This document shows, piece by piece, positions 1 through 63,984 of a DNA stretch of 63,984 nucleotides. The stretch covers positions 1 to 63,984 of the forward strand of contig JANXPB010000165.1 in the NCBI GenBank assembly GCA_025357545.1, given 5' to 3'. The translations under genes and the position numbers were made by a program. The DNA is from Holophagaceae bacterium (GTDB lineage Bacteria; Acidobacteriota; Holophagae; Holophagales; Holophagaceae). Position 1 is the first letter of the stretch. Every line of letters starts with the position of its first letter. A model generated the notes under the pieces. It was not told where the DNA came from. It worked only from the letters and a program-made list of their open reading frames with translations, and searched no databases.

Positions 1-534
1 CAACGAGCGTCCTTCTCGTAGATGGGCAGCCACTGAAGGCCGATATTGGACTTGCTCGAAAAGGAAAAGAGGAAGCGTCCATCCCGAGTCATGGGGTTGC
101 CGAGGCCCGCACCCCGGTAGAAGGCCTGTACCTGTTCTCGACCCTTCACGTCCCTGAAGTACGAATGACCCTACAGATCACGGACCACCGCATCCTGCCC
201 ATCGAGGCTGAACACCATCGTGTCACTGGCCGCCCAGGGCCAATCCCCTTGGATGCCCGCTTCCGAGTCCAAGCGCAGGGTTGCGCCCGGAGTTCCCAGG
301 AGGAAACCAGAACCAGCCTCGATGTCCTTCAAAAAAGGAAAGACCGGAATCACCCCCGCCGTATGGGAATGTTCACCCGTCCATCGCGGCGTCAGACCCG
401 CCGCAGGCCGGTTCTTGGGGGCGGTTCAGATCGAATCGAAGCACCACATGGTCCCGCCTGGGCTTTTTCCAACCCTGGTGGGGCCAAAGCGGGGCTCCCA
501 GGAGCAGCGCGGCGAAGATCGGAGTGAACCTCAC
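1..534 (-). pseudogene. Broken exported WD40/TolB-like protein gene, truncated by window edge
   Basis: A GTG at 534-532 overlaps the TGA stop of the upstream hydrolase gene as GTGA and opens with a signal-peptide-like stretch (VRFTPIFAALLLGAPLWP). That frame stops at 375-373. Reading continues plausibly in another frame, with beta-propeller-like text such as AASDTMVFSLDGQDAVV, but hits a TAG at 173-171. Past it the same frame runs open to base 3 (GNPMTRDGRFLFSFSS). So at least one frameshift between about 430 and 375 and one nonsense codon interrupt what looks like one exported protein with TolB-like repeats. The repeat assignment is by eye only. Sequencing error cannot be excluded for the frameshift, and the true 3' end lies outside the window. 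Confidence 0.45.
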
Positions 535-1385
535 ACCGCCACCGGACTCACCACGTATCTCCCTTTGGCGTCTTGGCTCACGGTGCCGCTAGGAATGTCG
601 GGATCATGCTCGAAGACCAGCACGGTGTCGGTGCCGCTGACCTCAGAAAGCAGCTGTTGGCGTACATCCACACAAGTGACCACGTCCAGGTCATAGCCCA
701 TGACCCAGGCGGGCTGGATGTGGCGGGCGGTGGGGATGAGGTCCGCGATGTACATGAGTTTCCGCCCGCCGCCTTCGATCACCACCGCTTGCAAGCCCTC
801 GATGTGGCCCGGCACCATCCGGACCGAGATGCCCGGCAGGATTTCCGCGTCGCCATCTACGGTGTCCAGCAAGCCCGCAGCCACCAAGGGCTCCCAGTTC
901 TTCGCAAGGTAACTGGCCTTGACGCGGAGATGCGGGTGTTGGGCGTCTTCAAGATCTTTTTTCTGAACGATGTAGCGCGCATTGGGAAAGCTCGGCACCA
1001 GTTCGCCCCTCTCGTTGAAGCGGGTGCTGCCGCCGGCATGATCGAAATGCAAGTGCGTGAGCAGCGCCATCGTGATGTCTTCGGGCTTCGCGCCGTGCTT
1101 GGCGAGCTGCGCGTCAAGCACGCCGCGCCCCTCGAACTTGAAGCGGGCCATGAAGTCGTCGGGTTCCTTGTCGCCGTTGCCGTTGTCCACCAGGATCACG
1201 TGCTGCGCGCCGCCCACCTCGCCGCGGATGAGCAGACAGTTGGTCGCCATGAGGATCATATTGTCCTCGTCCGCCGGGTAGATCTTGTTCCAGACGACCT
1301 TGGGCACCGTCCCGAACATGGCCCCGCCATCCAGCCGGAACGTGCCACCGCTGATGATCTGAACGTCCCAGGGACCAACCTTCAT
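531..1385 (-). CDS. Metallo-beta-lactamase-fold hydrolase
   Basis: A 284-residue MBL-fold protein. The metal site motif THLHFDHAGG (HxHxDH) is clear near residue 110, with a downstream His in MVPGHIEG and the Asp in MYIADLIP completing a dinuclear zinc site. The overall layout, including a preceding VDNGNGDKEPDD segment, resembles lactonase or quorum-quenching-like and alkylsulfatase-related MBL hydrolases. The substrate cannot be assigned. I chose the ATG at 1385 (MKVGPWDV), which has GGAG about nine bases upstream. The reading frame runs open 49 codons further upstream, but those residues look non-coding. The stop overlaps the GTG of the disrupted downstream gene, so the two were probably translationally coupled. 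Confidence 0.85.
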   Translation of the reverse strand: MKVGPWDVQIISGGTFRLDGGAMFGTVPKVVWNKIYPADEDNMILMATNCLLIRGEVGGAQHVILVDNGNGDKEPDDFMARFKFEGRGVLDAQLAKHGAKPEDITMALLTHLHFDHAGGSTRFNERGELVPSFPNARYIVQKKDLEDAQHPHLRVKASYLAKNWEPLVAAGLLDTVDGDAEILPGISVRMVPGHIEGLQAVVIEGGGRKLMYIADLIPTARHIQPAWVMGYDLDVVTCVDVRQQLLSEVSGTDTVLVFEHDPDIPSGTVSQDAKGRYVVSPVAV

Positions 1386-1555
1386 GCGAACTCCATCCGG
1401 CAACGAAGGCACAGCCGACGCCATTCCAGTTTCGCGCAGCCCATGGCCCGAGGCAAACGGCAACGCCCTTCTGGTGGCCCAAGGGAAATTTTCAATGCGG
1501 TACTGCCACCGAGTCAGGAAAAATCCGAGCATGGGGTCTCACTTCAAGGAGACTC

Positions 1556-2062
1556 ATGCGATACGCCGCCCTTCCCCTGTTCGCCCTGTGCCTGCCGGCC
1601 ATGGCTCAAACGCACCTGGGTGTTCCTGCCGGCAACATTGTCCAGTTGTTCTTCAAGCAGTCTCCAACGGATAGCGCGGGAAATCGCAGCCAGATGGTGC
1701 AGATCAGCAACGATGGCACCACCGGATCACTTTTCACCATCCCTTCTGGCAAAGCTCTGGTGATCACTGACATCACCATGCACTCCGCCGTTCCCTATTA
1801 CTACACCGGCACCAACTTGAACGGTAGGCTCAGCCTTTACTGGGTCATCAACCACGCCCCATCGGCGGGCGAGCTTTATTCCGAGACCTTCCGGGCCTCC
1901 GGAGCGAGTACCTATGTCACCTTGAACCGCAGTTTTACTGGGGGAAGGATCTTCGCTTCGAGCACCATCACAACCCCTGGGTTCTATGTCGACACACCTT
2001 GGGATCCCTATGCTTACTTCACCACCGTAACGGCCACCGGCTACTTGGTGTCCTACCCTTGA
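1556..2062 (+). CDS. Secreted protein of unknown function
   Basis: A 168-residue protein opening with a clear signal peptide (MRYAALPLFALCLPAMAQ, cleavage probably after AMA). The mature part is rich in Thr, Ser, Tyr and Gly with alternating hydrophobic residues (GKALVITDITMHS, STYVTLNRSFTGGRIFASS), suggesting an all-beta extracellular or periplasmic domain. No Cys is seen. An AAGGAG sits six bases before the ATG, which settles the start. It is monocistronic: a hydrolase gene diverges upstream and a strong hairpin follows the stop. I do not recognise the family. Confidence 0.75.
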   Translation: MRYAALPLFALCLPAMAQTHLGVPAGNIVQLFFKQSPTDSAGNRSQMVQISNDGTTGSLFTIPSGKALVITDITMHSAVPYYYTGTNLNGRLSLYWVINHAPSAGELYSETFRASGASTYVTLNRSFTGGRIFASSTITTPGFYVDTPWDPYAYFTTVTATGYLVSYP

Positions 2063-2076
2063 GGTAGTCCAAATCT

Positions 2077-2126
2077 AAGCAGAAGGTCCGCAAAGCATCC
2101 GGCTTCGCGGCGCTTCTGCTTTTATT
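2077..2126. terminator. Intrinsic terminator between convergent genes
   Basis: AGCAGAAG (2078-2085) pairs with CTTCTGCT (2113-2120), extended by CCGC/GCGG inside the stem, and is followed by TTTTATTT. It lies between the secreted-protein gene and the slipin gene, which converge here. The T-rich tail fits termination of the plus-strand gene. Confidence 0.75.
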
Positions 2127-2144
2127 TCGTGGCCCTTCGCGGGC

Positions 2145-2921
2145 TTATTTCTTTCCTGCGAAATTCTCGAAGGCCTTCATAAGTTCCATCGGCAGGGGGA
2201 AGACGATAGTGCTGTTCTTCTCTACAGCGATTTCCGTGAGCGTCTGCAGGTAGCGCATCTGGATGGCGGTGGGGTTCTCGCTGAGTTTGTTGGCGGCATC
2301 CAGCAGCTGCTGGCTGGCCATGAGCTCGCCCTCGGCGGCGATGATCTTCGCCCGCTTCTCCCGTTCGGCTTCTGCTTGCTTGCCCATGGCACGCTGGATC
2401 TGTTCCGGCAGATCCACGCTCTTAAGTTCCACGGCGGTGACTTCCACCCCCCAGGGCTCGGTGGCGGAATCGATGATTTCGCGCAGCCGCAAGCTGAGTT
2501 TCTCGCGGTCCGCCAGCAGTTCATCGAGGGTGACCTCGCCCAGGACCGAACGCAGCGTGGTCTGGGAAATCTGGCTGGTGGCCCACTGGTAGTTCTCCAC
2601 GCCGATCACGGCCTGCATGGGGTTCACCACCTTGGAATAAACCACCGCTGAGACCTTGAGCGTGACGTTGTCGCGGGTGATGACATCCTGGCTCGGCACA
2701 TCCAGCACCACCGTCCGCAGAGAGATGACCACCGCTTTGTCGATGGGCCGAAAGATAAAGATCAGCCCAGGCCCCTTGGGCTGGGGCAGCACCTTGCCCA
2801 GCCGGAACACCACCGCGCGCTCGTATTCATTGACTACACGCAGGCAGCTCATGAGCCAGATGAATCCAAAGAAAATCAGGGGGGCTGTGCAGCCCATCCC
2901 ACCGACCAGCAGACCGTTCAT
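2145..2921 (-). CDS. Slipin (SPFH/stomatin/prohibitin-family membrane protein)
   Basis: A 258-residue protein with one N-terminal transmembrane segment (about residues 12-30), then the stomatin signature region ([17 protein letters not shown]) and an SPFH domain. After that comes a charged coiled coil ([20 protein letters not shown]) and a conserved tail ([14 protein letters not shown]). Length and order match bacterial slipins, which form oligomeric membrane scaffolds often linked to NfeD-type proteases. No nfeD partner is adjacent here. It lies 81 bases downstream of a co-directional MBL hydrolase gene. The ATG is preceded by CCGGAG. The role is inferred from the family only. Confidence 0.92.
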
Positions 2922-3002
2922 GGGGCACTCCGGGGAAGAGAAGGCAGTTTCGCACGAAGTTGCTGGATCCCAGCGGTCGCCGCTTTCGGGAACCTGAGAA
3001 GA

Positions 3003-3638
3003 CTACCGCCGTTGCACGAAAGGATTGTTTGTGGCCTCGGTCCCGATGGTCGTGGCCGGGCCATGGCCGGGAATCACCAGGGCAGCGCCATCCAAGGTAT
3101 AAAGCTGGGCTTGAATGCTCTGCTCCAGTTGGTCGAAATCGCCACCCCAGAGATCCGTGCGGCCCACGCCACCCCGGAATAAGGTGTCGCCCGCCAGGAC
3201 GAGCTTTCCCTCCTCGAATTCACCGTGGAAGCAGCAGGAACCCGGTGTATGGCCAGGGGTGTGCAGCGTGGCCATGCCCGCAAAAATATCCTGCGCATGG
3301 AGTTCCCGCATCTCAGGTTTTGGGAGCGCGTCGAAGCCGAACCCGGCCGTCTGCATCTCCAGGTTCTCGATGAGGAAATCATCCCCGGGATGCAGGTAGG
3401 CCGGACATTGCCAAAGATCCTGCAACTCCTTCGTGGCGCCCACATGGTCGAAGTGGGCGTGGGTGTGCAGCAGAGCCTCCACCTTGAATCCCGCCTTTGC
3501 GACGCGGGCGAAGATCTTGGCGCCATCTCCACCGGGGTCCACCACGATTCCAGTGCCCTTTCCGGCATCCCACAACAGGCTGCAATTGCATCCCAGGGGG
3601 CCCACGGGAAAGGACTCGAGTTTCAGCATCCACTCCAC
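3003..3638 (-). CDS. Glyoxalase II-like MBL-fold hydrolase
   Basis: A 211-residue single-domain MBL protein. It carries HTHAHFDHVG (metal ligands), TPGHTPGSCCFH, LAGDTLFRGGVGRTDLWGG and the C-terminal PGHGPATTIGTE. This combination is typical of the short GloB-like or YcbL-like hydroxyacylglutathione hydrolase relatives, which lack the long C-terminal substrate-binding domain of classical glyoxalase II. It probably acts on a thioester or glutathione-related substrate in the cytoplasm. It is the upstream member of a co-directional pair with the slipin gene. The exact substrate is unknown. Confidence 0.88.
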   Translation of the reverse strand: MEWMLKLESFPVGPLGCNCSLLWDAGKGTGIVVDPGGDGAKIFARVAKAGFKVEALLHTHAHFDHVGATKELQDLWQCPAYLHPGDDFLIENLEMQTAGFGFDALPKPEMRELHAQDIFAGMATLHTPGHTPGSCCFHGEFEEGKLVLAGDTLFRGGVGRTDLWGGDFDQLEQSIQAQLYTLDGAALVIPGHGPATTIGTEATNNPFVQRR

Positions 3639-3753
3639 AATAGACTGCTTGCCGTGCGGTTGAGACAGTCAGAGGGAACGCAATCCTGATTCGCCGGACT
3701 TTCCTTGAGGCAACCTGACCTTAGCCCTAAGGTCATGGGAACCGGAGGCAACT

Positions 3754-4413
3754 TTGAGGAACCCGATCCAACCGGAACCCATGCGCGGCCCGGTCCTGAG
3801 CCGCTGGGACTTGCTGCCCCTCCTGGGCGCCGTGGGCCTGCTCCTGCTCTGCCAACGCCTTTGGGCCCGCCTGCCTGATTCTCTCCCCACCCACTTTGGG
3901 TCGGATGGCCGGCCCAATGCCTGGACCCCCAAAGCAGCAGCCCCTTGGCTGATGTTGGGCATCCCCTTGGCAGTCTGGGTCCTGCTGCTGGTGATCGGCA
4001 CTTGGGCGACGCCTCCAGACCCGGAGCGAGTCGCGGTGCAGCGGCGCATCATGGCCCCCATGCGCGCCCTCACGGTGCTGGGTCTGTTTGCGCTCCTGAG
4101 TTCGATCGTGCTGATTCCGGTTCTTGGGCTCTGGGTGTTCTGGCCCACCTTGGGCGCTTTTCTCGGGCTGCTATTCGTGGGCCTGGGCCTGTTGGTTCGG
4201 CTGGGCTACCTCCATGCCCCTGAAGATGAGCGCCGGCTTTGGCGATGGGGGATGTTCTATGTGAACCCCGAAGACCCGAGGCTCTGGGTGCCCAAGCGAT
4301 TCGGTATAGGTTGGACCTTGAATTTCGCCCGTCCTTGGGCCTGGATCGTCATGGGGTTGCTGACCCTCCTTCCACTTTTTCTATGGGTCTTCATCTGGCT
4401 TTCGGAGCGCTAG
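3754..4413 (+). CDS. DUF1648/DUF5808-type integral membrane protein
   Basis: A 219-residue protein with about five hydrophobic segments. The N-terminal part has the DUF1648 hallmark LPTHFGSDGRPNAWTPK after the first helix. The later segment FYVNPEDPRLWVPKRFGIG resembles DUF5808, a domain often paired with DUF1648 in SdpI-like membrane proteins. Function is unknown; SdpI relatives are immunity or signalling membrane proteins. The start is a TTG at 3754 because a GGAGG sits five bases upstream. The in-frame ATG at 3781 has only a weak GGAA. A small membrane protein gene follows 36 bases later. Confidence 0.75.
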   Translation: MRNPIQPEPMRGPVLSRWDLLPLLGAVGLLLLCQRLWARLPDSLPTHFGSDGRPNAWTPKAAAPWLMLGIPLAVWVLLLVIGTWATPPDPERVAVQRRIMAPMRALTVLGLFALLSSIVLIPVLGLWVFWPTLGAFLGLLFVGLGLLVRLGYLHAPEDERRLWRWGMFYVNPEDPRLWVPKRFGIGWTLNFARPWAWIVMGLLTLLPLFLWVFIWLSER

Positions 4414-4449
4414 AATCGCACCAGTCCCTTGGGCCCTTGGGAGTCCGCC

Positions 4450-4644
4450 ATGCCGATAGCGCCGCGCTTTCCAATTGCCGTGCTGCAGGAAGGTCCCAAC
4501 GATTCCGGCGGGGAGACCACCCAGAAGACCAGCAACTACCGGCAGCATATGGGCGATTTCTCCAATTCGAATTGGGGCCTGATCGTGATGGGGGGCTTCG
4601 CGCTCTTCCTGCTGATCATGATCCGGCGGGCCTTCAAACGTTAG
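4450..4644 (+). CDS. Small single-pass membrane protein, hypothetical
   Basis: A 64-residue protein with a polar N-terminal half and one C-terminal transmembrane helix (GLIVMGGFALFLLIMI) ending in RRAFKR, so the basic end is probably cytoplasmic. The ATG at 4450 has GGGAG seven bases upstream; an in-frame TTG at 4429 is less well placed. It sits between the DUF1648-type gene and uvrC, all on the plus strand with short gaps. I do not recognise the family. Confidence 0.6.
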   Translation: MPIAPRFPIAVLQEGPNDSGGETTQKTSNYRQHMGDFSNSNWGLIVMGGFALFLLIMIRRAFKR

Positions 4645-4660
4645 GCGCTAGACTCGAAGG

Positions 4661-6484
4661 GTGGCGCCCCGAACGAACCTCGACAAGAGCCCCTTGCTCC
4701 AACGGAAGCTCCCGGATCTGCCCACGCAGCCGGGCTGCTACCTGTACCGCGACGCGGAGCAGAACCTGCTCTACATCGGCAAGGCCAAGGTGCTGCGCCA
4801 CCGCGTGAAGTCCTACTTCACAGCTTCCCCCAAGGACGCCAAGACCCGGCGCCTGGTGGCCCGCATCTGGGATCTGGAATTCATCGTCTGCGAGACCGAG
4901 CTGGAAGCCCTGGTGCTGGAAAACAACCTCATCAAGGAGCATCGCCCGCCCTTCAACATCCTGCTGCGGGATGACAAGAGCTACCCCTACGTGAAGCTCA
5001 CCCGGGAACCCTTCCCCAAGGTCTATGTCACCCGGAAGATCCGCAAGGACAAAGCGCTGTACTTCGGCCCCTTCTTTCCCGCCAGCACCGCCTACCGCAC
5101 CGCAGAGCTGGTGTACCGCTTCTTCCAGATCCGCGACTGCGACATCGACATCGATGGCAAGCGCGGCCGGGCCTGCCTGAAATACCAACTCAACCGCTGC
5201 ACGGCCCCCTGCATCGGCGCCGTGTCCCAGGATGACTACGCCGAGCAGGCCAGGGAAGCGAAGCTGTTCCTGGAAGGCAAGCGCGATGAATTGAAGGCGA
5301 GGCTGGAAGCCGCCATGTGGAAGGCGGCGGAGGTTTCGGCCTTCGAGTTGGCGGCCCAGCACCGGGATGCCCTGCAACAGCTGGACGCCTGGTTCACGCG
5401 GCAGAAAGCAGCCACTGCGGACCAGGAGGACACGGACTTGTATGGCTCGGCGGTGCTCGATGGCCGCGCTTGCGTGCACCGGCTGGTCATGCGCGAAGGG
5501 CGCATGGTGAACCGGCACGAGTACATCCTGGACGAAATCGAAACCTTTGATGGCGCGGTGCTGGCCGAAGTGCTCCAGAGAGTCTACTCCACCGATCCTG
5601 TGCCGGGCCGCATCCTGGTGGAGGTCATGCCGGAGCATGCTGAGCTGCTACGGGACTGGCTGGGGGGCCTGAGGGGCACCAAGCCGGTGCTGCATGTGCC
5701 GAAAAAGGGAGAAAAAGTTGATCTATTGTCCATGGCTCAGGAAAATGCGCGCCTAGCTTTGGAGCGGAAATTTGAACCGGCGCGGCTCAATGAAGCCGTC
5801 CTGGAAGGGCTCCAGGCCTTTCTGGGGCTCTCCCACGTGCCCCGCCGCGTGGAGTGCTTTGATATCAGCCATGGCCAGGGCCGGGAGGTCGTGGCCAGTT
5901 GCGTGGTGTTCAGCGACGGTATCCCGGACAAGGCACGCTATCGCCGCTTCAAGATGACCCAGGAGCAGAATGACGATTTCGCCAACATGTTCGAGGCGGT
6001 CACCCGGCGCTACAAACGGATGAAGGACGAGGGCCAGGAATTCCCGAACCTGGTGCTCATCGACGGAGGCCTGGGGCAGCTCCACGCGGCCGAAGCCGCG
6101 CTGAGGGAACTGGGCCTGGATCACCTAGAATTGGCCAGCCTCGCCAAGAAGGAGGAACTGGTCTACCGCCCCGGACGGAGCGAGCCCTTGCGAATTCCCA
6201 AATCATCGCCTGTGGTGCAGTTGCTCCAGCGCATCCGCGATGAGGCCCACCGCTTTGCCATCACCTACCATCGCAACCTTCGGGCCAAGCGCACCATCCA
6301 AACCGAACTGACCCAAATTCCCGGCATTGGGCCTGCAACCGCCAAAAAAATGCTGCAATCGTTCGGCAGCATCCTGATGGTCCGGGAGGCGCAGGAGGTG
6401 GATCTCCGCGAGGCCATCGGCCCCGGCGCCACCGCCAAGGTGGTGGCCTGGAGGACAGCCAAGGGCGCGCCGCCCGACAGTTGA
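4661..6484 (+). CDS. uvrC: UvrABC system endonuclease subunit UvrC
   Basis: A 607-residue protein matching the usual UvrC length of about 610. An N-terminal GIY-YIG nuclease (QPGCYLYRD, LLYIGKAK) makes the 3' incision. The Cys-containing linker GRACLKYQLNRCTAPCIGAV, a UVR region near residues 200-235 and the C-terminal RNase H-like 5' nuclease (FDISHGQG with its Asp) follow. The protein ends in a helix-hairpin-helix pair (IPGIGPATAKKML). It acts in nucleotide excision repair with UvrA and UvrB, neither of which is in this window. The start is GTG at 4661, with only GAAGG directly abutting it. The stop abuts the stop of the convergent Sel1 gene. Confidence 0.97.
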   Translation: MAPRTNLDKSPLLQRKLPDLPTQPGCYLYRDAEQNLLYIGKAKVLRHRVKSYFTASPKDAKTRRLVARIWDLEFIVCETELEALVLENNLIKEHRPPFNILLRDDKSYPYVKLTREPFPKVYVTRKIRKDKALYFGPFFPASTAYRTAELVYRFFQIRDCDIDIDGKRGRACLKYQLNRCTAPCIGAVSQDDYAEQAREAKLFLEGKRDELKARLEAAMWKAAEVSAFELAAQHRDALQQLDAWFTRQKAATADQEDTDLYGSAVLDGRACVHRLVMREGRMVNRHEYILDEIETFDGAVLAEVLQRVYSTDPVPGRILVEVMPEHAELLRDWLGGLRGTKPVLHVPKKGEKVDLLSMAQENARLALERKFEPARLNEAVLEGLQAFLGLSHVPRRVECFDISHGQGREVVASCVVFSDGIPDKARYRRFKMTQEQNDDFANMFEAVTRRYKRMKDEGQEFPNLVLIDGGLGQLHAAEAALRELGLDHLELASLAKKEELVYRPGRSEPLRIPKSSPVVQLLQRIRDEAHRFAITYHRNLRAKRTIQTELTQIPGIGPATAKKMLQSFGSILMVREAQEVDLREAIGPGATAKVVAWRTAKGAPPDS

Positions 6485-8503
6485 TCAGCGCAGCCCGGTT
6501 TCCATCTGCCGGAGGTCGCTTTTCGCCTTATCATTGCCGGCGGCGGCGGCTTTGCGCATCCAACGGAGGCCCTCAGCCTTGTTCTGCGGAACATTAAGAC
6601 CGTAGAAGAAACTGACGCCCAGCATGTGCATGGATTTGCCATCGCCAGCCTTGGCTTTGGCCAAAGTGCCCTGCATATCCGGCGGCACCGACAGGCTCGG
6701 TTCTGCCAGAGCGCTCTCAGTTTTGGGAACAGGACGGCGCGGGTTTGAGGAAGTGCGGGAAAAGGCGAAATAACCCCCGATTCCACCCAGTACCAGTACC
6801 CCTAGGGCGACCGGAATCCAGACCTTCGAAGAGCTTGTGGTTGGCTTTTCCGAGAGCGGGTTGGAAGTCTGGATTTCAATGGGGGCTGGACGAGAAACTG
6901 TGTTCGAAGCAAGGACCGGTGGCCTGGGTCGCAGTGGATCTTTCCGGTCCGGGTAACCGGGCACTGAAGGGGCGGGCACGGGTACGATGGGTTGGACCCT
7001 CGCCTCGGGAGCCCGGGCGGGCCCTTTGGCAGTCGGCTTTGGGGACTGCATGGGTGAGCTGGGCGCTAAGGCGGGCGCCGTGACCTTGGGTGCAGGAACT
7101 GGAAGCTTCACTGGCACCGTGGGTCCCGCTTCAGGCAGGGCCGGCATCAACATCGTGGGCGGGGTGATGGCCATGCCCGCGGATAGGTTTACGGTGGCAT
7201 CCGTGTCGGGCGGGGAGGCCGCAGGGGCTTCCTTGCCCATCATCAGCGGTGAGCCCGCATCCATGACCGGAACCTCTGGTGGCACCGGCGCCAATAGGGA
7301 ATCAGAGGCAGCCGAAAGGCTGGTGGCCTCGATGGCCTTGGAAACAAGGCTTTCGGACATCAGCTGGGTGGAACCTGGGGGTGGGCCCTCTTGGGTGCCT
7401 GGAAGGTGCAAGGGGACTTGGCCCTGGCGAGTCAGATAGGCCGAGGCTTCCTCTTGGGGCACCGCCATGAACTCGGTTTTCCCGGCGGCTTCCAGCACCG
7501 GCATCACCATGGTCTTTTCCATGGGCTCCACGGGCTCGACGTGAATGATGGTCGTGGCTTCCTGAGCCATGGTGGCGGCGGGAGCGGGGGCTTCCATGAT
7601 CGGCATCACCATGGTCTTTTCCATGGGTTCCATGGGCTCGACCTGGATGATGGTGGTGGCTTCCTGGGCCAGGGTGACGGCGGGAGCGGGGGCTTCCATC
7701 ACCGGCATCACCATGGTGGCCCTCATGGCGTTCGGGAGCTCATCCAACTCGTGCATATCGGGGAGGATCAGTGTCTCTTCTTCAGCTTCCGCGTCACTGT
7801 CCAAAGCGCCCGGAGCGGAAGTGGGCCCAGGCGGGGGCAGAAAGCTTGAGGGCATAGGCGGATGGGAGAAGGTCGCATCCATCGAGTCGCTGGGATCCAC
7901 GGGGGCCGGAGGAGGTTCAAGCGGTCGGTGAAGCTTTAGCGTGCGATCGGTGTGCCCGCCCGAGGGGGGCGTAAAAAGGAGCGTGGTCTCTTCCCAGGAT
8001 GGAATGTCCGTGGCATCGGGCATCATCACGGAATGCTGGGCCGGAGCCACGTTCACTTGAGTGGCCTCGTTAATGACTTCCATGGCCGTCCTCAATTTAG
8101 GGCGCTGGAGTGGTTCGGAAGGCTCGGATCTGGGCCCTTCGATCCCAAGGGCCAGGGTGGGTTCCCCTAGAGAGAGTTGGTCCCGTTTGAGGCGCACCGT
8201 GGAATCGGCCGCAGGCTCGCTGACCTGCAAGGAAAGGGTGGGCTCTTCGTAAGCGAGTTCATCGCGTTTAAGCCGCATGGTGGAATCGGCCGCGGGTTCG
8301 CTTGCCCTCAAAGCGACCGTGGGTTCCTCCAGGGACAGGCCGTCCCGCTTCAGGCGAAGCGTGGAATCCGCCAAGGGTTGCCCGATATGAAGCGCCTGGG
8401 TGGGCTCCTCCTTTTCAAGGCCGAGGTCCTTCCGGGGCAGGCGGACGGTGCGATCCGCCCCAGTGGGCTTGCCGGGAGTGTCCTTGGAGGGTTTTTGAGC
8501 CAT
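6485..8503 (-). CDS. Repeat-rich, single-TM protein with C-terminal Sel1-like repeats
   Basis: A 672-residue protein in three parts. The N-terminal ~130 residues contain four copies of a ~27-residue repeat built around STxRLKRDxLxxEEPTxAL. The middle is Pro/Ala/Met/Thr-rich, with 34-residue repeats around TMVMPxMEAPAPA and QEATTII. Near residue 570 there is one transmembrane helix (VWIPVALGVLVLGGIGGYFAF). The C-terminus after it carries Sel1/TPR-like text (HMLGVSFFYGLNVPQNKAEG, LRWMRKAAAAGNDKA). The long N-terminal region is therefore likely cytoplasmic and the Sel1 part extracytoplasmic. Its many Thr-centred motifs (DRTVRL, DRTLKL, EETLIL, KTMVM) look like phospho-acceptor or FHA-binding sites, which is inference. 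Function unknown. Confidence 0.75.
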   Translation of the reverse strand: MAQKPSKDTPGKPTGADRTVRLPRKDLGLEKEEPTQALHIGQPLADSTLRLKRDGLSLEEPTVALRASEPAADSTMRLKRDELAYEEPTLSLQVSEPAADSTVRLKRDQLSLGEPTLALGIEGPRSEPSEPLQRPKLRTAMEVINEATQVNVAPAQHSVMMPDATDIPSWEETTLLFTPPSGGHTDRTLKLHRPLEPPPAPVDPSDSMDATFSHPPMPSSFLPPPGPTSAPGALDSDAEAEEETLILPDMHELDELPNAMRATMVMPVMEAPAPAVTLAQEATTIIQVEPMEPMEKTMVMPIMEAPAPAATMAQEATTIIHVEPVEPMEKTMVMPVLEAAGKTEFMAVPQEEASAYLTRQGQVPLHLPGTQEGPPPGSTQLMSESLVSKAIEATSLSAASDSLLAPVPPEVPVMDAGSPLMMGKEAPAASPPDTDATVNLSAGMAITPPTMLMPALPEAGPTVPVKLPVPAPKVTAPALAPSSPMQSPKPTAKGPARAPEARVQPIVPVPAPSVPGYPDRKDPLRPRPPVLASNTVSRPAPIEIQTSNPLSEKPTTSSSKVWIPVALGVLVLGGIGGYFAFSRTSSNPRRPVPKTESALAEPSLSVPPDMQGTLAKAKAGDGKSMHMLGVSFFYGLNVPQNKAEGLRWMRKAAAAGNDKAKSDLRQMETGLR
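7508..7711 (-). repeat. 102-bp tandem coding repeat, two copies
   Basis: Units at 7508-7609 and 7610-7711 encode 34-residue repeats that begin TMVMP(V/I)MEAPAPA and end VEPxEPMEK. A partial third TMVMPVLEA follows downstream in the protein. The period is an exact multiple of three, so copy-number change would stay in frame. Confidence 0.8.
8125..8458 (-). repeat. ~81-bp degenerate coding repeat, four copies
   Basis: It encodes four ~27-residue units of the form STxRLKRDxLxxEEPTxALxxxEP near the N-terminus of the Sel1-type protein. The first unit (DRTVRLPRKDLG) is the most divergent. Every unit carries two conserved Thr residues, one before xRL and one in EPT. Confidence 0.75.
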
Positions 8504-8575
8504 AGGTGCACGGGGAGTGAGAAGCCAGCATAACCCTGCGGACAGCCCTTGTCCTGTTCAAGGTCGGGAGACTGT

Positions 8576-9091
8576 TCAGATTTCGCCTTCGGCCGCACGG
8601 CGCCAAGCGTCAAACCGAGGGACAAAGCAGAAGAACATGATGCTGGTCAGGACAATGAAGCTGCGGGCAAAGCGCAAACCTTCCATTCCGGCCAGGGCCC
8701 AATAGGCCAATCCAAAAAAGCAGCTGACTTCGAACAGGGCGGAATAGAACAGGATTTCCCGCGCCAGGATCCCTGAACGACGGCCGGAGTCCTGGGCCTG
8801 GAAGCCCTCCCTGATCCGCCCCCAGCGCCAGGTCACGAAAGCCACGGAAAGCAGCACCAGACCCGTGAACGTGTATCCAAGCTGTTTCACCACCCCATCG
8901 GGGGGATTCTGCCCAGGGGCGATGAACCTGGTGAAGATGAGCTGGAGCATCAAGGGCCAGAACACACAGAGGGTCAGCCCCCCCAGGTAAGACCAACGGT
9001 AGGCGCGGTGCAGCGCGGCGAGGTCAGCTTCGTCAAGGCGCGCCAAGGTCAGCTCCAGGGTGGATGCCTGGAGGCCCGCTAGAGCGGCCAC
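8576..9091 (-). CDS. Four-helix integral membrane protein, hypothetical
   Basis: A 171-residue protein with about four transmembrane segments (LGGLTLCVFWPLMLQLIF, FTGLVLLSVAFVTW, ILFYSALFEVSCFFGLAYW, FIVLTSIMFFCFV). The start used is GTG at 9091, which puts the first 59 bases inside the upstream gene; a start further inside is possible because the GTG has no good ribosome site. The helix containing ALFEVSCFFGL resembles LLESVAIFGLV of the upstream product, so the two look like distant paralogues. It lies downstream of scpA in the same direction. Family not recognised. Confidence 0.65.
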   Translation of the reverse strand: MAALAGLQASTLELTLARLDEADLAALHRAYRWSYLGGLTLCVFWPLMLQLIFTRFIAPGQNPPDGVVKQLGYTFTGLVLLSVAFVTWRWGRIREGFQAQDSGRRSGILAREILFYSALFEVSCFFGLAYWALAGMEGLRFARSFIVLTSIMFFCFVPRFDAWRRAAEGEI

Positions 9092-9596
9092 CGGGGAACA
9101 GGGCGGCCCGCAGCGAGAGCAGCCGGATCCGAGCGCGCGCGCCCGGCACCAGAAGCGGATAACCCACTGGTGGCACGAGCAGCAAGACCAGGCAGACAGG
9201 CCCCGCGGCGGGGCCCACCGTGAAACCGATCACCAGCCCGAAGATGGCCACCGATTCCAGCAGGGCGCAATGGATGACATGGCCCGTCCGGAGGCTCGCG
9301 AAGAGCTCCTCGGCGGTGGCGGCCGCATGGGCGCGGACCCAGAACTGGTGCACCAGGAAGGGGCCGGCCGCTACCAAGGCGAGGCCTGTCATGGAGAGGA
9401 CGATGATCCGCAGGTCCCCCCATGGCACCGTGTGGAATCCGGCGAACAGCGGCCGCAGATCCCCATGGAACACCACCAGCACCAGCACTAATAGGTAGAT
9501 GGCGGGCGCCAGGAAGCAGAGGGCGAAGCCCAGCAGCCTGGCCAACACCACGTGCTTGCGCAATTCCATCACCAGGCTGGGGTCCAGAGGTTCCAT
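9033..9596 (-). CDS. Four-helix integral membrane protein, hypothetical
   Basis: A 187-residue protein with about four transmembrane segments (LLGFALCFLAPAIYLLVLVLV, LRIIVLSMTGLALVAAGPFLV, LLESVAIFGLVIGFTVG, VCLVLLLVPPVGYPLLV) and a Gly/Pro-rich tail overlapping the next gene. The ATG at 9596 is eight bases past the scpA stop, and its ribosome site (GAGGAG) overlaps that stop, so translation is probably coupled to scpA. An acidic residue in helix three (LLES) is matched in the downstream neighbour. Function unknown. Confidence 0.65.
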   Translation of the reverse strand: MEPLDPSLVMELRKHVVLARLLGFALCFLAPAIYLLVLVLVVFHGDLRPLFAGFHTVPWGDLRIIVLSMTGLALVAAGPFLVHQFWVRAHAAATAEELFASLRTGHVIHCALLESVAIFGLVIGFTVGPAAGPVCLVLLLVPPVGYPLLVPGARARIRLLSLRAALFPGGRSSGPPGIHPGADLGAP

Positions 9597-9604
9597 GCCG
9601 CTCC

Positions 9605-10417
9605 TCAGGCCGCCTGCACGCGGATCTCGCCGAAGGCTTCGACCTGCACCAGGTTGATGCGGCCGGTGCGCACGAGTTCCAGAAGGGCCAGGAATGTCAG
9701 CACGAGTTCTTCCCGGGTGCGGGCGTCCGCCAGCAGGCGCCCGAAGGGTTTCCAATCATGGTCCGCAAGCTGGGCAAGCACTTCGGCGATGCGCTGCTCG
9801 ATCGACTTGGGCGCGGTGCGCACCTCCACCGGCGGCGGCGGCAGCAAGCGTTTCAACGCATCCCGGTAGGCCGAGAGTAGGTCGAAAAGGGTAGCGCGGA
9901 TAGGCTCCTCCTCAGTCCGGGCATGTTCCTGGATATCCAGGCCCTTGGTGTAGACCACGCCCTGCCATTCGCTTTCCCGTGCCGTGAGTTCCCGGGCCGC
10001 TTCCTTCACCTGCTGGTAATCCAGCAGGCGTTGGACGAGGTCTTCGCGGGGATCCCCTCCGCCAGTTTCCTGGGGCGTCCGGGGCAGCATGAGCCGCGAT
10101 TTGATTTGCAGGAGTTGGGCCGCCATGGCTACGAACTCCGAGGCGATTTCAATATTCAGCTCCTCCATGAGCAACAGGTAGTCCATGTACTGCCGGGTGA
10201 CATCGGCCATGGCCAGATTGACGATATCCAGCTTCTGCTCCCGGATCAGGTACAGCAGGAGATCCAGCGGCCCTTCGAAGGCCGACAGATGAAGGGGCAG
10301 GTCCCGAAACTTGGTCTCAAACCCCTTGGGGGCTTCGAAGATCCGCGAAGCTGGCGATGGAATCCCGGAAGCTGGCGCATCCGTGGCGGGGGGGCCCTGA
10401 ATGGGCTGCTCGATCAT
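9605..10417 (-). CDS. scpA: Segregation and condensation protein A
   Basis: The kleisin subunit of the bacterial SMC-ScpAB complex, which organises and segregates the chromosome. The conserved ScpA N-terminal signature is present (LSAFEGPLDLLLYLIREQKL, DIVNLAMADVTRQYMDYL, SEFVAMAAQLLQIKSRLMLP). The C-terminal winged-helix region follows (TREELVLTFLALLELVRTGR). I chose ATG at 10417 (MIEQPIQG), giving 270 residues. An upstream in-frame start would add 22 unconserved residues. No scpB is adjacent; two membrane protein genes follow instead. Confidence 0.94.
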   Translation of the reverse strand: MIEQPIQGPPATDAPASGIPSPASRIFEAPKGFETKFRDLPLHLSAFEGPLDLLLYLIREQKLDIVNLAMADVTRQYMDYLLLMEELNIEIASEFVAMAAQLLQIKSRLMLPRTPQETGGGDPREDLVQRLLDYQQVKEAARELTARESEWQGVVYTKGLDIQEHARTEEEPIRATLFDLLSAYRDALKRLLPPPPVEVRTAPKSIEQRIAEVLAQLADHDWKPFGRLLADARTREELVLTFLALLELVRTGRINLVQVEAFGEIRVQAA

Positions 10418-10567
10418 GGACGCATTGTAGCGCAGCCGGGCCGCCTGGACCCGATTCCAGGGCCCCTGGAATGTGATGGGCATCCGTGCAGCTATCCTTA
10501 GGGAATGGTTTAATCTGCACAGTATCGCGGCAGCCTTCCGCGAATCCCTGCCCCAGGAGTTCCGCCG

Positions 10568-11308
10568 ATGCGATCTCTCACCGTTGTACTGGCCCTGGCG
10601 GCCCTAGCGGGCTGCCAACGAAGGCAGTCGCCCCCACCCTCCCCAGCATCTCCCGCCACTCCAGTCATGGCGGCGCCCGGGGATGCTCCCAAGTCCGAGG
10701 GCCTTGTCGGAAAGCTGCTGGAGCGCATCGACGCCCCACCCTACAGCTACCTGCGCATCCAGACCCGTGGGGGCGAGGTTTGGGCTGCGGTGCCAGAGAC
10801 CAAGATCGAGAAGGGCGCCGAGGTCACCGTGTCCAATCCGATGCAGATGGACAATTTCGAGTCGAAGACCCTAAAGCGTAAATTTGCGGTGGTCTTCTTC
10901 GGCACCCTAGATGCGCCCTCGAATCCGGCTGGGGCGTCCATGCAACATGCCACCGCAGCCAAGGGCCCGGCGGACGCACCGGATGTAAGGGTCGACAAAG
11001 CGGCGGGAGCTGAGGCTCGGACCGTTGCGGAGATCCACGCCCAGAAAGACAGTTTGAAAGAGAAATCAGTGACCCTCCATGCCAAGGTCGTCAAGGTGAC
11101 TTCCGAGGTCTTGAGCAAGAATTGGCTGCATCTGCGGGATGGCACCGGCAACGCCGACAAAGGCGACAATGACATCACCGTTACGACCACGGGCACCGCC
11201 AAGGTGGGCGATGTTCTGTTGATCAAGGGCACCGTCCGGGTCAACAAGGACTTTGGCGCCGGGTACACCTACAAGGTCCTCATCGAGGATGCCAAGATCC
11301 TCAATTAA
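10568..11308 (+). CDS. Lipoprotein with C-terminal OB-fold-like domain
   Basis: A 246-residue protein with a lipoprotein signal (lipobox LAGC, Cys at residue 16) followed by a Pro/Ala linker. Residues ~45-115 form a small beta-rich domain (YSYLRIQTRGGEVWAAVPE, KIEKGAEVTV). Residues ~150-246 contain TVAEIHAQKDSLKEKSVTLH, NWLHLRDGTG and KVGDVLLIKGTVRVNKDFGAGYTY. This pattern is typical of the OB-fold (tRNA-anticodon/NrfJ-like) domains seen in exported proteins of delta-proteobacteria and Acidobacteria. CAGGAG precedes the ATG by about nine bases. Ligand unknown. Confidence 0.75.
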   Translation: MRSLTVVLALAALAGCQRRQSPPPSPASPATPVMAAPGDAPKSEGLVGKLLERIDAPPYSYLRIQTRGGEVWAAVPETKIEKGAEVTVSNPMQMDNFESKTLKRKFAVVFFGTLDAPSNPAGASMQHATAAKGPADAPDVRVDKAAGAEARTVAEIHAQKDSLKEKSVTLHAKVVKVTSEVLSKNWLHLRDGTGNADKGDNDITVTTTGTAKVGDVLLIKGTVRVNKDFGAGYTYKVLIEDAKILN

Positions 11309-11429
11309 CATAGGCTGAGCGATCAAACAGACACCGGCGAAGGCACCGGGGCCATCGCGCCCCTCGGCCTGAGGACCGGGATGCCTCCAGTCACACCGCT
11401 CGACCGGTAAGTTCCGGGAGGAGGGTTCG

Positions 11430-11699
11430 ATGCAAGAGGGATATGAATCAGCCCCGGCCGAGGGCATCTACGGCCACGCAGTCCTGAACCTGCTGCTCGC
11501 GTCCGGGGGAACGGCAAACCTTGCCACGCTTCGCGCCAGCGCTGCAGAAGCCTTCGGTCCGTCGGCTGTCTATCGCAACTGCAGCGGAGGCACTTTCGAT
11601 TTCGATCGGTTGATCGGTTTCCTGGCATCCCACGGCAAGCTCACCACCGACGGCCCGACGGTCCGCCTGGGGGCCATGCCCCCGTGTGCGGGACACTGA
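11430..11699 (+). CDS. YecH-family (DUF2492) putative metal-binding protein
   Basis: An 89-residue protein matching the small YecH/DUF2492 family in length and layout. IYGHAVLNLLLASGG aligns with the IHGHEVLN opening of the family, FGPSAVYRNCSGGTF with FGxxARFHTCS, and LIGFLASHGKL with the FLxxxGKF segment. It ends in a short PCAGH, the equivalent of the terminal ICxH. The conserved His and Cys residues suggest metal binding, but no function is established. GGGAGGAGG lies about seven bases before the ATG. It faces a monoheme cytochrome gene across a 138-base gap. Confidence 0.8.
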   Translation: MQEGYESAPAEGIYGHAVLNLLLASGGTANLATLRASAAEAFGPSAVYRNCSGGTFDFDRLIGFLASHGKLTTDGPTVRLGAMPPCAGH

Positions 11700-11837
11700 A
11701 CCCTGCCTGGCTGGAAACGCTGGTCGGCATTGATGGACCCCATGAATTTGGGCCCGGACAGCCCCCGTTCGTGAGGAGATTGTCCGAGCCCCAATCACTC
11801 CTTCAAAGCCAATATCTGCCAGATCGAAAGGGCCAGA

Positions 11838-12110
11838 TTACTTGACCTTGCAGTCCTTGAGCCAGTTCAGGTCGATTTCATCGGCCTTGCGCTTGGCCTT
11901 CTCGGCCATGAGGAACTTGCCGACATCATTGAAAGGTTCGCCCTTGGAAGCCGCCTTGGGCATCTTGTCGACGTGGCAGGAGGCGCAACTTTCGATGTTC
12001 TTGAAACCAAGGGCCTGAGCCTTCTTTACGAAGGGCATCTTGGCGCTGACTGATGTGCCCAGCGCGAACACCGCCGCGGCGGCAAAGAGTACTGCAGGAA
12101 TACGGCGCAT
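11838..12110 (-). CDS. Small monoheme c-type cytochrome
   Basis: A 90-residue exported protein. The signal peptide is MRRIPAVLFAAAAVFALGTSVSA. The mature part has a single CASCH heme-attachment motif (CxxCH), followed by Lys-rich sequence. A Met eight positions after the first heme Cys (DKMPKAA) could be an axial ligand. The ATG at 12110 has GGAGG six bases upstream, which fixes the start; the frame is open further upstream but there is no reason to start there. It is probably a periplasmic electron carrier; its partner is not in the window. Confidence 0.85.
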   Translation of the reverse strand: MRRIPAVLFAAAAVFALGTSVSAKMPFVKKAQALGFKNIESCASCHVDKMPKAASKGEPFNDVGKFLMAEKAKRKADEIDLNWLKDCKVK

Positions 12111-12450
12111 AACGCCTCCGATTGAGCCCGGCCATGGGGACGGGGTTGGTTTGCAGATTTGAACCGGTGAATCCAACGGCCTGGGACTGAGTCCTGAGTC
12201 TTGCGGACCGCCTCACTTCTACACCCTGGGAAAGAGCAATAGAAGGGCCAACATCCAATTCCACCTGGGTATGGTCCATTCCATTGGGTTTGCTGCTCAG
12301 AGCTTTGACCAAGATCACTCGACGTCGCCTGGCTTTACCCTGCGAACGTGGCAGGACGCGTCCATAGAAACCACCCAGGTTTCATTCCGCCCCATCCCTT
12401 TTTGACTGGAAAAGCTGGCCAGGAACCACAGGACTGGGAGAATCGACAGG
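12111..12450. other. Intergenic region, no gene seen
   Basis: This is the 340-base divergent region between the monoheme cytochrome gene and lipA. I see no credible reading frame, no strong inverted repeat and no convincing -35/-10 pair on either strand, although promoters for both genes should lie here. GGGAG about 11 bases before the lipA ATG is the only clear translation signal. Confidence 0.5.
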
Positions 12451-13344
12451 ATGGCTCGCCCTCCCGTTCTCCCCGGCCCCCGTCCCGATTGGCTCAAGAT
12501 CCGCGTTCCGGCTTCCGAAGTCGTGAATGAGGTCCAAGGTCTCATGCGGGGCAAGCAGCTCGTGACCGTCTGCGAGGAGGCCCGCTGCCCCAATCTGAAT
12601 GAGTGCTGGGGCGTACACCGCACCGCTACCTTCATGTTGATGGGGGAGGTCTGCACTCGCCACTGCGGCTTCTGCAACGTAGGCAAGGGCAAACCCGGCG
12701 ACCTGGACCCGGGCGAGCCACAGCGTGTCGCCGAGGCCGTGGCCACGTTGAAATTGGCCTTCGCGGTGGTTACCTCCGTGAACCGCGATGACTTGCCGGA
12801 TGGCGGGGCCGCGCACTTCGCCCGGACCATCGCCTGGATCAAGGTCCTGAATCCCCAATGCGGGGTCGAAGTCTTGATACCGGATTTCCAGGGCAACCGA
12901 GAGGCCCTCGATGCAGTCCTGGCCGCTGGCCCCGAGGTGCTCAACCACAATGTGGAAACGGTGCCCCACCTCTACCGGCGCGTGCGGCCCGACGCGGAAT
13001 ACGCCCAGTCCATGACCGTTCTGCGCCGCGCCGCGCAGCACCGCGACGCCCTTCATCCGGCCCTGCGGGTCAAAAGCGGCATCATGGTGGGCCTAGGCGA
13101 GACGCCAGAACAGGTGCTGGAACTCATGCGGGATTGGCGGGATGCGGGCGTCGATATCGCCACCCTTGGCCAGTACCTCCCCCCCAGCCAGATGCACCTT
13201 CCCCTGGAACGCTACGTGGATCCTGCGGAATTCGACATGTATCGCCAGAAGGGCCTGGAGATGGGCTTCCAGCGGGTGGAGAGCGGACCGCTTGTGCGCT
13301 CGAGCTACCATGCCAAGGAGAGCTTCGAGGCACTCCCCCCCTGA
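12451..13344 (+). CDS. lipA: Lipoyl synthase
   Basis: A 297-residue radical-SAM enzyme that inserts two sulfurs into octanoyl groups on lipoyl domains. Both iron-sulfur cluster motifs are visible: the auxiliary cluster CEEARCPNLNECW and the radical-SAM CTRHCGFCNVGKG (CxxxCxxC). The C-terminal RSSYHAKE contains the conserved Arg-Ser-Ser that ligates the auxiliary cluster. VTSVNRDDLPDGG, NHNVETVPHLY and SGIMVGLGET are further LipA signatures. No lipB is adjacent. A terminator hairpin follows the stop. Confidence 0.97.
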   Translation: MARPPVLPGPRPDWLKIRVPASEVVNEVQGLMRGKQLVTVCEEARCPNLNECWGVHRTATFMLMGEVCTRHCGFCNVGKGKPGDLDPGEPQRVAEAVATLKLAFAVVTSVNRDDLPDGGAAHFARTIAWIKVLNPQCGVEVLIPDFQGNREALDAVLAAGPEVLNHNVETVPHLYRRVRPDAEYAQSMTVLRRAAQHRDALHPALRVKSGIMVGLGETPEQVLELMRDWRDAGVDIATLGQYLPPSQMHLPLERYVDPAEFDMYRQKGLEMGFQRVESGPLVRSSYHAKESFEALPP

Positions 13345-13352
13345 CATTCAAT

Positions 13353-13381
13353 AGCCCCGGTCCGTGGGTTGAACCGGGGCT
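13353..13381. terminator. Terminator-like hairpin between convergent genes
   Basis: AGCCCCGGT (13353-13361) pairs with ACCGGGGCT (13373-13381) across an 11-base loop. It lies between the ends of lipA and the Cys/Lys-rich peptide gene. There is no T-run on either side, so it may be a weak or factor-assisted terminator. Confidence 0.6.
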
Positions 13382-13395
13382 GCTGATGCGTAGCT

Positions 13396-13599
13396 TCAGG
13401 CCTTGGGAGCTTCGGTCTTCTTCTCACCCTCGCAGGCTTTCTTGTCCTTGCAATCCTTGCCATCCTTGCAGCCCTTCTTGTCGGCCTTGTTGGCGCAGGC
13501 CTTGTCCTTGCAAGTGGCGGGATCGCACTTCCTGCCTTCGCCCGCAAAACCAGACGCGGCGAAGACCGCAATGAGCGCGGTGAGCATGAGCTTTTTCAT
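13396..13599 (-). CDS. Cys/Lys-rich small exported protein
   Basis: A 67-residue protein. MKKLMLTALIAVFAASGFA is a good signal peptide with cleavage after GFA. The ~48-residue mature part is almost entirely Lys, Asp, Glu, Ala, Gly and six Cys, in the spacing CDPATCKDKAC and CKDGKDCKDKKAC. No hydrophobic core is present. The composition fits a metal-binding or disulfide-knotted peptide, and similar Cys/Lys-rich exported peptides occur in low-complexity hypothetical families. GGAGG lies five bases before the ATG, so it is probably well translated. Function unknown. Confidence 0.7.
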   Translation of the reverse strand: MKKLMLTALIAVFAASGFAGEGRKCDPATCKDKACANKADKKGCKDGKDCKDKKACEGEKKTEAPKA

Positions 13600-13699
13600 A
13601 AGTTCCTCCTGGGCATTGGCCCATTTGCCTCAAGGATGTCATGTTTTCGGTGGGATAGGGGCCAACCGTAGTCCACCTCCCACCCTGGACCCTGAAACC

Positions 13700-14656
13700 A
13701 TGAGCGACTCCGCCCGGAAGCTGGCCGTCATCCACCATCGCTGGGCCGAGTGGGTGCCGGCCCTCGCTGTGGCGGAACCCCGGCTCGACATCCGAGGCAG
13801 CCATCCACGGGAATGGGAATCGCTGGATCCCGGGTGGCTCGCGATGGCGGAAGGCTTGTTCTGCTGGCGGCTGCCCGCAGGCCTCGCCCCCCGAATGCCC
13901 CACCTGGCGTGGGTCCAGAACAGCGGCGCGGGCGTGGACCACCTGGTGGCCCACCCAGAACTACCGATGACCATCCCCATCTCGCGGGCCGATGGCCACT
14001 TTGGATTCTGGATGGCGCGCTACGTCTGTTGCCATCTATTGCACGAGCCGCAGCACGTTGATGCCTGTGCGGCCGCCCAGCGGGAGGGCACTTGGAACCC
14101 CGCGCTCATCCCCGAAGACCTGGGGGGCAAGGCAGCCTTGGTGCTGGGTTTCGGGCGCATCGGCCGCCAGATCGGGCGGGCCCTCCGGAGCCTTGGCATG
14201 GAGGTCACCGGCCTGGTGCGGGAGGCGCGCTCCGACGCAGAATTTCCTCTCCGGACCGTCACCGATGTGCCCACCCTGCTCGGCTCGGCGCGCTGCCTTG
14301 TCCTCTCTGCGCCCTCCACGCCTGCAACCCGGTGGATGGTGGATGCGGAGTTCCTGCGCCACGGCAATGCCGCCCTCACCCTCATCAACGTGGGCCGTGG
14401 TGATCTGATGCGGATCGAGGACCTGGTCGCAGCCCTTGCTTCAGGCCAGGTGGGCCGGGCCGTGCTGGACGTGTTTCCGCGGGAGCCCCTGCCCTCCGAC
14501 TCGCCTTTGTGGCACCACCCGAAGGTTACGGTGACCCCCCATCACAGCGGGCCCTCCACGCCCAAAAACCTGATCCCCGACATACTCGACAACCTGCACC
14601 GCTTTGCCGAGGGCCGCCCCATCGAAGGGGCCGTTGATCGCGTGCGGGGCTACTAG
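13700..14656 (+). CDS. D-2-hydroxyacid dehydrogenase family protein
   Basis: A 318-residue NAD(P)-dependent dehydrogenase. The Rossmann motif is VLGFGRIGRQIG. Catalytic-type residues appear in order: Arg in NVGRGDL, Glu in DVFPREPLP and His in TPHHSG. The layout matches the glyoxylate/hydroxypyruvate reductase-like branch (GhrA type). The N-terminal substrate domain is somewhat shorter and divergent. The ATG at 13700 (MSDSARKL) is chosen over the long open frame upstream, which is antisense to the small peptide gene. The Gcr-family gene starts one base after this gene's stop, so the two are likely co-transcribed. Substrate unknown. Confidence 0.85.
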   Translation: MSDSARKLAVIHHRWAEWVPALAVAEPRLDIRGSHPREWESLDPGWLAMAEGLFCWRLPAGLAPRMPHLAWVQNSGAGVDHLVAHPELPMTIPISRADGHFGFWMARYVCCHLLHEPQHVDACAAAQREGTWNPALIPEDLGGKAALVLGFGRIGRQIGRALRSLGMEVTGLVREARSDAEFPLRTVTDVPTLLGSARCLVLSAPSTPATRWMVDAEFLRHGNAALTLINVGRGDLMRIEDLVAALASGQVGRAVLDVFPREPLPSDSPLWHHPKVTVTPHHSGPSTPKNLIPDILDNLHRFAEGRPIEGAVDRVRGY

Positions 14657-14657
14657 A

Positions 14658-16547
14658 ATGCAGGGTGACCGCACCAGCGCTCTCCTCAGTTTGGCAGCGG
14701 GCCCGCGACCAGTGGAGGCGATTCTCCGATTGGTCGTGGAGGCTGAACCCAGACGTTGGACGGGCGGGGCCCCCCGGACGGAGCTGCTGCGGACCCTTAA
14801 CTTGGCGCTGACCGCCCACCCCCAGTCCGAAGCTTGCCGTGACCAGCTAAGGCAGGATTGGCTGCGCGCCAACTCCGTTCGGATGCTGGCGGAAATGGGC
14901 CTGCCCCAGCACACGGATTTTCTTCGAGAAGCCTTCAAGCGGCTGGTGGACCGCTATATTCCGCGGCTGGATGAATCCGAGGATTTGTTCGCCCTGCTGG
15001 AGAGTCTGCGGCTCGACGAGAGTGACGCCCAATGGCTGGAGAGTTCAAGGCTCGAGGACCTCACACCATGGAAAGAGTTGCTGGCATTGCCGGTGGAGAG
15101 CTATTGGGATGCGGCGCAACTGGTGGGCTTCCGTTGCGCAGCCCTGGGCCTCTCGCGGGACCTGCTGGGGCTGGGCCCCGAAGCACGGGAGCTGGATTCT
15201 CCCTTCAGCCGACTGCCCGAAGCCCTCTCGGCCTTGCGATCGACGGGGGTCGCTGCGGCAACAGGTTGGAATGCCCTTTTGGACACCTGCCGGGAGCGTC
15301 TTTCAATGGCCCTCGCCCATCTGGATGAGCATGGTGTTTCTTCGGATCTGGTCTACCGGCTGGATCTGCTGGAGATCCAGTTGAAGCGCCTGGAGAAGCT
15401 CGTGGGTCTGGCCCTGGGCGAAGGGGATGGCTTGGCGCTGGCGGCATTGCTGATCCGCATGGGCGCTGAGCAGCGGTCCTTGTCGGGGCTGGTGCGCGGC
15501 ACCTTGCGGCGGCTGGCGCGGAAGGTGGTCGAGCATACCGGCGAGACGGGCGAGCACTATGTGGCCCAGAGCCGGAAGGAGTGGTGGCGCACCTTGGGTT
15601 CCGGCGGCGGTGGCGGCGCGCTGACGGCCTTCACCGCAGCTGTCAAATACAGCATCGCGGCCCTGCCCTTCGCCCCCATGCCCATCGGCCTCCTTTTGGC
15701 AGCCAACTACGCAGCGAGCTTCATCTTGATGCAGTTCTGCCACTTCACCCTGGCTTCCAAACAACCAGCCATGACGGCTTCGGCGCTGGCGGGAGCCCTT
15801 GAGAACCAAGAATCCGCGCACACCATAGTGGGCCTCAGCGAAGGCATCACCCGCTCCCAGGTGGCCGCGACGCTGGGCAACGTGCTGGTCACGATTCCCG
15901 CGACACTACTGCTGGACCTAGCCTGGAAGGCTTTTTCGGGGCACCCGGTCCTGACGGCGGAGAGAGCCGCCCATGGCCTGAACGACCTGCATCCCGTGCA
16001 CTCCTGGGCCATCCCTTTCGCGGCCCTGACCGGCGTGCTGCTTTGGCTGGCGAGCCTCGCGGCGGGGTGGGCCGGAAACTGGAGCGCCTATCGCCGTTTC
16101 CCGGACGCCCTGGCGGCCAATCCTCGCATCCGGCGCTGGCTGGGGCCGGAGCAGGCCGCACGGCTGGCACCCCTCGTGGAGCACCATTTCAGCGGCATCG
16201 TCGGTTACCTCGTGCTTGGCCTGCTGCTCGGCCTGTTGCCCTTGCTGCTGGCCTTCATGGGACTGCCCGTGGAAGTGCGCCATGTGACTCTCTCGGCGGC
16301 CTCCCTCGCCCTCTGCATTCTGCCCTTCCACCCCGGGGGCGCCATTCCTTGGGCCGATGTGGCCTGGGGACTGGCGGGCATCGGAGCCATCGGGGTGATG
16401 AATTTCGGAGTCTCCTTCGGGCTTGCGCTCATCACGGCGGAACGGGCCCGGGGACTGGATTCCAGCGCTCGTCGGAAGCTCGGCCGCACCCTCCGCACGA
16501 CCTTCGCCCAACGTCCGATACGTTTCTTTTTCCCACCGAAGGATTAA
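14658..16547 (+). CDS. Gcr-family ('site-specific recombinase', PF10136-like) membrane protein
   Basis: A 629-residue protein. The N-terminal ~310 residues are soluble and helix-rich. The C-terminal half has about six to seven transmembrane segments. The signature ALTAFTAAVKYSIAALPFAP, with a following FxLASKQPAMTASALAGAL-type stretch, matches the family long annotated as gonococcal Gcr 'site-specific recombinase'. There is no recognisable Tyr or Ser recombinase catalytic motif, and a multi-pass membrane topology is hard to reconcile with recombination, so I would not call it mobile. The ATG follows the dehydrogenase stop by one base. Confidence 0.8.
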   Translation: MQGDRTSALLSLAAGPRPVEAILRLVVEAEPRRWTGGAPRTELLRTLNLALTAHPQSEACRDQLRQDWLRANSVRMLAEMGLPQHTDFLREAFKRLVDRYIPRLDESEDLFALLESLRLDESDAQWLESSRLEDLTPWKELLALPVESYWDAAQLVGFRCAALGLSRDLLGLGPEARELDSPFSRLPEALSALRSTGVAAATGWNALLDTCRERLSMALAHLDEHGVSSDLVYRLDLLEIQLKRLEKLVGLALGEGDGLALAALLIRMGAEQRSLSGLVRGTLRRLARKVVEHTGETGEHYVAQSRKEWWRTLGSGGGGGALTAFTAAVKYSIAALPFAPMPIGLLLAANYAASFILMQFCHFTLASKQPAMTASALAGALENQESAHTIVGLSEGITRSQVAATLGNVLVTIPATLLLDLAWKAFSGHPVLTAERAAHGLNDLHPVHSWAIPFAALTGVLLWLASLAAGWAGNWSAYRRFPDALAANPRIRRWLGPEQAARLAPLVEHHFSGIVGYLVLGLLLGLLPLLLAFMGLPVEVRHVTLSAASLALCILPFHPGGAIPWADVAWGLAGIGAIGVMNFGVSFGLALITAERARGLDSSARRKLGRTLRTTFAQRPIRFFFPPKD

Positions 16548-16572
16548 ACTCCCCAAAATCCACGGAGCCTCC

Positions 16573-17472
16573 ATGCGCCTCCCCTGTTCAGTCCTGTTTG
16601 CCTCGGCCGTGTTCTCAGCCCAGGGCCAAGCCCCCGTCGCCAAGATGCCGGAGCCAGTCCGCCTCACCCCCTTGCGGACCAGCCCGGCGGCCACTCTGAG
16701 CCAAGATGTCGGCATCAGTTCCATCAAACTCAGTTTCAACCGCCCTGCGGTGAGGGGCCGGGTGGTCTGGGGCGATTTGGTGCCCTTCGGCCAGGTGTGG
16801 CGCACCGGCGCCAACGCTGCCACGACCATCACCTTCAGCGACCCCTGCAAGGTGGCCGGGAAGGATGTGCCCGCAGGCACCTATGCCCTCTTCGCCATTC
16901 CCGGCCCGAACCGCTGGACCCTGATCCTGAGCCGCAAAGCGCAGCAGTGGGGCGCCTACTCCTATGACGCAAAGGACGATCTGCTGCGCTACGAGGTGAG
17001 CCCGGAAAGCGTGCCCTACGAGGAGTGGCTGGATTACCACATCCGCCTGACCGGAGAAGACAGCGTTCGGATCGAATTCTCCTGGGAGACGCTGCGGGTG
17101 GGCTTTCCAGTGGTCTTCGACTCCAAGGCGATCTATTGGAAGCACCTGGAATTCAAGCTTGCCACCGCCTCGCACACGGACTGGGTCCCCTGGTACCAGG
17201 CCGCGGACTACTGCCAGAAGCACGACATCCACATGGACCTAGCCAGCGAGTGGATCGACAAAAGCTTGAAGGCCGGCCCGAGCTTTTGGAACCAGGAGAC
17301 CAAGGCCCGCATCCTGCGGTGGCAGGGCCATGGCCCTGAATCCATCGCCTGGCTGGAAAAGGCCATCCAGACCGCCCGGGCCCTCCCTCCCGACAAGCAG
17401 CCACCCAAGGAATGGTTCAGCGACAAGGATCGCGAACTTGCCACCTGGAAATCTGGAGTCAAGACTTCATGA
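16573..17472 (+). CDS. DUF2911 exported protein (copy 1)
   Basis: A 299-residue protein with a probable signal peptide (MRLPCSVLFASAVFSAQGQA). The DUF2911 domain, residues ~35-180, is recognisable from SIKLSFNRPAVRGRVVWGDL, GQVWRTGANAATTITFSD and VPAGTYALFAIPG. The C-terminal ~110 residues are helical and TPR-like. Function of DUF2911 is unknown. A CGGAG precedes the ATG at 16573. The stop overlaps the ATG of a paralogue (ATGA), so the two are translationally coupled. Confidence 0.85.
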   Translation: MRLPCSVLFASAVFSAQGQAPVAKMPEPVRLTPLRTSPAATLSQDVGISSIKLSFNRPAVRGRVVWGDLVPFGQVWRTGANAATTITFSDPCKVAGKDVPAGTYALFAIPGPNRWTLILSRKAQQWGAYSYDAKDDLLRYEVSPESVPYEEWLDYHIRLTGEDSVRIEFSWETLRVGFPVVFDSKAIYWKHLEFKLATASHTDWVPWYQAADYCQKHDIHMDLASEWIDKSLKAGPSFWNQETKARILRWQGHGPESIAWLEKAIQTARALPPDKQPPKEWFSDKDRELATWKSGVKTS

Positions 17473-18317
17473 TGCATAGATCTGCATATCTTTTTCTGGC
17501 CGTCTGCTCCACCCTTGCCCGTGCTTCCCAGACTCCCCCGATCTTCCCTCAGCTGAGTCCATCGGCCAGCGTGTCCCAGACTGTCGGCACCACGACGGTG
17601 GAAGTCCTTTACCACCGGCCCGCGGTGAAAGGGAGGCCGATTTTCGGCAGCCTTGTCCCCTACGGCCAAGTCTGGCGCACGGGCGCCAACGAGGCCACCA
17701 CCATCCGGTTCAGCGACCCCGTGCAAGTGAACGGCCAGAAGGTCCCCGCCGGGACCTACGCGCTCTTTTCCATTCCCAATCCAGAGCATTGGACCGTCAT
17801 CCTCAACAGGCGCGCCCGCCAGGAAGGCGCCTGGGAATACGACCCCCGCGAGGATGTGCTGCGCCTGGATGTGAAACCTAAAACGGTGCCCCACACCGAA
17901 TGGCTTACGTATGAAATCTATCCCGCCAGCAGCGCCACCGCTTACGTGGACCTCTATTGGGAGAAGCTGCGCATCAGCCTTCTGGTGGAAGTGGATGTGG
18001 ATGAGATCGTCACCGCGAGGATGCGCAAGGCCTTGAAGGAGCGCCCCAACGACTGGAAGCTACTGAGCGACGCGGCCCGTTATTGCGCGGACCAAGAGAT
18101 CCACATGGGCGAAGCCCTGGGCTGGGCGGAACGCTCCATCAAGTTGAATGAGCAGCCTGCCAACCTGGCCGTAAAGGCCCAACTGCTCTATCTGCACGGC
18201 GACAAGGCCCAGGCCCTCCAGCTCCTGGAAAAAGCCCTGGCCATCGCGCGGGCGCGCAAACAGGGCCCCGCCGTCACCGGTCCCATCGAGCAGACCCTCG
18301 GCCTGTGGAAGAAATAG
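17469..18317 (+). CDS. DUF2911 exported protein (copy 2)
   Basis: A 282-residue paralogue of the preceding gene. After a signal peptide (ending STLARAS), the DUF2911 core shows TVEVLYHRPAVKGRPIFGSL, GQVWRTGANEATTIRFSD and VPAGTYALFSIPN. The C-terminal half has TPR-like helices (PANLAVKAQLLYLHGDKAQA) rather than the more degenerate tail of copy 1. The ATG overlaps the upstream stop. A tandem duplication of a coupled pair suggests the products act together, possibly as a heteromer, but this is inference. Confidence 0.85.
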   Translation: MMHRSAYLFLAVCSTLARASQTPPIFPQLSPSASVSQTVGTTTVEVLYHRPAVKGRPIFGSLVPYGQVWRTGANEATTIRFSDPVQVNGQKVPAGTYALFSIPNPEHWTVILNRRARQEGAWEYDPREDVLRLDVKPKTVPHTEWLTYEIYPASSATAYVDLYWEKLRISLLVEVDVDEIVTARMRKALKERPNDWKLLSDAARYCADQEIHMGEALGWAERSIKLNEQPANLAVKAQLLYLHGDKAQALQLLEKALAIARARKQGPAVTGPIEQTLGLWKK

Positions 18318-18327
18318 CTTTTCGCGG

Positions 18328-19026
18328 TTAGACCCCGTTCCGCTCGGGCCCCCAAACGAGCTTGTGCAACTGCATCTGGAATCTCACCGGCAGTCGGTCC
18401 GCCACGATGCGCTCCGCCAGCCAGGCCGGATCCAGGCCGCCATGCACCGGGCTGAATAAAACTGTATATCGATCCCATACGCCGCGCTCCGCGCACCAGG
18501 CTTTTGACCAGGTGTAGTCGGCTTCATCCAGCAGTACGAATTTCAATTCGTCCTGTCCCGGCACCATATGGTCCAGGTTGGATTCCAGCCAGCGGTGGCC
18601 TTCCCCGCTGCCAGGGGTCTTGCGGTCCACGATTTTGATGACAGCTTTCGGCACGGGCGCCAGATCGTGGCTGCCGGCGGTCTCCAGGGCCACCTCACAC
18701 CCCAGCTTCTGCAAGGCGCGCAACAGGTCCGGCGCCCCGGGGATGGCCAGGGGTTCGCCGCCCGTGAGTTCCACGAAAGGGGCGTCAGGTCCGTACTGGG
18801 GCGGCCCGAGGCGCTGCTTCACCTCCTGAACGATCTCCGCCAGTTCCATGAAGCCACCCTCGTAGAAAGCGTATTGCGTATCGCAGTAGACGCAGCGCAA
18901 TGGGCAGCCCGTCAGGCGCACGAACACGCAGGCCCGTCCCGCCCGGGTGCCCTCGCCTTGAATGCTGTGGAAAATCTCATTGACCTTGAATCTCACCACC
19001 AGACCACCTTGATCATCTTCCACCAT
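18328..19026 (-). CDS. queE: 7-carboxy-7-deazaguanine synthase
   Basis: A 232-residue radical-SAM enzyme of queuosine/7-deazapurine biosynthesis. It converts 6-carboxytetrahydropterin to 7-carboxy-7-deazaguanine. NEIFHSIQGEGTRAGRACVF, the cluster motif CPLRCVYCDT and VELTGGEPL are diagnostic. The ATG at 19026 overlaps the upstream SDR gene by 14 bases. GTG codons at about residues 10-11, after a GGTGG, could be the true start. queC, queD and queF are not in the window. Pairing with a pterin-reductase-like SDR fits pterin chemistry. Confidence 0.93.
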   Translation of the reverse strand: MVEDDQGGLVVRFKVNEIFHSIQGEGTRAGRACVFVRLTGCPLRCVYCDTQYAFYEGGFMELAEIVQEVKQRLGPPQYGPDAPFVELTGGEPLAIPGAPDLLRALQKLGCEVALETAGSHDLAPVPKAVIKIVDRKTPGSGEGHRWLESNLDHMVPGQDELKFVLLDEADYTWSKAWCAERGVWDRYTVLFSPVHGGLDPAWLAERIVADRLPVRFQMQLHKLVWGPERNGV

Positions 19027-19717
19027 CCTGGGTGATGATCTCGCCCGTCAGGTAAGGGCTTTGCGCGGCGAAACGGAGGGCGCGGGCCACGTCGGCGGGT
19101 TCCCCGTTGCGCTGGAGCAAGGTGCGGGCAGCCAACCGATCCGCATCGTTGGAAACATCGGGCAACACCGTGCCAAGGGCATGGCCCACCACGCGGATCC
19201 TCGGCGCCAGCAGGCGGGCCAGACCAGGAATCAGCGAGGCGAGGCCTGCTTTCGAGGCGCTGTGGGGGAGCCGCTTCAGGAAGGGGTGGTGGATGGAAGC
19301 GTCCAATAGGAATTGGAGGCAGGCGCCATCAGCCAACTTGGGGGCCAGGGCCTGGGCGCAAAGCGTGGGAAAGCTCAGATTCAGGCGCCAGGTCCTTTCC
19401 AGATCGTCCATGGTCCAGTGGCCAAAGCGCTGCTCAGGGAAGGCCCCAGCCAGAAGGACGGCGCCCTCGAGGCGGATTCCATCGCTTTCCAGCGCGGCGA
19501 GGTCTGCCATCATCTGGGTACCAAGATCCGGATCCATGGCATCCCACCGCAAAGTCCGGATCGAGGTGCGGCGCTCCAGGGCTTTCAGCCAAACTGGTTC
19601 CGCTTCGCGGGACCCGGTCAGCACCAAGGCGTGATCCCGGGCCAGGTCTTCCGCCAGCGCCGCCCCCAGCCTCCGCATTCCACCCACCAGAATCCAGCAG
19701 GGCTTTTCCCCAGGCAT
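19013..19717 (-). CDS. Short-chain dehydrogenase/reductase, pteridine-reductase-like
   Basis: A 234-residue SDR. The cofactor segment is WILVGGMRRLGAALAEDLA, and the later LLAGAFPEQRF corresponds to the NNAG region. The active-site Tyr-xxx-Lys is altered: the aligned segment reads LPHSASKAGLASL, with His at the usual Tyr position and Lys kept. The ending GNGEPADVARALRFAAQSPYLTGEIITQDGG resembles FolM/pteridine reductases and enoyl-ACP-reductase-like SDRs. The missing Tyr suggests altered or no catalysis. Its start codon is only three bases from that of the divergent phosphatase gene. Confidence 0.78.
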   Translation of the reverse strand: MPGEKPCWILVGGMRRLGAALAEDLARDHALVLTGSREAEPVWLKALERRTSIRTLRWDAMDPDLGTQMMADLAALESDGIRLEGAVLLAGAFPEQRFGHWTMDDLERTWRLNLSFPTLCAQALAPKLADGACLQFLLDASIHHPFLKRLPHSASKAGLASLIPGLARLLAPRIRVVGHALGTVLPDVSNDADRLAARTLLQRNGEPADVARALRFAAQSPYLTGEIITQDGGR

Positions 19718-19720
19718 CCC

Positions 19721-22294
19721 GTGTCCCCTTCCCTCCAGCGCATCAAACTGAGGCTGATTGTGACCAGTCTACTGGGGCTGGTGCTGTGTTTGGGTTCCTT
19801 CGCGCTTTTCCAATGGATCTACGCCTACTCTGACGACCAGTGTTCCTGGGTGGTGGAAGGCGATCGGGTGGTGATCCGGGAGATCCTTCCCAACGGCGTC
19901 GCTGAAGAAGCAGGCCTGCTCGAAGGGGATGTCCTGAAGGCCATCAGCGGACACAAGGTCACGGTTCAAACCGTCGGCGACGCCCAGAAGCGCATCAACG
20001 AGGAGGGCGAAGGCCGGATCCTGGTCTACACGCTGGAACGTGAAGGGCGCACCCTCCAGCAACCGGTGCGCCTCATCAAGCCCTTCAGCATCGCGAGCCT
20101 CCTGTTGGTGATCTCGGCCCTCGTGGCCTGGGCCCTGGGCCTGTTGGTGGTGGTGTCCTCGGCCCAGCGCAAGGTGGCCCGGCATTTCTATTACCTGGGC
20201 CTGCTGGCCCTGTTGGTGCCCATCACCGTGCGGCCCTTTCTGGGCACTCTGCCGGTGTGGCTCCAGTTTCTGCGGGCCCTATGTGGGAGTCTCACCTTCG
20301 CCCTGCTCCCCCCCCTGTGGTTCCATTTTTTCCTGCGCTTCCCCTATCCATTTCCGCTGCGCAAAAACCGCAGCTTTTTAAGGGGCCTCTACCTCGTTTT
20401 CAGCTTCGGCGGGCTGTTGAATCTGGTCCTCGGGCTGCTTCAGGTCCTCGGCAACAACTACCGCGCCCGCTTCGATCCCAAACAGTTCGAGGCGGTCACC
20501 CAGGTGGTGCGCCCGCTGTTCGAGGGCAAAACCCAATTGCTGTTTCCAGCCCTTTTCTTTGCGGCCGCGCTGGCGGGTGTCATCTGCTTCTGGCGCGGCG
20601 CCTGGCGCCTCCCCGTCGCCCGGCGCAGGGCCCTGATGCCGGCCCTCATCCTCACCTCCGCCGTGCTGCTGGATTTCGTGGCGCTCCTAGCGGTGGCGTT
20701 CAAATTCAACAACAGTCTGCTTTTCCGCCGGGAGTCATGGGTCTTTTTCACGCCTTTGCCCCTGCTGCCCCTGGCCTTCGCCTACGCCATCGTCCGCCAC
20801 GGGTTCCTCGATGTTCGTCGGGCCATTCTCCGCTGGCTGGCCTACTTCCTGGTGCTCGGTACCGTGCTGGTGGTGTACCTTGGCGGCCTGGCCTGGCTTT
20901 TCGCCGAAGGCATCACCGTGGTACCGGCGGCCTGGATCGGCGCCTTGCTGGGCATCTCCGCGCTCCCGGTGGGCTGGTTCCTGCGCCGCCTTCTCCTCAC
21001 GGTGCGGCGGGGTTTCAGGCGGGATCTCAGCACCGCCCGGGAATTCATCCTGGGCCAATTGCGGGAAACCAAGAAACGCTTCTCGGAAGAAGCCGTGCTG
21101 AGCAGCCTGCAGGCCACACTCCAGGAGGCTTTCCGCCCCCAAGCGCTGCTGGTGCTGCCTTTCGAGGGCAACAGCCTCCAGTTGCCCGGAGCCGAGAAGG
21201 ACGGTCTCTCCTTCGGACCGCGGCGCTTCGAGATCCCGGCGGGCCTCCTGCGCCACGCCCGGGAGAACCGGGAACTCGTGCTGGGGCTCGGCAGCGACGA
21301 GGCCGACTGGATCCGCGACCAGGACCCCTCGCTGAGGGCCCACGTGGATGCGCTTGAAGTCCAGGTGCTGGTGTTGATCATGGTGAACGACGCTGCCCAC
21401 ACCGGCCTGCTGCTGGGCGGGAAGTATTCAGAACTGAACTACGGGCGCGAAGACCGGGAACTCCTGCGGGAAATCGCCATCCAGACGGGCATCGTGCTGG
21501 ACACGGCGGTGCTGCACAAGCGGCTGCTGGACCAGGGGCGCATGGAGCAGGAATTGGCCTCGGCCCGGCACATCCAGGAGGGCCTCATCACCACGGTTCC
21601 TCCGGTCACCCCCGGTTTCCACATGGCCCTGCGCCTGGATCCCGCCCAGGAGACTGGCGGTGACCTGCTGTGGGTGAAGCAGCGGCGGGTCGCACCCGGC
21701 GGCAAGCTGTCCTGGCTGGCGGCGGTGGGCGACGTGAGCGGCAAAGGCCTGGCGGGTGCCCTCTACATGAGCCAGTCCATCGCGCTTTTGGAATTCGCCA
21801 CTGAACGGGACGATCAAAGCCTTGAAACCATCCTGCCCTCGCTGGACCAGGCTCTGCGGACCCTCATGGGCCAACGGGATTTCCTGACGCTCTGCATGCT
21901 CGAATGGGACGAGGATGGGCACTACCGGCTGGCCCGGGCGGGCCATCCCGCGGCGCTCCTTCTGCGAGGCGCCCAGCCCCACGAATTTGCCGAGTTGAAT
22001 CCCCACGGGCGCGGCCTAGGCCTGCGCCCGGCGGGCCCAGACGATTGGCAGATCCAGGAGGGCCGGCTGGAGCCGAAGGAATGGTTGGTGCTCTATAGCG
22101 ATGGGCTCACCGAAGCCATGAACCGGCAAGGGGACCAATACGGCCTGGATCGTTTCCGGACCCAGCTCCAGAGGCTCTGGGGCACCGGGAGCCTGCGCGC
22201 CGCCTGCGAAGCGGTCTTTCACGATGTCTCGAAATTCGAGACGCAGAACCGGGATGACCGTACTCTATTGATCCTGGGGAGGGATCCTGCATGA
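19721..22294 (+). CDS. Membrane sensor phosphatase: PDZ, multi-TM, GAF-like, PP2C (SpoIIE)
   Basis: An 857-residue protein. Helix 1 (~residues 10-32) is followed by a PDZ domain (REILPNGVAEEAGLLEGDVL, ~45-110) outside the membrane. About seven further helices come next (~125-415), then a GAF-like cytoplasmic domain (~430-650). A PP2C/SpoIIE phosphatase completes it (~660-857), with ETGGD, GDVSGKGLAGA, RAGHPAALLL, LVLYSDGLTEA and NRDDRTLLIL carrying the metal-binding Asp residues. It probably dephosphorylates an anti-anti-sigma or Ser/Thr-phosphorylated target in response to an envelope signal. The start is GTG at 19721; GTG at 19760, behind a GAGG, is an alternative. Confidence 0.88.
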   Translation: MSPSLQRIKLRLIVTSLLGLVLCLGSFALFQWIYAYSDDQCSWVVEGDRVVIREILPNGVAEEAGLLEGDVLKAISGHKVTVQTVGDAQKRINEEGEGRILVYTLEREGRTLQQPVRLIKPFSIASLLLVISALVAWALGLLVVVSSAQRKVARHFYYLGLLALLVPITVRPFLGTLPVWLQFLRALCGSLTFALLPPLWFHFFLRFPYPFPLRKNRSFLRGLYLVFSFGGLLNLVLGLLQVLGNNYRARFDPKQFEAVTQVVRPLFEGKTQLLFPALFFAAALAGVICFWRGAWRLPVARRRALMPALILTSAVLLDFVALLAVAFKFNNSLLFRRESWVFFTPLPLLPLAFAYAIVRHGFLDVRRAILRWLAYFLVLGTVLVVYLGGLAWLFAEGITVVPAAWIGALLGISALPVGWFLRRLLLTVRRGFRRDLSTAREFILGQLRETKKRFSEEAVLSSLQATLQEAFRPQALLVLPFEGNSLQLPGAEKDGLSFGPRRFEIPAGLLRHARENRELVLGLGSDEADWIRDQDPSLRAHVDALEVQVLVLIMVNDAAHTGLLLGGKYSELNYGREDRELLREIAIQTGIVLDTAVLHKRLLDQGRMEQELASARHIQEGLITTVPPVTPGFHMALRLDPAQETGGDLLWVKQRRVAPGGKLSWLAAVGDVSGKGLAGALYMSQSIALLEFATERDDQSLETILPSLDQALRTLMGQRDFLTLCMLEWDEDGHYRLARAGHPAALLLRGAQPHEFAELNPHGRGLGLRPAGPDDWQIQEGRLEPKEWLVLYSDGLTEAMNRQGDQYGLDRFRTQLQRLWGTGSLRAACEAVFHDVSKFETQNRDDRTLLILGRDPA

Positions 22295-22851
22295 ACGAGC
22301 CGCCCGTTTCCCATCAACCCCTGTGGCCCAGCGTGGCGCTCGTGGCGGTGCTGGGCGCCCAGGTCTGCCTGCTGTGGCTCCATGGCGGCCTGCTGAACCG
22401 CCAGCATGGGGACATCCAGGCCATGCGCCAGGACATCCAGGAATTGACCGAAGCCCTGGACAACAACAGCTACGACCAGGGCGCGGCTCCTGAGGAGGGC
22501 AGTTTCAAGCCGGCCGCCGCCCGCAGCCACCGCCCTGCCACCCGGGGCACCCGCATCCAGCGGGCCCACCTCCTGGTGCTGCAAGACAACCAGGACAATG
22601 CGCCGGATAAGCAGGACCCCACGATGAAGGAGACCCAGGAAGCCCGGGACTCCGCCAAGAAAGCCGTGGCCGATGCCCGTGACATCCGGCAGAAGCTCTC
22701 CATCGAAGAGAACGCGCGCAAGGCCGACGAGAAGAAGAAGGTCGAAGCTGCCACCAGCAGCATCACCCCCCTCATCTATTGGGCCATGGGCATCGCTCTG
22801 CTGGCCTTCATCGTCGGCCGGGTCTGGCGCGCCCGCGCCGGCGGCCGGTAG
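22291..22851 (+). CDS. Two-TM coiled-coil membrane protein, hypothetical
   Basis: A 186-residue protein. An N-terminal transmembrane segment (VALVAVLGAQVCLLWLHGGLL) is followed by a coiled-coil-like stretch, then a long charged helix rich in Lys, Asp and Ala (residues ~105-155). A second membrane segment near the C-terminus (LIYWAMGIALLAFIVGRVW) ends it. The ATG overlaps the phosphatase stop (ATGA), so it is translationally coupled to the phosphatase and is a likely accessory or signal-relay partner. No family recognised. Confidence 0.75.
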   Translation: MNEPPVSHQPLWPSVALVAVLGAQVCLLWLHGGLLNRQHGDIQAMRQDIQELTEALDNNSYDQGAAPEEGSFKPAAARSHRPATRGTRIQRAHLLVLQDNQDNAPDKQDPTMKETQEARDSAKKAVADARDIRQKLSIEENARKADEKKKVEAATSSITPLIYWAMGIALLAFIVGRVWRARAGGR

Positions 22852-22854
22852 TCC

Positions 22855-23649
22855 GTGTCGCTACACGAGTTTCTGCTCCGCGACCCGCACTGTGAGCAAC
22901 TCGCCGAGGGGGCCATCCATGCCGTGTCCCCTTTGCTCGATGATCCCGATCCCACTCCCGCCTTGAGCCTCCTGGAGCACTGGGCAGACCGTCTGGCAGG
23001 CCGCATGCCCCTGCCTTGGGACTCGGTGGAGGCCCTTGAAGCCGTGAACCACCACCTGTTCCGCCACGTGGGCCTGCGGGGTGACCGGGAGACCTATGAG
23101 GACCCCCGCAACGCGGTGCTGCCCCGGGTGATCGCACGGCGGCGGGGGTTGCCCATCTCGCTTTCCATCCTCTGGATCGACGTGGCCCGGCGGCTGGGCC
23201 TGGACGCTGTGGGCATTGGACTGCCGGGACATTTTCTGGCAGGGCTGCGCACCCCTGAAGGGGTGCTCTGCATCGACCCTTTCCACGGCGGCCGGGCAGT
23301 CGGAGAAGAGGAGGCCGAGGAGTTGGTGGCCAAGGCCACCGCCGGGCGGGTGACCTTCCAACCCGAGATGCTGAGGCCCATTTCCCACCGCGCCATCCTC
23401 ACCCGCCTGGTGCGCAACCTCCATCTGCGTTTTGTGAAGGCCGAATCCTGGGAAGAGGCGCTCTGGACCTCCACCCATCTGCAATTGCTGGACCCCGAAG
23501 ACAGCCTGCCCTACAAGGAACGCGGCCTGGTGCACCTCAAACGCGGCGAGTCCGGCCAAGCGCTGCGGGATTTCCGCGCCGCCCTGGACCGGAGCAGTGG
23601 CGGCGATCCCGAGCTGGTGAAGTGGATGGAAAAGCTGGAACGGAAGTGA
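22855..23649 (+). CDS. SirB1/transglutaminase-like protein with TPR tail
   Basis: A 264-residue protein. The core NAVLPRVIARRRGLPISLSI, then GIGLPGHFLAG and CIDPFHGG, matches the SirB1/Transglut_core2 family. The papain-like His and Asp are present, but the nucleophile position is Ser (ISLS), as is common in this non-peptidase branch. A TPR-like C-terminal helix repeat follows (YKERGLVHLKRGESGQALRD). It starts at GTG 22855, three bases after the previous stop, and so belongs to the phosphatase operon. Function of the family is unclear. Confidence 0.85.
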   Translation: MSLHEFLLRDPHCEQLAEGAIHAVSPLLDDPDPTPALSLLEHWADRLAGRMPLPWDSVEALEAVNHHLFRHVGLRGDRETYEDPRNAVLPRVIARRRGLPISLSILWIDVARRLGLDAVGIGLPGHFLAGLRTPEGVLCIDPFHGGRAVGEEEAEELVAKATAGRVTFQPEMLRPISHRAILTRLVRNLHLRFVKAESWEEALWTSTHLQLLDPEDSLPYKERGLVHLKRGESGQALRDFRAALDRSSGGDPELVKWMEKLERK

Positions 23650-23662
23650 GCCGGTGCTCTCC

Positions 23663-25915
23663 TCAATTCTGCTGAGCCTCCACCACCGTGAGCGCTGTGA
23701 GGTGCAGGATGTCGTTCAGGTCACTGTGGCGCTGGAGGACATTCGCCGGCTGTTTCATGCCGCAGGTGATGGGGCCGATGACTTCAGCGCCCGCCAGCCG
23801 CTGGATCAGCTTGTAGGCGATGTTGCCGCTGGCGAGGCCCGGAAAGATGAGCACGTTGGCGCCGCCCTGGACATCGGCCCAAGGGTAGTTCTCCGATAGA
23901 ATGTCGGCACTGAGCGCCGTGTCCGCCTGCATCTCGCCATCGCAGTGGAGGTCGGGACGCAGGGCCTTCACCAGCTGCGCGGCCTTCTGCATGCGCTTGG
24001 CCGCGGGATGGTTCACGCTGCCGAAATTGCTGTAGGAGAGCATGGCGATGCGCGGTTCGATGCCGAAGCGGTTCTGGGCCAGGTCCGCGGTCAGCAGGGC
24101 GATCTCCGCCAATTCCTCGGCGGTGGGCTCGATGTTCAACGTGGTGTCGGCGAAGAAGACCACCCGGTTCTTGAGCACCAGCGTGTAGACGCCGCAGGCC
24201 TTCCGGACGCCCTCGCTGGTGCCGATGACTTCCAGGCAGGGCCGGATTGTTTCGGGGTAGTACTGCGTGAGCCCCGCGACCACGCCATCGGCCCGGCCCA
24301 TGCGGCACATCAGCGCGGCAAAGACGATGCGGCGGCGGGTCTGCCGCTCCGCCTCGAAGCGGGTCACGCCCTTCCGCTTGCGCAATTCGTAGTAGAGGTC
24401 CACCGCCGCGGGCCGCCAGTCCACGTTGTCGGGATCGAGGATCTCGACCTCATGGGGATCCAGATGAAGGTCCGCGCACGCGGCCAGGATCTTCTCCACA
24501 TTGCCCAGCAGGATGGGCTTGCAGATGCCCTCCTCCACCATGGCCTGGCAGGCCCGGAGGATCTGCGGATGGTCGCCTTCTGGAAAGACCACCCGCTTGG
24601 GGTCCGCCTTGGCGCGGTTCAGCACCGAGCGAATGACGTCCTTGCTGCGGCCCTGCAACCCCTCCAGCTGCTCCCGGTACTTCGCGAAATCCGCGATGGG
24701 CGTCTTGGCGACACCGGATTCCATGGCGGCCTTCGCCACTGCCGGCGCCACCCAGAGCAGCACCCGGGAATCGAAGGGCTTGGGAATGATGTACTCAGGA
24801 CCGAAGGTGAATTTCTGACCCGCATAGGCCTTCGACACGCTTTCGGGCACGTCCTCCTTGGCCAGCGCCGCCAGAGCCTTGGCCGCCGCCAGCTTCATGG
24901 CTTCGTTGATCTCCGTGGCCCGGCAGTCCAGGGCGCCCCGGAAGATGAACGGGAAGCCCAGGACGTTGTTCACCTGATTGGGGTAGTCACTGCGCCCCGT
25001 GGCCATGATGATGTCGCTGCGCACGGCCTTGGCGGTCGGATAGTCGATTTCAGGATCAGGGTTGGCCATGGCGAAGACGATGGGATTGGGTCCCATGGAC
25101 GCGACCATCTCCGGGGTCAGCACACCCTTCGAGGAACAGCCCACGAAGACATCGGCCCCGGAGATGATGTCCCCCAGGGTGCGCGCGCTCGAAGGCTTCT
25201 TGAACTTCTCCTTGTAGATGTTCATGCCCTCGGTGCGGCCTTCGTACACGAGGCCTTTGGTGTCGCAGAGCCAGAGGTGCTCCAGCCGCACGCCCGCCGC
25301 GATCATCATGTCGGCGCAAGCGATGGCGGCCGCCCCGGCGCCGCTGAAGACCACCTTCATGTCGCTGAGGTTTTTGCCGACCAGTTCCGAAGCATTGAAG
25401 AGCGCCGCGGTGCTGATGATGGCAGTGCCGTGCTGGTCATCGTGGAAGACCGGGATATTCATTTCGGCCTTGAGACGACGCTCGATCTCGAAACATTCCG
25501 GCGCCTTGATGTCCTCCAGGTTGATGCCGCCGAAAGTGGGTTCCAGCGCCTTTACGATCTGTATGAATTTTTCTGGGTCCGTTTCATTCACTTCAATATC
25601 GAACACATCAATGTCCGCAAAGCGCTTGAAGAGGACGCCCTTGCCTTCCATGACCGGCTTCCCGGCCAGGGCTCCGATGTTCCCCAGGCCCAGCACCGCC
25701 GTGCCATTCGAGATCACGGCTACCAGGTTGCCCTTGGCGGTGTACTTGTAAGCATCTTCAGGGTTCTTTTCGATCTCCAGGCAGGGTTCCGCCACGCCGG
25801 GTGTATAGGCCAGGGCCAGGTCCCGGGCGGTGCTGGTGGGCTTGGTGGGCACCACCTCGATCTTTCCCCGTCGGCCTTGGGAATGGTAGTCGAGGGCCTG
25901 CTGTTTCCGGATCAT
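23663..25915 (-). CDS. maeB: NADP-dependent malic enzyme fused to phosphotransacetylase-like domain
   Basis: A 750-residue MaeB-type enzyme that decarboxylates malate to pyruvate, making NADPH. Residues 1-~430 are the malic enzyme: YTPGVAEPC with the catalytic Tyr, FHDDQHGTA and the NAD(P)-binding [14 protein letters not shown]. Residues ~430-750 are the phosphotransacetylase-like domain ([38 protein letters not shown]), which in E. coli MaeB is regulatory and binds acetyl-CoA. The length matches E. coli MaeB (759). AGGGAGAG precedes the ATG. It lies 43 bases after an ftsX-like gene. Confidence 0.96.
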
Positions 25916-25958
25916 GGACTCTCCCTGAAATGCCTACCGACGCTTCGTGAAACCAGGT

Positions 25959-26888
25959 TCAACCAGCATTCTCCATGGCCAGCTGCACCTGCCGTTCTTC
26001 CCGCTGGGTGGCCCAGAAGGCCCAGGCAGCGCCCAGTGCGCCCGTGGCCGCACCCACCGCTGCGAGAATCAGGATGCTGCGCCATGAAAAGAATCCCTCG
26101 CGGGCCAAGTTCACCAGAAATGGCGAGATGCCTCCCCAACCCCGGGAGACCGGCAACCAGGCGGCGAAAAGTCCCGCCAGAGCAAAGCCGCTGCCGGCAA
26201 GACCAAGCAGGGCACCTTCGAGGATGAGGGGCCTCCGGATGAAGGCCTCGGTTGCGCCCACCAGCCGCATGATGGAGATCTCATCATTCCGTGCCTGGAC
26301 TGTCATGCGGATCACATTCCCGGTGGCAAAACCTGCCGCCAGGAGCAGGAGGAGGCCCAGGGTGGAGAGAGCGTTGCGCACGACGCGGCCATTGCGCTGC
26401 AGGGCCTCCAGCCTTTCCTGGTCCACCACCACGTCCCCGGCGCCGGGAATCTCCTTCAGGCTCTCGCCCACGGCCAAGGCTTTCTTGGCGGACAGCAGTT
26501 CCCGTCGCAGGGTCAATTCCAGGCTCTCCGGCAGGGCCTCCTGGCCGAGGCTCTGGAGCATCAGGCCCGCTTCCCGGGTGGTGGCAAGGAAGCCCTTGGT
26601 GTTCTCCGCCGAGGAGATGCGGCGCACCGACAGAAATCGGGGGTCCCGCTTTAGGCGGGCCTCGGCCTCAACCAGATTGCCGCCCTCTGCGGCGTAGAGC
26701 GTGATCTTCGCCATGGACTCCAACCGGTTCACCCAAGCATCTAGGCCTTCGACCAGCAGCAATCCGCCACCTGCCAGCAGTAGACCGGAAGCCAGGGTGA
26801 GCACCGCCAACGCGTGCTGGCCCCGATGCCTCAGGATGTCGCGGAGCACATCCTTCAGCAGCAAGGCCAGCAGGCGCAGTTGGAGCAT
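25959..26888 (-). CDS. ftsX: FtsX-like permease protein
   Basis: A 309-residue protein with the FtsX topology: one N-terminal helix (LAVLTLASGLLLAGGGLLLV), a ~130-residue extracytoplasmic domain and three C-terminal helices. The short segment VQARNDEISIMRLVGATEAF is the conserved FtsX cytoplasmic coupling loop that contacts the ATPase FtsE. FtsEX controls cell-wall hydrolases at division. No ftsE is next to it. Instead it starts in TGATG overlap with a propeller-like lipoprotein gene, so the ATPase must come from elsewhere or the protein has another role. Confidence 0.88.
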   Translation of the reverse strand: MLQLRLLALLLKDVLRDILRHRGQHALAVLTLASGLLLAGGGLLLVEGLDAWVNRLESMAKITLYAAEGGNLVEAEARLKRDPRFLSVRRISSAENTKGFLATTREAGLMLQSLGQEALPESLELTLRRELLSAKKALAVGESLKEIPGAGDVVVDQERLEALQRNGRVVRNALSTLGLLLLLAAGFATGNVIRMTVQARNDEISIMRLVGATEAFIRRPLILEGALLGLAGSGFALAGLFAAWLPVSRGWGGISPFLVNLAREGFFSWRSILILAAVGAATGALGAAWAFWATQREERQVQLAMENAG

Positions 26889-28000
26889 CAGTTGTTTCCG
26901 TCGAAGGCGATCCCCTTGAAGGTCGAATTCGAGAAGGTCTTGACCTTCGGGACGCCCGTGACGTCCCGGGGAAGTTTCCAGATATGGATCTTGCCGCTGG
27001 CGGTCTCACTGTTGGAAGACAAAGCCGCCAGCCACTCCTTGTTGCCCGGATGGGCCAAGACCCGGAGGTCTTGTTGGGCGGAGAACGTTCCGAGCGTAAA
27101 ATCCGCACCTTGGTTGAAACCGCCACCATTGAACTTGCCGACGGAAAAGGCCAGGACCGGATTGGCGCTGGAGCCCGCATCACTATCATGTCGGGCCACG
27201 AACAGCAGGTTGTTGCCCGTATCCAACGCCAGGGATCCGTACTTGCCGAGCAGGGTCGAAGCACCCACGAGCACCGAAGCATCCGACGAGAATCCGCTGG
27301 TTCCACCCTTGCGCAGGCGGGGGCCGCTGAGCTTGTCGGGGCCGATGTCATTGCCGGATTCGAAATAGCCGTACAGTTGGCCGCTCAGCCCGGCAGCCAC
27401 GCCCGTGCAGGCCTTGTCACCCGTCACTTTGACCGTGTTGCTGGCGGCCACGGTGCTGTCCGCCGCTTGGCTACCGGCGTTGGCCACGACCCAGATGCGG
27501 GTTTCGCTGTCGTTGCGTTCACAAACGTAGAGGGTGCCGGTGCCGAGATCCACCGCCGCCTGCCCGAACTTGCCGCCGGAAAGGCGCTCGCTGCTGGAAG
27601 CGCCCAGCGTGAAGCTCACCGGCGCATCGGAGCCTGTGGTGGGAAGGGTTCCAGTCGCATTGCGGACATTGTTCACCCGCACCACGTCGCCGGTGGTCTC
27701 GTTCACCAGGTATAGTCGGTTGCCCGTGGCGTCAAGGCAGAGGCCGCCCCAGGCGAGGGTCTGGATATGGTTGTTGAAAGCGTTGCTAGCGAGAGATTTA
27801 AGGACGGTGGGACTATCGCTGGCAAAAAACGAATTGGCATCCCACTCCAGGACCTGGCTGGTGGTGGAGTCGTAGGCATAGAGCACGGTCCCGCCGGTGC
27901 TGCCGCCCCCAGCGGCGTCCACACAACCCAGACCCAAAAGAACCAGCAGTGCATTGACCAGCAGAGCCCCGCCGAGGCTCCTGTATCTTCGTTGACCCAT
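26888..28000 (-). CDS. Lipoprotein, propeller-like, hypothetical
   Basis: A 370-residue exported protein. The lipobox is LLGLGC (Cys at residue 26), followed by a Gly/Ser linker. The rest shows repeated blocks of the kind DATGNRLYLVNETTG, DLGTGTLYVCERNDS and DTGNNLLFVARHDSD. Spaced at roughly 60-80 residues, these suggest a beta-propeller (NHL/SMP-30-like). No enzyme motif is seen. An AAGGGA lies upstream of the ATG, and the stop overlaps the ftsX start. The shared transcript with DUF4388 and ftsX suggests an envelope role, which is inference. Confidence 0.72.
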   Translation of the reverse strand: MGQRRYRSLGGALLVNALLVLLGLGCVDAAGGGSTGGTVLYAYDSTTSQVLEWDANSFFASDSPTVLKSLASNAFNNHIQTLAWGGLCLDATGNRLYLVNETTGDVVRVNNVRNATGTLPTTGSDAPVSFTLGASSSERLSGGKFGQAAVDLGTGTLYVCERNDSETRIWVVANAGSQAADSTVAASNTVKVTGDKACTGVAAGLSGQLYGYFESGNDIGPDKLSGPRLRKGGTSGFSSDASVLVGASTLLGKYGSLALDTGNNLLFVARHDSDAGSSANPVLAFSVGKFNGGGFNQGADFTLGTFSAQQDLRVLAHPGNKEWLAALSSNSETASGKIHIWKLPRDVTGVPKVKTFSNSTFKGIAFDGNN

Positions 28001-28012
28001 GGGGATTCCCTT

Positions 28013-29065
28013 CTACTTGCTCGCGAAGAGCGCCTTCAGTTGTGCATTGAGGGTCTTCACAAGTTCCGCGTCGGCGCCCGCATCCACCGCCGACCGCGAA
28101 ATACCCAAGGCCATCTCCTTGACGGCATCAGGTCCGCCCCCGCCCAACAGGGCTTGGGTGGCCTTGGCCTGGAGTCGGTTCACCATTTCGTGGTGTTCCG
28201 CGGGCAGCACCTGCTTGGCCGTGATGGAAATTCGCTGCGTGAAGGCAGTGTACTTGGCCATCTTCACCGGGTCTGACATGAAAGCCGCAGCCGACGAGGC
28301 AGCCATGGGACGCTGGGGGATCGGGGCGGCCTGAGCAGCCGGCACGGTGACGGGAATCCCTCCGGCGCCTCCCGGCTGGGCAAGAGACGAGGGAAAGCCC
28401 CCGGATTCGTCAGCCAACGGAAAGCCCTGGGGGGCTTCAGTCCTCGTAGCTTCAACTAGCACGGGGACCGCCTGGGTGGCCTCCGACGGGGGAGCTTCGA
28501 TGGCCGGCCGCTTGCCGGATCGCACACCCCGCAGCGTGATCTGCCCGCCCATGGCCAGCCCGTACAGGTCCTTAGCGACGTTCAGCACGGGCTTCTGCAT
28601 GACTTCGGCCAACTCGGCGACGGAGTACCAGCCAGTGACGATGAGGAGCAGTTTGGCCTCTCTTGGATTCACGCCCGTGGGCACCTCGCCGGGCAGGAGG
28701 GTGGAGACCGGATAGAGGTCCAGCGAGGTGATCTTCTGGCTGATGACCCGCCACTCGTCCATGCGGCGTCCCATCTCCATCAGGATGGAGGCGTTGGGCT
28801 TTGTGATGGTGGGCACAACATTTTGGTCGCCCTCCTCGAAGCTGTAGGTGCCATCGAGCCAGAGCGCCACTTCGTAGAATGCATCCAGGCCCTCGGCGGA
28901 GCTGCTCACCGCATGGACGATGCGCCCGTCCTTCAGGTAGATCTTGGCGCGGCGTGGATCGTCCACCACATTGAAGCAGCCGGTCTTCCCGCCCTGACTC
29001 ACCAGTTGGATGATGTCGGGCAGTGGCGCTTCGCGCATGGACCCTTGGATGAGACCCTGGGACAT
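28013..29065 (-). CDS. DUF4388 (PatA-like N-terminal) domain protein
   Basis: A 350-residue protein. The N-terminal ~100 residues form a DUF4388 domain (LPDIIQLVSQGGKTGCFNV, RAKIYLKDGRIVHAVSS), a module found in signalling and gliding-motility proteins of Myxococcota and Acidobacteriota. A central winged-helix-like region follows (GVNPREAKLLLIVTGWYSVA). A Pro/Ala linker (~200-255) and a helical C-terminal domain of unknown type complete it. It is the first gene of the run that continues into the lipoprotein and ftsX genes. GAGAGGA precedes the ATG by about eight bases. No enzyme activity can be assigned. Confidence 0.8.
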   Translation of the reverse strand: MSQGLIQGSMREAPLPDIIQLVSQGGKTGCFNVVDDPRRAKIYLKDGRIVHAVSSSAEGLDAFYEVALWLDGTYSFEEGDQNVVPTITKPNASILMEMGRRMDEWRVISQKITSLDLYPVSTLLPGEVPTGVNPREAKLLLIVTGWYSVAELAEVMQKPVLNVAKDLYGLAMGGQITLRGVRSGKRPAIEAPPSEATQAVPVLVEATRTEAPQGFPLADESGGFPSSLAQPGGAGGIPVTVPAAQAAPIPQRPMAASSAAAFMSDPVKMAKYTAFTQRISITAKQVLPAEHHEMVNRLQAKATQALLGGGGPDAVKEMALGISRSAVDAGADAELVKTLNAQLKALFASK

Positions 29066-29171
29066 GGAAGGATTCCTCTCAATATCTAACGGTCGCAGTG
29101 TTCTAGAATCCTAGCATGAGCCTACCCCGGAAACCGTCCTTCCCGAGATCCTGCCACCGGCCGGAACCGGG

Positions 29172-30254
29172 GTGCCCGTGAGCAGCCCATTTGCCGCCAT
29201 AGAGGACGCCATAGCCGCCATCCGCAAGGGCCTGATGGTCGTGGTGGTGGATGACGAGGACCGGGAAAACGAGGGCGACCTGACCTTGGCTGCCGCCCAC
29301 GTCACCCCCGAAGCCATCGCCTTCATGGCCACCCATGGGCGCGGGCTCATCTGCGCTGCGCTGGAAGGCGAGACCCTGGACCACCTGCAAATTCCCCTGA
29401 TGGTGCGCGACAACACCAGCCCCTTCGAAACGGCCTTCTGCGTTTCCGTCGAGGCCCGGCACGGGACCAGTACGGGCATCAGCGCCCAGGACCGCTCCCG
29501 GACCATCCGGGCCCTCATCGCGCCCGACGCCAAACCAGCGGATTTCGTGAAGCCCGGCCATGTGTTTCCGCTGCGGGCCCGGAGCGGCGGCGTCCTGACC
29601 CGGACCGGCCAGACGGAAGCTTCCGTGGACTTGGCCCGTATGGCCGGTCTGCACCCCAGCGGCGTCATCTGCGAGATCATGCTGGACGACGGCACCATGG
29701 CCCGGGTGCCGGATCTGGTCCCCTATTGCGAGAAACACGGCTTGCTGATGGTGACGGTGGCGGACCTGGTGGCCTACCGCCTGCGCATCGATCCGATCGT
29801 CAAGGAACTGGAATGCCGCGAGGCCGCCACCGCCTGGGGGACGCTGAGAGTCCATCGCTTTGCCAGCCTGCTGGACGGAGGCACCCACCTGGCCTTCGCC
29901 ATGGGGGATCTGGCGGGTCCTCCGCCTCTGGTTCGGGTCCATCTCGAAACCCTTCCTGAAGACCTTCAAGGCTTCGGGGCCGGGGGCTCCTGCGCTTTCC
30001 TGGCCGCCATGAAGGCCATCCAGCGGGAAGGTCGCGGGGTCCTGGTGTACCTCCGCCGCCACGCCTCCACCCAAGGTGTCCACGGTGAATCCCTGCCCAT
30101 CGGCCCGAGCGATCGGGATGTGGGCGTGGGTGCCCAGATCCTGCGTCAGCTGGGCATCCGCGAAATGCGGCTCCTCAGCCGCTCCGAAACCAAGTACATT
30201 GGCCTGCGGGGCTTCGGCCTCGATGTCGCTTCCACCGTGCCCTTGTACCCATGA
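29172..30254 (+). CDS. ribB: 3,4-dihydroxy-2-butanone-4-phosphate synthase with degenerate GTP cyclohydrolase II half
   Basis: A 360-residue RibBA-shaped protein. Residues 1-~200 are a complete RibB: VVDDEDRENEGDL, the catalytic-loop acid residues, RHGTSTGISAQDRS, KPGHVFPLRA and EASVDLARMAGL. The C-terminal ~150 residues align with GTP cyclohydrolase II but lack the zinc Cys triplet (the SLRCDCG region reads as GFGAGGSCAFL). They also lack the QEGRxIGL loop. RibB activity is expected for riboflavin synthesis; RibA activity is not. The start is GTG at 29172 or 29178, neither with a good ribosome site. A cNMP-binding gene follows. Confidence 0.9.
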   Translation: MPVSSPFAAIEDAIAAIRKGLMVVVVDDEDRENEGDLTLAAAHVTPEAIAFMATHGRGLICAALEGETLDHLQIPLMVRDNTSPFETAFCVSVEARHGTSTGISAQDRSRTIRALIAPDAKPADFVKPGHVFPLRARSGGVLTRTGQTEASVDLARMAGLHPSGVICEIMLDDGTMARVPDLVPYCEKHGLLMVTVADLVAYRLRIDPIVKELECREAATAWGTLRVHRFASLLDGGTHLAFAMGDLAGPPPLVRVHLETLPEDLQGFGAGGSCAFLAAMKAIQREGRGVLVYLRRHASTQGVHGESLPIGPSDRDVGVGAQILRQLGIREMRLLSRSETKYIGLRGFGLDVASTVPLYP

Positions 30255-30267
30255 GCCTGGCGCCCCC

Positions 30268-30765
30268 GTGATCAATACCGCCTTTTTAACCCAGTCCCCC
30301 TTGTTCAGGAACCTGGATGAGACTGAGCGCGCCCAGATCCTCATCATCGGGCAGGTGAAATCATATAAAGGCAATGATTTCATCTTTCGAGAAGGGGACC
30401 CTGGAGATGGACTCTACATAGTGGTCAAGGGCTCCGTGCGCATTTCCAAGCACAGCCACACGGGTGAAGAGGCCCTTACGGTCCTCGAACCACATTCCTT
30501 CTTCGGTGAAATGGCCCTCATCGATTTTTCCGCCCGGGCGGCCGATGCCATCGCCCATGAAGGCACCGAGCTCTTCTTCATCCCCCTGAAAGACCTGAGG
30601 AACCTGATCGAATCCCACCACCATCTGGCCCTCAAGGTTTTGTTCGCCCTGTGCGAGGTCCTTGCCCAGCGGCTCCGGGAAACCAACGAACGCTACATGA
30701 GCATCTTCACCATCGCCCAGTGGGGCGGTTCGCCGCCCCCCGACGGATTGTCACCAGTTCCCTGA
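30268..30765 (+). CDS. Single-domain cyclic nucleotide-binding protein
   Basis: A 165-residue protein made of one cNMP-binding beta-roll (FIFREGDPGDGLYIVVKGSV, FFGEMALIDFSARAADAIA) with flanking helices. The phosphate-binding cassette is recognisable (FGEMALIDFSARAADAI, with the FGE and Arg-Ala core). There is no helix-turn-helix, so it is not a CRP-type transcription factor. It may be a stand-alone regulatory subunit or may respond by protein contact. The start is GTG at 30268, 13 bases after the ribB stop. Confidence 0.8.
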   Translation: MINTAFLTQSPLFRNLDETERAQILIIGQVKSYKGNDFIFREGDPGDGLYIVVKGSVRISKHSHTGEEALTVLEPHSFFGEMALIDFSARAADAIAHEGTELFFIPLKDLRNLIESHHHLALKVLFALCEVLAQRLRETNERYMSIFTIAQWGGSPPPDGLSPVP

Positions 30766-30809
30766 AACGGGCAGCCAGGCGGTCCATCATCAACCCTACA
30801 AGGAGTTCC

Positions 30810-31130
30810 ATGTCCGATCTCGTCAGTCATATCACCGATTTGCAATTCGCTGAAACCGTCAAGGAGGGTGTCACCTTGGTGGATTTCTGGGCCCCTTGGT
30901 GCGGGCCTTGCAAAATGATCGCGCCCATCCTGGACGAGCTGGCCGGAGAGATGCAAGGCAAGGCGCGTTTCGTAAAAATGAACGTCGACGAGAACCCCGA
31001 GGTGGCGGGCCAGTACGGCATCATGTCGATCCCGACCTTGATCCTGTTCAAGAACGGGAAGGCCGAAGGCAAGATCGTTGGCGGCCAGCCCAAGCCGCAG
31101 ATCAAGGCCTTCATCGAGGGCGCGCTTTAG
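30810..31130 (+). CDS. trxA: Thioredoxin
   Basis: A 106-residue classical thioredoxin. The active site is FWAPWCGPCKMIAP, followed by the cis-Pro motif SIPTLILFKNG and GGQPK. AAGGAG lies about six bases before the ATG. A strong hairpin terminator follows the stop. It reduces disulfides in cytoplasmic proteins; the partner thioredoxin reductase is not in the window. Confidence 0.97.
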   Translation: MSDLVSHITDLQFAETVKEGVTLVDFWAPWCGPCKMIAPILDELAGEMQGKARFVKMNVDENPEVAGQYGIMSIPTLILFKNGKAEGKIVGGQPKPQIKAFIEGAL

Positions 31131-31140
31131 CCGCTCCGCC

Positions 31141-31181
31141 CCCAATGAAAAGGCCCCGCCATGCGGGGCCTTTTCATTGGG
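31141..31181. terminator. Bidirectional intrinsic terminator
   Basis: A perfect 19-bp stem (31141-31159 with 31163-31181) has a three-base CAT loop. AAAA and TTTT runs sit symmetrically in the arms, so it can serve trxA on the plus strand and the convergent receiver-HATPase gene on the minus strand. Confidence 0.9.
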
Positions 31182-31200
31182 GTCCTGGGTGGGACTCCCT

Positions 31201-32115
31201 TCAACTGGTCTTTTTCTTGAGCACTAGTTGGATCTGGTTGCCCATCCCGTTGAAGGTGACCTCGTCGATGACCATCTGGATCATCGCCAAGCCGCGGCCG
31301 GTCATGCGGTTCAGGGAGTCCTCGGGGGCGTAGACCACCCGGGAGGTGTCGAAGCCGGGGCCCTGGTCGGTGATCGTCACCTGGAAGCTCGCGGGGGTGG
31401 ATTCCATGAACACATCCACGGTTCGGGCCGCGTACTGTTCGTCGGCCAGCCGCTGCTGGCGGAGGGCCGTGTAGGGATCGGTGTCGCTGAACAGGTCTCC
31501 CTTCATGGAGGAATCCAGCTCCAGATTGCCGTGTTCCAGCGCATTCACCAGCGCCTCGTGGAAGGCCATGGAGATGACATCCACGTTGGAGGGCGAGGCG
31601 AACCCCATGGGCACCAGCCGGTCGGTGAGGTGGCGCACCATGCTGCCGATATCCAACTCATCGCAGCGGAAGCAGAAATGCCGCGTCTCGGATACCAGCC
31701 CCTTGAGCCCGTCCTGGGCCAGGCGGAACTCCCGGTGCATCTCCACCAGGCGGAAGACGCTCTTCACGAGCTCTTTCAAAGCCAGGGGTTTCTGGAAAAG
31801 ATTGGCGGCTCCCATGCGCATGGCCCGCACCGCGTATTCCAGCGAAGCCTGGCCGGTCATGAGCACTACCGGCATGCTGGCCTGGATGTCCTTCACGCGG
31901 GTGATCACATCGAAGCCATCCATCCCGTCCATGTTGATATCGGAGATGACCATGTCGATGGGCGGCGAATCCCGGTCCTCAAGCAGGGCCAGGGCTGGGC
32001 TTCCTTCCGAGAAGGCATGCACCTTGATGCCGAAGTGGCTCAATGCGTCGGACACCATCCCCAGCACAGCCGGATCATCATCGACCAACAGGACGTGGGG
32101 TGACTGCTCGTTCAT
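31201..32115 (-). CDS. Response-regulator receiver fused to RsbW-like HATPase
   Basis: A 304-residue protein. Residues ~5-120 form a receiver domain (VLLVDDDPAVLG, phospho-acceptor Asp in VISDINMDGMDG, MTGQAS, FQKPLAL). Residues ~165-304 form a GHKL ATPase of the anti-sigma/RsbW type: N-box HEALVNALEHGNLEL, DQGPGFD and GRGLAMIQMVIDEV. There is no His-phosphotransfer (HisKA) motif, so this is a signalled Ser kinase/anti-sigma-like module. Such proteins are usually opposed by PP2C phosphatases; a membrane PP2C lies at 19.7 kb. No STAS or sigma partner is adjacent. Confidence 0.88.
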   Translation of the reverse strand: MNEQSPHVLLVDDDPAVLGMVSDALSHFGIKVHAFSEGSPALALLEDRDSPPIDMVISDINMDGMDGFDVITRVKDIQASMPVVLMTGQASLEYAVRAMRMGAANLFQKPLALKELVKSVFRLVEMHREFRLAQDGLKGLVSETRHFCFRCDELDIGSMVRHLTDRLVPMGFASPSNVDVISMAFHEALVNALEHGNLELDSSMKGDLFSDTDPYTALRQQRLADEQYAARTVDVFMESTPASFQVTITDQGPGFDTSRVVYAPEDSLNRMTGRGLAMIQMVIDEVTFNGMGNQIQLVLKKKTS

Positions 32116-32141
32116 CGGCGTGGGGCTCCGCTGGGGGATCA

Positions 32142-32260
32142 GCTAGGTTAAGCCGTTGGTCTTAAATAATCCATACATCGGGATGGTGCGAACGGCATTA
32201 GGCGCCGTTAAGGAACCACCAGAGACACACTGGTGATTCTTTAACGGCTCCTAACCTAGC
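32142..32260. repeat. Nested inverted-repeat element, MITE-like
   Basis: Outer arms GCTAGGTTA (32142-32150) and TAACCTAGC (32252-32260) are perfect. They extend imperfectly over GCCGTT/AACGGC into ~16-bp terminal repeats. Inside, GCCGTTAAGGAACCACCAG (32204-32222) pairs with 32230-32248 over 19 bp with two mismatches or wobbles. The outer right arm contains the waaA stop codon. The size, palindromic ends and location between two co-directional genes fit a small non-autonomous element or a complex terminator for waaA. No T-run follows on the minus strand. Confidence 0.55.
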
Positions 32261-33528
32261 CTCGGCAGGAAAGGCTGGATCAAACGCCAAGAATTTTCCA
32301 GCGCCCCCCCGATCCCCGGCGGCAAGGCGGCATGTCCTTGCCAACCGGGTCCGCGCTTGGGCGTGGTCCGCAACAGGTCCATGAGCCGGTCACCCAGCCC
32401 GGAGGCCTCGACCACCGCCACCAGCCCGGCCTCTCGCAATGGGCCCACGATGTCCTCGAAATTCCGATACCCCGGACCGATAAGCGTGGGAAGGACCCAG
32501 CCAACGGGCTCGAGCGGATTGTGCCCACCTTGGCCCAGCCAGCCCCCTCCCACCAGCGCAAGGGTGCCTTCCCCATAGACTGCTGGGAGTTCCCCGAGGG
32601 TATCCAGGAGCAGGACCTGGCAATCCGCCCAGGTCTCCGGGGTCTCTGGCCACGCCTGCGAGGCGCGTCGGAACAGCAATCCACTCCGCGTCAGCCATTC
32701 AGCTACCTCCTCGAAGCGCCTGGGCTGGCGGGGAGCGAGGATCAGCCGCAACGAAGGGTAGTCCTGACGCACCGTGCTCCAGACAGCAAGGATGTGCGCC
32801 TCTTCGCCCTCCAGGGTGCTGCCCGCGACCAGGATGGGATCCTGGCGCCAAGCAAGGCGGAGGAGCTTCCAGGGCTCCCCAAGGGGCGCCGGCAGGGCGA
32901 GATCCCCCTTCAGATTTCCGCCCAGGGACACCACCGGCGCACCGAGGCGGCGGAAGGCCTTCGCCGATTGAGGATCCCGGGCCGCCACCAGACTGAGCCG
33001 CTGCGCAGCCCGCCGGAGCCAGGGAGCTCCCCAGCCCTGACTTTTCTCCGTTAAGCGCCCGTTCACAATCAGGCGCGGAACGGCGCGGGCTTCCAGTTGC
33101 CTTAGCAGGTTGGGCCACAGCTCTGTCTCCAGAGCGATGAAAACTCCTGGCGGGTGGTTCAGGAAAGGGCGCAGGCCCGTGGGGTCATCCAAAGGAAAGG
33201 CGCCCCCGCTGAGCAGGCCCCGGCCCCGGTCCCAGGCAGGCCTCCGGGCGCGCAGAAGGGCGAGTCCTGCAGGCGTGCCGGTGGTGATGTGGACGTGGTG
33301 GCCCGTGTCCAGAAGCCGACCCGCCAAGCCCTCGGAGAGCAGCAATTCACCTACGCTCACGGCGTGCAGCCAAATCCACCCGGGGCTCAGGTCGGCTGGG
33401 GGCCGGGCCGCCAACCGCAGGCGCCATGCTTCGGGCAGCCCGCGCGACGACGCCCACGCCCACGCACGCACCACCCCGCCCACAAGGCAGACCAGCGCGA
33501 GATAGATGAAGTCAGTTGGATGCATCAT
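32251..33528 (-). CDS. waaA: 3-deoxy-D-manno-octulosonic-acid (Kdo) transferase
   Basis: A 425-residue inner-membrane glycosyltransferase that adds Kdo to lipid IVA in LPS core synthesis. An N-terminal helix anchors it (FIYLALVCLVGGVVRAW). The conserved IWLHAVSVGELLLSEGLA carries the catalytic-type Glu, followed by TTGTPAGLALL and ALETELWPNLL. The C-terminal GT-B half has VAGSTLEGEE, GLGDRL-type sequence and GGGWLGQGGHNPLEP. It starts at ATG 33528 (ATGATG), only six bases from the divergent GTPase ATG, with no clear ribosome site. It ends inside an inverted repeat. Confidence 0.93.
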   Translation of the reverse strand: MMHPTDFIYLALVCLVGGVVRAWAWASSRGLPEAWRLRLAARPPADLSPGWIWLHAVSVGELLLSEGLAGRLLDTGHHVHITTGTPAGLALLRARRPAWDRGRGLLSGGAFPLDDPTGLRPFLNHPPGVFIALETELWPNLLRQLEARAVPRLIVNGRLTEKSQGWGAPWLRRAAQRLSLVAARDPQSAKAFRRLGAPVVSLGGNLKGDLALPAPLGEPWKLLRLAWRQDPILVAGSTLEGEEAHILAVWSTVRQDYPSLRLILAPRQPRRFEEVAEWLTRSGLLFRRASQAWPETPETWADCQVLLLDTLGELPAVYGEGTLALVGGGWLGQGGHNPLEPVGWVLPTLIGPGYRNFEDIVGPLREAGLVAVVEASGLGDRLMDLLRTTPKRGPGWQGHAALPPGIGGALENSWRLIQPFLPRLG

Positions 33529-33534
33529 AGGGAC

Positions 33535-34536
33535 ATGATCGAAGTCCTCATCGTCACGGGTCCCTTGGGCGCTGGCAAGACCACGGCGGTGAATCGCCTG
33601 CTGAAAGGCGCCCTCGAACACCATTTCCGGGTGGCGGTGCTCATCAATGAATTCGGCTCCGTGAGTGTGGATGGCGCCCTCGTGGATGTGGCGCTGCCCG
33701 AATTGGCCGGCATCGAAAATCTCATCAACGGCTGCGTCTGCTGCAGTCTCCGGGATGACGTTGTGGCAGCCCTGGCGGCCTGGTGCGACCTGCCGGAAGA
33801 CCTGCGGCCCCAACGGGTGGTGATGGAGACCACGGGCCTCGCGGATCCCACCGACCTGTTGGATCTGGAATTGGATCCCGCGCTGCAAGGGCGGTTGCGC
33901 CTGGCGGGCTGCCTCACCCTGGTGTCCTGCCTCACGCCGGTGCAGCACCTGACGCAGCGGGAGCTGCTGCGCCGGCAGGTGGCGCTGGCCAGCCTGATCC
34001 ACATCAGCAAGACCGACCTGGATCCCTCTTTGGCCTTCGCCTGGGAAGCGGAGATCCGCCACGCCTTACCCTACCTGCCGCTCGTCCAGACCCGGCAGGG
34101 CGAGACTCCGGCCGACGCCCCCGATCCCTGGAAGGGAGACCTGCGCCCACTACCCGAAGGCTGGGTTGCCGCTGAGGGGGCCAGTTTTGCGGCGGCCCGG
34201 TCCCTCACCCTGCACTGGGACCACCCCATCGATCCCTCGGCGCTGGAAACACTGTTCCAGCTCTCCCCACCGGGTGGCGAACTGCTCCGTGCGAAGGGCG
34301 TTTGCAGTTTCGACGGCTGGCCCGCCCGCCAGGATGGCAGCGACCGTTGGGCTTTCCAGGTGGCGGATGGGCGGCTCGAAGTGACGCCCATGCCTGCCAA
34401 GGGTGCAGGCCCTTCCGCCGACTCGGTCGCGGTGATCATCGGCATCGACCTGGATGTTCCGGCGTGGAAGCAGGCCCTGCGCAACCTGGAGCGAGCCCCG
34501 ACGGGCAGCCGCAGGAAAGCGGCGCTCAAACCGTGA
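33535..34536 (+). CDS. G3E-family (CobW/YeiR/ZNG1-like) GTPase
   Basis: A 333-residue metal-chaperone-type GTPase. The P-loop is VTGPLGAGKTTAVNRLL, the G3E Glu is in INEFGSVSVDG, and the metal motif is NGCVCCSLRDD (CxCC). VVMETTGLADPTDLL and a base-recognition-like ISKTDLD follow. The C-terminal CobW_C-type domain is present (~230-333). These proteins deliver metals such as Zn or Co to client enzymes. No Zur site or client is obvious nearby. ATG 33535 is used; ATG 33520 would overlap the divergent waaA. The stop overlaps the glycerate kinase GTG (GTGA). Confidence 0.9.
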   Translation: MIEVLIVTGPLGAGKTTAVNRLLKGALEHHFRVAVLINEFGSVSVDGALVDVALPELAGIENLINGCVCCSLRDDVVAALAAWCDLPEDLRPQRVVMETTGLADPTDLLDLELDPALQGRLRLAGCLTLVSCLTPVQHLTQRELLRRQVALASLIHISKTDLDPSLAFAWEAEIRHALPYLPLVQTRQGETPADAPDPWKGDLRPLPEGWVAAEGASFAAARSLTLHWDHPIDPSALETLFQLSPPGGELLRAKGVCSFDGWPARQDGSDRWAFQVADGRLEVTPMPAKGAGPSADSVAVIIGIDLDVPAWKQALRNLERAPTGSRRKAALKP

Positions 34537-35402
34537 AGCTGGTCTGCCCCACTGCCTTCAAGGGCACCTTCAGCCCCCTGGAGGCGGCGCGGCGGCTGGC
34601 GGGAACCGGAGACCGCTTGTTGCCCTTGAGTGATGGGGGCGATGGCTTTCTGGAGTGCCTCCAACTTGGTTTGGGCGGCACGTTGCTTTGGTTCAAAGTG
34701 GAGGATCCCTTTGGCCGCATGCGTGCCGTACCTGTACTGCAGTTGCCAGATGGCACCATAGCCATCGAGAGTGCGCAGGTGATCGGGTTGGCTTCCATCC
34801 CGGAACGGGATCCGGTCCGAGCCTCCAGCCGCGGCCTGGGCGAACTCATTGGGCAGCTCAGGCAAGCGCCGAAACTATGGATCGGTCTGGGCGGCAGTGC
34901 GACGGTGGACGGCGGGCGGGATTGGCCCTTGCTTCAACTTCCGCAGACCCTCGTGTTCTGCGATGTGCGGACCGACCTCAGGGAGGCAGTCCGGGTGTTT
35001 GGAGCCCAGAAGGGGGCCCGGCCGGAGGAACTCCCGGTGCTCCAAGAACGGTTGTGGTCCCTGGGACTCCCTGATGGTCCCTACACAGGCGCGGCGGGGG
35101 GTCTGGGGGCGAAACTTTTGGCGTTGGGCGCGGAACTAGCGGACGGCGCAGAAAAGGTACTCGACGTGCTCGGCTTCGAGGAGGCCTGCCGGGGCTGCGA
35201 GGCCGTGCTCACCGGCGAGGGCCGACTGGACGCTTCTTCCCTCGAAGGCAAGCTGCCTGTCGCCGTCGCCAAACGGGCGCGGGCTCTGGGCCTTCGAGTC
35301 CTGGGCCACTTCGGAAGCCAGGGGGTGGGATGGGAAGCCGCGGCCGCCTATTTCGACGAGGTGCGGTTGGGGCTCAACGACGGCTCTTCGGCAGCGGAGT
35401 GA
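34533..35402 (+). CDS. Glycerate kinase family protein, short form
   Basis: A 289-residue GarK/GlxK-type kinase that would phosphorylate D-glycerate. Signatures are LVCPTAFKGTFSPLEAA, LLPLSDGGDGFLECL, WIGLGGSATVDGGRDW, TGAAGGLGAKLLALGAEL and AVLTGEGRLDASSLEGKLPV. It is about 90 residues shorter than the usual ~375-380, with the segment between the central GGSA region and the AAGG motif compressed, so activity is uncertain. GTG at 34533 is coupled to the GTPase stop. The last 29 bases overlap the convergent Ser/Thr kinase gene. Confidence 0.85.
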   Translation: MKLVCPTAFKGTFSPLEAARRLAGTGDRLLPLSDGGDGFLECLQLGLGGTLLWFKVEDPFGRMRAVPVLQLPDGTIAIESAQVIGLASIPERDPVRASSRGLGELIGQLRQAPKLWIGLGGSATVDGGRDWPLLQLPQTLVFCDVRTDLREAVRVFGAQKGARPEELPVLQERLWSLGLPDGPYTGAAGGLGAKLLALGAELADGAEKVLDVLGFEEACRGCEAVLTGEGRLDASSLEGKLPVAVAKRARALGLRVLGHFGSQGVGWEAAAAYFDEVRLGLNDGSSAAE

Positions 35403-37110
35403 GGCGGACCACCTCCGGGAAGGGGAAGGTGGGATCCACCTCGGCCTCCCAGGGCAGGTAGCCATCATGGGTGATGCGGATGCGGTGGGCCCCTTCAGTG
35501 GGGATGCCCAAGCCTTGGAGGGGAGAAAGGCCCACGAGTTTGCCGTCCAGGAACACCTGGGCACCGGGGGGATCCGTGGCCACGGGGATGGTGTGGGGTG
35601 GAAGCTGCATTGCTACTTTGACCGAGACTTCACCAGGCTTGATCTGGTAGGTCTGGGATTCGTAGCCCGCCAATTCCAGTTTCAGCGCTGCCGCGCCCTC
35701 CTTCAATTCCACTTGGCTGAGCGGCGTCTCGCCGAGGATCTTGCCATCCAGGTAGACCGTTGCGCCCGAAGGCTCACTGCTGATTTCCATGGTGCGGATG
35801 AGTTTCTTGGAAGGGTTCAGGAAGTAGGCCCCGGCTCCAGCCACACCCAGCATAAGCAGAACGAGGAACGCCCAGAGCAGGCCACGGCCCCGTTTCACTG
35901 GAACCTGATCGGGCCTCTGGACCGGCTGCGTGGCAAAGGTGTCCTGGATGTCCAACGCATCGAAGGCCGGTCGAGTCAGGTCCTCGTTGCCGGCATCGTT
36001 CGAGTTCATCTGCGCCAGGAGTTCCGAAGCCGTCTGAAGCTCGGGCTCGGGCAGCGGCTCCCCCAACTCCTCGATGGGTTCCACGTGCACGCCCAGCTGG
36101 GTTTTGTGGGAGTCGATGGGCGGTGGTTCCATGGCTCCTGAATCCGCCAACACCGTGGAGATGAGCGCTTGGGAATCCGTGGCTGGCCCCGGCAGGGGTG
36201 CCACGGGAGAAGTGGACCCCACCGGCGGGGTCATCGGAAAATTGAAAGTGCCAGTGGTGACCCGGTCGTTGTCCAGGTTGTCCAGCAGCTTGGCCTTCTG
36301 GTCCGAGGCGATGGGGGCTGCGCTGATGAGTGCCCACATGAACCCCGGCAGGTCCTGGTAGCGCTGCAGAGGATCCTTGGCCAGAGCCCGCAGGAACACG
36401 CCCTGCAGGTCCGGATGCAAGGTATCGGGTAATTTAGGTGCCTCGTGCACAATTCGGTAGAGTGTCGTCCCAACGCTGGTGCCCTGATAAGGCAGGCAAC
36501 CGGTGAAGACCTCGAAGGCCGTAACCGCGAAGGCATAGCGGTCCGTCGCAGGCAACGGTTCGCCCCCCACGAGCAGTTCCGGCGCGGTGTAAGAGGGTGT
36601 GCCGAAGACCATTCCGGCCGCCGTAAGTCGCGACTGGTCGCCCCGAGCGATGCCGAAATCCATGAGCTTCAGCCGGCCCTCCAGGCTCACCAGCATGTTC
36701 TCCGGCTTGATATCCCGGTGGATGATCCCCGCGATCTCCGCCGCCTGCAGCGCCGCCATTCCCTGCAGCAACAGCCGCAGCCCCACGTCCATGGGGAGAT
36801 TCTCCTTGATGAGATGGGCCAAGCTCGCGCCCTGGACGTATTCCATCGCCAGGAAGGGCCCCATCTCGTTGTCCACGCCCACGTCGTAGACCGTGATGAT
36901 GTTCGGATGGTTCAGCCTGGCGCTGATCTCCGCTTCGCGCTTGAAGCGCTCCATGGTGTTGGAGACATCCTCGCCATTGTCGCGCATGGTCTTGACCGCG
37001 ACCGAGCGTTTGAGCAAGGGATCCAGGGCCAGATAGACCACGCCCATGGCCCCGCGCCCCAGCACGCACTGAACTTCATAGCGGCCAATTTTTTCGGGAT
37101 CGAGGGACAT
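35374..37110 (-). CDS. Membrane Ser/Thr protein kinase with PEGA repeats
   Basis: A 578-residue protein. Residues ~10-265 are a Hanks-type kinase: Gly loop LGRGAMGVVYLA, catalytic Lys in VAVKTM, HRDIKPENML, DFGIARGD and GTPSYTAPELL. A Pro/Ser/Glu-rich juxtamembrane linker follows (~285-400), including SHKTQLGVHVEP. One transmembrane helix (~410-430, LLWAFLVLLMLGVAGAGAYF) and two PEGA domains (SSEPSGATVYLDGKILGETP, ATDPPGAQVFLDGKLVG) end it, likely extracytoplasmic. Substrates are unknown. It converges on and overlaps the glycerate kinase gene, and diverges from the ABC-F gene. Confidence 0.95.
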   Translation of the reverse strand: MSLDPEKIGRYEVQCVLGRGAMGVVYLALDPLLKRSVAVKTMRDNGEDVSNTMERFKREAEISARLNHPNIITVYDVGVDNEMGPFLAMEYVQGASLAHLIKENLPMDVGLRLLLQGMAALQAAEIAGIIHRDIKPENMLVSLEGRLKLMDFGIARGDQSRLTAAGMVFGTPSYTAPELLVGGEPLPATDRYAFAVTAFEVFTGCLPYQGTSVGTTLYRIVHEAPKLPDTLHPDLQGVFLRALAKDPLQRYQDLPGFMWALISAAPIASDQKAKLLDNLDNDRVTTGTFNFPMTPPVGSTSPVAPLPGPATDSQALISTVLADSGAMEPPPIDSHKTQLGVHVEPIEELGEPLPEPELQTASELLAQMNSNDAGNEDLTRPAFDALDIQDTFATQPVQRPDQVPVKRGRGLLWAFLVLLMLGVAGAGAYFLNPSKKLIRTMEISSEPSGATVYLDGKILGETPLSQVELKEGAAALKLELAGYESQTYQIKPGEVSVKVAMQLPPHTIPVATDPPGAQVFLDGKLVGLSPLQGLGIPTEGAHRIRITHDGYLPWEAEVDPTFPFPEVVRLTPLPKSRR

Positions 37111-37295
37111 GGTTCTGAAGGAATCCGGGGAAGACCTAAGGGCGCGTTAGGGAATGGAAGGTCCAGTATTGCAAAAAAACTAGCCCTTGGGCGGAAGCAC
37201 TCGCGAGTCCCCCTGACAAAAGGCTCCAGGCAAGGCGGGCATCGCGTTAACCTTGAGGGTTCGGGCCGGAACCACCGCCCGCCTTTGGGGAAACC

Positions 37296-38891
37296 ATGCT
37301 TGGCGTCCAAAACGTGACCATGCGCTACGGCGCGAAAATCCTGTTCGAGAACGTGAACACCGCGTTCAATTCCGGCAACCGCTACGGCCTGACCGGACCC
37401 AACGGCGCCGGGAAGACGACCTTCATGAGGATCCTCGCCGGGGAACTGGAGCAGCAGACCGGCCTGGTTCAGCGGCCGCGCAAGATGGGCATCCTGCGCC
37501 AGGATCAGTTCGCCTTCGACCAGTTCCGGGTCATCGACACGGTCATCATGGGCAACAAGGGCCTCTGGAGTGCCCTCGAGGAGCGTGATCGCATCTACGA
37601 GAAAGAAGAGATGACCGACGCTGACGGCATGCGCCTGGGGGAACTGGAAGGCACCGTGGGGGACGAGGACGGTTACACGGCCGAAGCCGATGCGGCCATC
37701 CTGCTGGACGGCCTGGACATCCCCGAATCTCTGCATGAGCGCAGGATGAGCGAGTTGCAGGGCGGCCAGAAAATGCGTGTGCTGCTGGCCCAGGCCCTCT
37801 TCGGCCATCCCCAGGCCCTGCTCCTGGACGAACCCACCAACCATCTCGACCTGGAATCCATTCACTGGCTGAAGGAATTCCTCTGCAACTACGACGGCAC
37901 GGTGATCACCATCTCCCACGACCGCCATTTCCTCAACGCCGTCTGCACCCATATCGCCGACATCGACTACCAGACGATCATCCAGTACACCGGCGGCTAT
38001 GACGACATGGTGATGGCCAAGACCCAACTGCGCTCGCGCATCGAGTCGGACAACGAGCAGCGGGAAAAGAAGGTCGCGCAGCTCAACGAATTCATCGCGC
38101 GCTTCGCGGCGGGCACGCGTTCCAGCCAGGTGAACAGCCGCCGGAAAGAAGTCGAGCGCCTGGCCCCCAGCGAGCTGTCGCGTTCGAACATCCAACGGCC
38201 CTTCATCAAGTTCGACCAGAAGCGGCCCAGCGGGAAGCACACCCTGGAATTCGACAAAATCAGGAAGGGCTATGATGGCGTCGATGTCATTAACGGCTTC
38301 TCCGGGACTATCCAGCGTGGCGAAAAAGTGGCCATCATGGGTCGCAATGGCGTGGGCAAATCATCGCTGCTGAATGCGCTGCTGGACGGCGCGCCCGGAG
38401 TCACGGAACCCTACGTCAGGCTGGATGGCGGCACCGTCCGTTGGGGCCATGAGGCCAGCGTGGGCTATTTCGCCCAGGACTTCCGGGAATCCATCCCCAC
38501 CGGGTGGACCATGGTGGATTGGCTGCGCCAATTCGATCCCGATGCAACCGTGGAGCAGATCCGCGGCGTGCTGGGCCAGATGCTTTTCCGCGGCGAAGAA
38601 GGCACAAAGAAGACCGAAGTGCTGTCCGGCGGCGAAGCTTGCCGCTTGATGTTCTGCAAACTGATGCTGCAGAAGCCCAATGTGCTGGTACTGGACGAGC
38701 CCACCAACCACCTGGACCTGGAAGCCGTGGTGGCTCTCAACATGGCGCTGCAGAAATTCGATGGCACCGTTCTCCTGGTCACCCACGACGAGGATCTGAT
38801 CGACGAGGTTGCCACCCGCATCTGGCACTTTGATGGCGAGAAGATCGAGGACTTCCACGGCGTCTACGAGGAGTACCTCGCGAAGGCTTGA
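37296..38891 (+). CDS. ABC-F family ATPase (YbiT-like)
   Basis: A 531-residue soluble protein with two ABC ATPase domains. Domain 1 has TGPNGAGKTT, SELQGGQKMRVLLAQAL and LLLDEPTNHLDLESIHW. Domain 2 has MGRNGVGKSS, EVLSGGEACRLMFCKLML and LVLDEPTNHLDLEAVVAL. The linker between them (about residues 235-315) is charged, as in ABC-F translation factors. The length and single-repeat linkers resemble E. coli YbiT (530 aa). It probably acts on ribosomes. A strong terminator follows the stop. Confidence 0.93.
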   Translation: MLGVQNVTMRYGAKILFENVNTAFNSGNRYGLTGPNGAGKTTFMRILAGELEQQTGLVQRPRKMGILRQDQFAFDQFRVIDTVIMGNKGLWSALEERDRIYEKEEMTDADGMRLGELEGTVGDEDGYTAEADAAILLDGLDIPESLHERRMSELQGGQKMRVLLAQALFGHPQALLLDEPTNHLDLESIHWLKEFLCNYDGTVITISHDRHFLNAVCTHIADIDYQTIIQYTGGYDDMVMAKTQLRSRIESDNEQREKKVAQLNEFIARFAAGTRSSQVNSRRKEVERLAPSELSRSNIQRPFIKFDQKRPSGKHTLEFDKIRKGYDGVDVINGFSGTIQRGEKVAIMGRNGVGKSSLLNALLDGAPGVTEPYVRLDGGTVRWGHEASVGYFAQDFRESIPTGWTMVDWLRQFDPDATVEQIRGVLGQMLFRGEEGTKKTEVLSGGEACRLMFCKLMLQKPNVLVLDEPTNHLDLEAVVALNMALQKFDGTVLLVTHDEDLIDEVATRIWHFDGEKIEDFHGVYEEYLAKA

Positions 38892-38936
38892 GCCGACCCA
38901 CGCAGCTAGCCAACCCCTAGCCAGCCCATGGAAACG

Positions 38937-38974
38937 CCATAGAAAAGGGCCCCGCGAGGGGCCCTTTTCTATGG
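38937..38974. terminator. Bidirectional intrinsic terminator
   Basis: A perfect 17-bp stem (38937-38953 with 38958-38974) has a GCGA loop and symmetrical AAAA and TTTT tracts in the arms. It lies between the convergent ABC-F and OmpA-family genes and can serve both. Confidence 0.9.
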
Positions 38975-38984
38975 CTCGGAAGAG

Positions 38985-40379
38985 CTACTTCTTCTTCTTT
39001 TTGTGGACCTTCGGGGCGTCAGCCTTCGGCGCATCAGCAGCGGCGGCATCAGCAGCCTTGGCCTTCCTGCGGGGACCACCGGTGCGGCTGTAGTCAGGTG
39101 CGGTCTCGGTCTTGCCGGTGACACGGAACTTGGAGCCGTCCTTGAAAGTCACATCCGTGCGGCGGTTCATGGCACGGCCTTCGGTCGTGTTGTTGTCGCC
39201 GATGGGTTCGTCGAAGGCATGGCCTTCGATCTTGGCTGCATCCAGGTTCATGCCGTGCTCTTTCAGCATGTGGGCCACGTGCTGGGCGCGCTTCAAGGAA
39301 AGTTCCTCGTTCCACTTGCGGGAACCACGGCTGTCCGTGTGGCCGATGACGGAAGTGACGTTCGGGTCAACCACGCTCTTGTATTTCTCGACCCAGCCCA
39401 TCACTGCGGTGGCAGCGGCCTGGGTGGGGACGAACTTGTTGGTGCCGAAATGCACGGTGAGGGTCTGCACGTCCACCATCGGGGCGGACGGCGCTTCAAC
39501 GGGCTTGGCCTGGGTGGTCTCGGTGACGGGAGCGGGCGTCGGCTCAGCAGGGGTCGGTTTGGTCTCGACCACCGGGGCCGGGGCGGGAGCCTCTTCCTTG
39601 GCCGGCACGGGGGCCATGGCCATGGGCTTGGCGCAGCTGCTGTGGCCGAAGCGGATACCGCCGATGAGGGCCACCTGGAAAGTGGGGAAATGGCCGCGGG
39701 TCAGGCTCTCAGGGCCCTGAACACGCGATCGGAAACCGGCGGGGAAGGTGTTGGTCAACACGACCAAGTCCTGATAGTAGTTCTGGTCATTAACTTGAAC
39801 CTTGCCGAGGGCGCCGGCGACTTCCAAGCCCAGGAAGGGCTGGGCAGACTTGCCATCGTCCCAGACATAACGCACCATGCCGCGGGCCCAGGGGCGCCAG
39901 GCCTTGTCTTCTGTGGGGGTGCCGGCTGGTCCGGTGGCGCGCATGGAATCGAAGCGTTCGTCTACGCCCACGCCCCACTCCCAGCGGCGGCGAGGTTCAT
40001 TGGTGCCGAAGCGGGCCATGACGCCAACTTCAGCCTGGGAACGATGTTTCAGGTCGAAGGGGGCCTTCTGGCCGTATTTGATGGTGACGTCGCTCGGAGC
40101 GCGATAGCCCGCGGAAAAGAGCACCGAGCCCCAGGAGGTGCAGATCGGGTCGATGGCGAAGCGCACTCCGAAACCCACGCTCGGATCAGCCCCGGCTTTG
40201 AAGCTCCCGAGAGGGCCCTGCACCGAATGGCTGTCGTAACTCATCTGGTCGAGTTGCAACTGGACTTCCCAAGGCCAGCCCTTGGAGGGTGCCTGAGAAC
40301 CGGTGTCACCCAAGCCCGGAGCAGCGAAAAGGCCAACCGAGGCACCAAGGGGTAGAATCCAACGCGTGAGTGACGCCAT
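38985..40379 (-). CDS. OmpA-family outer membrane protein
   Basis: A 464-residue outer-membrane protein. A signal peptide is followed by a beta-barrel-like N-terminal domain (~25-245; VGFGVRFAIDP, FSAGYRAPSDV). A Pro/Ala/Glu/Thr linker comes next (~250-300). An OmpA/Pal peptidoglycan-binding domain follows (~305-425; VHFGTNKFVPTQ, VIGHTDSRGSRKWNEELSLK and NRRTDVTF). The C-terminus is low-complexity with Ala/Asp/Lys repeats and a final KKKKK. GGAGG lies five bases before the ATG, and a good promoter lies upstream. Likely an abundant porin or structural anchor. Confidence 0.9.
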   Translation of the reverse strand: MASLTRWILPLGASVGLFAAPGLGDTGSQAPSKGWPWEVQLQLDQMSYDSHSVQGPLGSFKAGADPSVGFGVRFAIDPICTSWGSVLFSAGYRAPSDVTIKYGQKAPFDLKHRSQAEVGVMARFGTNEPRRRWEWGVGVDERFDSMRATGPAGTPTEDKAWRPWARGMVRYVWDDGKSAQPFLGLEVAGALGKVQVNDQNYYQDLVVLTNTFPAGFRSRVQGPESLTRGHFPTFQVALIGGIRFGHSSCAKPMAMAPVPAKEEAPAPAPVVETKPTPAEPTPAPVTETTQAKPVEAPSAPMVDVQTLTVHFGTNKFVPTQAAATAVMGWVEKYKSVVDPNVTSVIGHTDSRGSRKWNEELSLKRAQHVAHMLKEHGMNLDAAKIEGHAFDEPIGDNNTTEGRAMNRRTDVTFKDGSKFRVTGKTETAPDYSRTGGPRRKAKAADAAAADAPKADAPKVHKKKKK

Positions 40380-40759
40380 GCCAAACCTCCATCATTTTGA
40401 CTTCATGACCCTGAGCATAGCTCCGTGCCGCGATGGGAACAAGGGTTTCCGAAAAAAACTTCCCGGCCGACCAAAGCATCGGAGTTCAACAATTCCAGGC
40501 CAGCAAAAGCACCATACAACTCAAGGTTCGCCCTTGAATCAAGCGAAAACCCATCTGGTTCAAAAATCCGTACCCCAGGGAATTTTCTCTGTGATTTCAC
40601 GCTCTGGGCGGATTTTTGCACGATTCCGTCCGAATCCATCTGTATCACTGGAATTCGAACGAGCATTGACCTCCAACCACCGCACCAACCCTCTCAGGCT
40701 GCCTTAAAGACTGACCCGCGTTGGATTCCGACAGGACTCATGAGAGAATTCCGGCTCGG
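40380..40759. other. Intergenic region upstream of OmpA gene and tRNA
   Basis: A 380-base stretch that is visibly poorer in GC than its surroundings. It holds the OmpA-gene promoter on the minus strand near 40414-40442 and must hold the tRNA promoter on the plus strand, for which I see no convincing hexamers. No credible gene is seen. Confidence 0.6.
40414..40442 (-). promoter_or_regulatory. Probable sigma-70-type promoter of the OmpA-family gene
   Basis: On the minus strand TTGTTC (40442-40437) and TATGCT (40419-40414) are separated by exactly 17 bases. The predicted start of transcription lies about 28 bases before the ATG, leaving a short leader that contains GGAGG. Confidence 0.55.
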
Positions 40760-40833
40760 GATCCCGTAGCTCAGCTGGATAGAGCGTCTCCCTCCTAAGG
40801 AGAAGGTCGCGCGTTCAAATCGCGCCGGGGTCA
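40760..40833 (+). tRNA. tRNA-Arg (anticodon CCT)
   Basis: It folds as a full cloverleaf. The acceptor GATCCCG pairs with CGGGGTC, the D arm is GCTC/GAGC, the anticodon stem is TCTCC/GGAGA with loop CTCCTAA (anticodon CCT), and the T arm is GCGCG/CGCGC with TTCAAAT. The discriminator is A. The 3' CCA is not encoded. It reads AGG codons. Confidence 0.96.
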
Positions 40834-40877
40834 CTCTTTGTCTTCGTCTGTTTCCTGTTCGGGACTACCCCCCGATC

Positions 40878-40933
40878 GGACAGCGCACTGCGCTGTCCTT
40901 CCACTCCTCGCTTCGCTCGGTCGCGGAGGGGGG
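40878..40933. repeat. REP-like palindromic sequence after tRNA
   Basis: A perfect palindromic hairpin GGACAGCG (40878-40885) / CGCTGTCC (40891-40898) is followed by the GC-rich block CCTCGCTTCGCTCGGTCGCG. This is typical in style of intergenic REP-like elements next to tRNAs. It could terminate the tRNA transcript. Only one copy is in the window, so repeat status is inferred from style. Confidence 0.4.
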
Positions 40934-40935
40934 CT

Positions 40936-41331
40936 TCAGGCTTCAGGGTGGGTTGGGCTGGTCGTTGACTTGGACTCTACGACGAGCGTGCGGCCATCCT
41001 CGGGGGGCCTTGGCGTCACGTCCCTGGGGGCCGGAGTTTCGGGCGTGGGAGCCTGGGTGTGCAGGCTCCTGCTCGCGATCGCGAGAGCGATGGTCCAGGT
41101 GGGCGCCAGGTCCATGACCGGAATGACCTTCACGATCACCGAAGGCAGAAAGGTCCAATGCCAGCCCACCAGCATCCAGAGCAAGGCCATGGCGAGGAAA
41201 TCGAGGCCATCAGCCACAGGCGAGACGCCGCCCTCGATGGTGGCGGGGAAAAAGAGCACCTGCAGCGCATCCATGCCTACGGCCACCACCCAGGCGGCCT
41301 TGAGGCGAAGAGGTGAAACCTGGTCACGCAT
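40936..41331 (-). CDS. Small membrane protein, hypothetical
   Basis: A 131-residue protein. About three hydrophobic segments occupy residues 12-90 (AAWVVAVGMDALQVLFFPA, LAMALLWMLVGWHWTFLP, PTWTIALAIAS), followed by a Pro/Thr-rich hydrophilic tail. The ATG overlaps the deaminase stop (TGATG), so it is translationally coupled to that gene. Family not recognised with certainty. Confidence 0.65.
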   Translation of the reverse strand: MRDQVSPLRLKAAWVVAVGMDALQVLFFPATIEGGVSPVADGLDFLAMALLWMLVGWHWTFLPSVIVKVIPVMDLAPTWTIALAIASRSLHTQAPTPETPAPRDVTPRPPEDGRTLVVESKSTTSPTHPEA

Positions 41332-41774
41332 CAGATCGCCAACTGTTCCCAGGCCACGTTGAAATGCTCGAGGATGCCCTGGCGCTCCCGCCGCTCCTGG
41401 TCGCCGATGCTGGTATAGGCCTTCGCGAACACCACCCGGCGCACGCCCCGGCGCACCAGGGCCCGGGCGCAGGTCAGGCAGGGCTCATGGGTCACGTAGG
41501 CGGTGGCCACAGGGCCATCGCAGAACCCCAACGCATTTTCCTCGGCATGGCTGGTATGCAGGCACCGCGTGGTCTCGTTGCAGGTCTCCGGGGTGCAATG
41601 GCCCATGCCTGGCAGCGCGCCATTGAACCCCGCCGCGGCGATGCCGCCGTCCGCACGCAGCAGCACCGTGCCGACCTTGAGCCGGCAGCAGGTCCCCAGG
41701 CGGCTCAACTCTTGGGCCATGCGCAGGAACACTTCGTCTTTGAGGACTGAACGGGGGGAGGCATTTGCGGTCAT
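41331..41774 (-). CDS. Deoxycytidylate (dCMP) deaminase family protein
   Basis: A 147-residue zinc deaminase. The zinc site is TSHAEENAL (HAE) plus THEPCLTCARALV (PCxxC). A second Cys/His cluster (GHCTPETCNETTRCLHTSHAE) matches ComEB/dCMP-deaminase-like proteins. It converts dCMP to dUMP for dTTP synthesis. It is the first gene of a coupled pair with a small membrane protein. Confidence 0.92.
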   Translation of the reverse strand: MTANASPRSVLKDEVFLRMAQELSRLGTCCRLKVGTVLLRADGGIAAAGFNGALPGMGHCTPETCNETTRCLHTSHAEENALGFCDGPVATAYVTHEPCLTCARALVRRGVRRVVFAKAYTSIGDQERRERQGILEHFNVAWEQLAI

Positions 41775-41833
41775 CTGTGGCTTCCAGAAAGTACCATCCT
41801 ACCGGACTCCTTAATTGCCCTGCCTGGCTCGGC

Positions 41834-42832
41834 TCAGTTCGACAGCAGCACTTTGCCGCTGCGCCCTGACCCGTCGGCCTTCTCGATGGCCGCCTGGAAC
41901 TCCTTCAAGGGAAAGGTGACTTCAACCGGGGGAGTGATCTGGCCCTTGGACATCGCTTCCAGCAGCGCGCCGAGGATGGCCTCTTGTTCCTTCTTCGGGG
42001 TGCGGATCTTCCAATCCGTGAGCCAGAAACCCCGGAGGGTCAGGGTGCGGAAGATCATCTGCCCACCGGCTACCTTCAGAGGTTCCATGGACAGGGCGCC
42101 ATAGATGAGCAGCGTGCCATTGCGCCGCAGCAGCATGGCCACGGCGCCGCCTAGGGCACCGCCCACCGCGTCCACCCCCGCAGCGGCTCCTTTGGCGCCG
42201 ACGAGTTGCTGCGCCTTGTCCATCCAATCCTTGTCCTCAGTGCAGAGCACCGCATCGGCGCCGTCGGCCATGAGCTCGGCCACCTGCTCGGGGCGGCGCA
42301 CAAGGTTGAGGGTCTTGAATCCCCGCAGTTTTCCGATTTGGATCAGGCAGCGGCCCACGATGGACCCAGCGGCGGTCTGCACCAACCAGTCCCCCGGCTC
42401 GAGCTTCAACTCCTCAACGGCCATGATCCAGGCGGTGAGAGGATTCACAATGACCTGGGCAGCGCTGGCGTCCGGCAATCCATCGGGCATCGGCACCAGG
42501 TTCTCCGCGGTGGTTACGACATAGTCCGCCCAGGTGCCCTGGGCCCCGATAGGAACCACGCGCTGGCCGATGCTGAAACCCGAAACGCCCGTTCCCAGCG
42601 CGTCCACGAGACCCAGGCCCTCGAGCCCGGCGATGGCTGGCAGAGGCGGGCGCTTGCCGTACACGCCCTTCACCTGGAGCACATCCGAAGGGTTGATGGG
42701 GCGCAACTGCATGGCCAAACGCACCTCGCCGGGCCCCGGCTCGGGCACCGGGATCTCCCTGAGGCGCAGGACTTCCTTGGGGTCGCCGGTGGTTTCGAAT
42801 TGCAGGGCCCGCATCAACCGCGTCTCAGACAT
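41834..42832 (-). CDS. MDR-family oxidoreductase, enoyl thioester reductase-like
   Basis: A 332-residue medium-chain dehydrogenase/reductase without the structural or catalytic zinc Cys residues. The order RPINPSDVLQVKGVYGKRPP, IAGLEGLGLV, LTAWIMAVEELKLEPGDWLVQ (residues not contiguous), AAGSIVGRCLIQIG and NLVRRPEQ resembles MECR/ETR-type 2-enoyl thioester reductases and quinone-reductase-like relatives. The cofactor is probably NADPH. The ATG overlaps the upstream stop (TGATG). It lies next to fatty-acid oxidation genes, but a role there is inference. Confidence 0.85.
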   Translation of the reverse strand: MSETRLMRALQFETTGDPKEVLRLREIPVPEPGPGEVRLAMQLRPINPSDVLQVKGVYGKRPPLPAIAGLEGLGLVDALGTGVSGFSIGQRVVPIGAQGTWADYVVTTAENLVPMPDGLPDASAAQVIVNPLTAWIMAVEELKLEPGDWLVQTAAGSIVGRCLIQIGKLRGFKTLNLVRRPEQVAELMADGADAVLCTEDKDWMDKAQQLVGAKGAAAGVDAVGGALGGAVAMLLRRNGTLLIYGALSMEPLKVAGGQMIFRTLTLRGFWLTDWKIRTPKKEQEAILGALLEAMSKGQITPPVEVTFPLKEFQAAIEKADGSGRSGKVLLSN

Positions 42833-43719
42833 CAGCGTTTCTCCTTGGAGGGGGGTGTGACCTGGGCGCCCACGTCCGCCACGGAGATGCCCATGGCGTC
42901 GCCCGCCAGCCTCAGCGTGACGCGGATGTCGCGGCCATGCTTCATGTAATTGGCCTGGATCTGCGGGATGGCACCGCGCATGGCGCCCTCGATCTCCCAG
43001 CCGGCGCTTTCAAGGGCGGTGCGATAGGCCGCCAGGAATTCCGCTGCGGCGATCGTCTCTGGCAGTTGGTATTCCTTGTCGATGAAATTGACCATCGCGA
43101 GGGTTTCCTTCCCGTCCGGCAGCTTCAATCCCACCGGCGCCTGGCTGACGGCGCTGCCCACGAGTTTTGCGCCAGGCCAGGGCGGCAGGTACGGAAAGTC
43201 CTCATTGCCATTGGGAAGCTCCGGCCTGAGCCCGGGAGCCGGCAGCACCAGCGCCCGCGGCGCGCCCTTCTCGACCATCACCACCTTCAATTCGCCGCCC
43301 CCGGAAGGATTGATGCGGAGCCAGCTTTCCGTATCGCCCGCCACCCGCTTGGCGATGCCCCGTTCCTCCCATTGCCAAGTCCAGCCGGCCGCTTCAAGCA
43401 TCGGTTTGTAGCCGGCCATGAGGGTCAGCGCGCCGATGGGACGGGCTTCGGTGGAATGCAGCACGAAGCGCCAGGTGCGCCCCTGGATGGGCACCTTCAC
43501 CAGTCCCAGGGTCGCCGGATTGCGCAAGTCGAAGGACTCCTGGTCGTAGGACCAGGCTTCGCGGTTGCCCTCCTTCACCTCCATGCCCGGCGGCAGCGGG
43601 AAATAGGCGGGCAGAGCTGCGCCAGGCGTGGGCGCCTGAGCCGAGACTGCTAGGCCGACGCAGGCAACCAGGGCCGTGCGGAGCTGGAGGGGGGTCATTC
43701 CTCCATGGTATCGGGACAT
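42832..43719 (-). CDS. Exported protein of unknown function
   Basis: A 295-residue protein with a signal peptide (TPLQLRTALVACVGLAVSAQA). The two halves look related, each with a hydrophobic-Pro segment (YFPLPPGMEV; YLPPWPGAKLV) and an AGW segment (LEAAGWTWQWE; LESAGWEIEG). This suggests an internal duplication of a ~110-residue domain. The start is either ATG 43719, without a ribosome site, or ATG 43698. The stop overlaps the oxidoreductase start. Function unknown. Confidence 0.7.
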   Translation of the reverse strand: MSRYHGGMTPLQLRTALVACVGLAVSAQAPTPGAALPAYFPLPPGMEVKEGNREAWSYDQESFDLRNPATLGLVKVPIQGRTWRFVLHSTEARPIGALTLMAGYKPMLEAAGWTWQWEERGIAKRVAGDTESWLRINPSGGGELKVVMVEKGAPRALVLPAPGLRPELPNGNEDFPYLPPWPGAKLVGSAVSQAPVGLKLPDGKETLAMVNFIDKEYQLPETIAAAEFLAAYRTALESAGWEIEGAMRGAIPQIQANYMKHGRDIRVTLRLAGDAMGISVADVGAQVTPPSKEKR

Positions 43720-43738
43720 TGGAGGGCGTTGACGGGTT

Positions 43739-46102
43739 TCAGTTCCTCAGGGGTTTGCCCTTGGTGAGGATGGAATCCATGCGGGCCTGGGTCTTCTCGT
43801 AGCCGCAGAGCCGGGCGAAGGCCTGGCGCTCCAGCTCGAGGATGCGCTCCTCGGTGATCTCCTGCACCGGGCTCACGTCGCCGCCGCAGAGGATGTTCGC
43901 CAGCTCGCCCATGATGATGGCGTCGTGGTCGGAGGCGAGGCCCTGGAGCTGGAAATCCTTCACAGCGCTCTTGAGGGCCGCCACGCCACCCAGGCCCGGC
44001 AGCCTGAAGGTGCGCTCTTGCGCGGGCTTGAAGTCCGCGACCATCTTCAAGACCTCCTGCTTGGCCTCGTTCAGGAGCAAGGCCTTGTTCATGACCCGGC
44101 GGTCGGTGCGGCGCAGGTAGCCGTTCCGCTGGGCTTCGTCGAAGCTGGTGTTCACATTGGCGGTGCCGATGAACTGGAAGGCGGCCTTGATCTTGGGCAT
44201 GGGGCCCAGCTCGCCCTTGGCCTTCATGGCCTCCTCCATGCGGAGCAGCATCTGCAGGCAGCCGCCGCCGGCGGGGATCACGCCCACGCCCACTTCCACG
44301 AGCCCGAGATAAAGCTCGGCATGCCCGACCACCCGTTGGCAGGCCATGGTCAATTCACAGCCCCCGCCCAGGGCCAAGTTGAAGGGCGCCGCCACCGTGG
44401 GGAATGGCGCATAGGTGAGCATCCGCGCGGCGTACTGCAGCCGGCGCGAGGCTTCCTCGATGAGGTCGAACTGCTTGTCCTTGGCGGCGTTCAGCACGAA
44501 CACGAGGTTGGCCCCGGCGCTGAAATGCTGGCCCTGATTGCCCAGCACGAGCCCCTTGAACTTCCCGGGGATGTGCTTCTGCAGCGCGTCCTCCATGAGC
44601 ATCACGATGCCGTCGTCGAGGGCGTTCATCTTGGTGCGGAATTGGAGGCAGGCCACGTCATCGCCGAGATCGATGAGCTGGGCTGAGGAATTTTCGGCGA
44701 TGACCTTGCCCCGGCCGATCTCCCGCTTGAGGATGATGACCTTCTTGTCCTCCAGGATCGGCACGTGCTGGAGGGTTTTGGGGTCCAGTTGCGCGGTGGG
44801 GACGCCGAATTCCCAGACATAGAAATTCGTGATGCCTTTGGCCAGCATCTTTCGCACAAGGTCGGGTACGGGCAGTTCCTCGAAGTCCATGCGGGCCACC
44901 ACGCGTTCCACGCCCAGGGTGTCCCACAGCTCGAAGGGCCCCAGTTCGAACGCGAAGCCGTTCTTGATGGCGTTGTCCACGTTCAGGGGCAGGTCCGTGA
45001 CCTCGCCCAGGCGGTTCACCGCGTAGGTGAGGTTCGGGGCAATGCAGCGCCAGGCCAGCTTCCCGGCCTCGGAATCGCTGGTGAGCAAGGTCTTCACCCG
45101 CTCGCCGGGGTCGTCGATGCCCTTCAGCTCTTTCAGGAGCGGCCAATCCTTCTTGATCTGGGGCCGGTATTCGCGGGTGGCGGGATCGAGGGCCAGGAAG
45201 GTCTTCTTGCCCTTTTCGTCCTTCTCGCCCTTCTTGAAGAATCCGCCCTTGGTCTTGTTGCCCAGCAGCTTATTGTCGAGCATCCACTGCAGGAAATCCG
45301 GTCGCTTGAAGGTGTCGTGGGCCTCGTCATTGGGGCAGAGGTCGAACACGTTCTTGGCGGTAGCAGACATGATGTCCACGCCTGCCAGGTCCGCGGTGCG
45401 GAAGGAGGCGGACTTGGCCCGGGCAGCGGCCTCGCCTAGCACCGAATCGATCACCTCGAAGGGAATGTGCTCCGCCAGGGCGAGGTTCAGCACCGACATG
45501 ATTCCGTGGATGCCGATGCGGTTGCCAATGAAGGTGGGCGAATCGAAGGCCGGCACCACCTCCTTGCCCAGTCGCTCCTCCAACCAGGCTTTGAACTCGG
45601 CCGCATGGGCTTCATCCACGCCCGGTCCCTTCACGAACTCCAGCAGGCGCAGGTAGCGCACGGGATTGAAGAAGTGGGTGATGACGAAGTGGGATTGGAA
45701 GGCCTCGGAGCGGCCCTCCACCAGCAGCTTGAGGGGAATCCCCGAAGTGTTGGAGCTGATCCAGGCGTCTGGCTTTAAATGAGCTTCCAGGCGAGCGTAG
45801 AGGTCGCGCTTCACCTGGAGATCCTCCTTCACCACCTCCACCACCCAGTCGCAGTCCGCCAGGCGGTCCAGGTGGTCCCGCAGGTTTCCGGGGCGGATCT
45901 TCTTGAGAAAGGACTCGTGCATCATGAGCGCGGGCTTGCTCTTGCGCAGGCCGGCGAGGGCCCCCTCCGCCAGCTTGTCCGGCGCGCCCTCATCGATGAC
46001 GATGTCCAGCAGCTCCACCGCGCAGCCCGCCGAGGCCACGTGGGCCGCGATGCCGCTGCCCATCACGCCCGAACCCAGTACTCCGACCTTCTTGATGTCC
46101 AT
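43739..46102 (-). CDS. fadN: 3-hydroxyacyl-CoA dehydrogenase/enoyl-CoA hydratase
   Basis: A 787-residue bifunctional beta-oxidation enzyme. The N-terminal hydroxyacyl-CoA dehydrogenase has VGVLGSGVMGSGIAAHVA, SSNTSGIPL and the catalytic-type His in ITHFFNPVRYLRLLEFV. The C-terminal enoyl-CoA hydratase half has LGNQGQHFSAGANL and FNLALGGGCELTMAC. This order, dehydrogenase first, and the length match B. subtilis FadN rather than E. coli FadB. GGAG lies seven bases before the ATG. It lies 48 bases downstream of the thiolase gene in the same direction. Confidence 0.94.
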   Translation of the reverse strand: MDIKKVGVLGSGVMGSGIAAHVASAGCAVELLDIVIDEGAPDKLAEGALAGLRKSKPALMMHESFLKKIRPGNLRDHLDRLADCDWVVEVVKEDLQVKRDLYARLEAHLKPDAWISSNTSGIPLKLLVEGRSEAFQSHFVITHFFNPVRYLRLLEFVKGPGVDEAHAAEFKAWLEERLGKEVVPAFDSPTFIGNRIGIHGIMSVLNLALAEHIPFEVIDSVLGEAAARAKSASFRTADLAGVDIMSATAKNVFDLCPNDEAHDTFKRPDFLQWMLDNKLLGNKTKGGFFKKGEKDEKGKKTFLALDPATREYRPQIKKDWPLLKELKGIDDPGERVKTLLTSDSEAGKLAWRCIAPNLTYAVNRLGEVTDLPLNVDNAIKNGFAFELGPFELWDTLGVERVVARMDFEELPVPDLVRKMLAKGITNFYVWEFGVPTAQLDPKTLQHVPILEDKKVIILKREIGRGKVIAENSSAQLIDLGDDVACLQFRTKMNALDDGIVMLMEDALQKHIPGKFKGLVLGNQGQHFSAGANLVFVLNAAKDKQFDLIEEASRRLQYAARMLTYAPFPTVAAPFNLALGGGCELTMACQRVVGHAELYLGLVEVGVGVIPAGGGCLQMLLRMEEAMKAKGELGPMPKIKAAFQFIGTANVNTSFDEAQRNGYLRRTDRRVMNKALLLNEAKQEVLKMVADFKPAQERTFRLPGLGGVAALKSAVKDFQLQGLASDHDAIIMGELANILCGGDVSPVQEITEERILELERQAFARLCGYEKTQARMDSILTKGKPLRN

Positions 46103-46150
46103 GATCCGCTCCGAGTGGCCTCGATTGAACTGCGTCTACCGTTCGTTGGA

Positions 46151-47299
46151 TCAGAGCCGCTCGATCACCGTCGCGATGCCCTGGCCGCCGCCGATGCACA
46201 TGGTGGCGAGGCCATAGCGCCCGCCCCCGTCCTCGAGGCGGTGCAGCAGGGTGGTGAGGATGCGGGCACCGCTGCAACCCAGGGGGTGGCCGATGGCGAT
46301 GGCCCCGCCCCAGGCATTGATCTTGGCGGGGTCGAAACCGCCTTCGCGGATGACGGCGATGCTCTGGGCAGCAAAAGCCTCGTTCAGTTCGATGGCATCG
46401 AGCTGGTCCAGCCGCAGGCCCACCCGGCCGAGCACCTTGCGGGTCGCGGGGACGGGGCCGATGCCCATGCGGTCAGGTTCGACACCGGCCACGGCCCCCC
46501 CCAGAATTCGGGCGCGGGCCTTGAGCCCGGCGGCCTTGGCGGCCTCTTCTTCCATCACCACCAGGAAGGCCGCGCCGTCTGTCAGCGGCGAGCTGTTGCC
46601 CGCGGTGACGGAGCCATCCTGAAGAAAGACCGCCTTCAGTTCGCCCAGCTTTTCGATGGAGGTGTCGGCCCGCACGCATTCGTCGCGCTCCACCCTGAAT
46701 TCGGCTCCGTCCAATCCTCTCGTGGTGAAAGGCACGCTCTCCTTGGCGTACTTCCCGGCGGCCCACGCGGCCGCACCCTTCTGGTGGCTTTGGAAGGCGA
46801 ATTCGTCCTGCTCGCGGCGGCTGATGCCGTATTCCTTCGCCAGGTTCTCCGCGGTGATGCCCATGGAGCAGTAGGCCTCGGGGTAGTGCTCAGCCAGCCA
46901 GGGATCGAGGCTGGGATTGAATCCGCCCATGGGCACTTTAGACATGGATTCGATGCCACCCGCCAGGAACAGATCCCCGGCTCCAGCGAGGATGGCCCGG
47001 GCCGCCATGAGCACCGTCTCCTGGCTCGACCCGCAGAAGCGGTTCACCGTGGTGCCCCCCGCAGTGATGGGCAGCCCCGCGCGGAAGGCCACCAGGCGCG
47101 CCAGGTTCATGCCCTGCTCGCCTTCGGGCATGGCGCAACCCACCAGCACATCCTCCAAAGCGCTCCAGTCCGTGAGAAGCGGCTTGATGGCCTCGAGCAC
47201 CACGGCGCCGAGCGTCTCAGGCCGGGTGGCGGCGGTGCTGCCTTTGATGGCACGGCCGATGGGGGTGCGCTTGGCTTCAACGATGACGGCAGATCGCAT
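46151..47299 (-). CDS. fadA: Acetyl-CoA acyltransferase (3-ketoacyl-CoA thiolase)
   Basis: A 382-residue thiolase that releases acetyl-CoA in the last step of beta-oxidation. The nucleophilic Cys is in VNRFCGSSQETV. The catalytic His is in IAIGHPLGCSGAR and the second Cys in TMCIGGGQGIA; NEAFAAQ is also present. It is the upstream member of the fadA-fadN pair; together they catalyse three steps of the cycle. GGAG lies before the ATG. Confidence 0.95.
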   Translation of the reverse strand: MRSAVIVEAKRTPIGRAIKGSTAATRPETLGAVVLEAIKPLLTDWSALEDVLVGCAMPEGEQGMNLARLVAFRAGLPITAGGTTVNRFCGSSQETVLMAARAILAGAGDLFLAGGIESMSKVPMGGFNPSLDPWLAEHYPEAYCSMGITAENLAKEYGISRREQDEFAFQSHQKGAAAWAAGKYAKESVPFTTRGLDGAEFRVERDECVRADTSIEKLGELKAVFLQDGSVTAGNSSPLTDGAAFLVVMEEEAAKAAGLKARARILGGAVAGVEPDRMGIGPVPATRKVLGRVGLRLDQLDAIELNEAFAAQSIAVIREGGFDPAKINAWGGAIAIGHPLGCSGARILTTLLHRLEDGGGRYGLATMCIGGGQGIATVIERL

Positions 47300-47443
47300 G
47301 GCTGGCTCCTCTGTGCGGAGAGCCTAGCACCGAGGCCTCCGTGGTTCATCGCCTACCCTCGGTCGGGGCCATTTTCTCCGCCGGCCGGTGGTCCCTTGCC
47401 AGGCTGCTGCCCAGGATTACTGGACTCCGCTACCCTGTTTCCC

Positions 47444-48400
47444 ATGCCCCCCGCCGCCTCCGCCTCTCCCATGGAGCCCCTGCTCGCCGAATGCCGGAAG
47501 GTGATCGTTGGCCAGCCCCACCTGCTCAACCGCCTTGTAGTGGCCCTGCTCTGCCGTGGACACGTACTGCTGGAGGGCCTGCCCGGCCTGGCCAAAACCC
47601 GCACCATCAAGACCCTGGCCGGGGCCAGCCACATGCTGTTCCGGCGCATCCAGTTCACCCCGGACCTGCTGCCCAGCGACGTGGTGGGCACACTGATCTT
47701 CGATCCCAAACAGATGACCTTCACACCCAAGAAGGGGCCGGTATTCGCGAACTTGCTGCTGGCCGACGAGATCAACCGGGCCCCCTCCAAGGTCCAGAGC
47801 GCCCTGCTGGAGGCCATGGAAGAACGCCAGGTGACCCTCGGGGACGACAGCTTTCTCCTGCCGGATCCCTTCCTGGTGCTCGCCACCCAGAACCCCTTGG
47901 AGCAGGAGGGCACCTTCCCCCTGCCAGAAGCCCAGATGGACCGCTTCCTGTTCAAGCTGCGGGTGGACTACCCCGGCGCCGCCGAGGAAGTGGAGGTCCT
48001 GCGGCGGGCCGACGGGAACGAAGAGCTGGTCCGGCCCATCGCCGATGCGGCCACCCTCCTGGCCATGGGCCAGCAGGCCCGCCGCGTGCGCATGGACGAT
48101 GCGATCCGCAATTACATCGTCAAGCTCGTGCAGGCCACCCGCCCGGGCATCGGCAAGGAGTGGAAAGGCCGTGAGCACCTGCGCTGCGGCGCCAGCCCAC
48201 GGGCCTCCTTGGCCCTGCAGAGCGCTTCCAAGGCCCTGGCCTACGTCAACGGACGGGACCATGTGTTGCCGGACGATGTGGTGGGCCTGGCCCCGGATGT
48301 CTTGAGGCATCGGCTGCTGCTCACCTATGAGAGCGAAGCCGACGGCGTGCGGACGGACCAGGTCATCACCCAGCTGCTCCAGGCCATTCCGCGGCCTTGA
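47444..48400 (+). CDS. MoxR-family AAA+ ATPase
   Basis: A 318-residue AAA+ ATPase. Walker A is LLEGLPGLAKTRTIK, Walker B is LLADEINRAPSKVQ, followed by LATQNPLEQEGTFPLPEAQM, the sensor region, and a C-terminal lid domain (CGASPRASLALQSASKALA). MoxR proteins work as chaperones, typically with VWA-domain partners. No VWA, BatA or DUF58 gene follows here. ATG 47444 is used; ATG 47471 is also possible. Confidence 0.92.
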   Translation: MPPAASASPMEPLLAECRKVIVGQPHLLNRLVVALLCRGHVLLEGLPGLAKTRTIKTLAGASHMLFRRIQFTPDLLPSDVVGTLIFDPKQMTFTPKKGPVFANLLLADEINRAPSKVQSALLEAMEERQVTLGDDSFLLPDPFLVLATQNPLEQEGTFPLPEAQMDRFLFKLRVDYPGAAEEVEVLRRADGNEELVRPIADAATLLAMGQQARRVRMDDAIRNYIVKLVQATRPGIGKEWKGREHLRCGASPRASLALQSASKALAYVNGRDHVLPDDVVGLAPDVLRHRLLLTYESEADGVRTDQVITQLLQAIPRP

Positions 48401-48656
48401 TAGGCCCTGATGGGCCCTGGGTTGACCCTAATGAGGGATTCAAGCCATTCTAGGTTGGGTCCCGAAGGAAAGGAGGTTGCGATGAGCGGTAGTGTGCCAA
48501 TCGCTGAACCTCCGTCGTCCGGGCCGCAGACCGGGAACTGAGGCGCCTCCTCCAGGCTGGATGGCGGTCGTCACGTTCCGGTCACGCGGCCATGGAATGG
48601 TTTGATGTGACACCTCCCGCGATCCGATGGGCCGCGGCCTTCCTTCCGGCTTTGCC
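48401..48656 (+). promoter_or_regulatory. Structured leader of the ABC transport operon
   Basis: TTGACC (48422-48427), with CATTCT 18 bases on, could be a promoter. It is followed by AAAGGAGG (48469-48476). GGAGGTT (48472-48478) pairs with AACCTCC (48507-48513), and the next GCGAT (48479-48483) pairs with ATCGC (48500-48504). This gives a 12-bp hairpin with a two-base bulge that hides this ribosome-binding site. CCTCCTCC at 48545-48552 could compete for the same site. The rest, up to the permease start, shows only the direct repeat GTCACG. This looks like a cis-acting control region. Confidence 0.5.
48482..48541 (+). CDS. Possible 19-codon leader peptide
   Basis: ATG 48482 follows AAAGGAGG with a five-base gap, the strongest translation signal of the region. 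The 19-residue product (MSGSVPIAEPPSSGPQTGN) is Pro/Ser-rich with no run of one amino acid. It ends 115 bases before the permease ATG. It may be a translated leader controlling the operon rather than a functional protein. Confidence 0.4.
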   Translation: MSGSVPIAEPPSSGPQTGN

Positions 48657-50396
48657 ATGATCCACCGAATCCTTGACAGCATGTGGGGCCAGGCCAATGC
48701 GCTGTTCTCGCCCTTCCGTCGCCGGCGGTGGGTGGACTTGGCCTTGGTGGCCTCAGTCTTCGGCCTGGTCTACGGGCTGATCCTGATGGGCCACGAAGTC
48801 ACGGATGTCCTGCGGCCCCAGATCGAGATCGATCTTTCGCCTTTGTCACTGGTGAAGTACACCTTTTTCTCCATGATGCGGGGGCTGGCCGCCTACCTGA
48901 TCTCCTTCTGCTTCACGCTGGTCTACGCCTTCTGGGCCGCCAAGGACGCCAGGGCCGAAAAACTGCTGGTGCCACTCCTGGACATCCTGCAAAGCATCCC
49001 GGTGATGACCTTCATCGTGCCCTTGCTGCTGGCTCTGGTGGCCATCTTCCCACGCAGGAATGTGGGCATCGAACTGGCGGCCATCATCGCGATCTTCACA
49101 GGCCAGGCTTGGAACATGACCTTCAGCCTCTACCACTCCCTAAAATCGGTGCCCGCTGAACTGCAGGAGGTGGGCACGGTCTACCGGTTCAACTGGTGGC
49201 AACGCTTCAAATGGATCGAGCTGCCCTTCGCCACCACCGGCCTGGCCTGGAATTCAATGATGAGCATGGCCGGCGGCTGGTTCTTCCTCATGATCATCGA
49301 GGCCTTCAAGCTCGGCGAACGGGATTTCCGGGTGCCCGGACTGGGTTCCTACATGAGCGTCGCAGCGGAGCGGCATGATGTGCGGGCCCAGATCTACGCC
49401 GTCATCGCCATGATCATCATGATCATCGTGCTGGACCAGGTCATCTGGCGCCCGATCGTGGTCTGGGCCCAGCGTTTCAAAGTCGAGGACACAGCCCAGA
49501 CCGCAGCGCCCCAAAGCTGGTTCCTCAACCTGATCCGTCGTTCCCGGCTGATCCGGCGCTGGGACCACTGGCGGGCCCGACGCCGGGCCCGGCCCCAGGC
49601 CACTGGCAAGGCCGAGCCCCGCAGTGCCGCCGCGCGCGCCGAGGTGGCCGCGCCCTGGATCACCGGCATCGCCCTGCTGCTCATCGGAGGCCTGCTCGTG
49701 CTCGGAGGCTTCGGCGTGGTGCGCCTGCTCTCCCAGCTGCAGCCCGGGGCCTGGTGGTACCTGGCCCGGGCCGACGGGCTGACCCTGTCACGGGTCCTGG
49801 CTTCCATCCTGATCGGCACCGCCTGGGCCCTGCCTGCGGGCCTGGCCATCGGGCTCTCACCGCGGCTTTCGAAAATCTTCCAGCCCATCGTCCAGGTGGC
49901 CGCCAGCTTTCCGGCGCCCATGCTGTTTCCGGCGGTCATCGGCCTGCTTGCCGCTTTCCATATCGGGCTGGGCTGGGGCAGCATCGTGCTCATGCTGCTG
50001 GGCACCCAGTGGTACATCCTGTTCAACGTCATCGCCGGCGCCTCGGCCATCCCCAGCGATCTTCGGGAAGTGGCCACCTCCTTCAGCCTGGGGCGCTGGC
50101 AGCGGTTCAAGGCTCTCTACCTGCCTTCGATCTTCCCCTACCTGGTGACCGGCTGCCTCACCGCAGCCGGGGGTGCCTGGAACGCCAGCATCGTCTCCGA
50201 GTACTACAATCTGAGCGGGCCGACCCTCAAGACCTTCGGCCTTGGCGCCATCGTGAGCCAGGCTGGGGAGCAAAAGGATTTTGCGCTGCTGGCCGCCTCC
50301 ACGCTGGTGCTCGCACTCACCGTGGTGATCTTCAATCGCCTGGTGTGGAAACCGCTGTATGCGTTGGCCGAAACCCGCTATTCCCTGACCAAGTGA
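48657..50396 (+). CDS. ABC transporter permease, two fused NitT/TauT-type permease domains
   Basis: A 579-residue inner-membrane protein made of two BPD_transp_1 units. Unit 1 (~residues 25-260) has the EAA-type loop VPAELQEVGTVYRFNWWQRF. Unit 2 (~340-579) has IPSDLREVATSFSLGRWQRF. A basic loop rich in Arg joins them. The family imports nitrate, sulfonate or taurine-like anions, but the substrate is unknown here. The start at 48657 or ATG 48627 is uncertain. The ATP-binding gene follows seven bases after the stop. No substrate-binding protein gene is in the operon. Confidence 0.9.
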   Translation: MIHRILDSMWGQANALFSPFRRRRWVDLALVASVFGLVYGLILMGHEVTDVLRPQIEIDLSPLSLVKYTFFSMMRGLAAYLISFCFTLVYAFWAAKDARAEKLLVPLLDILQSIPVMTFIVPLLLALVAIFPRRNVGIELAAIIAIFTGQAWNMTFSLYHSLKSVPAELQEVGTVYRFNWWQRFKWIELPFATTGLAWNSMMSMAGGWFFLMIIEAFKLGERDFRVPGLGSYMSVAAERHDVRAQIYAVIAMIIMIIVLDQVIWRPIVVWAQRFKVEDTAQTAAPQSWFLNLIRRSRLIRRWDHWRARRRARPQATGKAEPRSAAARAEVAAPWITGIALLLIGGLLVLGGFGVVRLLSQLQPGAWWYLARADGLTLSRVLASILIGTAWALPAGLAIGLSPRLSKIFQPIVQVAASFPAPMLFPAVIGLLAAFHIGLGWGSIVLMLLGTQWYILFNVIAGASAIPSDLREVATSFSLGRWQRFKALYLPSIFPYLVTGCLTAAGGAWNASIVSEYYNLSGPTLKTFGLGAIVSQAGEQKDFALLAASTLVLALTVVIFNRLVWKPLYALAETRYSLTK

Positions 50397-50403
50397 GGCG
50401 ACC

Positions 50404-51696
50404 ATGCACGCCGTGACTCATGAAATCATCTGCGAACTGAAAGGCATCCAGAAGTCTTTCGACCGGGGCAACGGGAAGCCGTTGAGGGTGCTGGAGGACA
50501 TCAACCTGGATATCCGCGCCAACGAGGTGGTGGCGCTCATCGGCCCCTCGGGCTGCGGGAAATCCACCATCCTGCGCATCTTTGCCGGGCTGATTTCCGC
50601 CAGCAAAGGCAAGGTTTACTATCATCAACAGGAAATGAACGGGCTCACTCCGGGCGTGGCCATCGTGTTCCAAGGCTTTGCTCTGTATCCGTGGATGACT
50701 GTGGAGGAAAACGTCCGCACGGTGCTGCGCGCCAAGGGCATGGCCGAGGATGACGTCCGCACCCGGGCCAATCGCGCCATCAGCCTGGTGGGGCTCGAGG
50801 GTTTCGAAGAAGCCTACCCCCGGGAGCTGTCCGGCGGCATGAAGCAGCGCGTGGGCATGGCCCGCGCGCTCTCAGTGGATCCGGAAATCCTGTTCATGGA
50901 CGAGCCTTTCAGCGCCGTGGACGCCCTCACGGCCGAAGGCCTCCGGGCGGAGATCCTGGACATCTGGAGTGACACCGCCACCAACCCATCCAGCATCCTG
51001 ATGGTCAGCCACGACATCAAGGAAGTCGCCTACATGGCCGACCGCATCGTGGTGCTGTCCGCCAACCCCGGCCGGGTGCGCACCATCGTGGAGAACCCGC
51101 TGGCAAGGCCCCGGGACTCGCGCAGCCCCGAGTTCCTGCGCCTGGTGGACCAGCTGCACGACATCATCACCAGCACCGAGCTGCCGGACGTGGAGATCTC
51201 GGCGCCGGAGCCCAGTTTGCTGTCCGACACGGTGGAACCCCTGCCTCCAGCCCCCAGCACCGACATCCTGGGTCTGCTGGAATTCCTGGAGATCCAGGGC
51301 GGCACCTGCGACCTCTTCCAGGTGGTGGCCCACACCCACGTGGCCTTCGAGAAGGTGCTGGCTTCGGTGAAGGGCGCCGAGATGCTCGATTTCGTGGACA
51401 CGCCCAAGCGCATGGTGGTACTCACGCCCTTGGGCCAGCGCTTCGTGCGCGCCAACATGGACCAGCGCAAAGATATCTGGAAGGAGCAGCTCCTGGCCCT
51501 GCGGTTGTTCCGCATCATCGGCGAAATGCTGGAGATGCACCATGGCGAGCTGAAGCGCCATGAGGTCATCGCCGAGATCCAACAGCGGCTGCCCATGGAG
51601 AACCCCGAACTGACCTTCGAGACGCTGGTCACCTGGGGCAGGTTCGGTGAGCTCTTCGCTTATCGCGAGGATCGCGGCGTGCTCACACCGGAATGA
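50404..51696 (+). CDS. ABC transporter ATP-binding protein with AAA-associated C-terminal domain
   Basis: A 430-residue ATPase of the NitT/TauT class. Walker A is LIGPSGCGKST, the Q-loop is VFQGFALYPWMT, the signature is ELSGGMKQRVGMARAL, Walker B is ILFMDEPFSAVD and the switch His is in MVSHDIKEV. The extra ~150 C-terminal residues (TDILGLLEFLEIQGGTCDLF onward) match the AAA-associated/PF09821-like domain, which is winged-helix-like and probably regulatory. The stop overlaps the porin ATG (ATGA). Confidence 0.92.
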   Translation: MHAVTHEIICELKGIQKSFDRGNGKPLRVLEDINLDIRANEVVALIGPSGCGKSTILRIFAGLISASKGKVYYHQQEMNGLTPGVAIVFQGFALYPWMTVEENVRTVLRAKGMAEDDVRTRANRAISLVGLEGFEEAYPRELSGGMKQRVGMARALSVDPEILFMDEPFSAVDALTAEGLRAEILDIWSDTATNPSSILMVSHDIKEVAYMADRIVVLSANPGRVRTIVENPLARPRDSRSPEFLRLVDQLHDIITSTELPDVEISAPEPSLLSDTVEPLPPAPSTDILGLLEFLEIQGGTCDLFQVVAHTHVAFEKVLASVKGAEMLDFVDTPKRMVVLTPLGQRFVRANMDQRKDIWKEQLLALRLFRIIGEMLEMHHGELKRHEVIAEIQQRLPMENPELTFETLVTWGRFGELFAYREDRGVLTPE

Positions 51697-52997
51697 GGGG
51701 GCCCCGGATGAGGCCTGTCGCCCTCGCCCTGGCCGCGGCCTGCCTGGGGGCGTCGGCCCAGGAGGCCGGCGACGCAGCCTGGAACCTGCACGGCCAGGGC
51801 ACGTTGGTGGTCCAGGGCCATGGCGCCTTCGATTCGCCCTACGCGGGGCCCAACAGCTTCCAGTCCCGCAAGGAGACGCGCACCTCCTTCACCGCCACCT
51901 TGTTCGCCGGCTGGCGCCCCTGGCCGGGCTGCGAACTATACCTGAATCCCGAACTCAGCGCCGGCACCGGCGTCAGCCAGGTCCTGGGCCTGGCGGGCGC
52001 CCCCAACGGCGAGATCTACCGGGTGGACAGCCCCCAGTTGAAACTGAGCCTTGCGCGGGTCTTCCTGCGCCAGACCTGGTCGTTCGGGGGCGCCTCCCAG
52101 CGGGTCGGCAGCGACCAGAACCAGCTGGCGGGCTCCCAACCAGGCCGCCGTCTGGTGCTCACGGCCGGCCGCTTCAGCACGCTGGATGTCTTCGACGCCA
52201 ACAGCTACGCCCACGATCCGCGCACCCAGTTCCTGAACTGGGCCCTCATGGGCTCCGCTGCCTGGGACTACCCGGCGGATACCCGCGGCTACACCTGGGG
52301 CATTGCGCTGGAAGGTTATTGGGATGCCTGGGCGCTGCGCCTGGGCAGCTTCCTGGAACCCCTCAAGGCCAACCAGCTGGACTTCGACCACCAGATATCG
52401 CGGGCCCACGGGGACGTGGTGGAACTTGAGCACGACCATGCCTGCGCCGGCCAGGAGGGCAAGCTCCGGGCGCTGCTCTTCATCAACCAAGCCCGCATGG
52501 GCGAGTACCGCCAGGCTCTCTCCTCGCCACTGCCCGATGTGACCGCCACCCGCGCGCCGGGCCGCCGCAAGTACGGCTGGGCGCTCAACGCAGAACAATC
52601 ACTCTCAAGCGACCTGGGCGCCTTCGCCCGCTACAGCTGGAACGACGGCGCCACCGAGACGTGGGCCTTCACGGAAATCGATCGCAGCCTGTCCATGGGG
52701 TTCCAGGCTAGAGGCACTGCCTGGGGACGTCCTGCGGACAAGGTTTCGCTAGCCTTCGTCTCCAACAGGCTCAGTAGGGACCACGCGGATTACTTGAGGG
52801 CGGGCGGGTCTGGCTTCCTGTTGGGCGATGGTCGCTTGAACGAAGGCGGCGAGCGCATTCTCGAGACCGTTTACAACGCTCAGATGGGATCTCATCTGAA
52901 CTTGAGCCTAGACGCCCAGCGGGTGTGGAGCCCCGGCTACAACCGGGACCGCGGGCCGGTCAACCTCTTCGCGCTGCGGATCCACGCGGCCTTCTAG
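51693..52997 (+). CDS. OprB-like outer-membrane porin
   Basis: A 434-residue exported barrel protein. A signal peptide (RPVALALAAACLGASAQ) is followed by typical carbohydrate-porin text: NSFQSRKETRTSFTATLFAG, LYLNPELSAGTGVSQV, LSLARVFLRQTW and a C-terminal strand ending in aromatic Phe (FALRIHAAF), the usual outer-membrane insertion signal. Translation is coupled to the ATPase stop; ATG 51708, behind GAGGGG, is an alternative start. It presumably passes the transporter's substrate across the outer membrane. Its stop overlaps that of the convergent EamA gene as CTAG. Confidence 0.85.
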   Translation: MRGPRMRPVALALAAACLGASAQEAGDAAWNLHGQGTLVVQGHGAFDSPYAGPNSFQSRKETRTSFTATLFAGWRPWPGCELYLNPELSAGTGVSQVLGLAGAPNGEIYRVDSPQLKLSLARVFLRQTWSFGGASQRVGSDQNQLAGSQPGRRLVLTAGRFSTLDVFDANSYAHDPRTQFLNWALMGSAAWDYPADTRGYTWGIALEGYWDAWALRLGSFLEPLKANQLDFDHQISRAHGDVVELEHDHACAGQEGKLRALLFINQARMGEYRQALSSPLPDVTATRAPGRRKYGWALNAEQSLSSDLGAFARYSWNDGATETWAFTEIDRSLSMGFQARGTAWGRPADKVSLAFVSNRLSRDHADYLRAGGSGFLLGDGRLNEGGERILETVYNAQMGSHLNLSLDAQRVWSPGYNRDRGPVNLFALRIHAAF

Positions 52998-53893
52998 GTC
53001 AGTTTCAGCCGCGGCATGGGCGGCGCGAGGGCCGCCACGGTGATGCCCGCCAGGATCAACCCCGCTCCCAACCCCTGCATGGGTTTGACCGCTTCACCGA
53101 GGAGCAGCCAGCCGAGGATCACGGTGGTGATGGCCTGGGTGAGCAACCCGAGGCTGCCCAGGCTGGGGCTGATATGGCCGAGGCCCCAGGTGATGAGCCA
53201 CCAGGCGAGCACTTGCACGACTAGCCCCAGCCCCAGGAGCGCAAACCAGGCGCGGAGCGGGAACCCCGTGAAGGCATCCCCTTGGACCAGGCCGATGCTG
53301 CCGAAGCCCCCCAGGCAGATGACGACGACCCAGAACAGGGCGCACGGCGCGCTGAGGTGGGCCCGGGCCTTGGCCACGGCCAAGGTGAATACCGCGTACC
53401 AAAGCGAGGCGACTGCGCCCAGGAACTCGCCGCGGCCCGTGCCCCACCGGGCCCCCTTCGCGAAGCCCAGCACCAGGGCGCCCGCCAACGCCAGTGCGAG
53501 CCCTGCCCAAAACCGTTTGCGCAGGCGCGCTGACATGAAGACCACGGCGATAAGGGCCACCCAGAGCGGCGCCAAACCCACCAGCAGCGTGGCATTGGCC
53601 GCAGAGGTGTAATGCATGGCCACGTGCCAGGTCCAGAGATCACCCGTGAAGCAGAGGCCCGCTATGATCGCCCAGAGGGTGCCCTGGCCGACGGAATCGG
53701 TGTCGTTCCCGGCCCTGGCCGGTGACCGCCAGGCCAGCAGCGCGACCCCGGGCACCGCGAACAGCATGCGGTAGAAGCCCACCATCACAGGGCTCGCGGG
53801 CGCGGACCAGCGTACGAAAATGGCGGCGAAACCCAAGAGCCCCGCGCCCAAAATCGTGGCCATGAGCCCGGAGGAATGGTTGGATCTATCCAT
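52994..53893 (-). CDS. EamA/DMT-family transporter
   Basis: A 299-residue inner-membrane protein with about ten helices formed by two EamA repeats. Examples are GLLGFAAIFVRWSAPASPV, YTSAANATLLVGLAPLWVA and ITTVILGWLLLGEAVKP, the last being the canonical EamA end motif. It belongs to the drug/metabolite exporters; substrate unknown. ATG 53893 is used; an in-frame TTG lies at 53911. The stop overlaps the convergent porin stop. Confidence 0.88.
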   Translation of the reverse strand: MDRSNHSSGLMATILGAGLLGFAAIFVRWSAPASPVMVGFYRMLFAVPGVALLAWRSPARAGNDTDSVGQGTLWAIIAGLCFTGDLWTWHVAMHYTSAANATLLVGLAPLWVALIAVVFMSARLRKRFWAGLALALAGALVLGFAKGARWGTGRGEFLGAVASLWYAVFTLAVAKARAHLSAPCALFWVVVICLGGFGSIGLVQGDAFTGFPLRAWFALLGLGLVVQVLAWWLITWGLGHISPSLGSLGLLTQAITTVILGWLLLGEAVKPMQGLGAGLILAGITVAALAPPMPRLKLT

Positions 53894-53933
53894 CCCCCCA
53901 GCATGGGGCAAGGCAGGTCGATTTGGATTGGCT

Positions 53934-55151
53934 TCAGTTGGCCCAGCGGCTCACTTGCTCCCACACATCCTGGTCGTTGGCTTGGCCGTTCAGCAGAATG
54001 GCGAAGACCCGCAACTTGCCATCGGGGGTCTGGAGCACTCCGCAGACTGTATCGACCCCGTTCAGGTGGCCGGTCTTGCAGCGCACTCGGCGCGCGAGGT
54101 TCGGATCCTTGATCTTCAGGCGCCACGGTTCGCCACCGATCACCTTCAAGGAGGCCTGGAATTCCGGGCCCACTTCGAAATCGTTCCACGCGCCGCGCAG
54201 CACCACGGCGAGGGTTCGGGCCGAAAGGCGGTTGTCCTTGCTCAGGCCCGAGCCGTCGGTGATGTGGATCTTGTCGGGGCCGAGGCCGTAATTGCTCTGG
54301 TAGAAGGCCTGGATCCGGGCGATGCCCTTGGGCCAGGAGCCATCGCCCAGCGCCTTCACCAGGGTTTCCACCATGAAGTTGTTGGAGAATTTGTTGATGT
54401 CCTGCACCAGCATGCGCAACGGCGGCGACGCGTAATCGATGATCTTGCGGGAAGGATACCCGCTGCTGGGAATGCCGTCGAAACTGATGCCCGACTCCAG
54501 AAAAATGCGCTGCAAGGTGGTGTAGGCCAGGGCATCGGGATCTCCCACCAGATTGCCCTTTTCGTCCCGGTTGAAATTCACCGCCAGGGGCGTGATGGGG
54601 GGGGTGGTGTTGGCGCTGGTGTTCTCCCACCCGATGCCATAGCGCTGGGTGTCGAAGGCGCTCTGGTCCAGCCGCAGGCGTCCGGTCACCCGTTGGATGC
54701 CCGCGCGCTTCAGTTCCTGGGCCAACAGCCAGATGCGCTCGGAAGTCAGGAAGGGGTCCCCGCCCCCCTTGATGACAAGGTCGCCATGCACGGTATTCCC
54801 GGCCAGTTCGCCGAACACTTCCGTCTTCAGCTGGAAGTCGGGTTTCCAGGCGCGCAGGATCGCATAGGTGGAGATGACCTTGGTGATGCTGGCGGGGGTG
54901 AGGTCCAAATCGGGATTGTGGGATTCCAGCAGTTTTCCGCTTTGCAGATCCCAGATCCCAGCGGACACCGCGATGCCTTTGGCCTCCAAGCGGCGGGCCC
55001 AGGCATCGAAGGACTCGGCGGGAGAAGTGGCCAGAGGCCCCAGAGGGTCCAGTGGCGCAACCGAGCGGCTTCGGGCCTGAACCCCCACCGCCAAGGCCGC
55101 AGCGGCCACCAGGGCCAAGGGCACCACCCAGCTACCGCCACTGATTCTCAA
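53934..55151 (-). CDS. dacB: D-alanyl-D-alanine carboxypeptidase/endopeptidase (PBP4, DacB type)
   Basis: A 405-residue exported serine peptidase of peptidoglycan remodelling. The N-terminal segment is a signal anchor (SWVVPLALVAAAALAVGV). The active-site triad of motifs is complete: SxxK in LTPASITKVIS, SxN in INKFSNNFMVE and KTG in RCKTGHLNGV. The large insert typical of PBP4 is present but short. The start is TTG at 55151, overlapping the upstream TGA as TTGA, with GGAGG six bases before it, so translation is coupled to the pseudopilin gene. Confidence 0.92.
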   Translation of the reverse strand: MRISGGSWVVPLALVAAAALAVGVQARSRSVAPLDPLGPLATSPAESFDAWARRLEAKGIAVSAGIWDLQSGKLLESHNPDLDLTPASITKVISTYAILRAWKPDFQLKTEVFGELAGNTVHGDLVIKGGGDPFLTSERIWLLAQELKRAGIQRVTGRLRLDQSAFDTQRYGIGWENTSANTTPPITPLAVNFNRDEKGNLVGDPDALAYTTLQRIFLESGISFDGIPSSGYPSRKIIDYASPPLRMLVQDINKFSNNFMVETLVKALGDGSWPKGIARIQAFYQSNYGLGPDKIHITDGSGLSKDNRLSARTLAVVLRGAWNDFEVGPEFQASLKVIGGEPWRLKIKDPNLARRVRCKTGHLNGVDTVCGVLQTPDGKLRVFAILLNGQANDQDVWEQVSRWAN

Positions 55152-55756
55152 TTTTTTCCTCCACCCACAGGCTTGGTGCCCTTGTCGCCCTCGCCCCCGC
55201 TTTGCACCCCAAGAGGTATGGACTGGTTGGGCTGGCCCAGCGGCACTCCCAGCAGGTTGTTGGTGGCGGAAAAGGCCCAATCGCTGTAGATCGTCTTCTG
55301 GTTGTAGATCTTGAAACTATCCAGCTGGCTCTTGCTCTTCACGCCCACGATAGGCAGGCTGCGGGTGTCACCCGTGGCGCCGGGTTGGACGGCATAGATG
55401 AAATCCCATTCACCGGCCTCGGTCATGGGGTCCTTATAGATTTTTCGAATGATGCGCGGCCGGACCGTCTCCAGTTCCGCCAAGGCGTTCGGGTAGCGGC
55501 CCGTCTTGGCCGCGAAGACGCGGATCGCCTTGGCGATACTCTCGCCCCGGAAGATCAATTCCGCTTCCTGTTCGCGGCGCACTTCCGTGGTGATGGCCGG
55601 GATCCCCTTCATCAACAGGATGCCCATGATGGTGATGAAGGCCAGCAGCATGGCCATGATGAAGCCGCGTTGCCCTTCGCGCCTGCCCGGGGCACCCTTG
55701 GCGCCCCAAGCGGGGCGGAAGGCGGCGGAGGGGCTCGATGGCTTAGGAATCGTCAC
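55148..55756 (-). CDS. Type II secretion/pilus pseudopilin-like protein
   Basis: A 202-residue protein. A short basic leader ends in RREGQRGFIM, a prepilin-peptidase-like site. A hydrophobic helix follows (MAMLLAFITIMGILLM). The mature part contains EQEAELIFRGESIAKAIRVF and KTGRYPNALAELE, typical of GspG-like pseudopilins. The expected Glu five residues after the cleavage site is absent (FIMAM). No other secretion genes are nearby. It overlaps the dacB start by four bases, an unusual partner. Confidence 0.75.
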   Translation of the reverse strand: MTIPKPSSPSAAFRPAWGAKGAPGRREGQRGFIMAMLLAFITIMGILLMKGIPAITTEVRREQEAELIFRGESIAKAIRVFAAKTGRYPNALAELETVRPRIIRKIYKDPMTEAGEWDFIYAVQPGATGDTRSLPIVGVKSKSQLDSFKIYNQKTIYSDWAFSATNNLLGVPLGQPNQSIPLGVQSGGEGDKGTKPVGGGKN

Positions 55757-55839
55757 GGTTCTAGCCTATCGTGCCCCCAGTGGGCCAGGAGTTCCTATTT
55801 AGGAGCCGGTCCTGCCACCGCGACAGCAGGATCACTTTG

Positions 55840-57654
55840 TTACAAGGCTTTCCCCTTCCCCACCAGGGCCACAAGGGCCTCCACGGCCTTGGGATCGAAC
55901 TGGCTGCCAGCCCCGGCGCGAATCTCCTCCAGCACATTCGCCAGGGCTTTCGGGGCCTTATAGCCCTTGCCGGTGGTCATCACGTCGAAGGCTTCGATCA
56001 GCCCGATGATGCGGCTGCCGATGGGGATGGCTTCGCCCGCCAAGCCGTCCGGGTAGCCCTTCCCGTCCCACCGCTCGTGGTGGTGGCGGATGATGCGGAG
56101 TACGTCGAAGGGGAAGTTGAGATCCTTGAGGAAGGTCGCTGCCAACATCGGATGGGTGCGGGCCTTGGCGAGTTCTGCGGCGCTCAGTTCGGGTTTTTTC
56201 ATCATCTGCGGGTCCAGCAGCAGCGTTCCCACATCATGCAGGATGGCGGCGATGCTGATGGCCTCGACGTCGGCCGTGGGCAGCTCCAGCCGCAACGCCA
56301 CGCCGCGGGAGAGCTTGGCACAGGTGAGGCTGTGTTCCCGCATCCGGGGAGCGCGGCTCTCGCCGGATTTCAGAATGCGGTGGGACACCGACAGAAAGGC
56401 CCGGTGGTAGCGCTCGTGGAGCCGCCCTTCTTCCCTGTGCAGATGCAGGAGGTTGCCCACCTGGTGGATGGTGGCCTCGTCACTCTCCGAGAATGGGGAG
56501 TTGGCCAGCCTGAATACGAGCAGAAGATCCTGCCCGCCGGCCCTGCTGGAATCCGCCTCGCCCAGCCACAGGGGGAGGTAGGTGGTGAATACGCCGCCCA
56601 AGGGGGAGACCTCGCGCTTCTCCGGCCGGGTGAGAATTTGGAGATCTTCCTCCTTCAGGCCGGTGAGGTGGAAGGTGGCGTGGGCCAGGAGTTGCTGCTG
56701 CAGATCCGGCGAGAGGGGCCGGTCGCTGTACGCCAGGATGGGGCGGATCTCTTCGGGTTCATCCATCCACAGCGCCACCGCATCCAGCGCCATCATCTGG
56801 GCGAGCAGCCGGGCCGTTTCCCAAAAAAAGGCCCGCTGCTCTGGCAGGGCCATGCCGCGGCGCTTCCCCCCAACCGCGGGTTCGTCGCCGGTCTCCGGGC
56901 GGGACAGCGTGGGAATCGTGGGAGTGGCTGGAACAGGAGCAACGTCGCGTTTGGCCTGGACTCCCGACCGGGTATCCGTATCCCAGGGAAGCTGGGTAAA
57001 GCTCTCCTTGGACGTAAGCCCGGGTTCGGCGGGGTCCTTGGCCAGGGCCGCGCCCGCGGCCAATCCAGCCACATCAGCGAGCAGTCCGGACCTAGGACGC
57101 GGGCTCACCAGCGGCATGGGCATGGTGCCCCAGACAGCCGCCACCGTCCGGCGTGGGCGCCCAGCCACTGCGGGCTCGCCATAGGTATTCAAACCAGTCA
57201 GCACCTCCACGATGTCATTGCAGATCCGCATGGTGGGTTTTTCGTCCCGGTTCAAGTCAAAAAGTACGCCCTTGATGCGCTCCCGCTGCACCAACAGGCC
57301 CACCCAGTCCCCTTTCAGGTAGATCGGCGCCAGGAGGAACCGGGGCGCCTCGGATCCTTCCGAGAAAGGCCCCAACTCCGGAAAATCACCGACTTCGTTG
57401 ACTACAAAGGGCCGCTTCTCCCGCTGGACCCACAGCAGCAGGGGATCTTCCGGGGCGATGGCTTCTGGCGCATGGCTGCCCCTGGGCCAGCCGTACTCGC
57501 ACACCAGGCTGAAAACCCCTTCCCCCGCCTGTCCCTTAGGCACCCGCAGGTAGAGCGCGCCCTTGCTGCTGCCCACTTCCTCCAGGCAGCGGTAGAGCTC
57601 CTGCGTGCACTGGTGCGCCAGTTCGCCACTGAAGGCCGGAGGAAGGGGAGTCAT
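55840..57654 (-). CDS. GAF-like and HD-GYP domain protein
   Basis: A 604-residue protein. An N-terminal GAF-like region (~residues 10-140), a long variable linker and a second GAF-like region (~270-415) precede a C-terminal HD-GYP domain (~430-600). The HD motif appears as AILHDVGTLLL and the later signature as HHERWDGKGYPDGLAG with IEAFDVMTT. HD-GYP proteins degrade cyclic di-GMP. Here Lys of HDxGK is Thr, and Asp of the DAFD motif is Glu, so activity may be altered. No GGDEF domain is attached. Confidence 0.88.
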   Translation of the reverse strand: MTPLPPAFSGELAHQCTQELYRCLEEVGSSKGALYLRVPKGQAGEGVFSLVCEYGWPRGSHAPEAIAPEDPLLLWVQREKRPFVVNEVGDFPELGPFSEGSEAPRFLLAPIYLKGDWVGLLVQRERIKGVLFDLNRDEKPTMRICNDIVEVLTGLNTYGEPAVAGRPRRTVAAVWGTMPMPLVSPRPRSGLLADVAGLAAGAALAKDPAEPGLTSKESFTQLPWDTDTRSGVQAKRDVAPVPATPTIPTLSRPETGDEPAVGGKRRGMALPEQRAFFWETARLLAQMMALDAVALWMDEPEEIRPILAYSDRPLSPDLQQQLLAHATFHLTGLKEEDLQILTRPEKREVSPLGGVFTTYLPLWLGEADSSRAGGQDLLLVFRLANSPFSESDEATIHQVGNLLHLHREEGRLHERYHRAFLSVSHRILKSGESRAPRMREHSLTCAKLSRGVALRLELPTADVEAISIAAILHDVGTLLLDPQMMKKPELSAAELAKARTHPMLAATFLKDLNFPFDVLRIIRHHHERWDGKGYPDGLAGEAIPIGSRIIGLIEAFDVMTTGKGYKAPKALANVLEEIRAGAGSQFDPKAVEALVALVGKGKAL

Positions 57655-57765
57655 GGGTCGGAGGGCCGGAACCTGCTGAGTGAGGGTTGGTGGGAACGGG
57701 GTGGGAAGAACTCGATCCTAGGCCAAATCCTCTCCCCCTGCCAGAACCCCCCACTGCCGAAGCGA

Positions 57766-58662
57766 TCAAGGAAGTCCCTCCCAGGGCTCCTGCAGGCTGG
57801 TGACGCTCAGGGCGCGATCGATCCACCCGGTGAGATTCTTCAACTGGGAGCCGAAGCCGCATTCGTAGAAGGCTGGGCCAAAGGACCGCAGGCCCACCAC
57901 CGTGGCGGGCCAGTTCACAGCCGAGGCCACACTCACGATGGCCTCCTCCCACGCCTCGAAGCCCGAATCGATGGTCCGCCCGTCCAACGGCGAGACCAGC
58001 GGAAAGACAGGTTGGCCAGGGGTCCACTGGGCCACGCGGTCCTTGATCCGTGGCAGCAAGGGCGCCATATGGTCGCAATGGAGTGGATGGCGCACGGGCA
58101 GGAGCCCGCATTTCAGGGCCTCCGGCTCCACCGTGGCCACAAACGTTTCCAGGTCGGTGCGGGGCCCGGACACGGTGAACTGGGCCTTGCCATTGAGGTT
58201 CGAGAGCAGCAGTTCCGGCAGGCCTAAAAGCCTGTGCCGGACCTCTGCTTCCGTCATTCCGATGACGAAGGCCATGCCCATTTCTCCAGGAAGGTAGCGG
58301 GCCTCGGCGCAATCCTCGGTGGCCCGGATCAGCTCCAGGGCGGCGTCCAGCGGAACAACCTCGGCTGCCACCACCGCCGAGAAGAAGCCCATGGAATGCC
58401 CTGAAGCCGCGGCTGGCAAGGGCATCCCCACCGCCCGCTGGGCGCCAAAGAGCGCCACGGAATGGGCCAGCACGGCGCAGGGCGCATGGCGCTGGGCCCG
58501 CAGCGATTCCTCCGGCCCCTGGGCCATCCAAGCCCGCAGTGGATAGCCCATGAAAGCTTCAGCCTCGGCCATGGTTGCATTCCACCTTGCATCAGATGGC
58601 CACGGCCCCGACATGCCCACCGCTTCGGTGGCCTGGCCTGGAAACACCAACACGGGAGCCAT
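57766..58662 (-). CDS. FabD-like acyltransferase
   Basis: A 298-residue alpha/beta acyltransferase. VLVFPGQATEAVGM opens it, and the nucleophile is in SGHSMGFFSAVV. MAFVIGMTEAEV and the active-site His region RHPLHCDHM follow. The layout is that of malonyl-CoA:ACP transacylases. The Arg that binds the malonyl carboxylate seems absent: the aligned segment reads LIRATEDCAEA. A different acyl group is possible. No fatty-acid or polyketide synthesis gene is adjacent. Confidence 0.8.
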   Translation of the reverse strand: MAPVLVFPGQATEAVGMSGPWPSDARWNATMAEAEAFMGYPLRAWMAQGPEESLRAQRHAPCAVLAHSVALFGAQRAVGMPLPAAASGHSMGFFSAVVAAEVVPLDAALELIRATEDCAEARYLPGEMGMAFVIGMTEAEVRHRLLGLPELLLSNLNGKAQFTVSGPRTDLETFVATVEPEALKCGLLPVRHPLHCDHMAPLLPRIKDRVAQWTPGQPVFPLVSPLDGRTIDSGFEAWEEAIVSVASAVNWPATVVGLRSFGPAFYECGFGSQLKNLTGWIDRALSVTSLQEPWEGLP

Positions 58663-58827
58663 CAGGCTGCGGCGCCGAAGAACCTCGAGCCCACCCCGGC
58701 TGCCGGGCCAAGAAACAGGTGCGCCAGGATTTTCATGAATGCCTCCAACTTCAATGAGTGTAGCCAGAGCTCTTGAAGGCCTTCAGCTCTCCCGGGAAAG
58801 GCGTCTTCATGGGAAGATGGGGTTGAT

Positions 58828-58857
58828 CACCGAGGGCCCCACCTGGGGCCCTCGGTG
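58828..58857. promoter_or_regulatory. Hairpin upstream of PAP2 gene
   Basis: A perfect 13-bp GC-rich stem, CACCGAGGGCCCC (58828-58840) with 58845-58857, has a four-base loop. It ends 20 bases before the PAP2 ATG. No gene on the plus strand ends just upstream and no T-run follows, so it may lie in the 5' leader of the PAP2 gene. The rest of the 215-base gap shows no gene. Confidence 0.45.
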
Positions 58858-58877
58858 CACTGGAAGGAGTTTGCAGG

Positions 58878-59480
58878 ATGCAGCCAGTTGATTACCTGAT
58901 CCATCTGTTCATCAGCGTTTTCCTGATCTTCGGGGTCTATCAGTTCTATTTCTGGTGCCAACGGCAATCCTTCCGGCCGCCCATCAAGCTCTCCACCAAA
59001 ACCGACGACCTCTTCCCGTTCTGGCCCGTGTGGGCTTGGGTCTACAGCTTCCTGTACTACCCCGCCATCATCTACCTGAACTGGGTGGTGGGGTCCCCGC
59101 GGCACTACAACCACTTGGCCATGAGCTTCTTCATCCTGCTCTTCATGCAGATGGCCTTTTTCCTGCTGTTCCCGGTGGAGACGCCCCAAGAATGGCGCGG
59201 CTACAGCCAGGGTCCCGGGCCATCACGGTGGTTCCTGCGCCTGGTGCAGAGCTTTGACAAGCCTTCGAACTGCTTCCCATCCATGCATGTGAGTGTCGCC
59301 ACTCTCACCGCCTTCCATGCCTATTCCCACCTGGGGCCCTGGTCCTTTGCGTTCCCGGTGCTCATCGCGGTTTCCTGCGTCTTCACCAAGCAGCACTATC
59401 TCGTGGACCTGCCCTTCGGCGCGGTGCTGGGATGGGTGGCCTTCAAAGCCTTTTTGTGGATGGGTGGCGCGGCGGCCTAG
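58878..59480 (+). CDS. PAP2-superfamily membrane phosphatase
   Basis: A 200-residue protein with five to six helices. PAP2 motifs are visible as CFPSMHVSVATL (the SMH motif) and KQHYLVDLPFGAVLG with the catalytic His and Asp. The first motif (KxxxxxxRP) is weak, present as SFDKPSN. It resembles inositol-phosphorylceramide-synthase-like or undecaprenyl-pyrophosphate phosphatase-like enzymes. AAGGAG precedes the ATG by about nine bases. Substrate unknown. Confidence 0.82.
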   Translation: MQPVDYLIHLFISVFLIFGVYQFYFWCQRQSFRPPIKLSTKTDDLFPFWPVWAWVYSFLYYPAIIYLNWVVGSPRHYNHLAMSFFILLFMQMAFFLLFPVETPQEWRGYSQGPGPSRWFLRLVQSFDKPSNCFPSMHVSVATLTAFHAYSHLGPWSFAFPVLIAVSCVFTKQHYLVDLPFGAVLGWVAFKAFLWMGGAAA

Positions 59481-59520
59481 TAGGCCCATCGGAGGAACCT
59501 GACTCGATCGGCCGACCTGC

Positions 59521-60342
59521 TCAAGACTTGAAATAGGAATACAACCCTTGCGCCGTGATGCGCCGGATAGCTTCGATCTGCGGCGTGATCTGGGGGGCGG
59601 TGCCCGTGGTCTTGTTGAGGTCCAGCAGAATCGGTTCGCCGTGGTGGAGCACATAGTCGAATTTTCCGTAATCGAACTTCAGCCGCCTGCGCAGCTCGAT
59701 GATACGGGGATGGACCGCCACGGATTCACTGAAGACCTTGGTCTCGGATTTGACGATGGGAACATTCGCGCCCACCCGGGTGCAGGTGGCCTGATCCCCC
59801 AGGAACTGGTACATGCGGACGTGGAAGCGGCCGTCTTCCATTTCCGGCAAGAAGCGCTGCACCACCAGGTCGGGGCTTGCGAAGGCCCCGTCGGGAACCT
59901 CCTGGATGCGGTCGTAAACCCGGTAATCCAGAGGGGATCTGAACAGCGGCTCCAGCCCCTTCGCATCCAACCGGGGCAAGCCTCGCAAGGCCTCGGGATG
60001 CCCCGCGAAATTACGCTCGGATTTCACGATGACCGGCCCCTGCCAATCATCTCCGCGGTGCACCAGATGGGTGCTGAAGGTCGACTTGCGGATGTCCCGG
60101 ACTCGGCCGTTCAGGGCGATGGGGTAGCGCCCAGCAATAGCCAGATAATCATCTGGCACCACCGAAAGATCCACGTGCAGAAGCACCAGGTCCGCGGCCA
60201 CAAATTCCTGGCAGCCGAAGACCGGAAATACATCATGGCCATCCCGACGCCAATGCGAGGCCAGCTGGGTGATCGAGTAGCCCGACAGATCCATGGTCCG
60301 GTCAACTTCATGGAACAGGATCGCGATGCGCCGAGGCTTCAA
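59521..60342 (-). CDS. ATP-grasp-like protein
   Basis: A 273-residue protein. The C-terminal block YGKFDYVLHHGEPILLDLNK, with acid residues and Asn-Lys in metal-binding positions, is typical of ATP-grasp enzymes. VIVKSERNFAGHPE fits the ATP-binding Lys strand. The N-terminal ~110 residues are unusual. The substrate is unknown, but carboxylate-amine or -thiol ligation is the family chemistry. The start is TTG at 60342, behind GAAGGGG. It lies 46 bases after the CoA-binding gene and may share its transcript. Confidence 0.65.
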   Translation of the reverse strand: MKPRRIAILFHEVDRTMDLSGYSITQLASHWRRDGHDVFPVFGCQEFVAADLVLLHVDLSVVPDDYLAIAGRYPIALNGRVRDIRKSTFSTHLVHRGDDWQGPVIVKSERNFAGHPEALRGLPRLDAKGLEPLFRSPLDYRVYDRIQEVPDGAFASPDLVVQRFLPEMEDGRFHVRMYQFLGDQATCTRVGANVPIVKSETKVFSESVAVHPRIIELRRRLKFDYGKFDYVLHHGEPILLDLNKTTGTAPQITPQIEAIRRITAQGLYSYFKS

Positions 60343-60388
60343 GCCCTGCCCCTTCGGATTGGGGAGCCTGCTCCGATGGCCATCTCGC

Positions 60389-60811
60389 TCACTCGTGGTA
60401 GTGGGCCAGCACCAGAAAACACGGGCCGCCAGCGATGACTTCCATGCCTGCGTCCTCGGCCATCTTCACGGCCGCCTCGCTCTCGGCCCCGGGCTGCATC
60501 CAGACCATGCGCACCCCAGCCGCGGCGGCGGCCTCAACCACCTGTTCAGTGATGGCGGGCGGCGTGATGATGGAGATCGCCCGCAGCTTCACCGGCACGT
60601 CCGCAAGGGAGGCATAGGCCTTCAGGCCTTCGATCTCCGTGGCCCTCGGGTTGATGGGGTAGACTTCCAGCCCGTGCTGCTGGTAGGCCCGCAGCACCTT
60701 GTTGCCGTACTTGTCCCGGTTCGAGCTGGCGCCCACCACCGCGTAGGGGCCTGCGGCCATGAAGGATTTGATGCGTTCGTCGAGGCTGCTGGGCATTGTG
60801 CTGCTGGGCAT
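60389..60811 (-). CDS. CoA-binding domain protein
   Basis: A 140-residue YccU-type protein made of one CoA-binding Rossmann domain (YAVVGASSNRDKYGNKVLRA, VYPINPRATEIEGLKAYASL, AGVRMVWMQPGAESEAA). It lacks the ligase domains of succinyl-CoA synthetase. GGAG lies six bases before the ATG. It is followed by an ATP-grasp-like gene, a pairing that recalls the two halves of acyl-CoA synthetases but is not proof of a complex. Confidence 0.9.
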   Translation of the reverse strand: MPSSTMPSSLDERIKSFMAAGPYAVVGASSNRDKYGNKVLRAYQQHGLEVYPINPRATEIEGLKAYASLADVPVKLRAISIITPPAITEQVVEAAAAAGVRMVWMQPGAESEAAVKMAEDAGMEVIAGGPCFLVLAHYHE

Positions 60812-60913
60812 GGGGCTCCTGACTGCCTTCCAGAATCGGAAGAGCTGAATCTATCATCCAGCGGATTTGGACGGAGATAAAAGGCTCGGTCTGCGAGGAA
60901 TTCAAACGCCGTT

Positions 60914-63900
60914 TCAGCCTTTCAATCCCTGCAGGGTGCGCACTTTCGTCTCACCCCGGAGCGTCTCCACCGCCTCGCAGGCCGCCAGGGCCGCGTTGAG
61001 GTTGGTGAGGCAGGGGATCTTCAGGCGCAGCGCCTCCTTGCGGATGGAGCTCTCATCGAAGTAGGCCTCCCGGCCCAGGGGCGTGTTGATGACCCAGGCG
61101 ATCTCGCCATTCTTCAGCAAGTCCACGGCGTGAGGCCGGCCCTCGTTCACTTTGAAGATGCGCCGCACCTTCAATCCGGCGGAGGCCTCCAGATGCCGCG
61201 CGGTGCCCTCGGTGGCGCAGAGCCCGAAGCCCAGGGCGCTCAATTTCCTGGCCAGTTCCGAAAGACGCGGCTTGTCCTGGTCGTTGACGCTCAGGAACAC
61301 CGTGCCGTGCAGCGGCAGCGGCACGCCCGCCGCAAGGAGCGCCTTGGCGTAGGCTTCGCCGAAGGTGTCGCCGAGACCCATCACCTCCCCGGTGGATTTC
61401 ATTTCGGGGCCCAGCACCGGATCCACTCCGGGGAACTTGGCGAAGGGGAAGACCACGCCCTTCACCGCCACCGCCAGAGCCCGGCCGTCGCTGACTTGCT
61501 GCTCCGCCAGGGATTGACCCAGGCCGATGCGCGCCGCGATGCCCGCCCAGTCCATGCCCGTGGCCTTGCTGATGAAGGGCACCGTGCGGCTGGCGCGGGG
61601 GTTGGCCTCGAGGCAGTAGGCCACGCCATCCTTGATGGCCCACTGGAGGTTCATGAGGCCGCGCACACCCAGTTCCAGGGCCAGTTTCCGGCTCTGGTCC
61701 CGAACGGTCTGGAGCATGGATTCCTCCACGCCCAGGGCCGGGAACACCGCGAAACTGTCGCCACTGTGGATGCCCGCCTCCTCGATGTGCGCCATGATGC
61801 CGGCGATGAAGACATCCGTCCCATCGCACACCAGGTCCACGTCCAGCTCCTGGGCGCCGTCCAGGTAGCGGTCCAGCAGCACCGGATGGTCCTCGTTCAC
61901 GGAAGTGGCCTCGCGCATGTAGCGGGACAGCCCTTCGTCGTCGAAGACCACCGCCATGGCGCGGCCGCCGAGAACGAAGCTGGGTCGAACCATCACCGGA
62001 TAGCCGATCTGGTGGGCCACGGTGCGGGCCTGGTCCAGGCTCCCGGCCATGCCCCACTTGGCCACGGGAATGTTGAGCCGCGAGAGTACCTGGCCGAAGC
62101 GCTCGCGATCCTCCGCATCCAGGATGGTCTGGTGGGAGGTGCCCAGCAGGGGCACGCCCTCGGCATGGAGGCGTCCCGCGAGCTTGAGTGGCGTCTGGCC
62201 GCCGAACTGCGTGAAGACGCCCAGAAGGGTGCCGTTGGCGGCTTCCCGTCGCACGATGGCCTTCACGTGCTCGTGGTTGAGGGGTTCGAAATACAGGCGG
62301 TCGGACGTATCGAAATCCGTGCTGACGGTTTCGGGATTGCAGTTGATGAGGATGGCCTCCACCCCGGAGGCGCGGATGGCCTCCACCGCCTGCACGCAGC
62401 AGCAGTCGAACTCGACCCCCTGGCCGATGCGGTTGGGGCCCGAGCCCAGCACGATGGCCTTTCGGCGGTCCGAGGGCGGCGCTTCGCTGGCGCCGGCATC
62501 ATGCTCCCAGGTGCCGTAGAGGTAGGGGGTCTCGGCCTCGAATTCCCCGGCGCAGGTGTCCACCCGCTTGAAGACCGGATGGATGCCGAGCGCGTGGCGC
62601 CGGGCCTTCACTTCCGAATCCACGCTGCCGCAGCAGTCGGCGATCTGCCCGTCGCTGAAGCCGGCACGCTTGGCCTTCTCCAGCAGTTCCGCCGGCAGCC
62701 GGTCCAGGCCGAAGCCCCGGAGCCGGCCTTCCAGCACAACGATCTCTTCCATCTCCCGCAGGAACCAGGTGTTGATGCGCGTGAGGCGGTGCAACTCCTC
62801 GACGGTATGGCCCGCCTTGAGGGCGTGGTAGAGCCAGAAGATGCGCTGGGGGCCGGGGATGATCAGGTGCTCGCGCAGCCGCGCCAGGTCCAACTTCCCT
62901 TCCAACGCGCCGCTGAGTCCCGGATGGCCTTCTTCCAGGGAGCGCAGGCCTTTCTGGAGGGCTTCTTGGAAGCTGCGGCCGATGGCCATGACTTCCCCCA
63001 CGCTCTTCATCTGCGTGCCCAGCACCTTTTCGGCTTGGGGGAATTTCTCGAAGGTGAAGCGTGGAATCTTGACGACGATGTAGTCCAGCACGGGCTCAAA
63101 GGCCGCCTTGGTGCGGCCGGTGATGACATTGGGCAGCTCCCACAAGCGGTAGCCCAGGGCCAGCTTGGTGGCCACCCAGGCGATGGGAAAGCCCGTGGCC
63201 TTGGAGGCCAGCGCCGAACTGCGCGATACCCGCGGATTCATCTCGATGACAATGATGCGGCCGTCCTCGGGGTTCAAGGCGAACTGGATGTTGGAGCCGC
63301 CGGTCTCCACGCCCACGCCGCGGATGACCGCGATGGCCGCGTTGCGCATGCGCTGGTACTCAGGGTCGGTGAGGGTGAGCGCCGGGGCCACGGTGATGCT
63401 GTCGCCGGTGTGGATGCCCATGGGGTCCAGGTTCTCGATGGAACAGATGACCTCCACGTTGTCGTCCAGGTCCCGCACCACTTCCAGTTCGAATTCCTTC
63501 CAGCCGAGGATGCTCTCTTCGATGAGCAGCTGCTTGGTGGGGGAGAGATCCAGGCCCCGCTGGCAGATGGTCTCGAATTCCTCGATGTTGTAGGCGATGC
63601 CGCCGCCGCTGCCCCCCAGTGTGAAGGAGGGCCGGATGATGGCCGGGAAGCCCGTGGCCTGCAGCAGCTCCCCGGCTTCGGCCATGGTGGTGGCAAAGCC
63701 GCCGCGGCAGGTCTCCAGGCCCAGTTCGTCCATGAGCGCCTTGAAGACTTTGCGGTCCTCGCCCCGCTCGATGGCCTCGGGCTGCGCACCGATGAGGCGC
63801 ACTCCGTGGCGCTGAAGCAGGCCGCTCTGATGGGCCTCCATGGCCAGGTTCAGGGCGGTCTGGCCTCCCACCGTGGGCAGGATCGCGTCGGGCTTTTCGA

Positions 63901-63984
63901 GCTGGATAATCTTCTCGAGCACCGCCAGCGTCAGGGGCTCGATGTAAGTGGCGTCCGCCCGGGAGGGGTCCGTCATGATGCTGG
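60914..63984 (-). CDS. carB: Carbamoyl-phosphate synthase large subunit, 5' end outside window
   Basis: The last ~1022 residues of CarB; the true start lies beyond the right edge (the sequence enters at [16 protein letters not shown], about 50 residues into the family consensus). The first ATP-grasp half has [14 protein letters not shown]. The second half has [16 protein letters not shown]-type sequence and [13 protein letters not shown]. The C-terminal regulatory MGS-like domain follows ([20 protein letters not shown]). It makes carbamoyl phosphate for pyrimidine and arginine synthesis. carA is not in the window. Confidence 0.97.

Follow-up and report, generated by a model that had tools for sequence, protein, structure and literature searches.

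The operon for an ABC-type double permease in the analysed window, i.e. the whole stretch of 63,984 nucleotides of Holophagaceae DNA, is headed by a short leader which, by analogy to known systems and at a probability of roughly 0.6, would act as a cis-acting leader-peptide attenuator of a Mg2+-linked transport regulon. It would resemble mgtL while belonging to a separate family that is specific for the Holophagaceae, a family of soil and sediment bacteria. The first-pass annotation, made from the sequence alone, had proposed a translational attenuator or riboswitch-type control of this operon. From this proposal, the conserved cis-regulatory leader before a transport operon was retained, whereas a ligand-binding riboswitch fits worse than a ribosome-sensing leader peptide, since the ORF encodes a conserved [E/D]PP peptide.

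Anatomy of the leader

The features of the leader and its neighbourhood are compiled in Table 1. The double permease is the first gene of the operon behind the leader, and its start lies most likely at 48657 and not at 48627, since conservation begins at MIHRILDSMWGQ. The Shine-Dalgarno sequence (SD), the hairpin covering it and the 19-codon ORF driven by this hidden ribosome site had all been claimed in the first-pass annotation. Direct reading located each of them as described, and in relatives the hairpin recurs and the ORF is in frame. The hairpin comprises 12 bp, with an unpaired TG between its two 3' segments. Its 5' arm contains the SD and ends with the AT of the start codon ATG, and its 3' arm doubles as the codons Ile-Ala-Glu-Pro-Pro. 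Since the same codons form the anti-SD strand, RNA and peptide are dual-coded. A second pairing partner of the SD, CCTCCTCC, had been placed at 48545-48552; it is located one base further at 48546-48553, and this alternative pairing was dropped because it is not conserved among the aligned leaders. Folding of the window on its own provides modest evidence (z = -1.3 for 121 nt and z = -2.6 for 260 nt).

A promoter block, GGGTTGACC...CA(GA/TT/TG)CTG, is conserved at a fixed distance 5' of the element in 40 aligned leaders; a strict consensus scan for promoters did not call the TTGACC/CATTCT pair of the window. A transcription start downstream of 48513, which had been named as an observation against the proposed control, is not what the computation points to, as the conserved predicted promoter TTGACC-N(17-18)-CANNCT lies 5' of the element. 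No terminator-like site was found in 48300-48760. An amino-acid attenuator of the trp type was rejected on account of this absence and of the presence of only two adjacent Pro codons. The earlier reading had recognised no riboswitch family, and a search of 48380-48700 against Rfam 15 likewise gave no match to a riboswitch or leader family even at E <= 10; the M-box covariance model (RF00380) had no match in the window. The sole Rfam match within the whole window is a tRNA gene at 40760-40833. In a further Acidobacteria genome, Acido-Lenti-1 RNA was matched close to the locus of a permease homologue (L018, 1948-1994).

Table 1. Features of the leader and the adjacent genes in the window
Feature	Position	Strand	Details	Basis
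Upstream neighbour, MoxR-type AAA ATPase gene	ends 48400			
Predicted promoter	48422..48451	+	TTGACC 48422-48427, 18-nt spacer, CATTCT 48446-48451	
SD of the leader ORF	48469..48476	+	AAAGGAGG	direct reading of sequence
Hairpin, 5' arm	48472..48483	+	GGAGGTT (48472-48478) and GCGAT (48479-48483)	folding, pair counts
Leader ORF, 19 codons	48482..48541	+	MSGSVPIAEPPSSGPQTGN*; ATG 48482-48484, TGA 48539-48541	
Hairpin, 3' arm	48500..48513	+	ATCGC(TG)AACCTCC; ATCGC 48500-48504, AACCTCC 48507-48513	
Glu-Pro-Pro codons, invariant peptide core	48506..48514	+	GAA CCT CCG	
Spacer, ORF stop to permease start	48542..48656	+	presumed expression platform	
ABC transporter double permease	48657..50396	+	two BPD_transp_1 regions	Pfam PF00528
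ABC ATPase	50404..51696	+	C-terminal AAA_assoc_C domain	Pfam PF00005, PF09821
OprB-type porin	51693..52997	+		Pfam PF04966

Conservation of hairpin and peptide

A covariance model of the element, built from 26 sequences, matched 62 of 77 Holophagaceae genomes with one or two copies each (E down to 1e-14), and the element is kept across nine genera; the genome of the window contains one copy. The covariance-model search detected no copy in the 16 genomes from elsewhere in the class, and among 396 genomes of the phylum matches were restricted to Holophagaceae and one marginal case elsewhere (E = 0.009). The permease upstreams of the relatives share the order of this promoter, GGAAAGGAGG, start codon and a GARCCTCC closing the hairpin. 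Their alignment, which had been suggested as a check, showed conservation of both stems and of the short ORF. Because of the recurrence in 62 of 77 genomes and the ORF that is in frame in 68 of 68 distinct cores, the element is real beyond the folding of the window, and it is highly likely to represent a conserved, translated cis-element. No earlier description of it was found in the literature searched, and no short acidic/proline ORFs with an SD were found before homologous permeases of other phyla. Two pattern matches before such permeases were discarded, being the tail of the preceding ATPase gene.

In the 26-sequence alignment, 87.9% of the cells were paired, compared to 36-61% after sliding the 3' arm by 1-3 columns. 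Changes on both sides of a pair occurred in 9 cells compared to 4.9 expected (0 of 500 shuffles as high), a covariation that is moderate and comes from sequences of related genomes. The main covarying pair is the column pair 25:63 with U-A in 8 and G-C in 7 cases. Furthermore, the residue before Glu tracks the stem, as GCG pairs with the Ala codon GCN and UCG with the Asp codon GAN. This coupling of the 25:63 pair to the residue before Glu indicates that the same bases serve hairpin and peptide. A conserved downstream switch structure was not found.

Every member contains an in-frame ORF, resulting in 68 distinct cores and 62 distinct peptides. Common to all 62 peptides is [E/D]-P-P-[S/L], with an extended core of [ILV mostly]-[A,S,D,E,N,T]-[E/D]-P-P-[S/L]; the residues N-terminal to it and the 2-12 codons forming the tail are freely variable. 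The GG[A/G]GG of the SD is kept in 68 of 68 distinct cores. Between SD and start codon the spacing shifts in steps of one base, whereas the motif always follows the start codon at a whole number of codons (7, 8 or 12), and [E/D]PP accordingly begins at codon 8, 9 or 13 in each of the 68 cores. The acidic codon was GAA in 56, GAG in 8 and GAC in 4 of these cores, the first Pro codon CCT in 67 and CCC in 1, and the second Pro codon CCG in 54, CCT in 8, CCC in 4 and CCA in 2. The wobble base of the second Pro lies outside the stem and takes all four bases with Pro being kept. The first base of the acidic codon is unpaired in the hairpin, and its base 2 stays A in the 15 of 68 cores whose stem partner is not U. 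In the leaders of four NRAMP genes the acidic residue is Asp (GAC) and not Glu, a change that retains the charge and breaks the pair.

As GANCCNCC was part of the pattern used to gather the elements, the gene upstreams were rechecked with a codon-neutral hairpin pattern. This revealed no hairpin leader with another motif; the exceptions were either unrelated sequence or arose from non-greedy matching within genuine elements. As judged from the sequences, the ORF is under coding selection and more than a decoy.

Genes behind the leader and the connection to Mg2+

Among 77 extracted copies of the leader, the gene behind is the double permease in 52, an OprB porin in 13 and an NRAMP gene in 10 cases, while two were unassigned (one chance match and one copy at a contig end). 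OprB-type porin homologues elsewhere in Holophagaceae have their own leader copy in front; porins inside the ABC operon have none. In several Geothrix-type genomes, the ABC operon lies near a porin-NRAMP operon and each has its own copy. Within genus g4 (Geothrix), a near-identical leader precedes permeases of two lineages sharing only about 50% identity, which indicates that the leader follows function rather than gene. Permeases without the leader were found in genus g10 (G013, G021; L103, L105) and in G035 (L104), G006 (L099) and G011 (L125); in G035 and G006 it stands before the NRAMP gene instead. Some Geothrix-type genomes contain a further copy between porin and NRAMP, with NDPPS instead of [A/D]EPPS (L215:1881, L216, L224 and L226), and these four second copies were absent from the listing of the covariance-model search.

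A DxxG in helix 1 and a TxxA/T in helix 6 form the signature of Mg2+-transporting NRMTs (PMC8806188). The NRAMP protein of L181, the only copy in which the signature residues were fully read, comprises DAGG in helix 1 and TTIAPW in helix 6 and thus the DxxG-TxxA signature. The NRAMP of L146 has DAGA at helix 1, so that the signature does not hold for every copy. Behind the NRAMP copies L181, L227 and L229, the next protein is related to one with an MgtE N-terminal domain and CBS (assigned by Pfam in L181 only), and an MgtC gene is located nearby in L181. Altogether, the genes behind the leader copies make up a Mg2+-linked transport regulon of the ABC permease with its ATPase, OprB porins and NRAMP transporters of the NRMT type.

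In Firmicutes, six of the eight loci (L033, L045, L048, L053, L079 and L080) have an M-box, a Mg2+ riboswitch (RF00380), directly before the homologous permease, with 122-164 bits; relatives of this double permease are annotated as nitrate/sulfonate/bicarbonate transport. The M-box search was negative in all 77 Holophagaceae genomes, with a positive B. subtilis control. Published M-boxes are almost confined to corA, mgtE, mgtA and some NRAMP genes, and they also precede NRMT genes in Clostridia (PMC4072509). The association with ABC permeases hence appears to be little noticed, and no report of it was found in the literature searched. The signal of the leader is likely to be Mg2+ rather than an anion, and with reasonable confidence Mg2+ over another metal. 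In Holophagaceae the leader occupies the slot that the M-box holds in Firmicutes, and the translating ribosome would probably sense Mg2+ there in place of the riboswitch.

Proposed mechanism, related systems and alternatives

According to the proposed mechanism, transcription would start just 5' of the element at the predicted promoter, and the mRNA would fold such that the Ile-Ala-Glu-Pro-Pro codons cover the SD of their own ORF. An initiating ribosome would open the hairpin and reach the acidic-Pro-Pro motif within about 11 codons, where elongation would be slow and the complex prone to stall or to fall off. In analogy to mgtL and mgtQ, low Mg2+ (or poor Pro-Pro decoding) would lead to a stall or abort at the motif, while the ORF would be completed in high Mg2+. 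Stall or completion would then set the folding of the downstream RNA and hence the expression of the operon, either via Rho-dependent termination in a C-rich spacer or via the accessibility of the first gene's start.

The spacers of the relatives show a C-over-G skew (mean +0.20 compared to +0.04 upstream), and that of the window is just +0.04. Since a C excess is hardly seen in the window, an output via Rho is suited only in part. Pairing between the SD region and the permease start was predicted in many leaders; for the window, the expected number of pairs was about 7 in the free RNA, 9 with a ribosome on EPP and 0.2 with a ribosome at the start codon. As the cognate pairing was not consistently higher than the mismatched one across genera, this long-range pairing was not retained and is regarded as possible at most.

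In E. coli, the EPDP motif of mgtL causes ribosome drop-off in low Mg2+ and thereby turns mgtA on (PMC11282234), and acidic codons of Salmonella mgtQ act likewise in combination with alternative stem-loops (PMC8092293). High Mg2+ suppresses the drop-off that acidic nascent chains cause (PMC9718836), and EF-P/EfpL-dependent pauses at XPP favour a G-first codon before the prolines (PMC11611912). In analogy to these precedents, we infer Mg2+ as the signal, [D/E]PP as a ribosome-based sensor, low Mg2+ as the ON direction, and the output step. Low Mg2+ is most likely the inducing state, and stalling or drop-off at [D/E]PP is slightly favoured as the sensing step. Drop-off motifs usually contain two or more acidic residues. 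Since most leader copies comprise one (AEPP, SEPP), plain Pro-Pro stalling is equally likely as destabilisation of the ribosome.

The anatomy of the leader corresponds to that of mgtL in front of E. coli and Salmonella mgtA, with a short ORF in the 5' leader, an acidic/proline motif ([E/D]PP here) near its start and Mg2+-linked transporter genes downstream. Unlike mgtL, it carries a single [D/E]-P-P-[S/L] about 7-12 codons in, with EPP instead of EPDP, its codons hide their own SD, and it is restricted to Holophagaceae, where it precedes ABC, porin and NRAMP genes; sequence homology was not seen. The tiny acidic/proline ORFs mgtQ, mgtP and mgtM of Salmonella mgtCBR are likewise coupled to RNA folding before a Mg2+-transporter gene (PMC8092293), but mgtQ is intergenic with acidic codons 2 and 5, whereas the leader described here heads its operon and carries Pro-Pro. 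The M-box (ykoK) occupies the same slot before homologous Firmicutes ABC permeases, but the present element is coding, has about 60 nt and gives no M-box covariance match. In M. tuberculosis, the leader that contains the conserved small uORF Rv1805A is controlled by Mg2+ and shows Rho-dependent termination (PMC12810186); there, however, an M-box senses and the ORF lies 3' of it, while a riboswitch is absent here. RAPP-type arrest peptides share the Pro-Pro-centred arrest motif in a short regulatory ORF, but they are tied to protein-localisation genes and have Arg-Ala before Pro-Pro (PMC10951233). In contrast to this Arg-Ala-Pro-Pro core, E or D precedes Pro-Pro in 68 of 68 distinct cores.

The invariance of Pro-Pro in the 68 distinct cores could also be explained by a leader peptide that senses Pro-Pro decoding, i.e. 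EF-P activity or charged tRNA-Pro, with an indirect Mg2+ link as for Salmonella mgtP. The codon before Pro-Pro is always G-first (GAA, GAG or GAC), as favoured at XPP pauses, and Glu ahead of a Pro run causes intermediate to strong stalling of ribosomes (PMC4176338). Nonetheless, the invariant acidic residue would be superfluous for sensing tRNA-Pro and the regulon is linked to Mg2+ and not to proline, which renders this explanation rather unlikely. A switch made of RNA only, in which the SD hairpin responds to Mg2+ (or Mn2+ or temperature) and the peptide is a by-product of the anti-SD strand, would account for the 3' arm CCTCC being dictated by pairing with GGAGG and for the compensating changes in the inner stem. 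It is considered quite improbable, as it leaves unexplained the unpaired first base of the acidic codon, the base 2 kept when unpaired, the substitution of E by D, the second Pro with its free wobble base and the loop lengths in multiples of codons; moreover, no aptamer-like domain is present beyond the 12-bp hairpin.

The nature of the metal and of the sensing as such was considered as well. NRAMP proteins carry mostly Mn2+ or Fe2+, and Mn2+ or another divalent metal would then be both the signal and the transported ion. NrmT of Acidobacterium capsulatum rescued growth dependent on Mn2+ rather than on Mg2+ (PMC4072509), so that the metal could be Mn2+ here as well; no other characterised NrmT of Acidobacteria was found in the literature searched. 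Mn2+ is nevertheless unlikely in view of the M-box heading the homologous Firmicutes permease, the NRMT signature of L181 and the MgtE_N/CBS and MgtC neighbours. For a plain translated leader ORF without sensing, e.g. a translational enhancer or standby site, the same element would not be expected before three unrelated types of transporter genes of one regulon across nine genera, making this highly improbable.

If the reading as a Mg2+-responsive leader peptide is true, it would represent an independent invention of nascent-chain Mg2+ sensing, of which no description was found for the phylum Acidobacteria. The 62 distinct peptides in three gene contexts would provide a natural series for the residues that make a ribosome Mg2+-sensitive. 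More tentatively, an undescribed family of Mg2+-sensing leader peptides beyond enterobacteria can be proposed, in which the anti-SD arm is at the same time the ribosome-destabilising [D/E]PP code and which replaces the M-box; the double permease of ABC type, together with the OprB porin, would then count as one more class of Mg2+ uptake system in bacteria. Two unrelated regulators of the Mg2+ type at the same position predict a role in Mg2+ homeostasis for this widespread ABC transporter with its nitrate/sulfonate/bicarbonate annotation, and the M-box-headed double permease of Firmicutes is a candidate Mg2+ uptake system.

Four Firmicutes leaders (L045 5803-6000, L048 5794-6001, L053 5674-5850 and L080 5628-6001) contain a further short ORF, located 3' of the M-box terminator and 5' of the permease, which has a good ribosome site and begins with Met-Asp. 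Three of these ORFs show Asp at position 4 (MDCDGNG..., MDSDSS... and MDGDAS...), while that of L080 reads MDSCSR...; they may represent a second, acidic leader peptide.
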